Assembly: GCA_000349905.1 (NCBI GenBank)
Contig: KB722741.1
Coordinates: 461,979 to 525,978, forward strand
Direction: 5' to 3'
DNA: 64,000 nt
Source of the DNA: Volvariella volvacea V23
Lineage: Eukaryota; Basidiomycota; Agaricomycetes; Agaricales; Pluteaceae
Positions 1-64,000 of this stretch are shown here, piece after piece. A model generated the notes under the pieces. That model was not told where the DNA came from. It saw only the letters and a list, made by a program, of their open reading frames with translations, and searched no databases. Position numbers and translations under genes: made by a program. How positions within the stretch are numbered: position 1 is the stretch's first letter; every line of letters starts with the position of its first letter.

Positions 1-1441
1 TTTCGTTTGACCGGATCTAAAAGTAAATTCCAATCCCCACCTCCGTCCTCTCTTTGCGTCAACAGTCTATCCTCGACCAATTGCATTGTACAGCTCCCAT
101 AATCGCCGCTGGCTTTTGCCCCTATATTTCGTCCTAAGTGTCGCATGGTCGCTCGAACTGTACGTTTAGCCTTCGCTTTGCACCCGTTAGCTTAAGTGCA
201 GTTAACCCGCCTTTTAGAGTTACGCATCTTGAAGGTGATTGCGCTCTGTTAACGCCGTGCATGACCGTGTTCTAATTTCGCTATGCCACCGACATTGATC
301 TATATCGCCTGGCTTCTTTCCCCACCCCCTCGGTACCTTCTCCGTTCGTCCACTGGTAGAATTGACATTTTGGTTATACCTACTGCATCAAGGGCCAGGG
401 AAGAGGGAATGGTTCCACAGTTGGGAGTTTCGGACTTGGTACTTGGGTGAGTTTTCAATTCAGTAGGTGGAGTGGAGTCATGTTATCGAGTGCTATACTC
501 TTTGGTTGTCAGGGAGCATGGTGTCCGTACTTGGCATGCCTATCACGACTCTGGTTACGCGTAAGCAGTTGGAAACGGTAAGCACTTGACAGCTACTCGA
601 CGTTTTGGTCTCCCCTTAATGCTATCCGCGAACCGGGGTTACATTCTGTTATCAGTGCATTGCTTGGATCTTTCTCGTCGGATCAGCTGCTGGAACCGCT
701 ACGACTATATTTTTTCTTTATGTCCTTATACGATTCCCTGGGTTCTTGCGACACGTCAAGGCAGGCGGGGCCGAACCCGATGTGGTTGTGCGGCTGGCCA
801 CATTTTATCAGTTGCACGTACGTTCAGCCTACTCTAATTTTGTGTATATGAAATGCTCCTCACCTTCCATTCTTATCGTTTGCATGCAGAAAATACGTGT
901 CATGTTCAGATTTCTCTTCACGCTCCCATTCCTTATTCTTGCATTGGACGGATTAATTGAAGGCCCCCATGTCATAGTATCTCATCCGTAAGCGCCCGTT
1001 TGCCTTCCTCAACCCTCCGCTTCCCGCACCCTCCCAAAAATAAGCCGCGGTACTGATGCTTTAACGGGGTATCTCGGGCAGATTTTCTTCCGGTAGGTTA
1101 AATTATTCCAACCGCTATTCCCATTTTGATGATATTTTTGCCCACACGCTTTCATCGTAACTGCCAAAACTATTTTGGTGCTGTTGGGGTTGACGGAACC
1201 AAGATTTTTTGCTGATGATGGGCTGTCTCGGCAGTTGTATCTCCTCTGCAATAACACTTCTCGTGAGTCGATCCAGCCTTCTTCCATCAGAGTCGCCATC
1301 TCATCTTTGTGTCATGTGAATTGGTAATCATCTATGGGCTGACGATTTGCCGTACTGCACCAACCAATTGGACGTTGTGGATATCAGATTTTCTTCCCTC
1401 GGTCGATTACTCAAGAGTCCGGTTATCGGGCGAAATTGCAG
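1..1441. other. Leader/intergenic stretch without a recognised gene
   Basis: No reading frame here looks like a real protein; the longest frames are short and low in conserved character. The sequence is CT-rich with many scattered donor-like and acceptor-like sites, which resembles a long spliced 5' leader of the plus-strand gene that follows. A pyrimidine-poor but usable acceptor (ttgcag) lies at its right end. An upstream coding exon in this stretch or left of the window cannot be excluded. Confidence 0.4.
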
Positions 1442-2807
1442 TCTCCTTTCAATAATAGCGTCAAGATATCACCTTCAGGCGGTGTAATAATAGCGACCAC
1501 AGCCAGCAGCTTCAATAGACACGGAGCAGGGATACCACCACCAAACTATTATCCGCAAGACGAAGAGTACTACTCTCGTACTGACGCAGAACACGAATAC
1601 CCAGACCCATACCCCTACCCTTTCTCCTTTCCACCTCAAAAACTCCACGACCGATCATACGACCATAATCAAGGCCTTGAACGCGACACTCATGCTTCTC
1701 CCAAGTCACCTGCTGCAGCCAGGATGAACAAATTTCGGTATCCAGGAACGGATGATGGTCAGTTTGCCGGGCAACCCTCGAATTCAAGGTCAAGATCACG
1801 GTCTAGAAGAAGTTGGGATGGAGAGGAGAGTGATGGAGAAAGTTTGAGCGGAAGTTCCGGAGCTAGTTCAAATGGGTATGATGTGGAGACGGATGAGGAT
1901 GGAGCTACGAGCTTTGTGACGGAGGGGGATGGGAGATCTGTTCGGAGCCGTGATGGTGCTGCTAGGGATGGCTTGAGCCCACGAACTCGAACACCAAGAA
2001 GAGGGCAGATGCCAACAGCAGGGAACGTGCCGACAACGACGCCGCAGCCTCAGCGGCGGCACCGAGATGGCTCACGGACGCAAGCAACGACTTCGACGCC
2101 CCCACAGCCGCCTGTCAGAAGGGATTCGAAGCGAGTACCTAAGCCTTCATCTTCTGGCCCCAAGCACCGTGATCCATACCAAAATCACGATGCTCACTCC
2201 ACGCTCAGTCCTACCGACAACCAAGCGCCCTCAGAATCAAGCCGCACACCTCTAACTCGTGATGTACCAAAATCACCATCACCGTCACCTACCCCTACAC
2301 CAAATGTACTTCGCTCCAATAGCGCGAAGCGAAGAAACTTTGGTTTGGATGATATACCGTTATCTACTAGGAGGAGATTTTCGGATGGACCTACGTCCGC
2401 CGTGTTTGAACGACATACTCAAGGGCAAGGGCAAGGAAGTCCGGCGAGGACGGCGGAGGAGAGGTTGGGTGTTCCTGGTCCAAGCAGTGGTCCGGTGAGG
2501 GGTGTTGGTGCACCGGTGTCACGCTCGAGATCTGTGTCAAAGAATGGAGAGGGAAGAACAGCGCAGTTACATCCATACGTAAGTATCCACATCCACCAGG
2601 TTCCCTCTGGTGGGGTATTCCTGTCTCCCCTGTCTTGGTTTCTGATTCGTCCGTCCTTGTGTTTAGGTTATGAATTTCACATCACCTATCGACCTATTTG
2701 ACGAAAACGCCGATGATCTGTACGTTAAGCAAATGGATTTAAGAAGGCAGTCGACGCATTCGGTGCATAGGCCTCCGCTGGCAGTATCTCAGCGGACGTC
2801 TCCATAA
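1442..2807 (+). CDS. Uncharacterised Ser/Arg/Pro-rich, probably disordered protein (5' end uncertain)
   Basis: I do not recognise this protein. A long open frame begins after a possible 3' splice site at 1436-1441 and has no ATG until 1724, so either an upstream exon supplies the start or translation begins at 1724. The frame continues to 2578, a GT-AG intron spans 2579-2666, and a second exon of 47 codons ends in TAA at 2805-2807. The product is about 425 residues, rich in Ser, Arg, Pro and acidic runs, with SRSRSR-type repeats near residue 120 and poly-Pro/Thr patches; no folded domain, signal peptide or membrane segment is visible. The last exon is compositionally different (DLFDENADDLYVKQMD), and could be a short interaction motif. 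The composition suggests a nuclear or cytoskeletal regulatory protein, but that is only a guess. Confidence 0.6.
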
Positions 2808-4104
2808 CATCAGTTTTTGGTTTGGGTGCTTACTTTCCAAACCAGTGATTGCTTCCCGAGCTAAATCAATACCCCCCTCCACCCTAACCCAGCCTAACCT
2901 CCGACCGGACCGGGAAATACCTGTAGTCTTTAGGATTCAGGATCCGTTTGAACTGACTGCCTTTTACTCACTATGCGCCTCTCCAATACTTGGGACCTTG
3001 GGACAGTTCAGCGCTCCCTCCGCTGCGGCCTGGACGGCACCTATTCCTCCTGTGGTGGTGCCTAGAAACCCTGCCCAGGCGGGGAGTTTGGCATGGCCAG
3101 GCGAGTAGTATAGTATCCGCTGATGGACCCACTTTCAAGTCCCATCATCCCAGCACCTTATCTCGGAGTAGGCTCAACCTGGAAAATGTACATATATACA
3201 TATTATTGCCGGAATGTACGAAAACAAAACTGTCTTGGTTCTCTCTCCCCATGACCAATACGTATACGATCCTCTTGTTCTCTGTTTTGATCAGTACCTT
3301 ATTCTTCCCTTCCCGTCTCGTTTCTTGTCCGTGAGCGTGCAGGTCGTTATCTTTATTTATTTATGACATACCATATTCTCGTGTATACTTTTGCCTTTAC
3401 TTTACTCCTTAGTGTGGACGTGACCGACTGGATTCCGTATTAGCTCCTCGTGGTTCAGCTTCTCAGGCTTGGGCCTTGACTCGGTGGTGCTGGGATTTGA
3501 ATTTTCTCCGCCCTTGGTTTCATATTGTCCGGTCTGTTCTGTTAATTCGAGGCCCGTGTGCAAATACACATCTAATGACGGGTTGAGTGCTTTTAGTGAT
3601 TTATTATCCATGGCATTGTGGCTAAGTTGTCGTACTCGCGTTCAAAGCGCTGTAAACTTGGGCACCTGTCAATCGATCGACGTGCGCAGTGTTTGGCAAG
3701 AGCTTGTTTGGAGTACCTTGGGGTGCACGACGGGTGACCTCAACTATTCGCAGACATCCAGATAGTGCGTGTCATTTACGTCGGGAAGTACAACCCATCG
3801 TGCTACGTGCTCAGAAACTCCCTTTCTCTCTTCCTACAACTTCCAGCGGGCTTGCTCCTCCAGAATATGACGACAGCACCAGCAGAAATGCTGGGAAGCA
3901 AACCTTGGCCTTCAATTATGTCCTCGACCGGTTCAGTGGACTAGCGTGTCCCACCTATTGGGCCACTAGAGCGCCGTTGTGCTGTAGCCCCTGACTACTA
4001 TCTCTTTCCTGAGAGCTAATGGTAGTTGGCTAGTCACGTGCTCCCACCAGCTTAGACAACGTCACAACTGGCAATTTTGTGCTCAGGCTGCATTGACGAA
4101 CGAA
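2808..4104. other. Intergenic, no gene recognised
   Basis: This stretch probably starts with the 3' UTR of the preceding gene. Short frames occur on both strands but none resembles a protein family, and no splice chain joins them. Confidence 0.5.
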
Positions 4105-5050
4105 ATGGCATACAAAGAATCCGAGCGGATTGCGAACGCTGAAGTTGCCCGTGCAAAAATTGGCGGGGATATTGCGCTCTTGGAGGCACAGCTCGTCGAG
4201 CTACGTATCTGGCGAAATGCCTTGTCTCCCGTCCTAGCTGAGGTGCTCCTCCAAATTACGACAGAATACTAGAGGGTGTCTCAGGAACGGAGTTTTACCT
4301 TACGTCGTGTTCTCTGCCAGTTTCGTGGGTTAAGATAAGGATGACTCACGTATCACATCATTGGAGGGCTTTAGCCTTACGATCCTCACTTCTTTGGACA
4401 ATGATATATATTCTTTGCATGACACGCGCTTAAAGCAAAGATCTCATTCACGGGTTATGCTCTCCTCTCACTTTACGTGGGTGCAACTTAATGATGAACA
4501 TGAATACTGGTCGATCGTCGCCCCCTGTTAACAAGTGAAGCAAAGAGACTCGGATCGCTAACGTGCATCAGTAATGTTAACCGGCTTCCAGAAAACTACA
4601 GGATGGAATTTTTCTTTATCGCCGTTGTTTCGCTTTGCAGCACGAAGGGGCCTAGCTTCTATGAAGATTGGAAGCCTAGCCTTAACTTGGGACGCTTGCA
4701 CATTGCCAATGGTAGTGTTTTCAACTCAGCACTCTTTTCACTGACTCTCGTTACTCTTAGCATCGACGAGAATACCTTGGAGAAATAGCGCGAACTGGAA
4801 CTACCTTGGAGTGCCTGTCTGGACATTCTCGAAAGGATTTTTATATGCTCTTCGGTGTCAATTGGAGTAGAGAATCTAACTCTCTTCGGATCAAAACCAC
4901 GTTCCGCTTTGCGCGAGTCCACTCGAAAGTGAACCCTCAATGTCGACCCTTATTACTGCCCTCCAGATCCACTTCTAGCTCGCACCGCTTGTCAAACATT
5001 CTGCAAATTTGTTTTTCCTTGGAAATTATTGACTTGCCCTTCGTGAAACG
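4105..5050 (+). pseudogene. Relic of an F-box-like gene of the 22-27 kb family
   Basis: An ATG at 4105 opens a 55-codon frame ending in TAG at 4270-4272. It aligns with the start of the intact F-box-like genes on the minus strand at 21.9-26.1 kb: a coiled N-terminal stretch (AEVARAKIGGDIALLEAQL), then RNALSPV, but the core LPPE of the F-box has been reduced to AE. After the stop, 4320-4400 still encodes SWVKIRMTHVSHHWRALAL in the position of SWISITQVSSHWRDVAL, and 4680-4788 encodes LGRLHIANGS and LVTLSID matching the leucine-rich part. Stops and frame shifts separate these blocks, so this is a dead copy. It is on the opposite strand from its relatives. The right boundary is approximate. Confidence 0.75.
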
Positions 5051-5358
5051 GTGAAATATATTGAGATAAAGGTGTTGAGGAATTTTCTCGCCCACCGAAG
5101 CGATTATGGCTAGCCGCTCGAAAGGTTGTGATCGACCGCGAGCCTGGTGGTTCTGACGATGAAACTACATTACGGCGGGTATCAGATATACATTTGGGTT
5201 AGGACAAAGCAGCACAAAATATCGAGTGGGAAAGTTACTAAAGACACAGGAATTAAATAAACTACAGATCTAGGATAGCTTCTCTACATAGTATAATCAA
5301 TGTTTCAGCGCCTAGATGCCAGTGGGCGTGTTCAAGTTCAGCTTTGGGACCCAGGCTC

Positions 5359-6968
5359 GGAGTTCATCAATTTGAGTCTGTTTGGCAACGGTGTCTTTGG
5401 CTGAAGCACTCTCGAAATAGTGGGTGAACATTTGAGTGCTCAGCGATCAGCACGAACCATGGTCATGACCGGACCAGACAACAGCTCTGCCTCGCCCGTG
5501 CATCGAATCACTATTCCTAATGAGCTTTATCGCCAAATCCTCCAATTCCTTGCTGGAGATCTCAAGACCCTCTGTGCGGTTGCTCAATGCTCTCGTTTGC
5601 TTCAAGCTGAAGCCGAGTGGCGCATCTACTCCAACCTTAAATTCGAAGTAGATTACTTTGCAGATCGTAGAAGGCTCTTCGGCATGCTCCTTCACGTCGT
5701 GGATAAAGTACCTCACCACGCAAAACTCGTTCATTCATGGGAGATGTTGTTTTCAGAATACGGGTCCACAACTATCACCTCGGCCCTCGAAGCGGAGTAT
5801 GTGGTCGAAGCGCTCAAGACGATGGATAACTTGAAGGTGTTGAAGGTTTTGGATGAGCAGGGCCACCTAACGCTCAGGCCTAGCGATCTGTTGGTGGATC
5901 TCCAAAATTCCGAAACCAAATTTCAGCTGGAAGAGTTCGGTTGGAATACTCATATTGAAGATCCCGAATCATTTTTTAGCTTCTTGAGGAAACAAAACAA
6001 GTTAAGGAAGTTGGATGTCAGCTGGCCAGCTCCTGGAGTACGACCATATTTCAGTCCAAGAAAGGTATCCAGTAGTAGGGACTATAGTCCCCAGCCAATG
6101 CAGGACATAGCAATACCACCAGATGTTGCTAAAGATATCACGCATCTAGTCGGAACATACAACACGATTCGTGCATTCCTACCCGGCAGACCAGTTACAG
6201 ACCTCACATGGTTCGTTGGCGAGCCGGAAACGGCTTATGCAGGAGTTATTCCTCCTGACGTCTTGGAAGGACTGAAAGGCGTTCTTCATTTCAGGACCAC
6301 GAAAAAATCAGGTTTTTGGCGCTCAAGGGATGGCAATTCTATCCCAGCAATCAAGGACTTGACGCGATGGTTGGTGAATGTGGAAACACTCAGACTCTCA
6401 TGGATCCACGTAGGTGATCAGGTGTTTATTACATAAACACCCAAATGACGTTTACTCTAGGTAGTTGAGCATGAACTTGAGTGCATCAAGACATTGCACC
6501 AGCTCAAATACGTGTGCTTTCGAGACGCACCTCAAGAAATCCCAAGAAAAGTAGTGGAGTCGCTCTTCATTCACAGCACTATACTTGAAACCTTGGAGTT
6601 CTATGTAAAATATGCCTTCACGAAGAAGCACTACCTCAGCGGTAACGAGAGCGCTGTAGGGGCGAAGAGGCGGCACCGGATAGATGTCGTGACTAGAAGC
6701 CATGATGGTCAGTGCGTGTGGACGTCCAAGGCTGTTGAGGACCTGCCCGAGTTTTGATATTGGGCTGATGTTGGGCTGTCGTCTTCGGCGTTAAGTGAAG
6801 TTACCTCTGCTTAACCTCACAAGGGATATTCCGCTAATTTTCTCTCCTGCTTAATCGAAGGGAGTATCAATAGGAAAGTGTTGTATCTGGATGAATAAAT
6901 TGTATTCCTGGGATTGTTTTAATTAGGTCTTTAGGCACTAGCTTGAGCATCGATGGGTCGTTACCACT
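5359..6968 (+). repeat. Dispersed duplication, copy 1 (F-box gene plus flanks)
   Basis: About 1.6 kb here, including the F-box gene at 5459-6757, its upstream sequence (tttgagtctgtttggcaacg) and its 3' flank (tgtattcctggg and beyond), recurs in the same orientation at 30001-31566. The repeat is far more similar in some internal stretches than in others. Boundaries were set by eye. Confidence 0.85.
5459..6757 (+). CDS. F-box protein, two exons (copy 1)
   Basis: The protein is 415 residues, made from exons 5459-6409 and 6461-6757 joined across a 51-bp GT-AG intron (phase 0). The ATG at 5459 sits in a good context (accATGg). The N-terminus carries a recognisable F-box around residues 17-60 (IPNELYRQIL, then DLKTLCAVAQCSRLLQ, then IYSNLKF), a module that in this family binds SKP1 and recruits substrates to an SCF ubiquitin ligase. 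The remainder is leucine-rich but without a repeat I can name, probably the substrate-selecting part. The substrate is unknown. A close paralogue with an identical intron position lies at 30097-31377, so this is part of a dispersed duplication. Both copies are open, implying selection or a recent origin. Confidence 0.85.
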
Positions 6969-7732
6969 ATAATACTGTCATGATCGTAGGCAGCTGTCGA
7001 GGAGATAAGCAATAGCATTGTCTTGTTCTCCTTCTTGTATTGCCTCTTTCCTCTACTTGGACTGTTTATCGGCTGATGCCAACCATCCAGCTGCAGATGG
7101 AGCAGGGGTGGCTCACCGCTGTTTGGTGGGGTAATCCGAGACTACAGCGCTATGCTCTCATTATCTTAGAGATATGTCATTTTCGCAAGATGGGGATGGT
7201 TTATCCCCTTTGGTCTTTAAAATGAAGTAAATTTCTGCGAGGCTGAAAGCGATGCGTAACTTGAAGATTCTGGGAATTTCTGATAAGACAGATCATATAT
7301 CCTGCCATGTTTTTTTTTTATTAGCAGCGTACAGATTTTGCTTTGTTGTATAGAGAAACTGGATGTACATGGCGTTATAAGACCGTGTGTAGGGAAAGCC
7401 TATTACCGCGCCTGGATGAAACACACGGATCTTTATCTTTTGGCTCTGGACGATATTTCATTCGTTATGCTCACTGGAGACAAAAAGAGGGTATAACACT
7501 AGCGACCAACCCTTCCCGGTATTTACTCTTTCCCGAATTAATGCTTCACTAACAAACCAGTAAATTAGCGAACAAAAAAGTGCTCAATACCGTATACACT
7601 GAGAAATGAAAACTGTATCTATGTTATTGTCCGAGAGAGCGCTCTATGCGATCTTCAATGCGTCCAACTAGGTATGTACACGCCCATTAGCTGACGAGGA
7701 CGACGCTACACAATCTTGGGATCCATGCGCGT
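6758..7732. other. Intergenic with a possible small F-box fragment
   Basis: The first 200 bp belong to the duplicated 3' flank of the F-box gene. At about 7230-7300 the frame RLKAMRNLKILGISDK resembles ALKAMDNLKVLKVLDE of the F-box protein upstream, suggesting a decayed fragment of a further copy. The rest holds nothing I can recognise. Confidence 0.4.
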
Positions 7733-10700
7733 CTATTCGTCGTCGTCATCGCCATCATCACCTTCATCCTCCGAAACCTCAAATCCGGCCTGCTTCAATG
7801 TGGCTTTATCCTTTCGGCGTTTAGCAGTCACCTCATCCAGCAAGACCAACAAGTCTTCTTGTTCCTTCTCAACTTCCTTTCGCTTATCCTCTGAAGCCTT
7901 TAATTGGGCCGTTAGCGACATGACTTGCTCTTTCAGAGTTGTCAACTGGAAAAGTACAAGAGAAGAAAATGAGTACAGTGAACGCCAAAGACGCTTTCTC
8001 ATAAGGCGTCATCGTTGTGTAATACTGACTTCAGTGGCGTGAGTGTTGGTAGCATTGTTGGCCTGCTTGAGCTTTGCTTGTAGATTTTCGATTTCTTGAG
8101 CCTGACCTTGAATTACTTCACGAAGTGAGGCAATAAGCATTGCCGACTCCGGGCTCTGGCCTGTTAATCATTGCGTCAAAATAAGCAAATCGAAAGCTTT
8201 TTGCTAAGGAAAAAGCCGCTTACCAGGTACAGGTGCCACTTGATCCGGTTCGATCCCATATCCTTTTTGGATTGTGTCTTATTGTGGTAATTAGCACAAG
8301 GTTGACGATACCATGACAAGCAAAATGGGACGGGGAAGCCAAAACGATGGATGAGGATGAATAGAAGTCGTGTCAAACGATCAATATAAAGAATCATAAT
8401 CAGAGAAGGCCCGCCAAAAGGGAAAGGAAACGACCTTGAGAACGACGGAACGCTACAATTAAGAATGCAACTTACAATAATTAGACTTCCAAAAATCGAT
8501 AAAGGCCCAATCAAACCAGACTTCGCCTTCATCGCTGGCGTTACCTCCGGCTTTCAAAGATGGTTTGAGAGTCGAAGGCGATGAAGGAGTGATGACAGCC
8601 GAGTCTGGGCCCACTGATTTAAACCGTTCGTCCTCTCGGACTCGCAGCAGCCGTTCAGTTAGGATGTCAACTCCGAGGCGGTTGATAATGGGGTAAATAG
8701 CTGTCCTAAGGGATTATAAGATTAGTAGGGCCCTGCGTTAGCTAAAACAGAGGACCAAGAGGTTACCGCGTAATTTCACCAGGTTCGCGATTGAATTCGT
8801 AGCATATGCCCAATAGGAAAGCGCACAGACCCGGAACCAATGCGTTGTCCTCAGAAGATTGATTTATGGGTTCCACGAGCTATATTATCACCGCCATTGG
8901 CCAATCAGTTTCTGCGAGCTGTAGGTATCATGATGTAAGAAGCTTACCACTCCTAGCCCACCCGCATCTAAGAACTCTCGTACTGATTTAGGGTCCTCCC
9001 ATAGCCATTGCCCCAGTAGGCATAGATAGCCGACAATTAACCGATCCCATTCTCTTGTGTCACTATCTGAAGAATTTGCTCGTGAACGTGATAAGAACGA
9101 CAAAGAGAGATTTTCATTAAGCATTTGCAGTAGGCTTTGTGGCGGCTCATCATCGTCCCCTTCTGCCACTGGTGGGGGCATAGTCGTTTGATCAGCTGGC
9201 ACGAAGAACTGACCCGAATTTTGTTGGGATGTTGGTTGAAGTGGTCCGGGTTTAATTAACCGAGCTATAGCTTTGGTCCGTGGAGAAGAACGCAGAAGAT
9301 GAGAGAAAAGAAGACATGCAAAATGTGTCGAAGTGAAGGCAATTGGGTCGGGAGTAGCATTGGCATTTGGCGTACTTGCAAGGGCATGCAAGAGAGGCGT
9401 GACTGGTGCAGATGGTGCAGAACCTGATGGCCGCAATCACATAGGCCGAGGCGTTAGAGTTGAAATAGTAGGTCAAGGACCACGGAATTAGCGAAGCAGA
9501 AGGAAAGAAGTAACGAAGGAGGTCGCACCTTCATGTGGCAACATGGCCTGCACAATTGCCTGTCGGATTTCCTCTTTGCGCACGAAGTTCTGCAGTGTGG
9601 TTAGTGTCGGTCGCGGTAATGGAGAACAATACGAACTTCGAAGACTGCTACTGCAGCAGCACGAAGTTCTAGATCTTGCTTGCTACCCCTTGCGGGTGTG
9701 GTCCCTTGGTATTCACCATGTAGCACAAGCTCTACTATTACATCCAGAGCTGAGGCCTGTTCCAGACGGTCCCATTCTTCACCATTTGTTTCCGGTACAG
9801 GCAAGTAAGGTGTCAGCACAACGTCAGATAAGGCGAAGCTTAGAGTCGGAGGAAGTAGGCGAAGTGCCTAGGACAGTATTAGAATGTGGATGGTTATATG
9901 ACAAGATGACTAACTTGAGTTTTGAGTGGAGTGGGTGCATTGGACGCAAGGGCTAGTTCAACCAGGCATCTTGTGAAAGCGTTTGCTTCTTGTGCCTGCA
10001 TTTAATGATTCCTGAGTCTGGTCCGATGTCAAATACAACAAATTAACCTACGGTCCCGCCTTTGTTGCCGATGAGCATACCCATTATCGACACAACCAAG
10101 GAAGCATTCGCGGATTTTTGCTCGTCCCAAAACTGCAATGCAAACTCTTGGGGAGCCGGATCTGGAACTTGAATGTTGAAAGGGAAGAGTAATAGAGAGC
10201 AGAAAGCGGGCGGTAGTGAGGTCTCCCGGAAGTAGCTCTATCCGGACCACATTCAGCAAAAGCCGGGACTTTTTCATAGGCTGAGACTGTACTCACTTGG
10301 TTCGAAGCATTGTAACGAAGGAGAATATCCACGCATGTTAATGCTCCGTGTGCAACTACGCCACCTTCAATGCCACCCTCCCCAGTCACAATGTTGAACA
10401 GCTTCTCGAAGGCCCCTTCAAACGCCAGGACTTTCTGGATGTCAGGACTTTGAGAAGTCAGAGCTTGCACCACCGGGATAGCCTCTAAATTATCCAACAC
10501 CGCATATGAATCCAAACGAACGCATACGAATTGCCAAAAGCGGACGCACCATTCCTTATGATCTCCCGCTTGTCCTCCACCGCGGCCATCACTGTCCCTG
10601 GTCCCACTGGAGCGGTCAAGAAGTATTTTTGGACAACCTGGCGCCTATTGTGGAGCAATACTGTAAGGAACTGCAGAGCGGACAAACGTGTGTAGAAGTT

Positions 10701-11078
10701 GTTGTCCCCTAGTAACGCGAAGAGCATGTGGGTCGTGGATTCGTTGGCTAGGACGATGTCGGTGTGCTTCAGGCCGAGTTCCTTCTCTTCATCAACCTCG
10801 CACAGGATTATCAACGTCTCCAATACTGCCTTCCCGATATCCGAATCAATCTCTGCATCGTTTGCGAGCACCTGTAATAGACCAGCTAATGCACGATCTC
10901 CAACTTCTTGCTTGCAATCGCGTGCCAGGCCTTTCAACGAGAGTACGGCAGCCCGTCGATCTGCGAGCAGCGTTGCGGGCGAAAGTCTGTCACTTAAACG
11001 TGCGATTGTATCCGCGGGTGTTTGAACTGCGCCTGTAGGACCTCGTAGAGCGACGTAGGTTTGAGAAAAAAACTCCAT
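7733..11078 (-). CDS. USO1: USO1/p115 vesicle-tethering protein
   Basis: The protein is 830 residues from 12 exons: 11078-10550, 10484-10297, 10237-10052, 9995-9915, 9867-9637, 9589-9529, 9423-8948, 8879-8767, 8705-8476, 8277-8224, 8160-8030 and 7945-7733. Residues 1 to about 640 are the armadillo-like globular head of the Uso1/p115 family; markers include the run DKREIIRNEA at the exon 1/2 join, SYFRET, and FWKSNYY near the head end. A coiled coil of roughly 100 residues and a strongly acidic tail (EDEGDDGDDDDE) follow. The family tethers COPII and intra-Golgi vesicles through Rab1/Ypt1 and SNAREs. Yeast Uso1 is about 1790 and human p115 about 960 residues, so the coiled coil is short here. 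The start ATG has no competing upstream frame. It is divergent from the P450 gene. All splice sites are GT-AG; the intron after exon 9 is about 200 bp. Confidence 0.93.
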
Positions 11079-11935
11079 CGAGGCAGGAGATTGTGGGGTT
11101 CGACACCGGTGGTGATGATGATCGCGGCAGCCAACCCCGTCTGTGGTGCTATGTGGCCACGTGGTCGAACCTGGCCAATGACTACGCCGAGGAACTTAGA
11201 CTCAAACTCTCACCAGGTGCAGTATACTAAGACTCGACCGCACAATAGTATCTGCCAACGTTCTAGACACACGAGCGCCATTACTGACCGCGGAATTTGC
11301 ATCCAGGTTCTGTCATCAGTTGCCAGGGAGTTGCGAGAATCGTCATCCGCACCGGCTCAACCTGATGCTACCACTGGCATGGTCCACCTTAGTCCGCACT
11401 TGGAGCTCGGTCTTACTCAATGGATTTAGTCCTCCTTGCATCATAGCTGGCGCTATACTTGTTATGGACGCACGGGTGCATTCCATGTCCTCCATGGACA
11501 TCGGTGCAAGTTCGGAGTGGCATCAGACAGCTAGTGTCCCGGCTTTCTCTCTACACGATGGCAAATTTTACGAGAAGTATCGTTACTATCGACAAGCGTT
11601 CGGTGGTTCCCCGCTACCGATAAGGGGCGTCGAAGCCTCCTACTGCTCACTTAAGTCCGCATCGAGGGGTATTGCCACATCTCCTGGTTTAAGTTAGTTG
11701 GCGTTATCCCACAGGTAATTTAATGATCCTTGCATCCTCGTGCTAGGTAGGTACTTCCCTGCTCCCAATTTCGTCATAACGAGAATGTCACTTCTTCTGC
11801 TTCTCAGGGCGCATGCAAGGCGATTCGTGGTTCTCGTGCTCAGTCTTTTTTCTCCTCGTAGCGGGTATAAAGGTGCCTGTAGAAGGTCCTATCTCCAGTA
11901 CCCGACCCGACCCCGACAACATTGAAGCTTCAATC
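11079..11935. other. Shared upstream region between divergent USO1 and P450 genes
   Basis: This stretch separates two divergent starts. Frames present on both strands do not resemble known proteins and no splice chain is convincing. A short GTATAAAGG motif at about 11865, some 70 bp upstream of the P450 ATG, could be a TATA-type element. Confidence 0.4.
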
Positions 11936-14816
11936 ATGGAACTCCCATGCCTAATCGCTGCGTTCCTTGTTCTCATTTTCTTCGCCAAACTGTATCAACA
12001 TTACAAGAGGATATCTATATCTCTCGTACCTGGACCGGAACCTGAATCTATTTTGTTGGGTGGGTATCCTTCGATCAATATAGGTCTATGTAATAATTGC
12101 CCTTCAGGAAACATGCGCGAATTATTCCAAAGTCAAGCATCGGAGGTTAGCTGTCTTTCGCCTATTTAACAACCTGTTGATTAACTAATACTGCCTACAG
12201 GCGGACTTCAAGTGGCAGGGGGAGTACGGTGATATCGTCCGGTTGAAGGGTCCACTCGGAGTGAGTATTTCCTTTCCTTACTGCAACGCTATCACCGACG
12301 TCGGATATCCAGGAAGATCGGTTGCTAGTGTCTGATCCAAAGGCACTACAGTACATTTATCACACCGCAGGTTACAAATTTTTCAAGCAGAAAGCGCGTC
12401 GAGAAATATCCCGGATAATATCCGGTCGGGGAATTTTTTGGGCTGATGGTAGCTTGCTCGTTGCCTCTGACTTACAATGCATTAACCGAAGCTATTTATG
12501 GGACACAGGAAACGACCATAAACGTCATAGGAGGGTCATGCTTCCCGGTTTCGGAGGGCCCGAGTCCAAAAGCTTCTTACCCATTTTCTCCTCTTGCGCT
12601 GAAAAAGTGAGTACAGTCATCGCCCGAGCTTGCCGTAACTATTCTGAATTGTGGATGGGATAGCTTGCAAGCAGTTGGAGAGACCTTATTTCCCTTTCCG
12701 ATGATGGGGTAGCGGTGGTGAATGTAACTCATTGGGCTTCAAGAGCAACTATGGATGCAATCGGAGAAGGTCATTTTTTTATCATCCCTGCCTTCACTGA
12801 AGTAACCTTCAATATGCGCATTTAGCTGCATTCGACTGTCACTTTGGAGCACTAGATGATGCTGACACTCCACTAAATCGAGCTTACACCAACCTTCTGT
12901 AGGTCATTGTTTCCTCTGTGCCTCACCTGCGCTGATTCAATTCATATCAGCACCGACTCGTTTGGGCAACTATCCAAAGCGGATATCCTTATACAGAACA
13001 TAATGGAATACCTTCCGATGAGGCTTCTGAACTTCTTCAGTGACTATATGCCGAGTCAGAAGCTCAGTCACGTACGACATACGGCTCAATTAGCCACAAA
13101 ACTCGCACGTTCATTAGTGGACTCCAAAGCCGAAGCACTTCGTCAGGGCAAAGGCCGTCGGGATATCATGAGTCTTTTGGGTATGTGTCGACGATGCCTT
13201 ATTTCCCCCCCCCTCTGTGCTTCTTCCCCGCGGTACCTAAACCTTGAGCAATTTGGTGCATCCTCTTTCGGGTACCTCTTGATCCACTTCTTTCTTACTT
13301 CCTTCGATGTTGGCCCATCTTTAGCCTTTGTAACCGTCTTCGGTATTTACTGACCACGTGTTCGATGAAGTTAAGGCAAACGTATCTGAAAACTCTAGCA
13401 AGCAACTCAGCAACGAGGAGCTACTCGCACAAATGAGGTCCGTAAATATCACATGTACAAGCCCATCCATATAATCCTTATTTGTCCACGACACAGGACG
13501 ATCATCCTAGCGGGGCACGAAACTACGGCCAACACGCTCAGCTGGACGCTTCTCGAGCTATGCCGACATCCAGAAGTCCAAACTAAACTTCGTCAAGAAA
13601 TCCGAGATATGGAGAGGACAATCCAACAAAGGCGCACATCAGCATCAGATCAAGGCCAATCGCCAACGGAGGGCCGCGGAGATACAACAAACTCAAGTTC
13701 GGCGCTTACTTTTACGTCGGCTGATTATGATAGCATGCCGTATTTGACGGCTGTTTTGAAGGTTCGTGCGGTTATATATAATTTTTTGTCCTTTCTGTTT
13801 GGCCAGGATTGAGATTTCATTATTTTTTGCTGAATGAGTACGATGCAAATTGGCACTTTTACACCTCGGAACCTTTTCCATTTGAGGCCTTTGGTGCTTC
13901 CTCGGTGCCTTGCGTCTGTCTTGCCTCCTATTTTTCCGGCGTTGACATAATTTATCCGACACTTTCTTTGTGTGGAGCTAGCTGATCATTAAATCGATTT
14001 GCTCGCTTTCAGGAGGTACTGCGCTATCATCCCGTATCCTAAAACCACTTCAGAGAGGCATCGAGGGATGACGTTATTCCGCTATCGAAGCCAATGATCC
14101 TGACCAACGGGGAGGTAATTGATGAGCTTCCGATCCCAAAGGGACTGAAGATCATTACCTCCGTTGGTGGCTACAATAGGTTCGTTCAAGCTCTCCAGAC
14201 CCGCTTTCCTTCTATCCACGCCTCCGTGCTCACCGTATCTACGCGTATCTAGGAATAAAGACATCTTCGGCTCTGATGCCCATACCTTCAACCCCGAACG
14301 GTGGCTCGACCCTACAAAAATAAGAAAGCTCGCCTCCGTAGGGGTTTATGGTAATCTGTAAGTTTAATTCTTCCCTCTTCCTTCCTTGAGCCACCCTGGC
14401 ACGTTTTTATTACGGTCCCGGCTGACTTCCGCTCCTTCTTGCGTGCTTGTGCTCGTTTAGGTTGAGTTTCTCTGCTGGTGTACGGTAAGTGTTAGGTCAC
14501 CAGCACGTAAATTATTCCCAGTTTTTCTGATGCGCTCCTTCTACCTTCCGCTCCCCACGTGCACCTCACCTCACCTCACCATCGTCGACCCGCCCTTCCA
14601 TCGCCCACCAGCTCCTGCATAGGGTGGCGCTTCGCAATCCAAGAACTGCAAGCCTTCCTCGTCGAACTGACCAGCAACTTTGAATTCGCCCTAACCGACG
14701 AAGCCACCAAGATCAGACGAGAGTCGTGCATAGTCATGGTCCCCACCATCGAGGGACAGGTGGACAGGGGCAGTCAGCTGCCTTTGAGGATCTCGGTCGC
14801 GTCAAGGGATTCGTGA
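11936..14816 (+). pseudogene. Cytochrome P450 with a single in-frame stop (nonsense allele or recent pseudogene)
   Basis: Fourteen exons can be joined in phase from ATG 11936 to TGA 14814-14816, giving 566 codons. The product has an N-terminal membrane anchor (residues 1-20), a Pro-Gly hinge (VPGPEPES), the I-helix AGHETT (exon at 13497-13761), the K-helix ExxR (EVLR at 14013-14024), the PERW motif (14253 exon) and the haem-binding FSAGVRSCIG spanning 14461-14484 and 14612 onward. The family oxidises small molecules at the ER membrane using a CPR reductase. The defect is a TAA at 14040-14042 (codon 409), 15 bases after the EVLR codons, inside the exon 14013-14179. Every other exon is open and in phase, so the loss is recent, or the base is an assembly error. 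The intron before this exon is unusually long (13762-14012, 251 bp). No GT-AG pair removes the stop while keeping the ExxR. The substrate is unknown. Confidence 0.85.
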
Positions 14817-15687
14817 TGGCGTGGGTTTCTGCAGTGGCAGTAGTGATTTTGGTGTTGCCTTTTGTGTTTCCTTGCTCCCTCACAGTTTTTTTCTTCACTT
14901 CCCCCCTTCCGTTCGCTTCCGCCAGCTTAACCTCTCGATCCGCCTCCCAAAGCTTTTTTTTGTGTGTTTCTTTACTCTACACCCACACGCAATATTTACA
15001 TACGATTACGATCCACCCTTGCATGCGGGTAGTATAATTTTCATCGCGTTATAGGTTCCGGACGCGGGTATGACTACTATGCGTTCTCAGACTCAGAGTT
15101 GGTACATAAGCCAAAAAAAGCATGTGCTATGATGTATACATGACGCATGATTGTCCTCCTGACGCTTTTTCTCTGGAGCTACTTGTTGTCCTTCCTCGGA
15201 TCCGTTTAGCCAGTGAAATGGAGGGGATTGCGATTTGTACTGCTAGCTCGTACATTTTACATAAATACCACGAAAGCGACAGAGCGAGAGAAACTAACAC
15301 GGAATAAACAGGTAAACTCGGGAACCTATGACCAGTGAAAGCCTTTTGAGAGAAGAATGATATGATATGAAAAGAAAGCGATAGCGATAAACTATGTAAC
15401 AGCTCGGAAGAAAAAAATTCCAAAAGAATAATAAACCTCCGTAAATCTTATATCCAACATTCATTCGACTTGAGAACCAGCATCACGATACCTATAACGA
15501 ACCTATGAAAGCGGTAAAAGCTAACGNNNNNNNNNNNNNNNNNNNNNNNNNNNNNNNNNNNNNNNNNNNNNNNNNNNNNNNNNNNNNNNNNNNNNNNNNN
15601 NNNNNNNNNNNNNNNNNNNNNNNNNNAAAAAAAGAAAGAAAAAAAATAACCGCGACACAAAAAAAGGTCCATATCCTTCACTTAACC
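14817..15687. other. Convergent intergenic region with assembly gap
   Basis: This region lies between the 3' ends of the P450 (plus) and sulfurase-like (minus) genes. It contains a gap of exactly 100 N at 15527-15626, so its true length is unknown. The sequence beside the gap is A-rich low complexity (aaaaaaagaaagaaaaaa), which probably caused the break. No gene is seen. Confidence 0.8.
15527..15626. other. Assembly gap (100 N)
   Basis: One hundred consecutive N characters form a conventional placeholder for a gap of unknown size. It lies 61 bases beyond the stop codon of the minus-strand sulfurase-like gene. Confidence 1.
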
Positions 15688-18020
15688 CTATATCGCCTGT
15701 CCAATCAACACCTGTCCCGTAGACTCACACCACCTATCCCACATCGCCAATCTGCTCTCTTCCCGTCCGATAGAAACCGCAAACCTAATAACCTTCCACA
15801 CATCCTGGAAATTGCTCGCCAGCCCCAAGCTGATCCTGACCACGCCCAACTCCCGCCCGACGATATGCTCGAAATCCTGCAGGGTAACGCCAGGGTATAG
15901 TCTCCGCATGTCCTCCTCGATGCCTAGTATGGCCGCCGCACCGCCTGGGTTGCACATGCACCCCGTGCGGAGTGAGATAGATTGCTGTGTTGCTGAATAT
16001 TCGATAAATGAGTTTGGAAGCATTTCTCCTGATGGCTGCCAATGCGTATCGCAACAGTCAGAATCGCTCAATCGACTATAACCGGATGATCGCGAACCTA
16101 CCCCAAGAAATATGAGAGAAACCAAGGAGCCCGTTTCGGCCCTGTCGCCGATGAATTTTAGTCGCCGTTTTGGCGTGCGCGAAAGAATGCGCACAACAGG
16201 TGTCCCCGTCGTGTCATGGCGCAATCGCGAGAGCGATATGATGAGGTAATGAAGTAATGATGAGAGTCGCAATGGAAGGAAGGGTAAGTACGCGGATAGG
16301 AAGTGTAGCCCATCTGTTATGGCAGGCATTGTCAGATAGTTGATTGTTCCATCCTGGATTGATAGACGTGATGGATGATGGTGGTGATTAGCGTCGGCGT
16401 CGTTCAGTTAAAAAGGCTCTTGCACTTGCACCGCCGCGGCCGAGGACATTAAAGTACCCCCTCCATAGCGACGGTGCCAGTGCGTTAGAGATGCTACTCA
16501 CTTCAAACTGTTCGTGCAGTTCTCGCGCTCTGGTAACGATCGTCCCGGGGACCTGCACGACGTCAACTGTTCCCCCCGCAAACCAAGGGCGTTTCAGCTG
16601 GGCAAGGAAATCCTTCTTCACGACCAGGGCTCCAACACCAGTCGGGAAGCCGAACATCTTGTAGAACGATACAGCCATGGCGTCGACAGGATGATCCGAG
16701 AGCGAGAACACAGACGTCGGCGCCAACGCCGCGGCGTCAAGTAGCGTATGATATCCGAGTGAGGTAGCATGCTCCAAGACCGAGAGCGGATTCTTGCTGT
16801 TGGTGATGTTTGATTGGGCGGTTAATGCGAACAGACAGGGCGCTAGCTCCCTTGACTTGGGCCGACTACGCCACAGGATGTTCTGATGCAGATTGAGTAA
16901 GAATCAAGCAACCTCAGACTTTGTGGAGTCAGAGGACCCCCGTCAGGAATCTCGGCGCGACATACCTTTGCCAGGTTCACATCGAGACCCCCATAAGGCG
17001 TGGACTTGATGTAAGAAACCCGACCACCGCGGTATGTTGCAAATTCTCGGAGACCATGGACCTACAGATAACGAAAGGTGGCCATATGAAGATTAGATAC
17101 GCATGCTTGCTTCGTTCTTAGCGCCATTTAGTAGCCAAACCTTACTTACACTATTGTGGGAATCGGCGCTCAACACAAGGCTGCTGCCACCCGTAAATGG
17201 ATAAGCTTCTCCGACGAGCTTCAACGCCGATGACGCGTTGGCAGTGAACACGACGGTGTATCCCGGTGGTGCATTGAAGAACGACAGTACGGCGGCCCGT
17301 GCTTCGTCAGCGCATTTCAAAGAGAGTCGCGAGCTGCGTTGCTTTATTGAGTCAACGGACTGTGAGGTAATAATGCGCATATAGTCACCTGTTGCTCACG
17401 GAGTGGGTGTTTCCGAGGATGTTCTGGCTCAGAAAGTTGGTGTGCACGCGGATGAGGCTCTCTGGGTAGAGCGCGCCGCCCATGTAGTCGACGTACGTCT
17501 CGCCCGCGTTCTCCAGCCTGGCATAGTCGGTTCGGCGGAGGGTGTCGAGGATCCAGGTGAGCTTGTATTCTGGGCAAAAGAGGAAGGTGGGCAACGGCAC
17601 AAACTCCCAGGAGTCTAAATTAGGGATCCAGGTTAACCCAAACTTACCAGGGTAATCCCGAAGGAAGGAGTGGTATGCCGACGTTGCATCATCTGGTATG
17701 ATCACGTCCGTCGCTGGCGCATAAGCTACCGACAGAGGCAGAGTGACACTGCTGCTCTTGTGGTGCAGCGCGTGGTGGTGTTGGTTCGGCCCACTGGCCA
17801 CCACCGGCATGGCAAGCTGGTGGTGGCGGCTCTCGCGCGGAGCGTATTTTTCGTCGACGAGGTGCGAGGACTCGCGATCCGAGCTCGATATGGAAGCACT
17901 CCCCGAGGTGCACCCAAGGCCGAGTCGAGAGAAGACCACGGAGCGATGTCGGGTCATTGGGCGGTGGGCACGCTTTGATGGTGGGGCCGGTGCAGCAGGT
18001 GACGAGGACGAGTTGCCCAT
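15688..18020 (-). CDS. PLP-dependent molybdenum-cofactor-sulfurase-like protein (aminotransferase class V fold)
   Basis: The protein is 604 residues from seven exons: 18020-17648, 17569-17389, 17333-17150, 17061-16966, 16882-16502, 16353-16102 and 16035-15688. Residues 1 to about 120 are disordered (Ser/Ala/His-rich). The fold then follows the NifS/HxB type: YVDYMGGALYPESL, NTHSVSNS, VFTANASSALKL, the PLP lysine in SFYKMFGFPTG (exon 5), and RTGCMCNPGG in the last exon, where the first Cys matches the sulfur-carrying Cys of MoCo sulfurases. MoCo sulfurases add the terminal sulfur to the cofactor of xanthine dehydrogenase and aldehyde oxidase, but those enzymes carry a C-terminal MOSC domain, absent here. 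It may therefore be a stand-alone Cys desulfurase-like enzyme. The start at 18020 (MGNSSSS) is the first in-frame ATG of the long exon. It is convergent with the P450. Confidence 0.85.
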
Positions 18021-21000
18021 TGTGCGGCTCGATATGTTCTTTGCTGATCGGGGGAAGGGGGGAAGAGGCCTCACTGGGGAGGAGAAGGAGGGAACACGAT
18101 GATGGGCTGGACGTCAAAGGCGGTGTTCTTATATTTGGAGGATACGAGCAGAGACACGAAATATGATCATCACCGCAGGTCAACAGGGGATGATCTGAGT
18201 CCTTGTGAACATCGACGAGCCTGTCACGATCCGATAACAAGAAATAATGCTCGATATATGTTATCCCTGCCCTCTTCCGATCCCTTGCTGCCATCCTTCC
18301 ATCACCAACCCCGCCCCTCCCTCGAGGGTTTCGCGCACAACGAAGCTGCGAGAAGAATGCAATGAAGCGCATCAGATCCAGATCTCGCATTTCAGAAGCT
18401 ACGAATCATATGGTCTCTGCACCAGCTACTTCTGGACTTGTAGCTCTCAGCCCAGTCCATGGTGCCCACGGCACCAGACAACAGCAATAAGCTCTGTGAC
18501 AGATCATGTCATGAATACACCAAGCAAAGCCTCAAATACAAAACACGTCCGAGTGCAGCCGCAGAGCACAAGACCCGCTACGCTCAACGGTCCACCTGGA
18601 CAATCAAAGAGCCATCGCGCAAGTCAGAAGTTGGCGCTCCACCTGCCGGTGCCAACGGTGTACATCACCGCTCACCACCTCATCTCCAAACGACCGAACG
18701 ACCGACAGACACGGTGAATGTACCATGTCACACAACCAAACCCACGACGTCAACCTATCCAACGACATCAATCATGACAGGGCAACCAAGGCAGTTCATG
18801 GAGTGGGAAGGATGCATACCAATACAGTACAGTATCATACGCAATCGCCTCACACCACCGCCCCGCCGCCACGCAAGACCCGTTCCATTACCGCCGTCAT
18901 CAGCAGTGCAATGCTATGCCCCTAGGGATAGTCGTGCTTGTGTGTGCGACCTTGGCCTTCAAAGTTTGTTTGCCGTATCGTCGATAGGGATTAAGACCCA
19001 AGCTACTAACACGGGTTAGGCAAGTAAGTGCGAGCCTGAGGGCAATATATGCATATAGGCGTGGGGAACGAAGGAAGGGGTCCGTAATCGTTTTCGCTTT
19101 AAGCACAGAAAGGAAGAGGAAGCATGAGAACAAGAGCAAAATAGAAAGACACCTCTCCCGCATTCCGCTCATTACCATAATTACAACGATGACAGCAGCA
19201 CTAAAGCCGAAAGAGCGATGAAGAAGGACAAGTGGTGAGAAGTACCAAAAGTCCAATAACGGCAAAATTATTCCTAGAAGCAAATAGCAAGAGGCGCGAG
19301 CTGTCATATCGAGATGTGACATGGACATACGCCTGAAAGGTGTAGGCGCATTCTGGAGTTTGCTCCGGGAGGAGAATATTATTGAAAAGGGCCCGGCTCC
19401 AAGCTCCCTCCCCAAGCGCCCAAGAGAAAGAAGACCTAGCGGAATATACAGGAACGCACGGCAAAGTGATTAGTAGGGAATCCCAAATAGCGAGGATTAA
19501 CGCAAAAGGAAGCACTAAGCAGGTGATCGCTGACATGAGCCCGACAAGGAAGAAATGCCATGCGTCCAATGTGTCCACTGTGACGCACTAGAATATCTCA
19601 AAAGCTAAAATCAGGAATTATACGCGGCCCCCACTGGCACACGGGCCTTCCTTCCTCCTCTCCTGAGACTGGAGATAAGTCGGATGGGGTTATCCCTAGC
19701 TGCGCATCTGCAGATGATAATCAAAATCAATGGGGGAAAGGAAGGAGACAGGGGCTGAGTTCCTCGCATGACGAACGAATGCGGACCCACAGAAATGGAA
19801 TGTTAGGGTCGTAATCATGAAGAGACTAATCAGAAGGTTCAGCCGAGTAAGAGTCGACGATGCACATGCAACCAAGCCCACGAACCTGGTGCTAGCAGCA
19901 CATCTGGCGTGGAATGACACAAAGCCTGACTGGCCAATCAATACCTCTCAACCTGAATCGACACCTTGGCCTTGGCTGGATCAATATACACCAATCCCCG
20001 GCACATCATGATGTACGGCGTGATGCATGATGTGGGAACTGTTCAGCTGAGGAAAGGAAGGCGAGCTGCTTCTCCTTGTCAGCTGCGGATCAGAAGACTC
20101 CCATGGCCACTGGCATGGCCCCCCGTTTGTCCGAATTTGATTATCGGTCCAGAAGGCATGTCAAGTCTTGTACGCATACGAACATTATAGCTGGATTTGG
20201 GATGAGTGAGAGAGGTGTTCGATGTTCGGTGCTGATCATTGCGTTGTATGTAGGTCTAGATCGAAGCGGTGGGCAATTCAGAACCAGCTATGAGCCCTGC
20301 ACACGCCTCCCAGTGACACCGACAACCGAAATTCGCTCCGAAGGCTATGACTTCAGGTTTAAACGAAAATGCAAGGGATACGACGAGCAGAGAACGTTGG
20401 GCGCCGGATATTCCTACATCGCTGGGCTCCTGAAGTGGGTAGACAGACTCTGGGTGCAGCAGTGCTCGGGTTGTCGGACGTCATGAGAAGAGGCCTCGCG
20501 GAGGGGGGAAGGTATACCTAAGATCCCACCATATGTCGGCGATGCTTATTCGGAACAACGCATCCTTAATGACATCCCGCCGGGAACGATACTGCCCGTC
20601 AAGAGCAAGCAAGACATTTCGGGTCAAGGTCAAGGAGGATTTCAGGGATGGGTGGATTGCCCAATTGCAGATAGGGGGAGGATTGGCGACAATACCTGGC
20701 TTGCCTGACAAGTCCGTTAATAGATAAATTTCTTCGGGTCCGTGTATGGTGCACTTGCATCAATATGAAAGGGGTTGTGGGCTCTCTCTCCCAGGGCCCG
20801 AGGAAGTGAAAGTGACATCAGAAACCTATCAAAAATGTGAGCGGCAGCATTCTGGGTCTTAACTTAGGGAGTAGTGATGAAGAGTATGGGTGAATACTCG
20901 TACCGAAGAACAATGTGTCAGGGAATGAGGCTCACAGGCAACAACGTTCCTATTTTTCCACTGCGCTATTCGCGATCCCACGCAGTCGAACATGGAGTCG

Positions 21001-21894
21001 ATATGACATCTATTGACCAGAGGTCCATCGGACTCACGACCAACTTGACAAGTCGACAGAGATCAGAGAAAGGCTTTCGGCGGCAGTTCCCGGTTCTGGT
21101 GTCGGGGAAATCCGAATTCTCCGCAACGCTGGGACAAATTATAGTCAAGGAATAACATATCCGCACCTCACAACCGCCACATGAGAGCACATGACAAGCT
21201 AGGTTATGCTCTAGGGGGCTTGTAATGCGGCCAAGCTCTCGGGATTGATAGGGACAGTCTGTCCAGCTACCTCTCGGAGGATTTTGAGAACACAGACATA
21301 AGTCGTCCACGATGGATGATTTTAAGCTGTACTTTCGGGTGCGTCCATACACTTGATTTTTCCCTCGTTCTGTCATTGATTGTAAGCTCATAATTTCTCC
21401 GTGTTTATGTGTGAAGCTGCGCTCGTTGCTCATGAGGCATGAAATCGCAAGTGCAAATACTAGTAGTATGGCGGAATGCTTAATCACACATAAGAGGAGA
21501 CAAATCAGTGGACGAGCTCGAGTACTGATATATACTGCATTGCATCAACTGGTAGGCTTGAGGTCCCGAGGTCCATAGGAGACACCCGCAACTGACTTGC
21601 CAAGTTGATAGTGACCTACCCAACAAGAAAAGCGTTCGGCGGCGGTTGGCGATTCAGGTGTAGAAGTATCGGAACCCTCTACATGAAAAAGCTCTCACAA
21701 GACCTGCAACAACAGTATTGAATGAAGCCTCATTCACTATTCGCGTGTGCTGTCGCCGGTCATTCAACCTTACCACACGTTGCGGTACTGACTCTCTCAA
21801 ATGTTTCATCAAAAGTTTGTGAAGTGAGTCGAATCTAGCGCTCTCATGCACGACATGAGTGGGCAAATACGGCATGAAGTACGCCAATGCTATT
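18021..21894. other. Long stretch without a convincing gene
   Basis: About 3.9 kb contains only weak candidates. On the minus strand an acceptor (atattctag, about 19594-19585) opens a hydrophobic frame to 19201 with two membrane-like segments (FFLVGLMSAITCLVLPFALI). A further minus-strand frame at 20481-20711 has no start or partner exon I can support. The plus strand is A-rich here, so hydrophobic minus-strand frames may be chance. The first 200 bp are presumably the promoter of the sulfurase-like gene, and the last 250 bp the 3' flank of the F-box-like gene. Confidence 0.4.
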
Positions 21895-23577
21895 CTATTC
21901 TTGTGCCTCCCAATTGTACAGTTTACCACTACTATATATAACAATGCTAATCATCTTCCGAAGACGTAACAACCTATTTCTGAAATCTGGTTTCATTAAT
22001 ACAGTATCGCACTTGATCACGACTTCCGTCAAAGGCCGGCCACAGTCGCGTCTGTGTATAACGAATCGTATCAACGAGGTTAGACTGAAGGTTTGATCGC
22101 TAAAGTGGGTCTGCTCGAATCTTAAAGTGCGGAGGTTGGGGAAAATGGAAGCCGAGAATTCCTGGCACTTTGGACAGCCGCGCAGGGGTACAGGCTCCAA
22201 GGGATTGTTACGGATATTGGCCTCTGCTTCGGAGAGCATCACATCAGCTCCTCGCGTGCATTCGCATGAAGGAATAGCATTGGAAAGAGCCTTGCAATTT
22301 ATAAGAGTCAAAGTGTCGAGGTTGGCCAACACGAAGGAGTTTGAAGACAAATCCTGGAGGATTTTGGGGGGATAGTTGATAAGCTTTAGATCGCGTGGCG
22401 TGTTGAAAGGAAATTGTGAGATGAAATTAGCAAGGAGTGGCATCTCCAGATCGGCATTCCTGATCCAGGAAAGGCAGATGACGTCTTCATTGCGGCTGTT
22501 TAGTGCACGTATGGTCACTCGTCGCGTCCCTTGTGTGTCGAGAATATAAAGAGCTGGAGAGCTGCTAGATATAGGAAGGGTGGTATTGGCCATAAACCTC
22601 GGCAAGATACTCCTGAGCTGGAATAACGACGTCGGTAGTCTAGACAAAGAGACCGTCAAATGCGTCAGGTTTGGAGGAGAAACTAGGATGGATAAGAAAT
22701 GAGCGCATTCGGTTTCCTTGTCATTGAGTAAGGTCAAAGAAACCAAAGATGGCAGTGTAATTCGGGTTTGGTCGATTGTCGTCTCGGTGAAGTGTGAAAA
22801 TACGTTGTCCAAAGTGAGGTGGGTGAGTTTCGTTAAGAAAGATAGAGCACCACAGAATGCCTGTAGAGTTGGCATGGTCCTTGCATCCGGCTCCCTGATT
22901 ACGAGTGTGACGAGGTCTCGTGAAATAAGATGGATGTTGATATAACTGCGCTCAAGGCGTAGATGCTCTAAGCCGGAAATTGTACCCGATGTACGGTATG
23001 GCCAACCATCGCAATCGATTGCAGTGAAGGTCTTCAATGGTGAGTGTGAGAAGTCGAGTGAAGGAAGGGGGTCTCCGAGTCGTGTTCGGATATTGCCAAA
23101 GATAAACAATGAGGTGACTCGATCCAGGGAACGCTCCAGTGAGGGTAGGATTCTCAACCAGTGCTCGACCTTAACTGTGGGAGACTGTACGTTCAGAGAT
23201 AAAGGAGTCCCTTGTGAACGAAGAAAATGGAGCTCCGCCCATTCGTGTCTCATAGCTGGGAGGGAAATGGCATTCCAAAGAGAGGGACATTGCAGTGCAA
23301 CATCTCTCCAATGACTCGAGACCTGGGTGATTGAGATCCACAAAAGTGATCGTGGAGAGGGGTGTTCATTTTTTGGAGGCTTCTCATTGAAGATGTCGCG
23401 CTGGTAGATTGTCATAATTCGTGATAGGATTTCGGGTGGAAGTTGGGAAATCGGGACCAAAGCATTTCGACGTAACCGAAGATCCCTAAGCTGCTCCTCC
23501 AGCTGCAAGATTTCCTGGTCAATCCTGGCGCGTTCTGCCTTAACCCAGTTGGATCCGACGAGATTGTTCATGTCCAT
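21895..23577 (-). CDS. F-box-like leucine-rich protein (tandem copy 1)
   Basis: This is a single-exon frame of 560 residues. The ATG at 23577 begins MDMNNLVGSNWVKAERARI; the same Met position is used by the paralogue at 26086. Residues 10-45 form a short coiled coil (EILQLEEQLRDLRLRRNAL), followed by an F-box-like motif (ISQLPPEILSRIM, then WISITQVSSHWRDVALQCPSLW). The rest (residues 130-560) is leucine-rich and irregular. This architecture is a large, expanded family in Agaricomycetes, thought to serve as SCF adaptors. A cluster of Cys near residue 440-460 (CEC, CPKC) is conserved in the paralogue and could bind metal. It is head-to-tail with its paralogue, and the substrate is unknown. Confidence 0.85.
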   Translation of the reverse strand: MDMNNLVGSNWVKAERARIDQEILQLEEQLRDLRLRRNALVPISQLPPEILSRIMTIYQRDIFNEKPPKNEHPSPRSLLWISITQVSSHWRDVALQCPSLWNAISLPAMRHEWAELHFLRSQGTPLSLNVQSPTVKVEHWLRILPSLERSLDRVTSLFIFGNIRTRLGDPLPSLDFSHSPLKTFTAIDCDGWPYRTSGTISGLEHLRLERSYINIHLISRDLVTLVIREPDARTMPTLQAFCGALSFLTKLTHLTLDNVFSHFTETTIDQTRITLPSLVSLTLLNDKETECAHFLSILVSPPNLTHLTVSLSRLPTSLFQLRSILPRFMANTTLPISSSSPALYILDTQGTRRVTIRALNSRNEDVICLSWIRNADLEMPLLANFISQFPFNTPRDLKLINYPPKILQDLSSNSFVLANLDTLTLINCKALSNAIPSCECTRGADVMLSEAEANIRNNPLEPVPLRGCPKCQEFSASIFPNLRTLRFEQTHFSDQTFSLTSLIRFVIHRRDCGRPLTEVVIKCDTVLMKPDFRNRLLRLRKMISIVIYSSGKLYNWEAQE

Positions 23578-23640
23578 GGTGGTGGAATGGTAGGAAGTGG
23601 CCGTTGGTGGTGCTAACTGGCAGTAACTGATGCGCCCGAA

Positions 23641-23646
23641 CACGTG
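23641..23646 (-). promoter_or_regulatory. Conserved CACGTG (E-box) upstream of F-box-like gene
   Basis: The palindrome CACGTG lies 64 bp upstream of the ATG at 23577 within a block (gcgcccgaaCACGTG) that is also conserved upstream of the paralogue, and a CACGTG is present upstream of the broken third copy. In fungi this hexamer is bound by bHLH factors. A role here is inferred from conservation only. Confidence 0.45.
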
Positions 23647-24412
23647 AGCGGGCCGGAGTTTTTAGCAGGGGCTATTGCGGCCAAACAGAATAATTGCTCT
23701 TCTCTTGCTTTTTTCGTCATCTATTGAGGCGTTGCCGAAAAACGCGGACCTCATCTCACTATGTACAATGTCTCAAGTCGACATAGATAGATGCACAAAA
23801 AATTTCGAAAAAGAAATCACCCCAAATTCAGGGCATGCAGGGGTCACCAATCTAACGAAGCTGCCACGCTTCTATCTGGGCCAGCACGGGGAAACAGAAA
23901 GTTGAGCCCAAGGTGTGTCATCTGAGGCAGCATAAGGCCTCCATCGAGCGTAGATCCTCCCTAATGGGTAAGCAAGCAGACTGGGCGGGCAGAGATCCTT
24001 CCCACCAGTAACCAACAAGGACAGTCGGGGGAGAGTACTTTTCCCTGGAAAGCATGGAAATAAAAAGAAAGGGAGGATAACTAGTCAACATGAATCGTCC
24101 AAAACAGCCGGTGAAATATTGGCGGGAGACCCTCTTGCAAGTGCCACCCGATCTTGTGGCCAGCGCGTTCCGATGGCTGGAAGAGTGACGTGGCGAAAGA
24201 GGTTATAAAGCTACTGGACGGACAGCCTCTAAGCTACCAGGCACGGTAAAATTTGGCCTCCCATGTAGGTCCTGCTTTCGCTCTTCTCCATGAACTTTCT
24301 CCATTTGAATCGGACAGTGTGAGCTCGATGTTATGACTTGAATACATTAGCGCTCTTGTACGTAGCACCAGGAGGCAAGTGGCTCTACAGTAAGCAGCAC
24401 GTCAACGTTATC

Positions 24413-26086
24413 CTACTCCTCTTTATCCCATTTATACAGCGCACCGCCGACATATATCACGATATCAACTATTTTCCGAAGACGCTCCAACCTATTCTGA
24501 AATTCTGGTGCTATTGACATTGCATCGCACTTGATCACAACTTCCGTCAAAGGCCGACCGCAGTCCCTTCTGTGGGCCACAAACCTTATCAGTGAGGATA
24601 GACCAAAGTTTTGCTCGTCGAACTTGATCTGCTCGAACCTCAAAGTGCGGACATCGGGGAAAATGGAAGCTGAGAATTCCTGGCACATTGGGCAGCCGCG
24701 TAAGGGAGCAGGGTCTGAATGATCATTATGAGACTCGGCCTCGGAGAGCATCGTGTTGGCCCCTCTCACGCATTCGCATGAAGGAATAGCATCGGCAAGA
24801 GCTTTGCTATTCGAAAGGGTCAAGGTCTCGAGATCGGCCAACATGGATGTAGGCGAGGAAAGCTCCTGGAGGATTTTCGGGGCAGAGATGGTGAGCTTTA
24901 GATCGCGTGGAGTTTTGAGAGGAAGTTGTGAGACGAATTCAGCGATGGAGAGTGTCTCTAGCATGTCATCCCTAATCCAAGAAACAGAGATGACATCTTC
25001 GTTGAGGCTATCCAGCGCTCGTATGGTCACCCGTCGCGTTCCTTGGTTGCCGAGAATATAAAAAACTGAGGAGCTGCTGGCGATGGGTAAGGAGGTATTA
25101 GAGATAAACTCCGGTAGGATAGCGCTGAGTTTGGTTAACGCAGTTGGTGGCTTGGAGAGGGAAACCGTCAAATGCACCATGCCTTGAGGAGGGACTAGCC
25201 GGGATAAGAAATGAGCGTAACGGTGCTCGGTGTCGTTGACTAAGGTCAAAGAAACTAGAGATGGCATTGTGATCTGGGATTTATCGGTCGTCGTTTCGCT
25301 GCACCGAGAAAATACGTTGTCCAAAGTCAAGTGGCTGAGCCTTGTCAAGGTAGATAGCGTATCATAGAATACTTGCAAAGTTGGCATGCCACTTGTGTCC
25401 GGCAGTTTGATTTCGAGTGTGACGAGGTCTTGTGAAATGAATGCCATGTCGAGATAACTGTTTTCCATTCGCACATGACCTAAGCCAACAACCGTGCTGC
25501 ATGAATGGTACAGCCAACCGCTGCACCAGATTGCAGTGAAGCTCTTCAACGGCGAGCGTGAGAAGTCGAGTGGTGAAAGATGTTTTCGAGTTTGAAGATC
25601 GCCAAAGATAAGCAACGAGGTGATCCGATCCAGGGAACGCTCTAATGAGGGTAGAATTCCTAACCAGTACTCACCCCCGACAGTGGGAGACTGTACGGTC
25701 AGAGATACAGGAGCTCCTTTTGAACGAAGAAAAAGGAGTTCCGCCCATTCGCGCCTCATGGTTGGAAGGGAAATGACGTTCCACAGAGTGGGACATTGTA
25801 ATGCAACATCTCTCCAATGACTCGAGACCTGGGTGATTGAGATCCACGAAAGGGATCGGGGAGAGAAAAATTCGCCTTTTTTAACTTTTCGCTGCTGTTT
25901 ATTGAAAATGCCGCGCTGGTAGGCTGTCATGATTCGCGATAAGATTTCGGGCGGAAGTTGGGAAATTGGTGCCAAGGCGTTTCGACGTAAACGAAGGTCC
26001 CTAAGCTGCTCCTCCAGCTGCAAGATTTCCTGGTCAATCCTGGCGCGTTCTGCCTTAACCCAGCTGGATTCGTCGAGATTGTCCAT
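24413..26086 (-). CDS. F-box-like leucine-rich protein (tandem copy 2)
   Basis: This is a single-exon frame of 557 residues, a close paralogue of the gene at 21895-23577 along its whole length. The order is the same: coiled coil, F-box-like motif (ISQLPPEILSRIM, then SHWRDVALQCPTLW), then an irregular leucine-rich body and a conserved C-terminal block (RRDCGRPLTEVVIKCD). The N-terminal 35 residues are nearly identical to copy 1 while the middle has diverged, as expected if the F-box end is under stronger constraint than the presumed substrate-binding part. It is transcribed in the same direction as its neighbours, and the intergenic spacer to copy 1 is 835 bp. Confidence 0.85.
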   Translation of the reverse strand: MDNLDESSWVKAERARIDQEILQLEEQLRDLRLRRNALAPISQLPPEILSRIMTAYQRGIFNKQQRKVKKGEFFSPRSLSWISITQVSSHWRDVALQCPTLWNVISLPTMRREWAELLFLRSKGAPVSLTVQSPTVGGEYWLGILPSLERSLDRITSLLIFGDLQTRKHLSPLDFSRSPLKSFTAIWCSGWLYHSCSTVVGLGHVRMENSYLDMAFISQDLVTLEIKLPDTSGMPTLQVFYDTLSTLTRLSHLTLDNVFSRCSETTTDKSQITMPSLVSLTLVNDTEHRYAHFLSRLVPPQGMVHLTVSLSKPPTALTKLSAILPEFISNTSLPIASSSSVFYILGNQGTRRVTIRALDSLNEDVISVSWIRDDMLETLSIAEFVSQLPLKTPRDLKLTISAPKILQELSSPTSMLADLETLTLSNSKALADAIPSCECVRGANTMLSEAESHNDHSDPAPLRGCPMCQEFSASIFPDVRTLRFEQIKFDEQNFGLSSLIRFVAHRRDCGRPLTEVVIKCDAMSIAPEFQNRLERLRKIVDIVIYVGGALYKWDKEE

Positions 26087-26139
26087 GGTCGTGGAATAGT
26101 AGGAAACGGCAGTTGGTGAAAGTAATTGATGCGCCCAAA

Positions 26140-26145
26140 CACGTG
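26140..26145 (-). promoter_or_regulatory. Conserved CACGTG (E-box) upstream of F-box-like gene copy 2
   Basis: CACGTG sits 54 bp upstream of the ATG at 26086 inside the same conserved block (gcgcccaaaCACGTG) as in copy 1. The broken third copy has CACGTG at 27349-27354, about 85 bp from its ATG. Function is inferred. Confidence 0.45.
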
Positions 26146-26204
26146 GGTGCGGGTTGCTTCGGGCCTGGTGGGGCCAACCAAGAGAATTACTCTTCTATAT
26201 TGAA

Positions 26205-27264
26205 TTAAAGGGTGTGAGGTCTTTCGCCTATAATTATTCGTTCTTCTACTGTACATACACTAATTTTCCCTGTAGGTGGGGACTTCTCCAAAACGCGAAT
26301 CTCGGCTCGGGATGTAGCTGATGAATTGGAAATGTAAAGAGCTGGTGATGAGCTGGCCACGTGCAAAGAGGAATTGGACATGAGTTCCGGTAAAATGCCA
26401 ACAAGCTGAGATAACGATGTTGCTGCATTATTGAGTGCAATCGTCAAATGCATCAAACCTGGAGAAGAGAGCCGGGATAGGAAATATGCGCAGTCTTCTT
26501 CAGATTCATTGGATAAGATCAGAGAAACTAAAGATGGCATTACAACCTTGGTGTTGGACCTTTCTTTCGTCGCTCTGATACACCACGAAAAAACACCGTG
26601 CAAACTTAAGTGGCGAAGCTTTTTCAGGGAGCATAGTACATCGCAAAACGCGTCAAGAGACGGCCGGGTGCTGGAAACCGGCTTTTTGATGAAGAGTTCG
26701 ACGAGATCTGGTGAAAGAAGTGTTGCATTGAACTGACTGCGTTCAATACGTAGACGACCTAGGCCAACAACTGTACTCCAGGTATGATAGAATCCATCGC
26801 ATTTCATGGAAGTAAAGTCCCTTAGAGGCGAATTCGAAAAGTCGAGGGAAGGAAAGGGTTCCGAGCCACGAGAGATGCCAACAACGAGCAGTGAGGTGAC
26901 TCGCTCCAATGCAACCTGTAAGGAATGATTTCCGCCCATTGATAGGTCATTTGTGGGATGGAAATAACATTCCACAGAGAGGGACACTGCAACACAACAT
27001 TTCTCCAATGACTTGAGTCCTGGGTAATTGCGATCCACGAAAGTGTCCGCGGAGAGAAAACTTCGTTTTCTCTCCGTTGTTCATTGAATATGTCGCTTTG
27101 GTAGCCTGTCATGATCTGCATGAGGACTTCTGGTGGAAGCCGGGAAACTGGGGTCAAGGCGTTTCGACGCAAACGAAGCTGCACCAGCCGCGTCTCCAGC
27201 TGTACAATCTCCTGGCACACTCTGCCTCGACCCAATTGGATTTTCCACAGTTTTCTATGGTCAT
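26205..27264 (-). pseudogene. Broken third tandem copy of the F-box-like gene
   Basis: The ATG at 27264 starts MTIENCGKSNWVEAECAR, matching the intact copies. The frame is then lost because GCCAGGATTGACCAGG of the intact copies has become GCCAGG, a 10-bp deletion between two CCAGG repeats. The second frame keeps the coiled coil and F-box (VSRLPPEVLMQIM, SHWRNVVLQCPSLW). About 100 bp are then missing after the QWAE codons (about 26945), again shifting frame. The third frame keeps the leucine-rich part (LGRLRIERSQ, LFIKKP). The reading frame ends at 26205, lacking roughly the last 170 residues of the intact copies. Three lesions make a functional product unlikely. Confidence 0.85.
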
Positions 27265-27472
27265 GAAATATTAGGAATCGATGGTTGTTGATGCTGTATA
27301 AGCCGCTGAGCCACTTAGGGTTACGGATGGGATTGCCTGGCTGGTTTACACGTGACCCAGCCTCTCTCCGCTTGCCTCGATATAGAACCCATCCTTCTGA
27401 CTCTACCCGCACCAGTCAGTCGAGTTGTCGTCCATCCGCCATTCCTTATATCGGGCTTTGACGCCCCTCTCC

Positions 27473-29888
27473 ATGACAAGCAGCAGGGTCAGGCCAACCG
27501 TCATCCAAAACTCGGCATCACCAGCATCGTACTCTAGTTCTCGAGTTCTATTGCCCTTCATCTCGCTTTCTGCACGAGATCAGTTTCGACAGAATATAAC
27601 GAGTTTTATTCGGACAACTATGACGGATGCCCAAGCTTTTGTTCCTGAAACTGCATCAGGATTGAAAAAGATACCGCCTTATTGGTATCCGTACACTACG
27701 ATGGCTAAGGCTAGATGGCTTGGAAGGGAACTGCTTGAGGTTGTGTCTACAGAATTTAGAGATAGATCTATGGAGTATTATGTGAGCCGTTGCATGCTAC
27801 ATATAACCAATCGTTCCTCAACTCGCCGCCCCACAGAGATACGCACTTGAATCTGGAGTTACTACTGTCAATGGAAAGGTTGCCAAACCAGATACAATCC
27901 TCAGAGACGGAGATAGGATAGAGTGAGTCACGGTGCATTCCCGAATCTCATATCAATTTATGCACAACAGAAATGTCGTTCATCGACACGAACCACCTGT
28001 AACCTCAACGCCAGTCAAAATCCTGCTACGCGATGAGGAGCGTAAATTTATTGTGGTAGACAAACCGGGGAGCATCGTTCGTTCGTTTATCGCTCATTCT
28101 TCATCTCGGATCATCCAGCTCACTCGTCATGATAATTCTTGCGTCTCGTGTAGCCTGTCCATGCTTCAGGTCGCTACTTCCGAAATAGTTTGGCTGAAAT
28201 ACTCGTCAACGAGTTCGGGTTTGAGAAGGTGTACAGTAAGTCTTAGGTTCGTCCTCTCTTGAATATGAGCAGTTGAACTAACGCTCTGCCAGCCGTCAAT
28301 AGGCTAGATCGACTCACTTCTGGCTTGATGATCCTACCTCTCACTGCCGACCTTGCACGAACAATCACAAGCGAGTTTGTGAGCGGAACAGTTAAAAAGG
28401 AATACGTTGCGAGATGCAAAGGTCGATTTCCATCGTCAGTGCTTACGTCTTACGCAGCGAGTTCTACTGAGCGACCTCAATCTATGCGCATATAGTGAGG
28501 AAATTACATGTGAAGAACCACTTCTGACAGTGGATAGACAAATGGGATTGAATATCGTTCATCCAGAAGGAAAGGTATGTGTCTGCGACCAGCTCCTTGA
28601 CCTATTGGTTCAATTATGGCGCATACAGCCAGCGAAAACTATCTTCAACTTGATCCGCTATGACGCCAATACGGATAGTAGCGTTGTAAGATGTAAGACC
28701 AGCGTACTGTTTACCCATGTTCAAAATCTGATTCTTGTGGTGAAGGCCGGCCATTAACAGGAAGATGTGAGCTCGATTTCTACAACTATGTTATGCCTAA
28801 TCGCTGATAACTACCCTGGACTTACAGCTCATCAAATAAGAGTCCATTTGCAATTCCTCGGCCACCCAATCGCGAATGACCCAATATACTCGGAAACTAG
28901 AATTTGGGTTCGTTGCTTCCGTCCATTCGGTTTCATGTCTTGCTTATAACCGTTTTCACATTTTCAGGGCGAGAATCTAGGAAAAGGCGGGATCGATATA
29001 GTACCTAGCGACGAGCGCCGTGCACCATCACCGCCACCCCACTTGAAATTACTCACCGAAAACGGTGGAAATCCTGAATCAATTACGAAGGATATTCCAG
29101 AGCCAAGCAACGGGGAAACGGGACATGGAGAACAAGCTTCGCTTAAGCCATACCACAAGCTGCTACCGAGAGAGACAGGGCAGGATATTGGGATGGGATC
29201 GCCAGTTCCACTCTCTAGTGAGGCTGTGGGCGTTATTACACGACTGAGAAACATGAAAGTGCGTTTTCCTCCATCCTTTGCCACGATTTAACGAATAAAT
29301 CATCCCCAATAGGACGAGGATGAAGATTGGAGTAGATGGCGCGACGTCGTCTTCCGAGCAAAAGGAAAACTCGTCCCTGGAGATCTTGCCATCAAACCAC
29401 CACCACCTTCCAATAGGAGAAAGAGGGGACCAGCGGAGTTTGTTAATGAGAAGTGGAATTTGAGGAAGAAGCCCGTTATGATTGATGATGAACCTGTGGC
29501 GTCCACCTCCAGTGCGGCCGAGTCGTCGATATCAGCTGAAGTATCAGGGTCTTCATCCGCGGCAATAACCCCAGAAGAAGTTTCAGCAGACCAAGGGGCA
29601 TCCTCCTCTTCACCTACGGTAGCAGCGCAACTCTCAACAGAGGAGGCTCTCAGCAAGATTGAATCCCTCAACCTAACAGAAGCATCGACAACTGATCTCA
29701 CAGCTCCCGTCTCACAGAACGAAAACCTTTACTGCCCAGAGTGCTATTTACCGCTCCACCCGGATCCTAAGCCGGAGAAACTGTATATATTCTTGCATGC
29801 AAGAAAGTATACGATGAGTTTGGGCGAGTTTGAGACTGAGATGCCCGAGTGGGCTGCTGAGGGATGGACTTGGGATCAATCTGCTTGA
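27473..29888 (+). CDS. RluA-family RNA pseudouridine synthase (Pus9/Rib2 type), probably dual-start
   Basis: The protein is 611 residues from 11 exons: 27473-27781, 27837-27922, 27971-28076, 28154-28235, 28293-28434, 28496-28574, 28629-28692, 28746-28766, 28828-28907, 28968-29258 and 29313-29888. It has an S4-like segment ([12 protein letters not shown]), [14 protein letters not shown], the catalytic RLD in [12 protein letters not shown] (Asp attacks the target uridine), and [20 protein letters not shown]. The tail adds a [12 protein letters not shown] metal-site-like motif. Yeast relatives Pus9 and Rib2/Pus8 modify U32 of mitochondrial and cytosolic tRNAs. The first ATG (27473) gives an Arg/Ser-rich, acid-poor leader like a mitochondrial presequence; a second ATG (27620) would give a cytosolic form. 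There is no deaminase domain. Exon 8 is only 21 bp. The 3' end is partly repeated at 32759. Confidence 0.88.
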
Positions 29889-29945
29889 TATCGACCTTTA
29901 AGACGCGGAGGGGAGGTCACAAAGCAAATGGAAAGGAGTAGCAAT
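29784..29945 (+). repeat. 3' end of the pseudouridine synthase gene, repeated at 32759-32910
   Basis: The last codons and 3' flank (from tatatattcttgcatgcaag to ggaaaggagtagca) recur as a decayed copy at 32759-32910 in the same orientation. The intact gene owns this copy. Confidence 0.75.
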
Positions 29946-30000
29946 GCCTGGCACAGAATGATTAATATATTCACACACGTGTTCACACGTGTTCAACTTA

Positions 30001-31566
30001 GGAGTTCATGATTTGAGTCTGTTTGGCAACGGCGTTGTTGACTGAAACACTCTTAAAATAGCTGAACATTTGAATACTTAATAATTAACACAAACCATGG
30101 CCTTGACTGGACCAGAGAGCAGCTTCGCCTCGCCCGTGCATTGCATTATCATTCCCAATGAGCTTTATCGCCAAATTCTCCAATCCCTTGCTGGAGATCT
30201 CAAGACTCTCTGTGCGGTTGCTCAATGCTCTCGTTTGCTTCAAGCCGAAGCCGAGCGCTTTATCTACTCCCATCTCAAATTCGAGGTAGATAACTTCGCG
30301 AACCGTAGGAGACTCTTCGGCATGCTCCTTCACGTCGTGGATAAAGCTCCTTACCGCGCAAAACTCGTTCATTCATGGGAGATGTCATTTTCAGGATACA
30401 TGTCTGCAACTATGGCCTCGCCCCTCGAAGCGGAGTATGTGGTTGAAGCGCTCAAGGCGATGGATAACTTGAAGGTGTTGAAGGTTTTGGATGAGCAGGG
30501 CCACCTAACGCTCAGGCCTAGCGATCTGTTGGTGGATCTCCAAAATTCCGAAACCAAATTTCAGCTGGAAGAGTTCGGTTGGAACACTCATATTGAAGAT
30601 CCCGAATCATTTTTTGGCTTCTTGAGGAAACAAAACAAGTTAAGGAAGTTGGATGTCAGCTGGCCAGCTCCTGGAGTACGACCATGCTTCAGTCCAGGAA
30701 AGGTACGCAGTGGTAGGGACTATAGTCCCAAGGCAATGCAAGACACAAAAATACCACCAGATGTTGCCAAAGATATCACGCATCTAGTCGGAACATACAA
30801 CACCATTCGTGCATTCCTACCCGGCAGACCAGTTACAGACCTCACATGGTTCGTTGGCGAGCCGAAAACGGCTTATGCAGGGGTTATTCCTCCTGACGTC
30901 TTGGAAGGGTTGAAAGGCGTTCGTCATTTCAGGACGGCAAAAGAGCCAGGTTTCTTGGGGAATGGTAGTTCTGTCCCAGCATTCATAGACTTGACGCGAT
31001 GGTTGGTGAATGTGGAAACACTCAGACTCTCATGGATCCACGTAGGTGATCAGATGTTTACAACGTAAACACCCGAATGACGTTCACTCTAGGTAGCTGA
31101 GCGTGAACTTGAGTGCATCAAGACATTGCACCAGCTCAAATACGTGTGCTTTCGAGACGCACCTCGAAAGCTCCCAAGAAAAGTAGTGGAGTCGCTCTTC
31201 ATCCACAGCAACACACTTCAAACCTTGGAGCTCCATGCACACAATGCCGTCGAGAAGGAACACTGCCTCAGGTGGTATGAGCACCCGATGCTGCACCGGA
31301 TCGATGTTATAACCAGGAGCCATGATGGTCGGTGCACGTGGACATCCGAATCTGTGGAGGTCCTGCCCGAGCCTTAATGTTGGTGTCGTCTTCGGCGTTG
31401 AGTGAAGTCACCTCTGCTCAACATTACAAGGCGTACTCCGCTGATTCCCTCTTCTGCTGAGTCGAAGGGAGGCACCAATAGAAGAGTGCTGTATTTGGAT
31501 GACTAGATTGTATTCCTGGGTCTTGTTTTTAGGCAATAGCCTGAGTATCGATGATCGTCACTACTA
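30001..31566 (+). repeat. Dispersed duplication, copy 2 (F-box gene plus flanks)
   Basis: This is the second copy of the 5359-6968 segment, in the same orientation 24.6 kb away. It includes about 95 bp upstream of the ATG and about 190 bp downstream of the stop. It lies between the intact pseudouridine-synthase 3' end and a decayed copy of that 3' end. Confidence 0.85.
30097..31377 (+). CDS. F-box protein, two exons (copy 2)
   Basis: The protein is 409 residues from exons 30097-31041 and 31093-31377; the 51-bp intron is at exactly the same place as in copy 1. The F-box is at residues 15-58 (IPNELYRQIL, DLKTLCAVAQCSRLLQ, IYSHLKF). It is highly similar to the product of 5459-6757, with divergence concentrated in the first 120 residues and in the last 60. 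Residues 120-200 are almost identical, with only two base differences by eye over about 230 bp. The copy is open throughout. It presumably acts as a SKP1-binding ubiquitin-ligase adaptor; the target is unknown. Confidence 0.85.
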
Positions 31567-33056
31567 GAGCGCGGCCATTGAACTCATGTTATACTTCTGG
31601 GGTTGCCCCATTCCTGACATGGATAGAGATGGGGTGGTCACTATTCTATATGGTTTGGGGTGATTAGACGTGTCATCCAAGTAAAATTTGAATCCAGCGC
31701 ACATTACCTTTAGGAGAGTTGGTACCGACTTTGTGACTCCCACGATTCAGGAACTTATGTGGGGAACGATAAAGCTGCAACATCTTGCCTGCAGATGCAT
31801 TGCCTAAACGTCTGTGAAGGTCTAGTAAAACGCGAACCAGATACGGAGTTGCTTCTATTACTCTTGTGTGGCAGTCCATCACGATCCAACAATGCAGACA
31901 AACCTAGGTGACGCGCGATACCGAGTGCGAGTTTAGACTGCAAACTTTGTCCACTGTCTGCTTTTGTGATCTCTATTAAGCTTTCTTTAAGCAAGGGTAT
32001 CTCGGGGCAAGTATAGATAACCCGGGCCATTGTGCCGATTACTGTCGTCGGAGCATTGGTCCGTGATGCCCATCTCGACCAACGCCAGGGGATTTGATTC
32101 CCCAAGTCGTAATTTGACGATATGGGTTGAGCATGGGAGCACAACAAGGTTGAGGTATTCAAATTCATGCCAGGTCTGGTTGTATTCTAAGGGGGTTCAT
32201 AGCGCGATTCAGGCTCTTAGGAGATGGCCTCCCGTTCCGCAAGGTCGTGCTCCTCTCTGTTGCAGTTCAAATTATCCTGTCTCAATACATTCTAGTCATC
32301 GTTGGCCTTGATGCGTTGTATATCTGCCACAACTCGGCCGAACATCCCTCTTTGGATGTAAATGCAAGCCGCCTGCGCTACAAGATATAAGAGCAGGCTG
32401 TCATTTGCAAATGTATTCGGTTTGCAGCTACCACCTCGTTCGGGTGTGGTTATATCCTTGCTTATCTTTGCACCTTCGATATGGCGATTCCTTCCCATTT
32501 TTTGGCATTTGTCATTGGTTTCATTCCTGCTGGAGCATTGGTTAAGTTGACGATGTTGGTAGTGTGTGAGTTGGTGAGGTGGGAGTCAAGGGTATGGGAC
32601 ACGGCATACCATCGAGTTTCTAACGGGCTGCACCAAGCGTCAGGACTGTTTCCTCGAGACAGCGCGGTACCTTGATTTTGACTTGGATTACTCTCCTATC
32701 CTGCGCATCTCTTCTACATACTTTACCCAAGCCCATTACGGATCAGCAATCTGGTGGCTAATATACTTTCTTGCATACGAGAAAGTATACGATCAGTTTA
32801 GGGACTGAGATGCCTGAGCGGGCTGGACTTTGGATCAGTCTGGATGACGTTGACGTGTTTGGATGCAGAAGGGAAGTGTTACAAAGCAGTTGGAAAGGAG
32901 TAGCATTATGTATATCTAAGTGAACAGCGTGGCGGAGAATGAGGAAATCCCGAGGTGGAGGTATATGATGGATAGAGATGGGGCGGTCAACATAATACAA
33001 CATGATCACTGTTCGGGAATGATGAGACGTGTTGTCCGAGTTGACGGAGGGCAGAA
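31567..33056. other. Intergenic with decayed duplicated fragments
   Basis: Two short blocks repeat nearby sequence: 31619-31680 matches 32969-33035 (atggatagagatgggg, then ggtca), and 32759-32910 matches the pseudouridine-synthase 3' end. A minus-strand frame at about 31755-32168 (137 codons) is not recognisable, and its continuation at 31673-31882 is in another frame, so it may be a dead gene. Nothing else is supported. Confidence 0.5.
32759..32910 (+). repeat. Decayed copy of the pseudouridine-synthase 3' end
   Basis: From atactttcttgcatacgagaa to ggaaaggagtagca this aligns with 29784-29945, including the codons for the final [13 protein letters not shown] block, but with small deletions and no frame. 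It shows that a segmental duplication took place downstream of the intact gene. Confidence 0.7.
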
Positions 33057-34240
33057 CTATACCTTAATGAACTTGGACATGAATTTTCTGCGTGATGAAT
33101 AGTTAGTAGAAGCGGATTGGTAAGGCAGATATAGCACTCACTTATGGAACTCTGTGCGTAGCAGGTCGTTCACGAATTGCCCTTGGGTTTTATCCGGAGT
33201 GTTAATCGCCTGGTTCTTGAATATCAGATCTATGGGACACCAGGCGCCAATTCGTTCGACATCAGCCACGACACGTCACACGAGTGGCAAGTAAACGCAA
33301 AACGCACCGTCATCCCACCGCTTCTTGACTGCAAACGTTCCAGGCGCCGTCGTATTCAACCCAGTAGGATTTTGACCCAACGCAGCTGCGAGGTTTAACA
33401 GAGGATTGCCTGTGGCGATCTCAACTTCCCGTGCCTGGGAGGCGGAAGCTGCCTGTTCGCGCTCTTGTCGCGCTTTTTCTTCTGCTCGTTCTCGCTTTAT
33501 TTTCTCAAGTTCGCGTAAGAGTTCGGCTGTATCGTCCTCCTCGTCTGATTCATCGCTAAAGGGGGTGAGTGAGTGATTGAAGTCGCGCTCTTGGGTACAG
33601 GAGAAGGGACGAAAGAAACTTGGGCGTACCTATCCTCTTCGTCTTCATCGTCATCACTCTTTTCATTCCCATTCTTCGACCCCTCACCCTCTTCCTTATC
33701 ACTCTCTTCACTGTCGTCATCTTTATCCAGCTCCAAAGCCTCCTGCAACACCTTTCTTCTCTTACTTGCCTCGTCATCCTCGACTGCAACTGCAGCACTG
33801 TTGCCGGTAAGCCGTCTTGCTTCTTCTTCGTCTATGGCGGGTTTGCCTTCGGCTTTGCGCTTTTTGGCACGGGCTTCGGCTTCGGCTGCTAGGAGCTCGG
33901 CGCGGAGATCTCGTTTTTTGACTTCGTTGACAGAGGTTTGGCCAGTTTGACTGTATGCAACATAGAGCAAGAGCGGAAATATGAGGTATCAGCGTGCCAG
34001 TTTCAATAGCACTGACGATGGCAGAAAGGAGCAAAGCAATGAGGGAATACGTTAAGAGGTCCTTCACACAGTAGGATTGAAGGAAAGTGTCCGAATGTAG
34101 TGACAAACGAAGGTCCGTGAAACGCACCGGAATTTTAGCTTCGTATGCGCCGCCATATCTCGCACTGAGAACTGGCGCGAGCCACCCTTGACATCTCGAG
34201 CTTGCGCTGGGTCCCATGTCGGCCTGTGTGCTGTGGACAT
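33057..34240 (-). CDS. CWC15: Spliceosome-associated protein CWC15 (Cwf15)
   Basis: The protein is 266 residues from exons 34240-34128, 33950-33630, 33555-33308, 33229-33142 and 33087-33057. Family hallmarks are the N-terminus ([13 protein letters not shown], then AAHTKLKFR), the central [14 protein letters not shown], an acidic region, a coiled coil ([16 protein letters not shown]), and the C-terminus [30 protein letters not shown]15 is a core component of the Prp19/NTC-associated active spliceosome. The final exon is only 31 bp and encodes the conserved FMSKF end, so a simple frame reading would miss it. Length is slightly above human CWC15 (229). All introns are GT-AG. The last exon lies 22 bp from the duplicated block ending near 33035. 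Confidence 0.93.
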
Positions 34241-34912
34241 TGTATATGAGCGATGTGGAGGATGGAGGTGCTGGTGAAGGTGCGGGGCGGAGTTGTTTAT
34301 TCAGAAAAGGTAATATATTCCCGCGCGTCTGCGCGTGCGTCCTTTACATGCTCTTCGATATGTTGTGCAGAACTAAAAGCTACGAGAACGACACAATGTG
34401 GGGGAGAAAGGAGGCGAACACGGACATCCTAGCTACTGTCAGCCGCCCATTATTATAAATTCATGTACATTTCTACGAATACATCAATTTGAATCCCATC
34501 CTGAATCCACCATCATCCGGTGGCTCACACTCGTAAATTCGTCAGCCACAGCCTAAACTGTTTCTTTAACGATACCCGCTACTTATCGGTCGATCGGTAT
34601 TCCTGCACCATTCCTCCAATCCCCCCTTCCACAACGGAACGTATATCTCAACGAGTAAGCAATCCGTGATGGAAAACACCCTCTGCGCCAGCCCCCGCAC
34701 CGCTATCGGCAAGTGACTCCTTTCGAAATCTGGAAGTATGGCGGTGTTGGTCCATTCGACAACAGACTAAGGTCCACAGCGAAAGCCTCATTGAAGACAG
34801 GCAGATGGAATTCATTGGGACTAAACGAAGACACGAATGGAGAATGAAAACCCGCGCCTATTCATCATCAAGAATAGTGCTAACAGAAGGGAAGACGCAC
34901 AGGGGAGTTAAA

Positions 34913-36145
34913 TCAGATATGAGGAATGAATTCTGTCCACTTTACGTTCCCGTGCGTAGAGTCCGGGAAATCACGAAGGGCAAAGGTCTGGAGGGGGATG
35001 ACGCGAGCAGCCAGGTAGAGAGGAGGCCCTATCGTTAGCGCCGGAAAGCTGATTACGGTTCGAATAATCGGAGTAAGGCCGCCCGCCGAATTATTTTCCG
35101 CGTAGGAGGCACCGGATGCAACGACAAAAAGGAAAGGAAATGACGACGAGGACGAGGACGAGGACGAGGGAAGATGCTCACCACAACAGAGTTCAGTCAA
35201 CCTTGAAAATCGGAGATTCCAGTCGATGAGGTGAACTCCACCGAAGAGCACTCCAATCACCGAACCCCAGCAAATCCCAAGGTTGTGATCGGCGCTTTGG
35301 GAGCAAAGAAGTTATGAACAATGCTCTGAAGCCTTTCTCCCAAAATATGTACTTCACGCCCCATTCCTGAAAAGTGTTCTCAGCACTTAACCGACTACAC
35401 CCCTTCTCCCTCCCCAGGCAACTTCGTACCACACTTCATTGTTCTCCTCCTCTAGTCCGTCCGCTCGCTTCCCTTCCATATCGAAGTAGATCGGATACTG
35501 GACATTGAGTGGTTTATCCCACCACAATCCGTAGGTGATCACGTTCAGCGTCGCAAATGCGAGAGTCACCAATTCGATTTCGGTGAGAACGAGGCCTTAA
35601 ACATACCGAGTGATGCATTGGCCAACAACCATCTCGTTTGAAGGATGTCGATGGCTTTGGCAGGTATGCCGTCTTTTCCGCGATCCCTGATTTCCTTCTC
35701 CGATATGTGTGGTATTTCATGGCCATTGACGTCGCCTACAACTCTTTACGTCGAGCCTACGTCAAGTTGTACGAGGCATCCCATTTGGGGAAAAGCCCAT
35801 GAGTTCGCGTCCATCCAACAAGTTAGCATGGCACTTGCATTTTCGGGCGGGCGAGGGAACACACGCTTATTCTGCTCCGTAATCCTATCTTCCACAATCC
35901 GCCGTCGCATAGCCCACATAATCACCTTCTTCTGGGCCAACAACGCCTACAACGCTGTCCTAAGCTCTGCTCAAGTTACCTGGATCCAAGAGTCGTTCTG
36001 GTCTGGGACAATGTGACGAGTAGAGAGATGCGTGCACAGCAATAAGATCCCAATGCAACCCCACAGGATGGCCTGGATAGTCCGCATGCGAGTAGGATCA
36101 CCTTGGCGAGCGGTGTGCGTTTCCGTGAGATCGTATATGGCATGC
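34913..36145 (-). pseudogene. Dead copy of the multi-span membrane-protein gene at 41074-42473
   Basis: Blocks of the intact paralogue are visible in order on the minus strand: the first-exon region at about 36145-35860, LVTLAFATLNVITYGLWWDK with DMEGKR at 35572-35430, EWGVKYIFWEKG at 35370-35320, and MIGVLFGGVHLI through KWTEFIPHI with TGA at 34913-34915. They are in different frames. A deletion of roughly 80 bp after FWEKGFRALF removes the loop present in the intact copy, and a short-repeat expansion interrupts the next helix. No continuous frame can be restored by splicing. Confidence 0.85.
35141..35169 (+). repeat. Hexanucleotide microsatellite (GACGAG)n
   Basis: About four to five near-perfect GACGAG units occupy the position where the intact paralogue (near 41310) has a single gacgaggacgaga. 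It encodes poly-Ser on the minus strand in the dead copy, so it expanded after the gene lost constraint, or helped break it. Confidence 0.8.
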
Positions 36146-36538
36146 AAAATAAGTTCACCACTTCGAAGTGCTGTTTTGGCATTTGCGCCACAGTTGCTTG
36201 TGCGCACAGCTCTTCCCTGCAGATTTAGGATCTGGGGTGGGACTCGATTTGCCTTGGAATAGGTGTAGCGTACGTGGTACTGCAATGCAGGCAGCGCAGG
36301 GTAATTGCCAATGCACCCTTACTAAGTCAGTACATATCATTGTCGTACAACCCTTTTCTCAGTCACCTGGGCAAGCTGTGGTGGCATTTGGCTTAACCTT
36401 ATTGCCACATGCTGTTGTATGTTGTCCTATTAAAGTCTTCAAGGGGCTTGCATCTGAATCACATATAACAGAAGGGTTTTCGCCCAACACTGCTGGTGTG
36501 TTCATCTACGTCTTCTACCTATTGTCTCCGACTCTGCA

Positions 36539-39500
36539 ATGCCTTCTTACTTGGAATTCTTCACTAATGCCCGAAGAGTAGAGGTCCAGAATGGACAACT
36601 CATCAACGTCGCAGGCGACCACACCGTCAATGAAAATCACGTCCACAATTATCTCCAAAATATTCAATCACAAATAGAGGGTAGCTATTCCCAGTGTTGT
36701 TTGCCATTCTTTCTCATACCCATCCCTTCTTTCGTTTCCTTCTCACTAGTGGCCCAGCGTGCCCTATACAGTGTAATCGCTCGTGATGCTATGCACGATG
36801 GGGATCAGAGTTCCGAAGCACTGCAATTCCATCCCAATACCTGGAAGACCCTACGTGCAGACATAACGCCATGGGTGTTGAACCCACATCGGTCGGAGAA
36901 AGTCCTCTGGCTGAAGGGAATAGCTGGTACCGGGAAATCAATGCTCTCTAAAAAGCTGGCAAATACTTTTCATGATGCGGGGGCCGACTCGGGCGGTCAA
37001 TTAGCGGCAAGCTTTTTCTTCTTGACGGAAGGCCCAACTCGCAACCACCCCGGCAGATTTGTTGTTACAATCGCTTATCGCCTGGCCGTCTCATTCCCGG
37101 ATGTTGGAGAGAGAATTGGTGCTGCAATCGCTCGGGATCGTACGTTACTTACAGCGGGAATTAGCCATCAATGGGTGGCGCTTGTGGTTAAGCCAGTCAA
37201 GGATGCATTGGGGTCCACACTTCCAGCAGTTATCATCATTGACGGTTTAGATCAATGTGGTTCGGCAGAAGATCAGCGACAAATCCTCAGCCTCATATCT
37301 TCCTGTGGACCCGATTTTCCTATCGCATTCCTGATTACGAGCCGCCCAGAGCCGCATCTCCTCTCTGCATTCGAGGAGTATTTAGGACGACGTGCTGTGA
37401 TACGCCATAGGGCTGTCGAACTCGGTGACAGTGAGGAGTCTCGTACAGAGATGAGGGCGTATCTTCGCCACTCCTTTACCACCATCCGCAAGAAGACCCC
37501 ATTCCTATTTACTCCTGGCATTCAATGGCCAGATGCGCAGGCAATCGACAAGATTCTCGACTGGGCATCTGGTCGATATCTTCACCTCTCTATAATAGTA
37601 AAGTCAGTGGGGAGCGATAACGATCCTCATGCTGCACTCGACAGAACTCTCGTTAGAGCGTCTACATATAATGGGACATTCCAAAAGCTCGTTGTCGCTA
37701 TTGACATTGGGACAACTCACAGCGGGGTATCCTATAGGTGTGTGCCTAATTACCTGATACAACCGCTCTCGTAACAACATTTTTAAGTATCTTGGACCCG
37801 TGTACAGCTCCCAAGATACTGCATGTTACAAGGTGCTGTCTCATCGAACTCAGGCTCTCTGGATTTCAAGACAAGCTGAACTTGTTTCTAGGTTTCCTGG
37901 ACAGGATGGTTACAGTAGAGATTCAAGAATACCATCAATTGTTGTGTACGATCAACTCGGGCAGGTCCGAGCAGTTGGAGCAGAAATAAATAACCCAGCT
38001 CTTCAAGTGCAGATGGTGGATGAGAAGTGGTCCAGAGCAGACTGGTGAGTCGCAACTCTGATATGGCGTTTTCTACATCTGATAGGTATTTTAGGTTCAA
38101 GCTGCACCTACGACCAAAAGATCTGGATTCTGTGGAAATTGCCCATGGCCTTCCTCCACTACCCCCAAACAAGACAGCTACAGCAGTCCTTGCAGACTTC
38201 CTTCACTATATTGTCCAATGCACACAGCAGTTTATCATCGAAAAACACTTCAATGGAGCAGTCCTTTGGGAATCTTCCAAGGACTTCATCTTAACACATC
38301 CAAATGGATGGGGTAGTCAGCAACAATACCAGATGCAAAATGCCGCTCTAATGGCCGGGATCGTACCAGACACACAGGATGGTAGAAAACATATTCATTT
38401 TTTGAGTGAGGGAAACGCGAGTTTGTATTATTGCATCGCCAAAAATATCCTGCCACGTAATTCAACGGTTGGTCCTATTTTCATGTATAATCCGGGTGCT
38501 GATAATTGCTGGGCCTAGACACGCAACAATGTTCTAATTATCGACGCCGGTGGGGGAACCATTGACACAAGTGCCTATCGGAAACGACAGGAATGGCAAA
38601 GAGGGACTACTTATGAAGAAATTTCTATCCCACAGTGTGAGTTGTTTCTGGTTCCTGAATGATCTATACATCACAAATTAGCGACTAGGCTTTCTTCAGG
38701 GCTCAGCGCTTGTTACACAGCGGGCACACTCATACCTCCAAGGTAATCTTATTAATATCGAATGGAATTATATATATTCTGAGGCCTTGACAGAGTATCT
38801 CACAGAGTCAAAATATAGCGATGACATTCCAGCGATGGTTTCAGTCTTTGACAGGACTACGAAACCTGGGTTCAATAACTCTGATCAAGCGGAATATATC
38901 CATTTTGGTAGAGTTCAGGATAACGACATTAACCATAACATTCGTAATGGAATATTGAAACTCGATGAGTAAGGCTAAAGCACAGCAGATCCTATCTCTA
39001 TGGCTCACCACATCTAGGGCCACCATTTCTGGGTTCTTTGAACCTTCAATTAAATGTATGAAGTCAGTAATCGAACAATCGCATTCAAGACATAGAACTA
39101 AGGCAAGTTTTTTTACATAGGAGAACAGTGACTTTAAACACACTAATATTTGGGTAGACTGTGTTGCTCGTAGGGGGATTTGCTGCTAACGAATGGGTCT
39201 TCAAGTCATTAAAGTCCTCTTGTGATCCTATTGGGGTGTCGATCTATCGGCCTGACCACCACACGTAAGTGCCGTCTCTAAATCTGATTTATCTCCAGAT
39301 CATTTATGATGATGATTTCCAGTGGAAAAGCGGTTGCTGGTGGTGCTGTGGCCCACTTCCTCGAGCGTTATCTTAGAGCTCGGATTTCCAAATTTGCAGT
39401 TGGCATTGCCGGCTTATTGCGTTACAATCCCGAAGACCCCGAGCATGTCCTCAGGAAGTCTCAACTCGCAACTCTCCCTGATGGTAGTCTAGTTTTCTCA

Positions 39501-40039
39501 AACTGTTTTGACACATTTTTACCCAAAGTGAGTATAATTCAGCGATTTTCTATTTAGCTCATGTTCTCTGAAATATTCAGAATACACGAGTTACCGAAGA
39601 ATGTCAATATCGACGGTCATTCAGCAACACAAAACTGACATATCAGGAATTAATTAACTGCCGGTGTCAGATAAAATTTTATGGACATTTTGGTGAGCTG
39701 GCCAGACCCCAATGGATGAACGGTAGTATAAATCCATGTCTCTTTGAGATGAGAATTGTTAATGATCTTTATACTGCTAGAAAATCCAGATGATTATCGA
39801 CTTCTTGGCGAAATTCCTGTTATAATTTCGGACTTCCGACATGTCATTCGGAGGGAAATAGGCTCGCATGGAGATGTCTGCTATAAAATATATTACGATG
39901 TCATTATATTCTTTGGTTCCACAGAGCTAAAAGCCCAAATTGGCTGGAAGGAATCTCCCGATGTATGTCGCTCATCTGCTTCAGAAAATACGGTCTCATA
40001 CTCATACTCTGTCGTTAGGGTGACATCAAGTATTGGTAA
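36539..40039 (+). CDS. NACHT NTPase fused to HSPA12-type Hsp70 domain (copy 1)
   Basis: The protein is 917 residues from 13 exons: 36539-36680, 36750-37737, 37892-38044, 38086-38467, 38519-38636, 38689-38742, 38794-38968, 39018-39102, 39158-39264, 39323-39527, 39581-39722, 39781-39962 and 40019-40039. Residues 1-48 match the short N-terminal segment of fungal NACHT proteins (INVAGDHTVNEN). Residues about 100-320 are a NACHT domain: Walker A GIAGTGKS at 104-111 and Walker B VIIIDGLDQC near 208-217. From residue 362 an Hsp70/HSPA12 nucleotide-binding domain follows: phosphate-1 AIDIGTTHSGVSYR, phosphate-2 IIDAGGGTIDTSAY (about 562-575), adenosine motif LLVGGFAANEW (about 702-712). No peptide-binding domain follows. 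There are no WD40, ankyrin or TPR repeats, so the Hsp70 part replaces the usual sensor. Intron 8 (39103-39157) starts with GC. Sensor or allorecognition function is inferred. No frame damage is seen. Confidence 0.9.
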
Positions 40040-41073
40040 TAAGTTTTATTCCGCTCAGTAAAAGCGGGGCTAAATTTGTTATAGGAGTAGCACATTTGTG
40101 CTTTGCACCGAGCAACAGTTGGAAATTTTGGGCAATCATTAGATAGATGTCATGGTGGTGACGTATCAACTAGGGACGTAAAGGGTGCACATTACTGTGT
40201 GGTACAATATACGCTCATCCGCTGCATCTTATTGTCGTGAAACTAAGCAACGATAATTAATGTCACTTGACAGCATAAGGACTGAGCTGAGTTCATCACA
40301 GGAGTCGTGTGCTTGTGATCTACGAGACTGATTAGACAACAGTAAATCTTCGCTCAGTCGTGTTGTGTATCAGTATTCAAGACACGGCAGTCTAAGTTTA
40401 ATATATCGAGTACCCTTTTGCTATAGATTTGTTTATAAGCCACCTTTTCTCCACCATCACGGTTGAGCGCTGGACGTTGAACAATCAGTTGTTACTAAGA
40501 CCTCACTGAGTGGTCGAACGCTGCCTTCATCTTCGCGGGTCTCGGATGACCAAGGCTCACTTTATCTAGGAAAGGTGGGCTAGCAGTTAAAGTACAATTG
40601 TATGTTAGCCTACAACCAGCCCGGAATGCGAATGCATAAGAGAACGGTGGTGAGGATGTCGTTCATTCAGAAAGGTAATGTATTCCTGCGCATGTCCGCG
40701 CTTAAGCCAACTGTTAAACTTGAAGCACTGGCATCCTTTATACGCCCTTCAATATATTGTACAGGACTCAAATTCAAGGCAAAGATACGAAAACGTACAC
40801 CTCAGCGGGCAAGCAAATCGCGATTACAAGTGCCCTCGGCGCGCCGGCGCCCGTACCGCTATCAGCAAGTAACCCCTCCCAGAACCTAGAAGTATGGCTT
40901 ATGTTGGCCCATTCCACAACGGACTGGAATCCCGGGTGGCACAATGATAGTGTAATTGAGGATACATGGAGAAGGAGTGTAATGGGATAGGACGTGAGTG
41001 AAAAATGAAAACCTCTACCCGTTCGTAATCAAGAATAGCGCCAACAGAAGGGAAGACTCACAGGGAAGCGAAA
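40040..41073. other. Intergenic; right half belongs to the duplicated 3' flank of the membrane gene
   Basis: No gene is recognised between 40040 and 40650. From 40653 the sequence is the flank shared with 34285 onward. Short frames here are not conserved between the two copies. Confidence 0.6.
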
Positions 41074-42385
41074 TCAGATATGAGGAATGAATTCTGTCCA
41101 CTTTACGTTCTCGTATGCAGATTCAGGGAGATCACGAAGAGCAAAGAAGGCTTGAAAGAGGATGATGACGCGAGCAGCCAAGTAAAGGGGAGGCGCCACT
41201 GTCAGTGCTGGCATGCTGAATACCCTTCGGATAATGTAAGGAAGGTTGCTTGTCGATTTCTCTTCTGCGTAGGAGCCAATGGATGCCACTACGAAAAAGA
41301 CAGGAATAGTGACGAGGACGAGAGAGGAAGCTCTCCATAACCAGAGCTCAGTCAACGTTGGAAATCGGAAGTCCCAGCCTATAAGGTGAACTCCACCAAA
41401 AAGCACTCCAATCATCGAACCACAACAAATTCCAAGGTCCTGATCGGAGGTGCTCATCACTGCAGCATAGAATGGGTGGACGCTTGTTTTTTTGTTCCTC
41501 TCGCCTTGTTCTCCTGTCATATCCATCAAAGGAGTGAAGACAGCCCTAAACAATGCTTTGAGGCCTTTCTCCCAAAATATATGCTTAATGCCCCATTCGT
41601 GAAGAGTATCCTCGTCTCCCAACCGACTGTACCCTTTCTCCCTTCCCCAGGCAACTTTGTACCACGCCCGATTGCTCTCATTCTCCTCTGGCCCGTCTAT
41701 TCGCTTCCCTTCCATATCGAAGTAGATCGGATACTGGACATTGAGTGGTTTATCCCACCACAATCCGTAGGTGATCACGTTCAGCGTCGCAAATGCGAGG
41801 GTCACCAATTCGATCTCGGTGAGAACGAGGCCTTGAACATGCCGAGCGATGCATTGGGCAACAAACCATGTCGTCTGAAGGATGACGATGGCTTTGGCAA
41901 GTATATCCCCCTTTCCGCGATCCCTGATCTCTTTCTCCGGTATGCGCGGTATCTCAACGCCGTCGACGTCGCATACGACTCTATATGTTGAATCTGCAGC
42001 AAGCTGTACGAGGCCTCCCATTTGGAGGAAGAACCCGTGAGTTCGCGTCCATCCACGGTCTTGAACAAGTTAGTATGGTGCTTGCGTCTTCAGGGAGGGA
42101 ACTCACGCTTGTTCTGCTCTGCAATCCTACCCGACATAATCCGCTGCCGTATAGCCCACATGATCACCATCTCTGGAGCCAACAACGCATATAATGTTGT
42201 CCTAAGCTTAATCCAAGTAGCTTTGATCCAAGAGTCGTTCTGATCTGGGATGTTGTGATGGATAGAGATATACGTGCACAGCAATATAACCCCAATGCAA
42301 CTCCACAGGATGTCGTAGATGGTCCGCATGCGGGTAGGATCACATTGGCGAGCAGTGAGTGTTTCCGTGATGGCGTATATGGGAT
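40653..42385 (-). repeat. Large direct duplication, copy 2 (intact membrane-protein gene and flank)
   Basis: This is the partner of 34285-36145, about 6.3 kb to the right in the same orientation. The NACHT-Hsp70 gene lies between the two copies. Confidence 0.85.
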
Positions 42386-42473
42386 GTGGTATAGGACCAC
42401 TAGGGCTTGTTGGTGTCACGGGGGACGCAAGCGATCGCGCCAAGGCTGCGAGAAAAAGGCTTGCGAGGAGCAT
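41074..42473 (-). CDS. Multi-span membrane protein of an Agaricomycete-type family
   Basis: The protein is 450 residues from exons 42473-42107 and 42059-41074 (phase 1 join). A signal-like start (MLLASLFLAALARSLA) is followed by at least four to five hydrophobic segments, for example ILWSCIGVILLCTYI, LVTLAFATLNVITYGLWW, SMIGVLFGGVHLIGW, LVLVTIPVFFVVAS and APPLYLAARVIILFQAFFAL. The join encodes RGWTRTHGFFLQMGG, a motif I associate with a large group of uncharacterised Agaricomycete membrane proteins with no assigned function. The C-terminus is KWTEFIPHI. Its dead paralogue lies at 34913-36145. The substrate and localisation are unknown; ER or plasma membrane is likely. Confidence 0.82.
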
Positions 42474-42727
42474 TGGTGTGTGCTAGGTCTGCTTCGAGTT
42501 GAAGTGTCTCTCCGCTCTTTGAAATTACATTACTGTGTTCATCACCCATATCTATCACAACGGCGCTTATCGATTAGGCGCCTATCTAGGCGCTTGTCCA
42601 TTTATAGAAGCTAGAACACTAGCAACCGCTTTCTAGTTGGTATGCTTCTCCGACCTCTCCCACAAGGAGCAGCAAGTAATTGTTACACTGTGGCGACTCC
42701 TGACTTGCGAAGAAAGGTACCTAGGTT

Positions 42728-44844
42728 CATCAGGAAAAAGTTTGGCTGCTAATCCACAGCTAATTGCGAGATAATTTAGATAATTATTAGCAACATTACC
42801 TAGGCGGCAGATAATCGCTAGCAAGTTCACAGCAGCTAATTTAGTAACAGCAAGATAATTTTGCTAATATTATCATTTATTAGCACCCTAAGTATGGCAA
42901 TACAGTAATCTACGGACACCCATTCCGGTGTCACTGGCTAAAGTAGAACCCCTGTGGCTTGTATAGAGATGTTATTGGACATGATCTGGAGGTCAGTATT
43001 CATCATTGTCCAATGCAGGAGGGGAGTGTTCAGTGTTGTTTGATGCAGGAGTGGTAGTGATGGTGATGGTGAAGGTGTCCCTGCATTCGTTGGACAGCAG
43101 GGCAGGGTTGTGGCAGCTGTGGCTTCACTGTTAGACAAGAAGAAAAGACATGAGAGAAAAAAATCATACCCATTGTTCATTTGAATGATGGGGTGTTGAT
43201 ATTCAGCATTGTTGGACACAAGGGGGAGCAGTTGCAGTTGTAGTGTGCTTGACATCATTGAATACAAGCAGATGGCAGTGAGGGCAGCAGGACTGGCACC
43301 TGGCACTGTTGAATGGGGCTTGGGGGTCTGGAAGGGATGGTGTGGCACTTGGCACCATTGGGCACAAGAGGAGGGTGGCAGTGAGTGGGGGAGGTAAGTG
43401 GCAAGCCTGCACATGGAGGTGGCAGGGGTGTGGGATGGTCATCGTCATTGGATGCAAATAGAGGTGGTGGGCGAAAACATGTCTTTGGACAGGTGGTGGG
43501 GGTGGCCACAGGGTACTCAGTGTCGTTCTACACATGAGTAGGGGTGGTGGTTTGTCTACAGAGGACTCTTCATTGGACACAAAGAAAAGGAAAGAAAAAA
43601 CATACAGGATCATCATTCAAATCAACAATGGGGTGCTAATACTCAGGAGTGGCCAAAAGACAAGCTCCACCATCAGTGTTGGATGATGGGGTGGAGGTCA
43701 TGGTCGCACAGCATCATCCTTGTTGCATGGCTGTGGGTTGAAGGACTGAAATTGAAGCCCACCATCACTGGGTAACAGGCATTCTTCATTAGCACAAAAG
43801 GTAAAGAAACACCATCTATAATGGCAGATATGGGCCCCTACATACCGAGAACAAATGCCCCTTGTCTGATGATGACAGGCAGGGTGTAGATAGCATTAAA
43901 AGTGAGATGGGTTTGTTCAAAAGTTCGGAAAATGAACATGGAGTCACGTGCCTTACCCACACAGAGTTTTTTTCTCTAAGTCCCCACAGGGTACATTTCA
44001 CACTTCTACCACCTCTGTTCTGCCATTGAATGATGACAGGCTTTTGTCTTTGGTCTTACCATCCACACCTAGTCATTGACTAATGATGTAAGCCCATTTC
44101 AGACCCCTCCTGCATTGTCCAATGATAAGCCAAACCCCCATCTGCTGGCTCACAGTGTTCTCGCCACACAAGCATGCAGAACCAGCAGGGTTGTTGGATG
44201 GACTGTCAGTATGGACTGGACTTATGGTTATCCAGACTGAGTATATGAACCAGTACTTGGAATGTACACATGTTATGGAGAAATACGTGGCTAGATACAC
44301 ATGGTAGATAGTCATAGGATACAGGTAGATAGATCCTAAGTATCACCAAAGTGACCCACATCAATTCTGATGTGGATACCATCATTTCCAAAATGGTGGA
44401 TGGCACTTGTCACTCCTCTGTACAAATAGTTCCAGCATGTACCTACCAGCCCCCCAATCCTCAGATATACACAAAGTATCATTACTCTCTACTCCTAGGT
44501 GAGGTGACCTCCATAGCCTCTAGCGCCTGTAAGGCTGCTGTTCAACAAGCAAGGTACAAAAATGGGGGGTACAACCAGTGAGAAGGAGGGAACAGCAGAA
44601 AGGAGAAATGGGGATGCGCTTTTTGTTTTATTGTACCACACCACCACCACCCATTGTCATTCTGCAGTGCTCCATTTGCATGTACAACTTAGATAGAACA
44701 TATTCTACTACAAAACTAATTTAATAATAAATTATCTTCAACTAATATTAGCATGCAATTAGCTGCAATTAGCGCAGTGCAAATCGCTACTAATTGACTA
44801 GAATCAAAATTACCTGTAATTAGTACGCGAGAATTTTCCTGATG
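42728..44844. mobile_element. Putative non-autonomous DNA element with imperfect terminal inverted repeats
   Basis: The ends are an 11-bp perfect inverted pair, CATCAGGAAAA at 42728-42738 and TTTTCCTGATG at 44834-44844. Similarity extends inwards for about 45 bp (aattag, then ctgt, then attag before the end motif on both sides). Both sub-terminal zones are AT-rich with many taatt/attag repeats, and the interior is GT-rich and degenerate repetitive. No transposase frame is present. No clear target-site duplication is seen beside the ends, so the exact borders and superfamily remain open. Confidence 0.5.
42985..43800. repeat. Degenerate internal repeats (cattggacacaa-type units)
   Basis: Variants of a core such as cattgttggacacaag, cattgggcacaag, cattggatgcaaat and cattggacacaaag recur every 60-100 bp. 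A longer block (aagaaaaga, aaaaaa-cata, ttcaaat/ttgaat, atggggtg) near 43141-43230 recurs near 43575-43650. These low-complexity repeats generate long but meaningless minus-strand frames. Confidence 0.55.
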
Positions 44845-45569
44845 TTGCATCCGAGTTGATGACATGAGTATCCCCTGGCACAAAGACGTTCGTAGCAGGC
44901 AGATTTGTGTGACAGTAATTCATAAATGAGGGGTTAGATCATGTGCAAAAAACACGGGGGCGTCGTACAGTCAGCTCAGAGATGAGAGAGTATCTGCAGT
45001 GTTGGGATTAACCGGGTAAGTGCGGTTTCCTTTCTAGCCACCAAGTCGTATCATCAATGATTTACGAGTCAGAAGGTGAACATCCCATTCGTTTTTATCC
45101 ATTTCATGCGCCTAGGTGGTTGATATCACAACCGACCTCTATTGCCTTTCGGTTAGTACTATCATTGGTTCACTCGAGCTCCTCTCACAAGGTATACCCG
45201 TATTTCGGTCGAAATCAGGCGACGGTAATACACACCACTTTACTGGACAACGGTAGACCTTTGTGCAATCGTGCTGCGTATTAGCAGATAGGGTGCAATT
45301 GTGTGTTAGCCAGCACGCAACCCGCAACGCCAAGGCGCTCTCAGGGGTTCCTGTACTGATTTGATGAGTGGAGGATAAGTCGTGTCCGGTAAGGACCCCC
45401 AAATCCTTACAGAGTGCACAAAAGAACGATAGTAAAGATGGAAACTCAAAATCGGTAAAGGCAGAGGCTTTGGTAATTAGCCGCCGTCGGCTTGGCACGG
45501 AATAACTTGGTGGCGCCACGACGCGCAATGTAATCCCCCACCACGACAGAGCAGGTGTTCAAGTTGACA
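44845..45569. other. Intergenic, no gene recognised
   Basis: The stretch holds no protein-like frame. An acceptor-like gagcag ends at 45554, so a non-coding or coding upstream exon of the small gene that follows could lie here. Confidence 0.5.
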
Positions 45570-46039
45570 ATGTTAGAAGCAGTAACGCGCTTCAAGCTCG
45601 TTTTCTTCGTCCCGAGGAACCAGACACGCGAGGTCTTGCGGAAAATATTTTACCAGAACCCGCAAACGTTAGGCAGGATAGGTAATTACGAACAATGCGC
45701 GTTTGTAACGCCAGGAACAGGTCTGTGTTCGCGTCGCGGCTCAAGGTTCTTGACAATTTATCATTTCATTTTTTCTAGGTCAGTTTAAGCCGTGTTCAGG
45801 GGCCAACCCAACGATTGGAGAGGCGGGGCGTTTGGAATATGTTGAAGAGGATAAAGTTGAGCTTGTGGTGAACGACGAAGGAGAGAATAAGGCACTGAAG
45901 GAGGCGATACGTTCACTGAAGGGGGTAAGTTTATTGCTCAGTATCTTTCTGTACACCCCTCAACGCCAGTCCTTTCTATCAATAGGCGCATCCCTACGAA
46001 GAAGTTGCTTATGAAGTGTACAAGATGGAGCCTTTCTAA
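45570..46039 (+). CDS. Small NIF3/YqfO-like domain protein
   Basis: The protein is 116 residues from exons 45570-45720, 45779-45924 and 45986-46039. It matches the stand-alone insertion domain seen in NIF3/YqfO proteins, which folds like CutA: LVFFVPRNQT, GRIGNYEQCAFVTPGTGQFKP, then an acidic strand (VEEDKVELVV) and the C-terminal signature AHPYEEVAYEVYKME. The family is widespread and poorly understood; a role in metal or NAD-related chemistry has been proposed for NIF3, but the short form has no assigned reaction that I know. The start ATG at 45570 is supported by the usual short N-terminus of such proteins; an in-frame codon run upstream without ATG leaves a small doubt. Confidence 0.85.
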
Positions 46040-46764
46040 TTAAACACCAAGAACGACGAACGTTGCTACATCTTTCAAAATGAAAGTGTATCGTGATTTA
46101 TGACAGTGGGTTCGCTCTCTATTTGCATCAGCGTCAAATACCTTGGATATGGTGATCAGTTGGTTCTATGGACAATGATGCTGCCCGTTTTGTTGCTTTG
46201 GGACCCACGTCAAGAATCGGGGCATGCACGTTCCTCTATCATCGGTACAGTTTGACGTGGATACAACAGCAATTAAAGTTATGGGCATCTCCCTTCGGAG
46301 GTTCAGTTTACCTCGAGCTTGGGATCAAGAACCCAAGGGCGCGTTCATGTGAGACCTACAACTGCTTGTACTATTCCCCGTCCTTCTCGCATTCAAACTC
46401 ACAAGCCCCTTCTCGCGCCATTTTCTTCCACTCGTCAGCAAATAGCTTGTGCTCATAGACACTGGCATGACAACTCGTGGGTCAGAACAAGCTCCACCCA
46501 CGCGGTTGCTCTGTCATTGAGGTCTATTTTTACCCTCTTTTTAATCTCTGGAGTTCAAATATAACTGGTCCTTCTCTCCGAGTCCCTCTTAACATCCGAC
46601 GTGGTGGAAGTATAACTAGTGCCCGTTTTGGGCGGAATTACTCACTATTCCCAGCCCGGCATCCGTCTGCTCTCTATCCTACGGAACGAGTCTCGAGTAT
46701 ATATCCCAAGCACCACCTATTTCCTTGACATCGCCGTTTTGGCTGCTCGAGCTTCACTTAAATA
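46040..46764. other. Intergenic, promoter side of the nucleotidase-like gene
   Basis: No gene is recognised in either strand. The last 100 bp are pyrimidine-rich and end with acttaaataATG, a normal fungal start context. Confidence 0.5.
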
Positions 46765-49719
46765 ATGAAGCTATCCTCGCTCCACCTTGCCAAACTCCTA
46801 GCACTAGGAGGAACATTTCTATCCTCCACCGGGATGACAAACGCATGCGGTGACGACCACGATCACGCTCTTCATAAACGAACGCAGCCTCTCCGCCTGA
46901 CGCCTCCTTCAAGGACTTTGGAATGGGGCGACATTAATATCATTCATACTACAGATAGTCACGGGTGGTTGTTGGGGCATCAGAAGACGTCTTTTCCTGA
47001 GCCGAATTATAGGTACGTGCCGGTGCGCTTGAGATTATCTGGTATTGGTGCTGATGTTGGTGCTGAATCCCGCAGTGGTGATTTTGGCGACTTTGCATCC
47101 TTTGTGGCGCATATGAAGGAACTGGCAATTGTATGTTTTTTCTTTTGCAATTCAATGTCCGTGTCCTTTGTTTCTAATTCCCCCTGCTGTCTCGCAGAAA
47201 AAGGATGTTGATTTGTTATTGGTAGACTCTGGTGACCTCCACGATGGTCGGCTATTTATTAATTTTCTCTTTCTGTGCTCACCATTATGAGATTACAGGT
47301 ACCGGCTTGACGGATGGATTCCCTCCTGGTGGAGTGGACGCACACGCTGTGAGTAAATTTTCCCAACTTTAGGGTGACACATTGACACACTCGATCGTTG
47401 CAGTCTAACGAATTTTTCAAACAACTTCCTTACGATTTACTCGCCATCGGAAAGTACGCATACGAATCATATTCAGATTCATACACCCTCAGCCGCTAAC
47501 TCTGCGCCTTCCAGTCACGAACTTTATATATATGCAAACGCCTTGGACATGTATGTGCAACTTCCCACAGTCCTTTTCATTTCAGAGCTCACGTACGTTG
47601 ATAGGCATCAAAACTTTGCACCAAGATTCAACGGACGTTATTTATCTTCCAACGTTAATATTACCGTTCCAGATAAACACGGTAATCCAGTCAGTGTACC
47701 CGTTGGAAGTAAGTAGGATATAATAAAATCCCGGGTGTGTCTGATCGTGAAGTGTATTGCTAGACCGTTTTACAAAGTTCAAGACCAGGAAGTGAGTGGG
47801 CATATGCTGAGGTTCTGATGAGTTTACTGATATATTCACGCGCTTTTGCAGAGGACGAAGAGTGACGTCTCTTGGTGTATTATTCGATTTTACTGGAAAT
47901 GATAAAAATACCACCGTACAAAAGGTGGCGGATATGGTCAAGGAAGCGTGGGTGGGTACCATGCCCGTCGTGTCTCTTCTGGATGATGGCGGTGAATATT
48001 GACGTGCACGCATTCAGTTTGACGAGGTCATCACTGAGGAGCCTGATTTGTTCATTCTCGTTGGGTGAGTTGGACCGTCTTTCCAAGGTCGTGCTTGTCA
48101 CTAAGTGTGTTTGAAATAGCCATATGCCCGTTGCTAGGGATAACTGTAAGTACTACACATCCCGTAAGTCTACCAGGTCGCAATTGATTTACGCAATGTA
48201 GGGCCACTTGTCTTTGACGCCATTCGAGCGAAGCATCCCACAACCCCCATTCTGATTCTCGGTGGTAAGGTTGGGATTCCACTCTGAATATCCTTTACTC
48301 TGACGTGATTTGCCAATAGGACATACCCATATTCGGGATTGTCGTAAGTGCCAACTCTGTTCGAAAACAACGGATCTTTGACGCGCATATAGTCCAGCTG
48401 GATGGACGGTCCGTATCTCTGGAGAGTGGACGATATATGGAAACTGTTGGTATGTGGATATTTCCAAGGTTTGACGTGGATGCTTGGCTGAATGCTAGCT
48501 TCCAGGTTGGCTTTGTGCGTCCTTTTCTGGCGTTCGGTGTTGCAAGTGCATTGATTACCCGCTGTGGAATAGCTGCGAATCTGGACCACAAGGGGAGCAA
48601 AAAGAACATGACATTCAGCAGGAGATACCTTGATCCCAACCGAGTGACGTACGAGGTAGGACTGTAGTACTATTTTTAGCGACTAAAATGTTAACGTGAT
48701 AACAAAGTTCCACACAGGACGACAAGGTGCAGGCTTCGACACTGCTGCAGGCAAATCGATCACTAAAGGACTGGAGAATCTCGCAAAGCAATTCGACCTC
48801 GGATTCCAGTTCGGAACTGCGCCCCATGACTTCACGATCAACAGGGACCCATACCCTTCGAACAACTCGTTGCTTTCCCTCTTTATCGAGAATGTAAGCT
48901 ACTCCTTCCCCATCCCATCTCTCGTTCCATACCCGTTCTGACTGCATGACCAACACGCAGGCCGTCCCGGTCGCACTAGCCATCAACAACACCCGCGCCA
49001 GCATTCCCAACATCATGATCACCAACTCGGGAAGCCAGCGTTTTGACCTCTACGCTGGTTCCTTCACCAAGAACGATCAGTTCACGACGTCACCGTTCGC
49101 CGATCAGTTCCTCTTCATCCCCGAGGTTCCCTTGCGTGTGGCGAGACAGGTGCTGCCTGCTCTCAACCACCAGGGAGCCGAGGAGAGGAGGAGAGGACTG
49201 GTGAGCGAGAGGGAAAAGAGAGCATATGGCCTTGGCTACGTTGACAAAAGATACATGGAGTGGCTGGAGGAGATGGACCGGCGACACAGCGGGGTTGAGC
49301 GACGGAGGACGGCGGCGGGGAATGCGACATTGGGATACGTGACGCATGACGTGAGTACCCTCGCAGTACGCGGTTACACATGACTGCGACTGTCCTCCTT
49401 CCCGGCATGGCACTCAACATCACACTGCTGCACCGTCACTTTATTTTTATTCTAGGCGTGCCCTGGCATCGGCGACGACACGCTCCATACACCGCTGCCG
49501 TTCAACCCAGTGCCTGACTTTATTGGGTCCAAGGTCCCAGCGCTGCCGGACGAGACGCCGGTCGACCTGGTGTTTGTGGATTTTATCGCGTCGCAGCTCG
49601 TGCCGATGCTGAATTCGCTGCAGACGGAGAGGCAGTATACGATGGGTGACGTGTCGGCGTACAGCCCCATCTTGGCGAACGCGGCATTGGGTGTCTATGC
49701 TGAGGTTGCGTGGAATTAG
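46765..49719 (+). CDS. Secreted 5'-nucleotidase-like metallophosphatase
   Basis: The protein is 619 residues from 18 exons, the first 46765-47012 and the last 49456-49719, many of them tiny (exon 13 is 24 bp at 48320-48343, exon 11 is 26 bp at 48120-48145). An N-terminal signal peptide ([20 protein letters not shown]) implies secretion. Metallophosphatase motifs are in order: HTTDSHGW (exon 1), [10 protein letters not shown] (exons 3-4), AIGNHELY (exons 5-6), GHMPVARDN (exons 10-11) and GGHTHIRDC (exons 12-13), together forming the two-metal site. A 5'-nucleotidase-type C-terminal domain with N-linked-glycosylation-type sites follows ([16 protein letters not shown]). The family hydrolyses 5'-nucleotides or related phosphate esters outside the cell. 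All splice sites are GT-AG. The gene is complete and open. Confidence 0.9.
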
Positions 49720-50017
49720 GCCTGCTGCAGTGGCGCAGGGGAGGGAGTATTTCGGGGTGGTTGTATGTAGGGCACTTTTTGTAGGTTTGGTAAATTTGAT
49801 GGTCTATTCTTGGCCGCGGTGGGTGTGTGCACATGCCCATCGCCATTGCCGTGTAGCGTAATCTTTCGTGTACCACCACAATCATGATCTGAGCCACGCC
49901 CTTCCAAGTCTTTTTGCTTCGTGTCCGACGTTTCGGCGTATATTACCCAGGTCTGGGCAGGCAAGCTTCGAGCTTCGCTCTTGACTGCGACGGTCACCAT
50001 CATCACCGTTTTCAACC

Positions 50018-51429
50018 ATGTCCGCTGGCACGACGCCCGACTCCGCGTCCGGGTCCCAGTCGACATTCCTCACCTCCGACATCCTCCTCGCCAGCCTGCT
50101 CCCTCTCTTCCTCCTCGTCGTCGTCCTGAAAGTCTTCCAGCCCCTTGGCGGCTGGTCCGAGCTCCTGGACCTCCTCTCGCTCAGGCCCTCGCACAGACTC
50201 CTCAACGACGGCATGTTCTCCCTCCGCCGCGCCTACCTCGGCTTCACCCAGTACCCGCACCTCTCCCACACCGAGCTCGCGCGCATGCGGGGCGCGTACT
50301 CTGCCCTCGGCCGGAAATCGAAGCGGCTCGGGAGCGCGCTGCGGTATGGGCAGAAGCTGGACAAGCTCAAGACGTCGATCGAGGTGAACTCGCTCGTGGC
50401 GGAGCGGATTGCGGAGCTGGCGGTGGAGGAGATGGGGGTTGACAGGATCGAGGTGGGGATGATGGCCAAGGGGATTGGGAGCCAGGGCGAGCTGATGCGC
50501 GTGAGGGAGGCGTTGAAGCATTATGTGAGGGACTGGAGCGAGGATGGGATTGTGGAGAGGGAGAGGACTTTCGGGCCGATTTTGGATGTGTTGAGGAGGG
50601 AGGGGGGTGAGGAGAGAGGGCGGATGAGGGTGCTTGTGCCCGGCTCGGGGCTGGGGAGGCTGGCTTGGGAGATATCAAAGCTTGGTAGGTTGCTCTTTGG
50701 AGTGGACAGGATGGTCGTTGACGATGTACAGGCTATGACACGACTGCCAACGAACTTTCGTACTACATGAACCTCGCGTTCCGGTTCTTACTCTCAGAGA
50801 AAACTACGGCACTCAGGAATCAACACAAGATACGACCTTACGCCCACTGGTTCTCGCATCAACGCTCAAACGAGTCTTTGTTCCGTGCCATCTCGTTCCC
50901 GGACGAGGTGCCACGTCTGGGACCGAAATTCCATCTAGTGGAAAAGGATTTCCTCACTTTGCCCACCAAACCGACAAAATCCGCATTCTGGTCGCAGGGA
51001 CCATCACCATCACACTCGCCCTCAGCGTCCACGTCCAAGTCCACGTCACCACAAGGGTCCAACAGCTCAGCCACAGACACAGGGGAAGGAGGACAATTCG
51101 ACTTTATTGTCACCCTCTTCTTTATTGACACATCGCTCGACGTGTTCGCCACCCTCGATCAGATCCACGCACTGTTGAAGCCCGGTGGCACATGGATCAA
51201 TCTTGGTCCTCTCCTCTGGACGTCTGGTGCCCAAGCCATGGTTGAGCTCAGTCTGGACGAGGTCCTCAGGGCTGCGGAAGAAATTGGGTTCACTATCCAC
51301 GGCGAAAACGAGGAGGACGGGGTGGTGAGGAGGAGAAGCGTCGAGTGCGAGTACACGGCGGACATGAAGGCGATGATGCGGTGGGTGTACAAGGCGGAAT
51401 TTTGGGTGGCTAGGAAATCCAAGCTGTAG
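50018..51429 (+). CDS. Carnosine N-methyltransferase-like protein (N2227 family)
   Basis: The protein is 454 residues from exons 50018-50684 and 50732-51429, joined across a 47-bp intron. A hydrophobic segment near residues 20-40 (LLASLLPLFLLVVVLKVF) could anchor it. A helical region precedes the SAM-binding motif RVLVPGSGLGRLAWEI (about 208-223), then GYDTTANELSYYM, HKIRPYAHWFSHQ, and the post-motif FDFIVTLFFIDTSLD with LKPGGTWINLGPLLW. These are hallmarks of the N2227/CARNMT1 family, which methylates carnosine-like histidine dipeptides; yeast YNL092W is a relative. A low-complexity Ser/Thr/Pro insert (about residues 325-355) lies just before the FDFIV strand. It lies 298 bp downstream of the nucleotidase gene on the same strand. 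Confidence 0.9.
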
Positions 51430-51805
51430 AAGGCAAGAATGATTTGATTATGATGGCCTGGCACACACGCCAGTGCAGGGGTGGGCTTCTATTCTCGGGT
51501 GGTTGTTAGCATATGTTTTGAGGAGCGCAGCCCAAGGCCAAGTAGTGGCATTTGGGGAGATGTAACAAGGGAGAGGTTATTATCAGCTCCTTCTCTCCGA
51601 ACACGTTGCCTGGGATTGTTCTGTTCGAGCACAAGAGCTGTCTCTTTCCGTCGACTGTGGCGATGCCACTGTAGCCTATATAACCCCGTCTGTCGCATGT
51701 CCTCCTCGTACCTATCACCTGCTATCTGTCCTCTTTCTCGGCTTTTACGGCGCCGCCCTTTCTTATTACACTTGGCTATCTAGACCTGTACTGTATACCA
51801 ACACG
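51430..51805. other. Intergenic, no gene recognised
   Basis: The segment contains the 3' flank of the methyltransferase gene and the leader of the next gene. A short tatataacccc near 51677 could be a TATA-type element about 125 bp before the next ATG. Confidence 0.45.
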
Positions 51806-52765
51806 ATGTCCCATCAGCCAATCACAGCAAGCGTCACCTCCACAACAACCACAACAGCAGCCACACCCTTCTTCTCCCCACCGCCACAGCAGTCCACCCT
51901 CGCGAGCACCCACGCCCACCACGGCTACCCGCACCCCGAGATCGGCCTGGCGCCCTCGGAGAAGCTGGTCATCAAGCTCCCGCCCCTCTCGGCCGTCCAA
52001 AACCGCATGGTCGTCGACCCCGGCGCCGACTCTTCCGAATACGCCGACGACGAGGAAGACGAGGCCGACAGCGACAGCGACGACATATTTGGGGATAACG
52101 TCGGCAGACGCCCTGGACAGCGGAAGATTGCCGGCTCGAGGAGGGTCGCGAGGTATCGCGAGGCGCAGATGCTGTTGGCTGCGGGTGCGGGTGTGGGTGT
52201 GGGTGTGAGTGGACAGGCCTTGCAGAGTACCACGCCATCCGCGTCGCAGCGGGGCGCGAGTTTCGGGGTGGGTAGATTTTTTTCCAGGGCGGGGGACCTG
52301 GAAGATTGCGCATGTCTCCGGGTCGGGGAGTTTTGCGTCACTGTTCGCAGACTCGGATGCAGACGACCCTGCTTCCAATTCGTCCTTTTCTCTCCGTGCG
52401 GGGCACCGTGATGACGCTGACGTCTCGATGCCACCTTGCAGGAACTACGAGCGGAATGCCACTCCCAAGCTCAGATGGCTGGCGCACATCCACCTCAAGC
52501 TCTAGGTCCCTATCAAGCCCCATGGGCCGTCGTCCCACCCCGGTTCGTTCCTACAGCCCACCACGAGCACGGATACGATCACGATGTGGACATTGTCATG
52601 GATACGAGCATGGACAATGTACGTTAGCCATGTCCTTGCTGCTATTATCCCCCCTCCTCTGTCTCGCTGTTCCATTTCCAACAACTCAACGCAATTGTTC
52701 CTGGGCTTCTATTTGGATCTTAGACGGTGCCACATTTCGGGTTCAGTAATGGCACTCTCGCGTGA
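51806..52765 (+). CDS. Uncharacterised acidic/Thr-Pro-His-rich protein (3' exons ambiguous)
   Basis: I do not recognise this protein. The ATG at 51806 opens a frame encoding a Thr/Pro-rich start, a conserved-looking core (EIGLAPSEKLVIKLPPL), an acidic patch (YADDEEDEADSDSDD) and a basic helix (GSRRVARYREAQMLLAA). Two splice models stay in phase. In the first, 51806-52267 joins 52441-52618 and then 52724-52765, ending in a His-rich segment and a short tail (TVPHFGFSNGTLA). In the second, 51806-52271 joins 52351-52505 for 206 residues. I slightly favour the first because it uses three phase-0 joins and gives more protein-like composition. A short GGTGTG repeat (52187-52208) encodes GVGVGV. A nuclear regulatory role is conceivable from composition only. 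Confidence 0.55.
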
Positions 52766-53071
52766 CACGCATATACCCACTCGCATGTCGTTTCGTCTCA
52801 AGGGATATTACTAGGACTACAGTACGGACGGGTGTTTGGCATGTATTAGTGACGCAATGGATCAATATACCACTTTTTCTACCAATGACAACATGTAGGC
52901 TCGTCATTTTTTGTGGCTTGTGATCGCGGTGGACGCCACAGCGGTCATCTGGGATCTGAGATCAGTCGGTGGGTAAGTAGATAAACTAAAGAACAGGGCG
53001 CTTACGGGCACTTATTGGCTTTGATAACGCCAGCACTATCAACCCTGATCTCGCCAAACGAGTCGCCAAGC
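52766..53071. other. Short convergent spacer, nothing recognised
   Basis: This lies between the plus-strand unknown gene and the stop of the minus-strand ABC gene; no protein-like frame or repeat is seen. Confidence 0.5.
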
Positions 53072-55057
53072 TCACTCATCATCCACAACCCTTCCAACAC
53101 CACCCTCCAATCTAAACTTCCTAATCCCATCCTCCTTCCTCCACGGCACCTCCTCCTCCCAATGTGTGATAACAACCACAGCCTGGTCCTCCCCAACGCC
53201 CTCCGGACTCCTCAAATACCTCCTAACAGCGTCAACCATCCCCTCCTCCATCCCGCTCCACGCCTCATCCAGCAGCACAACAGGCGCCCGCCCAACCAGC
53301 GCCCGCATTAGCAGCACCATCCTCTGCTCGCTGATCGGCAACGAGGCGAACTCTTCTTCCGCAAAACTCTCGTTCGTCCTCTTGCGCTCGGTTTGGCCGT
53401 CGGTCGTGGGCTCGCTGCCGTCGCAGACCCAGGTCTCGGGACCCAAGCCTCGGAGAACGTCTTTGACTCGCTGAATCCGCCATTGCCTCTCCTCGCTCGT
53501 GACCTCGCGCATCACGCCCTTCCCAACCCCTCCCTCTCCACCGGGCACGTAAACGCCATCGAACCCCGTCCCGATCGCCTCCCACACCGTCATTCCCTTC
53601 ATTCCCTTCCCGCTCCCTCCTCCTCCCGCACGACGCGGGAAGGCGTCAAACAGCTCGGGGGAGATGAGGGAGACTTGGGAGGCGAGGTAAGGCGTGGGGA
53701 TCGAGCGGCGGTGGCGGGGCGGGTGGAGGAGGTGCAGGTGCGGGAGGGTGTAGGAGAGCGGGTGTTGGCCTGTGAGGATGGAGAGGAGTGTCGTTTTTCC
53801 GGATCCTGTGGAACAGTGGACGATTGGTTGGGATACGATGGTATGGGGGGCGTGGACGTACCGTTTGTGCCTTGGAGGTGCCACCGTTCTCCGGCGCGGA
53901 TCTGCCATGTGATGTTGTTGAGGACCTGTTTGGACGCGTCAGGTTTATAGAGATGGCTGTGGGTAAATGAGTCTCACAATACGAGGACCATATTTGATTG
54001 TTGCATTCTTCATGTCCACTAATATCGGACCAGGTGGCCGTTCTGCTGAAGAACGCGTTGTCATATTGGGCACGTCCAGTTTGCTTGAATGGTGGTGATG
54101 AATGAGCTCTTGGACTTTGTCCTTTCTCCCCGTCGTGACTGCGTCGTTGTTGATGAATGCTAGGTGGGTTATCCAGTCCGGAACCGCGTCTTGGGTACGT
54201 AGGCCCATGATGATGTGGGGCGCTTGGGAGGCGTGAAGGTCGTGCAGAAGGGATAGTACCGTCGGTCTCGTTTGTGCATCCAGACCCGCTGCAAAGGATG
54301 TCGCGTCAATGCGGATGGGTGGAATGAATAGATGTGATATACGCACTCAGAGGTTCATCGAGAAGCAACAGCGCAGGATTCGACAAGAGTGCTTTGACAA
54401 TTCTTGCGCGTCTTGTTTGTCCATTGCTCAACGCGATAAGTGGCAATTCCAGCAAGCCCTTTAATCCCATAGCCTCAACCAACTTCTCAAACCTCTCTTC
54501 CTTCTCCCTCCTCACCTGTTCCTCTTCCTCACTCAATTTCCGCGCAGCACTCTGCGCATGTAAAGGCAAAATATTCTCCTTGATCAAAAAATCCTCCGGA
54601 ATCGTCTCCGGAAACATGCTCTGTCTGAGCGTGATTCGGTCTTCGTCTCTCACTGCACCGTATCTCGCCGAATAGTCTACGAACCCTCCTCCGGTCGCCC
54701 GAGCACGATGCGAGAACGACACGAAGCCTATTCTCGAATACGGGTCTGAGGGGTAGAGGAACGGGTATAGACCATAAGGCGGAGGAGGAGCTGGTGTTAT
54801 TCTATGCTGTCCCAACAACGTCTGTAGCACACCACGGCACTGTAAGCCCGTGCAACGAGTGCACACACGCCACGCACCTGGAACAATGCAGACTTGGCCG
54901 ACGAGCTCGACCCAACAATCGCCCAAGCCTCGGACGAGGAAGCGATGTGCCAGTCTAGCGCCTTGAACACCGGAGGCGTGTTGCTCCACGCGCCCTGGCC
55001 GAACCGGTGGACGTTGCTTTTGGGGATGTGGAGGATGGATCTGGGTGTGAGTGTCAT
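53072..55057 (-). CDS. Twin-domain ABC ATPase without membrane segments (YDR061W/ModF-like)
   Basis: The protein is 587 residues from exons 55057-54878, 54821-54347, 54288-53978, 53925-53862 and 53805-53072. Two ABC nucleotide-binding domains are in tandem with no transmembrane helices. Domain 1: degenerate Walker A (AIVGSSSSAKSALF, the Gly before Lys is Ala), signature ALSNGQTRRARI and Walker B ALLLLDEPL. Domain 2: normal Walker A (GTNGSGKTT, split by intron 4), Walker B PVVLLDEAW, but the LSGGQ signature is replaced by SLPISEQRM. The architecture resembles yeast YDR061W and bacterial ModF; the cellular role of these proteins is unclear. If domain 1 binds but does not hydrolyse ATP, only one site would be active. 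Its 5' end is duplicated as a fragment at 58155-58390. Confidence 0.85.
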
Positions 55058-55633
55058 GCTTCAAGTTGTGGTTCTGTGCGCATATCAGTGCGGTTGGTAG
55101 ATAAGACAGAGTCGGGCCTCAGAGAGCCTGGAAGGAGGGGGAAGATGAAATGACTCGGAAATTGTGGTTATTTTAGCGGCATCATGGGGTTGGATTGTCG
55201 TCGGAGATATTGCCAGGCTCGTCGGACTTGGTGGATTGAGGGTGGGTGAACAAATAAGACACAACAACGCGCATGCGCGCTCTTTGCGACTCGCGGTGTA
55301 TCGCTCGGCATGTTAAGTAGTACAAACGACCTAAACTATATGCGTGCTCTTCAGGTCAGTAGTTGCGCGCTCTTCATGGTACCAACTTAGTAGCATCAAA
55401 CTCTGCATAGGGCTTGGGAGAGATGCGGCCATCGCTGAGGTTATACTAGCACTCCACAACTAATTGCGGCTCAAATAGGGACAGTATACACATCAGATAC
55501 AAAAAACACAGAGAATATTAAAATAGATTGACATAGGGGAAAGCTCAGGGCATGTTAAGCAAGAGACCTGCCTGAGATCAGAGTCGCCCCGCCTATGTTC
55601 TCAAAAATGGATAGGAATGACGGTGAGTGACAC
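55058..55633. other. Spacer between O-methyltransferase stop and ABC-gene start
   Basis: It holds the presumed ABC-gene promoter on its left side (55058-55300, partly duplicated near 58240-58390). No gene is seen. Confidence 0.5.
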
Positions 55634-57554
55634 TCAAATTGGAATCGCCACCATAGGTTGAGCGAATGTGCGGTCACCAGGTAACCGATTGACCGCAACA
55701 AGTTTCCACCCAGTACTCCGCAAGAGTCGGTCCATATGACGAATTGTGCGATCGAGAGAATTAAACAACGCATGCATCTAGAGGTCGCTTCAGTATCCCT
55801 TCCTCAGGCCTTGAATGGTGCACGAGACTTACGATCAAGTCCCCGTAGTATGCCATGCCAGTCACAGCTCCATAATTCGCCAACAGTGGTGCCGGCGCTT
55901 CTCTAGGAATAGGTCCCGGAATTGTGGCGCTTTCTTCGGACACATCGCGACATGCGAATTGAATGATTGCATCCATTATTATCAATTTTGTCTGAGGAGT
56001 GGCCACTTGGCGGAGGTGAGTGAGAACGACTCTGCGGCGCTCGTCGGACCAGTCGTGAAGAATGTGCTTGAGGAAGAATACGGATGCATCTGTTCGTCGC
56101 TGTGGAGTCAAGAAATCTTGGACTTGATTACGGCAGTCAGCCTACCTGCACTGTTACTGCGTTGATCCCCCGCTTACCTTCCAGAATTGCTCTGCCAGAC
56201 TCGATTACGTCTGGCGCTGAGCTTTCCCAGGCCTTGTTGTGAACTTGAGTCGGTGAAGTCTTTCGTATGAAGCTGATAAACTACTTGCCTCTTTTGCCTG
56301 ATCTATGACATGAGGCAAATTTTGTACGACCAACGTGAGATGCGGGAATTCCTTGGCGAGCGCCATCATCGCGCTCCCAATACCACCGCCGACATCGACA
56401 ACCACAGAGCCGGGGTCGAGTGCCTTCCAATCAAATACTTCAAAGTAGAATTGAGCATTATTCGCAAAAGTATAAAGGTATCGCGTCGTATCAATGCCTA
56501 CCTTCAACAACCGTGGCAAACGGCTGAAAACTTGCAACTCCTTTCATGGCAATGTTAAACCGATGATGACGGAATTTCTCCTCTGGCCTCTCTAAAACTT
56601 GCCAGAAGCTGTCCTTTGTATTGAAGGCACGAGTCCATGGAGCAGCGGATTCGCTTCCGGAGTGACTAGTAACAGGATCAGAGGCTGCCTCCCAGCCCCA
56701 AGCACTAGCCTTGAAGGCTTCATCAAGGCTAGACCACCAATGAAAGAGCTGTTTTTGTCTCTTCGTTCTGCGATGACTTACTGGTGACTGACTAGCGCGG
56801 TGAATCCACCAGTGTTGTCGTGCTTGTGTTCGGGACTGCGGATTGGGACATTATTTGCGAGGTTCGAGGCAAAACTAGCAGCACGCATACTCTGAGAGAA
56901 CTTCTTTGCTCGGCTTCAGGGTGTCGAGCAAGGCCGATGACCTGTTGTTGGCGAACACGTCTGGCTCGACCTCACGGTAGATGTGATGTGTTGCAAGAGC
57001 TCGAAGGAACCGTGCTGAGCACCGACAAGTTCTCGGCTGAAAGCTTTCGTAGCAATGTCGAACAACTCACTGAGCTTGTCGGGGTTCAGTCCATTCTGTG
57101 CTGAGATTTCCGTAACGTGTAACCCCTGCTCAAAGTAAATTCACGCATCTTATACGAGCGCATTTTCTATCTATACCTTTGGCCCTGCTTCATGTAAAAT
57201 TTCCGTGACGCTAGATTCAAGACAGATGCGTAATGCAGAGGCTAACAAGGACTAATAAATAATTCAGCTGCAGAGAAGGCAATACGGTGGATAGACACAC
57301 AGTCATACCCCTGCAGCTACTTGGTACAAAAAGACTTGCGGTGGCCTCAAGATCGCTGCAATGTGCAACGCCGCCGCGCTGGCGATAGCGGCAGCCTCCT
57401 CCGCAACAGGATTAACACGAAAAAGCTCGCTATCTGGGTGGAACGGCTCATCCAAGTTGGGTATCGTCGTGGACGTCTCAGATGTAATGGTCTGGAGATC
57501 TGCAATGGCTCTGTTCAAATGGCCTTGAAGTTCGAGTAGAGTGGCGAGTGACAT
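55634..57554 (-). CDS. SAM-dependent O-methyltransferase
   Basis: The protein is 472 residues from 10 exons: 57554-57309, 57251-57177, 57125-57071, 57014-56891, 56835-56782, 56728-56502, 56437-56289, 56232-56178, 56122-55833 and 55777-55634. The N-terminal half is the helical dimerisation domain of fungal O-methyltransferases (RFLRALATHHIYREV, DVFANNRSS). The catalytic half has the SAM motif VVVDVGGGIGS and LKHILHDWSDE with the His that acts as general base in this family, ending WKLVAVNRL. Such enzymes methylate hydroxyls of phenolic or other small molecules, often in secondary metabolism. The intron 56288-56233 begins GC (GAG followed by gcaagt) and ends AG. The start ATG is the first in-frame Met; an upstream in-frame stretch without ATG exists. 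It lies between the ABC gene and a truncated copy of the ABC 5' end. Confidence 0.88.
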
Positions 57555-58154
57555 GGTGGTTGTGCCGCCATCCAGCTCAGAGAGGAGGCTATTGATAGCA
57601 CCTTACATCAGTACACGGAACCGCAATTTCGATTTCTGTGGTTTGGAGTGATGGCACTCAGCTTCGACTGCCAGGGTATTCCCTTTTTTGGTTGCATTGG
57701 AGAAGATCAGTAAGCAAGTGATGCGGAAGTTAATGTTGGTATTCTTTCCCAATTGATGCGCCAATAGGGTCGGTTACTATATTGGCACGGTTAGTGCGCG
57801 TTGGTCAGCCTTGGCTTTCCTAGCAACAGATATTACCAATTTTATGAGATTTCCTGACACATTTCTGCGGTTCTTTGAGTGGACAGCAGAGCAATCAAGT
57901 GATTTGCTGACACGAACTCCGTCGGATCCATTACAGCTGCATATAATCTCTGGAACTTGAGGTACAACTGATGGGTACGTGTCTTGAATATCGACGTTAG
58001 AAAATTTAGGCCAGGACATAAAATTCACGAATTTAGAAGTATCAACGAATATCAATCCATCTGTACAAAGATTTGGACTTGCCGCACCAGATTGTTCACA
58101 AGGCCCGCAATGCAAAATAATGGTGAAGACCTTTTCCCTGTGTATAGCCCGAGC

Positions 58155-58390
58155 TGGTGCGCGTTGCTCCATGCACCTTGACTCATGCGGTGGGTGTTAC
58201 TTTTTAGGACGTAGAAGGGTGATCTGGAGGCGTGTGGCGCCGTAGAGAACTTGGGAAATAGGACAGAGGTGAGATAACTCCGGGATTGGAGTTATTTTAT
58301 GGCATTATGCACAAGTTTGACGTTGCCGACTCTAGCTGATGAACCAACAACGCATAATAGTGCACGTCTTCGTTTTGACAGTGCGCTTGT
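58155..58390 (-). pseudogene. Truncated duplicate of the ABC-gene 5' end and promoter
   Basis: On the minus strand this encodes LKSNTHR and QGAWSNAHQL where the ABC gene starts IPKSNVHRFGQGAWSNTPPV. The similarity continues upstream into the promoter (ttggagttattttatggcat against ttgtggttattttagcggcat near 55170). The start codon region is decayed and no downstream ABC sequence follows. The remaining bases from 57555 to 58624 show no other recognisable gene. Confidence 0.6.
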
Positions 58391-58624
58391 CTTAGTAAAG
58401 CACGATCTTCGTTGCCGCAACGTCAAGCGCATTGCAAGTAAATACACAATAAGAGCGTGCATTATACTACTTCGTTGAACGCGACAGGTAATAGTGGTTA
58501 TTGTGCGCTGGACAAACGCGCGTATAAAAACTACAAATTGTCCTGCTGCTGCTGGTCACAGACCACGTACATACGGCTCCTGTGACAGATTCAGCTTCAC
58601 ATTTACACATAACGACAAAATGAA

Positions 58625-61600
58625 TTACAGATGCTTGATTTCACCCTAGCAATCACGCATAAGCTAAAAATTGAAATGATTAGAGCAGATCAACGACATA
58701 CGTGATCTGATTCTTTCCAGCCAATTTGGGCCTTCAACTCTGTAAGCCCAAAGAACAAGATGATATCATAGTAAATCGCATAGGAGACATCTCCAGATGA
58801 GTTGACTTCCTTCTGAATGAGGTGCCTGACGCCTGTCGTATCGAAGGGAACTTTGCCAATAAGCCGATAATCATTCGGGTTCTCTAGCATCACAAAAGAC
58901 AATTAGTAAATCTAATCTTGACGAGATAAACATGAGATTGTACTACCATTGATCCATTCTGGTCTGGCAAGTTCACCAAAATACCCGTAAATCGTGCTTG
59001 GGGTTTGGTTGTCAACAAGTCCTTCAAATGTTGACCCTGTACGGCCATATGACCGTCGGTATTGTTGCTCCTCAGTGACTCGTGTATTCTGGGAATTATG
59101 ACAATGATACAGAATGAGACTAATAGAAACATTGAAAAGGTGCTTACTTTGGGTATGGTGATGTCAAAGGCGTCAGGAAAACACAGGCTGCCATCATTAT
59201 AAGTTTTGAGCTTTGATTTCCGGAGGACGTGCTCGGGATCTTTGGGATCATAAATCAACCATATCTTTGCACCAAAAGCACATCTGGAAATCCGGGCCTT
59301 GACATGGCTCCCAAGGAGGTAGGATATTGCACCATCTGCAACTGCTTTAGCCCTGCAACAATCACCTTCATAAATTATCCCAGAATGTCGGATGCAAAGA
59401 TGAAACATACGTGTGGTGGTCAGGGCGGTAGATTGATACCCCAACATTATCGAAGGTGGCCTTCAACGATTTAAAGACCCATTCATTGGCAGCAAATCCC
59501 CCAACGAGAACCACAGTCTACAGAGGTGTTAGCATACTAAAAGAGCCTCTGTGAACGACTTTACTTTGATCTCATGCTCCAGGTGTGATTTGCTGATTAC
59601 GGATTCCATGCATTTGATTGATGGTTCAAAGAAGCTGGCAACTGTGGACCTGAACGCAATGAGATACAGGTGCTACATATACTCTGCCAAGTATCAGCCT
59701 TACCCATTCAGCTTCAATGTGCCATTGCGAATATTGTAATCCTTATCGTTGTCATGCCTGCTACCAAATTGGGTGTACTCCATCTGATTAACATCCTTGA
59801 ACGTGATTTTCGTAGTCTTATCAAACGATGAGACTATTCCTGGGATATCATCACGATATTTTGAGCCAGCAAGGTACACTGCAGAGGGGTTGGAATTAGA
59901 AGATCATATGACATTGAAAATATTACTTTCGAGGCGTGAATGTGCACGCTGCGTCACGATAACTGATCCCTGGAGAAAACCTGCATTGCGATTCGTGACA
60001 CGTATGCCATATAAAGACCAGAAGCAACTCACACTGTGGGATTGTAATCTCTTCGTATGTAGCTTCGTTTTCTTGTCGCTTGCGATAGGTACTTGAGTCG
60101 ATGGTCCCTCCACCGGCATCGATGATTAAAACACCATCTCGCGTCTAGAACAGATCACACTTAGCATGCTCAGCAGATGGCAACACTACATACTGTTAGG
60201 TTGCGAGGCAGGATATTGTTCACAATGCAATAATGAAGGCAGGCTTCTCCTTCCGTCAAAAAATGAATGCTATCCCGCCCATCAGCCGAATCTTGGATAA
60301 TTCCAGCCATAACAGCTGCCTCTCTCATCTGGAACTGTTGTGGGCCACCCCAACCATTTGGATGCGTGAATATAAATTCCCTAGGAGATTCCCAAATCGC
60401 AATTCCATCTGTATGACTGTCAATAATGAACTCCTGTGTGCATCTGACAATGTGGCTAATAAAGTCTGCAAAGACCATCGTAACCGTCTTATTTGGAGGT
60501 AGAGGGGGTATTTCTTTAATTGACCCTATAGGCGCCAATTCCTTCGGCCGTAGGTGCAGCTTAAACCTGGAAAACCTGTCAGAAGGGTGTAATATCGTAT
60601 ATGCTACTTACCAATACGCTTTGAACCAATTCTCATCTTCTATTTGTATTCGAAGGGCTGGGTTTTCTGCTTCAGCTCCAACTGCCTTGACGTTTCCAAA
60701 CCGGTCATAGATAACAACCGATGGTATCCTTGGATCCCCACCACTGCCACTCTGTCCAGGAAACCTAATATGTATTCAGCGTATCTCAATGACTGAGGGT
60801 GTCAAGAACACGACACCTTGTAACACATCTGATTTTCGGAGCTAGATGCGAATCTAGGATGCTTCAAGTCTCGTTATACGTGTAGTTATAAAACAAACAC
60901 GTCGTATACATACCTGTAGGACACCCCACTATATGTTGTTCCAATATCAACCGCAATGACGAGCTTTGAGTATTTTGGGGGTGTCATGGTTTCCTTATTC
61001 GTAGGCGCTTTTTCGAGGGCCTCCTGAAGAGCGGCTCGGGGATCATCGCTGGACCTTACCGATTGAACTACCATTGAGAGGAGGAGGTATCGTCCGGATG
61101 CCCAGTCAAGAATCTTGGTGATTGTCTGCTCATCCGGCCATTTCTCATCCAACGAGAATGCTGTTGGGTGCTTCTTACGAATGCCAGAGAATGCGTGGTC
61201 AAGGAACACCTTCATCTCTGTACGAGTTTCCTCGCTGTCCCCGAGTTCAATGACTCTATGATTCATCCCAGCGTGCCCTAGATTCTCCTCGAATGCAGCT
61301 ACAAGGCGCAGCTCGGGGCAGCTTGTAATAATGAATGCAATTGGAAAATCGGGACCACAGGATGAGATTAAATTGAGGATCTGGTGTTGATCTTCTGCGG
61401 TTCCACATTGGTCTAAACCGTCAATGAGAATAATTGCTGGGAGTGTCGATGTTATCACCTCCTTCACTGGCTTCACCACAAGCTCCGCCCACTGGCGATT
61501 TATTTCTGCTGTCAACAATGTACGGTCTTGAACGATCGCAACCCCAATCCTTTCTCCAACTTCTGGGAGTGAAACAGCCAAGCGATAGGCAATCGTAGCG

Positions 61601-62135
61601 GCAAATTTGCCAGGGTGGTTACGAGTTGGGTCTTCCTTCAGGAAGAAAAAGCTGGCCACTAACAAACCCTCGACCTCTCGATTGTGAAAATCGTCCGCTA
61701 CCCTCTTGGAAAGAGCTGATTTTCCGGTACCAGCTACCCCCATCAGCAAGAGAATGCACTCCGACCGTTGAGGGTCTAGCATCCATGAAGTTATTGCTGT
61801 GCGCTGGGCCTTTCGAGTGCCGGGATGGAAATCCAGTTTTCCGGTCCGTTGATCACCATCATGCATGGCGTTGCGAGCAATTACATCGTACAAGGCGTTT
61901 TGCACTTGCAGCAGTAAAAGTTCTAAAAATAGGACGATCCGAAACGCATGCAACACTTACCTTTCTCTTGTAGCTGAGTAGTTGGCAGGGGATTGTGAAT
62001 GTGATTGATAGTCTGATTGACAGTGTGGTTGCCTGCGACATTGATGAGGTCTCTATGGACCTTGGTGTCCCGTGCATTGGTGAGGAATTCTAACGAGAGG
62101 GGAGGTGATGACGAGGGAGGCGACGGAGCATCCAT
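58625..62135 (-). CDS. NACHT NTPase fused to HSPA12-type Hsp70 domain (copy 2)
   Basis: The protein is 927 residues from 13 exons: 62135-61961, 61904-60914, 60764-60612, 60575-60194, 60144-60033, 59980-59927, 59878-59704, 59649-59565, 59517-59411, 59352-59148, 59088-58947, 58883-58702 and 58645-58625. Intron positions equal those of copy 1 and ten of the 13 exons have identical lengths. Motifs: NACHT Walker A GVAGTGKS at 114-121, Walker B IILIDGLDQC, then Hsp70 phosphate-1 AVDIGTTYSGVSYR, phosphate-2 IIDAGGGTIDSSTY, adenosine motif VLVGGFAANEW. The N-terminus has an extra Pro/Ser run (PSPPSSSPP). It diverges from copy 1 throughout but is fully open, indicating long-term constraint. Intron 8 has a normal GT donor (gtaaag), unlike copies 1 and 3. 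It is in tandem with copy 3, same strand. Confidence 0.9.
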
Positions 62136-62860
62136 TGTAGGGAAGGCGAAAACAAGTCGACAAGCGACGACACAGCAGTCTTCAGAATCAGCTGTCTATC
62201 TTGAGTGGAACTGCCACCTCAGGCTGTCCTATGTCATGTTGAAATACCGTAAAGATATGACCGAGAACACCATACTTAGATCAGCGCCCAACCGAGCGTT
62301 GATTTAGAATGTTAAGGAAATTACCATCTTCAATGGATATGCCTAACTCCCCTGTATACACCTATCTCCGGCACAGATCGAACAGCCAGCGATTCTGGCC
62401 GACTCAATTGACTGATACGTTGCAAGTGTAAGGTCGACTAGATGAAAGTTTTAGGTAGGACTCGAGGCAAATAGAGATAAACAGTGGTCAGCAGTGGGTG
62501 GACGAATGCATGTTGCTTGTCTTGAAAACAAAACAATATCGAAGTATTTATGTGCTCGAGTTCCTAGCTCAATGAAGTTTTCCACGTACTTAGGGCGGCA
62601 CCTCAGTTTAGAGCTTCTGTAACGCCTATGAGAAAGCTCTCCGCTTTCGAACATTTGGGATACCCTTCCCACATTTTGGTTCATCCTTCAATGATGCAGA
62701 GATTACACAGCAAGTATACACCAAGGCGTTCAATTAAAAATACAACTAATGTTGAGAACTAATGATTCCCAAAATTGTTCAGTCGGTTCTCGTCACAAAC
62801 CACAAAGACGCGACTCCTATAAGAATTCAGCTTTGCATTTAGATGGTGCAGTGGGAATGA
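62136..62860. other. Spacer between tandem NACHT-Hsp70 genes
   Basis: About 725 bp holds the presumed promoter of copy 2 and the 3' flank of copy 3. No gene or relic is recognised. Confidence 0.5.
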
Positions 62861-64000
62861 TCACCTGTGCTTAACCTCACCCTAGCACTTGGATATAAGA
62901 AACCCTAATTACTGCAGTAGATAAAAGACGTACATCAGAGTCCGTCCAGTAAATCTGAGCCTTCAACTCTGTGAGACCAAAGAACAAAATCAGGTCAAAG
63001 GAAATTTCGTAGAAGAAACCCCCAGATGGGTTAGCTTGTCTCCGAATAAGGTGCTTCACATCTGTGACATTGATGGGTATCAAGCCAACGACTCGATAAT
63101 CTTGTATATTTTCTGTCGATGCAAAGCGCTGTGAGTAATCCTAGCCTCAACGGGATATGCACGGGGTTGGTACCGTCGATCCAATATGGTTCTGCCAGCT
63201 CCCCAAAATATCCAAACATCACGACTGGGAACTTTTCATTAACTAATTCTTCATACGTCGACTTTGTTATGTTGTATGGCCGTCTATATTGCTGATCCTC
63301 AGTAATTTTTGTGTTCTAAACAGGGAAATGAGAGAGGTTTAAACACATAAAGTGCACGTACTTTGGGTATCATCATGTAGAAGCACGAGGGGAAACGCAG
63401 GACACCATCTTGAGAAATTTTGAGTTTAGATTTGCGGAGAACGTGCTCCGGGTCGTTTGGATTATACGATAATCTGCAGAAAGTGCCAAATGCACATCTG
63501 GAAATTCGGGCTTTCACATGGCTCTCGAGGAAAAATGACACAGCACCATCAGCAACTGCTTTTGCCCTGGGAAATCACCTTCATGAATATCCTTCAAATT
63601 CAGAGGTGACACGTACATGTGGTGGTCAGGTCGGTAGATAGATATCCCGAGAGGATCAAAGATAGCCTTCAATGATTTGAAAACCCATTCATTAGCAGCA
63701 AATCCGCCGACGAAAAGTACAGTCTACACGGATATTAGCGAGTTCAAATGCTCCTATTGGTACTTGCCTTAATGTTATGTTCCGAGTGTGATTTCTTGAT
63801 TACGGATTCCATACATTTAATTGATGGTTCAAAGAACCCAGCGATAGTAGTCCTAGATCAAATGAGCGGCTACAGATGATACATAGGATCCGTCGTGTTT
63901 CAACCTTACCCATTCAGTTTCAACGTGCCATTGCGGATGTTGAAATTCTTGTCATTATCATGCTTGCTACCGAAGTGGGTGTATTCGACTTGGTCAGAGT
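62861..64000 (-). CDS. HSPA12-type Hsp70 C-terminal half, third family copy (5' part outside window)
   Basis: Seven exons are visible: 62861-62881, 62934-63112, 63174-63315, 63362-63566, 63617-63723, 63768-63852 and 63910 to the window edge, in the same positions as exons 13 to 7 of copies 1 and 2. Encoded motifs include TVLFVGGFAANEW, RPDHHMAKAVADGAVSFFLES, DPEHVLRKSKLK and FFGLTELKAQIYW, ending GEVKHR. The frame is open in all of them. The intron after exon 8 (63767-63724) starts GC and ends AG, as in copy 1. Whether it carries a NACHT domain cannot be seen because the 5' part is beyond 64000. Confidence 0.85.

Follow-up and report, generated by a model that had tools for sequence, protein, structure and literature searches.

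The locus described here raises the question of whether a NACHT NTPase and an Hsp70 of the HSPA12 type are joined in one fungal protein and, if so, what such a protein would do. It lies on the plus strand of Volvariella volvacea V23 at 36539-40039 of the window, that is, the whole 64,000-nucleotide stretch of DNA analyzed (C6:461979-525978, C6 being the contig that contains it); the genome searched comprises 35.4 Mb in 54 contigs. In a stop-free splice model, this gene, designated copy A, has 14 exons and encodes one protein of 929 residues in which a short N-terminus is followed by an NPHP3_N/NACHT NTPase and then by an HSPA12-type Hsp70 (Table 1). Twelve of its 13 introns are GT-AG and one is GC-AG. 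Exon 2 (988 nt) starts before the NACHT P-loop and ends just beyond the Hsp70 phosphate-1 motif.

The top public match of copy A is AX16_009486 (P0001) from Volvariella volvacea WC 439, with 99% identity at 93% query coverage. It starts at copy A residue 62, runs gap-free from there to the end with two substitutions, and is annotated in the WC 439 assembly in the identical fused order. An assembly error at copy A is ruled out by this second occurrence, and two adjacent genes are ruled out by the one-exon junction, its presence at six loci, and the other assembly. A wrongful merging of neighboring genes into one model is very improbable: a single in-frame Met directly ahead of the Hsp70 part in copies B and C would allow for it, but the junction falls within one open exon at six loci, the halves of A, D, E, and F have no in-frame Met between them, and P0001 is a fused annotation from a different assembly. 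On sequence grounds, NACHT-Hsp70 is thus confirmed as a true in-frame fusion that would be made as a single chain. The preliminary description had proposed one continuous, splice-consistent protein whose junction in a single 988-bp exon excludes two genes. The stop-free 14-exon model and the P0001 annotation confirm the former, and the six loci together with the fused WC 439 annotation bear out the latter. The NACHT Walker A/B and the three Hsp70 ATP-binding motifs that it had listed likewise look intact in the sequence.

Table 1. Coordinates of copy A features and of the further fused copies in the window
Feature	Position in window	Strand	Remarks
Copy A, exons 1-7	36539-36680, 36750-37737, 37788-37832, 37892-38044, 38095-38467, 38519-38636, 38689-38742	+	
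Copy A, exons 8-14	38794-38968, 39018-39102, 39158-39264, 39323-39527, 39581-39722, 39781-39962, 40019-40039	+	
Exon 1	36539-36680	+	short N-terminus; hydrophobic/Gly stretch LINVAGD, weakly like Agaricomycete amyloid-like NLR motifs
NPHP3_N/NACHT NTPase and first helical domain (HD1)	36833-37663	+	residues about 76-352
Walker A GIAGTGKS	36917-36940	+	motif comparison of copies
Walker B VIIIDGLDQC	37229-37258	+	motif comparison of copies
Fusion junction	37664-37669	+	HD1 end meets HSPA12-like start; winged-helix domain missing
HSPA12-type Hsp70 nucleotide-binding domain	37664-39371	+	exons 2-11, residues about 353-763
Hsp70 phosphate-1 motif DIGTT	37703-37717	+	motif comparison of copies
Hsp70 phosphate-2 motif IDAGGGTID	38540-38566	+	motif comparison of copies
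Hsp70 adenosine motif LVGGFAANEW	39167-39196	+	motif comparison of copies
SBD-beta-like beta sandwich	39372-40036	+	exons 11-14, residues about 764-929; no alpha lid
Copy B	58625-62135	-	14 exons, 932 residues modeled plus 7 at ends by eye, stop-free
Copy C, 3′ part	62861-64000	-	whole gene reaches G000:C6:528312; 934 residues, 14 exons, stop-free

Copy A belongs to a cluster of six fused loci within about 56 kb (C6:498.5-554.2 kb). A and B lie inside the window, C is truncated by the window end, and D, E, and F follow further along the contig. A search with the NACHT half recovered the six loci at 64-100% identity, the next match being at 47%, and all six places were among the top matches of the Hsp70-half search. 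The models of A, B, C, E, and F comprise 917-949 residues without frameshift or stop; that of E has an extra first exon with no clear start, and that of F omits the final residues. The junction-bearing exon measures 982-991 nt in every copy and is exon 2 in all models but that of E, where it is exon 3. The reading of copy D breaks off near a run of 100 N inside it (C6:543215-543314); no 3′ Hsp70 part was found up to 546000, the sole tblastn match (543001-543171) lying before the gap, and either a fragmentary gene or faulty assembly may account for this.

The neighborhood harbors other repeated genes. Members of a multi-copy membrane-protein family lie to either side of copy A (window 34916-35629 and 41077-42033, both on the minus strand). 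This family has at least 138 matches in the genome; the matches upstream of copy A contain a TAA stop. A role of this family as a constant partner was rejected, with no match among those listed at C6:504.1-597.6 kb. Three neighboring open frames at window 21898-27415 (minus strand), all with ISQLPPEILSRIM or VSRLPPEVLMQIM close to the beginning, a stretch that we take to be F-box-like, represent another local expansion.

The domain search proposed in the preliminary description, run with the copy A product, matched NPHP3_N (1.2e-22) and NACHT (3.9e-7), both over the Pfam cut-offs, while the Hsp70 half is recognized by fold and motifs, PF00012 (HSP70) giving no match at E <= 0.01. Among the homologues scanned with PF00012, P0037 scored over the cut-off, P0008 and P0025 scored under it, and P0003 gave no match. 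Walker A and Walker B are intact in 6/6 fused copies. The tetrad that we take to be the sensor-1 motif (SRP-E/D) is SRPE in A, C, and F and SCPE in B, D, and E. This difference may mark two functional classes among the copies; in the NACHT tree, the three SCPE copies form one group (100/98).

Beyond the NACHT core, the fused proteins depart from the NLR plan. No C-terminal repeats were found in copy A, for which Pfam at E <= 0.01 returned NPHP3_N, NACHT, and a weak AAA_22, and the NCBIfam scan gave no match over its cut-offs. The fusions track single Volvariella NLR frames through HD1 (..NPxxALxxxL..) and then pass directly into the Hsp70 start. After HD1, the single NLR frames have a stretch such as LSxLDxLY and then a domain with an HHxSFxDFL-like motif (seen in all 11 frames viewed of the 13). 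A winged-helix domain (WHD; HETHS/ARC2) profile built from the post-HD1 domain of all 13 single NLR frames gave no match to any of the six fused proteins, and a six-frame search of their loci produced nothing better than E 1.1. As a control, the same profile matched 10/11 other NLRs at <= 4.9e-11 and missed P0031. Of the ten matched, P0024 shares 99% identity with training row L062, and the remaining nine share 30-58% with the row closest to each. The earlier proposal that the Hsp70 takes the sensor position therefore stands insofar as sensor repeats are absent, but it is incomplete in that the WHD has been lost too. Because these two defining features are absent, the fused proteins are not classed as canonical NLRs. 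Without a WHD, the classical ADP-locked resting state may be absent, which counts against reading these proteins as receptors.

The Hsp70 half is more completely preserved than had been anticipated. Its nucleotide motifs are conserved in 6/6 copies, as far as sequenced, and its structure model is confident and aligns with BiP and DnaK across the nucleotide-binding domain (NBD) and the beta substrate domain (SBD-beta). The preliminary description held that HSPA12 proteins have no normal substrate domain; this does not apply here, since the model includes both the NBD and SBD-beta, and the alpha-helical lid (SBD-alpha) alone is missing, the last elements being beta strands and residue 868 the C-terminus. 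By fold and sequence, the modeled half is a member of the HSPA12-type Hsp70 group. The model was built on 52 alignment rows, with NACHT coverage certain for P0001 and P0002 only, and its NACHT half is of low confidence; the absence of a NACHT fold from the 50 structure matches listed is uninformative for that reason. A single-sequence model was set aside (pLDDT 35.5), and mixed NLR and HSPA12 alignments (A1, A4) were dropped because NLR rows were misplaced. The high-ranking viral structure matches come from closteroviruses and giant viruses; they are Hsp70 homologues, and their relevance is confined to fold.

Both halves point to a single origin. In the HSPA12 tree (42 rows: 6 fused, 20 single Volvariella loci, and 16 other proteins), the fused rows form one clade (100/100) whose sister is the single locus L028 (100/100, with the bootstrap not fully settled). 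In the NACHT tree (36 rows: 6 fused, 13 single loci, and 17 others, of which P0024 duplicates L062), they again group as one clade (100/100), and their sister is L053 (100/99); the two trees do not fully agree on the branching among the six copies. L028 (C6:615.8-617.9 kb) is the nearest single HSPA12, ~62 kb from the fused cluster, and L053 (C6:632 kb) is the nearest single NLR, ~78 kb away. Because both lie this close on the same contig, one local fusion followed by duplication nearby is the most likely course of events. The Hsp70 part of copy A starts TYNGTFQKLVVAIDIGTT, and L028 reads APSTRSAYNGTARKLIIAVDLGTT after a Met; therefore, almost the entire HSPA12 gene was captured. At the level of predicted proteins, the fusion is shown to consist of a NACHT gene truncated after HD1 and an almost complete HSPA12-type Hsp70 gene, joined in frame.

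Single relatives of both halves are numerous, with at least 88 NACHT matches in the genome and 21 places with a single HSPA12. Twenty of the latter were modeled (C26:207 kb was left out), and 17 of these are stop-free, the models of L034, L039, and L043 containing stops. Among the matches listed, which are lower bounds, no NACHT occurs within 8 kb of the 21 places. The interval G000:C6:616-791 kb holds 15/21 of them, with the NLR L053 among them, and is a hot spot for both families. This reservoir bears on the possibility that the fused Hsp70 is an integrated decoy or bait that mimics a single HSPA12, such that NACHT reads an attack or an allelic mismatch and chaperone activity is unneeded. 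The many stop-free single copies in the same genome and the position of the closest relative on the same contig as the cluster fit this reading, as do the non-canonical domains described as candidate integrated decoys in Sordariales NLRs in the available text of PMC12258605. However, the candidates presented there sit on complete tripartite receptors, whereas here a host-related domain is present and a full receptor is absent (no WHD, no repeats), and the conservation of the nucleotide motifs also argues against a mere bait. A decoy is rather unlikely, although it ranks first among the alternatives to the reading preferred below.

The fused order appears to be narrowly distributed. Public proteins were searched with copy A (145 matches, 120 used), with a limit of ~830-2,640 residues (63), and with a five-fusion profile (104), each search scoring only the ~8,000 candidates that share most words. 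The 274 proteins obtained include 113 with the NACHT half, 163 with the Hsp70 half, and two with both, P0001 and P0002. The latter lacks 27 residues relative to copy C and is counted as Volvariella because it matches that copy with three substitutions. No fused order outside Volvariella was found among the 274 proteins (~8,000 candidates scored per search), and no WC 439 relatives of B, D, E, or F were among the matches listed. As judged from these proteins, the fusion is likely absent outside Volvariella. A lack of fused homologues in any other genome, which had been named as an argument against the fusion, may hold at the species level but does not hold at the assembly level (WC 439).

Proteins of Pluteus cervinus, presumably of the same family as Volvariella, are among the matches with HSPA12 alone or in tandem. 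In many mushrooms, protein annotations (P0121-P0147) place HSPA12 units in tandem, with a maximum of four in P. cervinus P0121; these may be genuine or the product of merged gene models. Another set from several Agaricomycetes and metagenomes (P0148, P0150-P0158, P0160-P0164; about 1,140-1,340 residues) carries an N-terminal HSPA12 unit followed by 540-740 further residues without an HSPA12 match; Pfam gave no match on P0151, P0157, P0161, and P0163.

The fused copies are under constraint in both halves. Median dN/dS values (NG86; ten pairs of A, B, C, E, and F, the incomplete D being excluded) are 0.20 for the N-terminus (9/10 pairs usable), 0.18 for NACHT, and 0.17 for the Hsp70 half, within which they are 0.15, 0.12, and 0.24 in N- to C-terminal order; median dS exceeds 1 in every region, so the comparisons are near saturation and absolute values are rough. 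No positive selection is shown by NG86, every median being far below 1. SBD-beta is the fastest-changing large domain among the fused copies (identity 0.53 versus 0.72 for the NBD; dN ratio SBD/NBD 2.03). This rapid change is not fusion-specific because unfused HSPA12 groups show it too: the ratio is 4.45 and 2.08 in two groups of 6 pairs each and 1.25 in a single pair. These values weigh on the notion that the proteins are HSPA12-type chaperones whose NACHT/HD1 part is merely an oligomerizing or degenerating remnant without immune signaling. The lost WHD, the sensor-1 Arg missing from 3/6 copies, and the HSPA12 N-terminus retained almost from its start are what such an appendix would leave, but the NACHT half is constrained about as closely as the Hsp70 half, and its Walker motifs persist in every copy. 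A chaperone with an appendix is thus improbable and comes after the decoy in likelihood.

At the extreme N-terminus, all six copies have an LI/LT-x-V/I-A-G-[DN] stretch whose likeness to the motif families of PMC9815663 is weak. The strict form of the motif occurs in 3/6 copies and in 2/77 NLR-like proteins, compared with a shuffled mean of 1.2. Conceivably, the Hsp70 half acts as a built-in brake that binds this amyloid-like stretch in its own chain or in a neighbor, blocks or undoes stacks, and so restrains or resets NACHT signaling. According to the portions available, the SBD of HSPA8 binds RHIM proteins, blocks their fibrils, and disassembles them with ATP (PMC10624691), and roughly 30% of basidiomycete strains have NLRs with N-terminal amyloid-like motifs, which number dozens in each strain (PMC9815663); the retention of the stretch in 6/6 copies agrees with such a role. 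Conversely, the motif likeness is weak, the Hsp70 unit has no alpha lid, and no partner effector was found, the fungal death-effector profiles PF22215 and PF17111 giving no match, which is uninformative given that every control was silent as well. A brake is the least probable of the functional alternatives.

The favored reading, held at a probability of roughly 0.4 and thus tentative, is that the family works as an intracellular peptide-gated receptor in which the Hsp70 unit occupies the place of both the winged-helix lid and the repeat sensor. The unit is covalently joined to HD1 at the usual winged-helix position. In the accessible part of PMC6345817, binding of human HSPA12A to the tail of SorLA is stronger with ADP than with ATP, and in yeast two-hybrid the substrate-binding domain by itself is sufficient. 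If the fused unit is like HSPA12A, then SBD-beta would bind an exposed peptide or partner, and binding would be coupled to whether the Hsp70 domain carries ATP or ADP. The resulting change of state might release the NACHT core for assembly and bring the N-termini together, which could then relay a signal to an effector. The SCPE variant in B, D, and E speaks against a receptor. An NLR-like mode of action and the receptor with two nucleotide switches envisaged in the preliminary description remain inferences, and a chaperone peptide-binding domain may have been recruited into an intracellular alarm. It is doubtful that the family represents a distinct receptor design with two unrelated ATP switches, in which NACHT assembly is controlled directly by an Hsp70 unit that recognizes exposed peptides or amyloid seeds; were this true, the many single mushroom HSPA12 genes would be free-standing parts of the same recognition system.

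Physical fusion is a classic hint of two families working together. With many NLR-type and many HSPA12-type genes in this genome, the fusion bears on whether HSPA12 serves fungal non-self recognition, and it raises the question of whether a STAND core can function with a lid of another fold. An edible mushroom offers five read-through loci, conserved in both halves, in which these questions arise.

The preliminary description knew of no described system with this architecture, and no NACHT-Hsp70 or NACHT-HSPA12 fusion in fungi is described in the open-access titles and abstract starts among those listed; the fused order is also absent from the available parts of the fungal NLR surveys PMC4986451, PMC9815663, and PMC12258605. 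What is new is the architecture; the chemistry is not. With fungal NACHT NLRs (HET-E/NWD2 type; Agaricomycete NPHP3_N-NACHT), the fusions share the NPHP3_N/NACHT core, Walker A/B, HD1, and a large expansion, but they have no WHD, no WD40, ANK, or TPR repeats were found, and an Hsp70 follows instead. With HSPA12-type Hsp70s of Agaricomycetes and animals (HSPA12A/B), they share the whole NBD and SBD-beta; the fused Hsp70 half has 26-44% identity to most fungal homologues listed, and the five-fusion profile reaches bivalve HSPA12A-like and HSPA12B-like proteins (P0268 5.5e-10, P0274 2.6e-5). Whereas the HSPA12 proteins matched are alone, in HSPA12 tandem, or with an unmatched extension, the fusions carry NACHT. 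NLRs with integrated domains in plants and Sordariales (PKinase/CHK-2, PMC12258605) have likewise captured a host domain, but the nine Sordariales PKinase NLRs retain the tripartite receptor and the fusions do not; hsp70 is unmentioned in the main text of that source. Prokaryotic conflict systems with HSP70 similarly couple it to other NTPases in putative defense, although as separate genes beside GTPases and tubulins and with no NACHT fusion in the portion of PMC7159879 at hand. The nearest hint comes from the TRADD-N proteins of oysters, an expanded immune family whose variable C-terminal modules, “one or more of” which can occur in a protein, include HSP70 domains as well as STAND NTPases in the accessible description of PMC8195603. 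That description sets the family apart as one of molluscs with modules behind a TRADD-N domain; if STAND and HSP70 share a chain there, the Volvariella fusion would be a parallel rather than the first of its kind.
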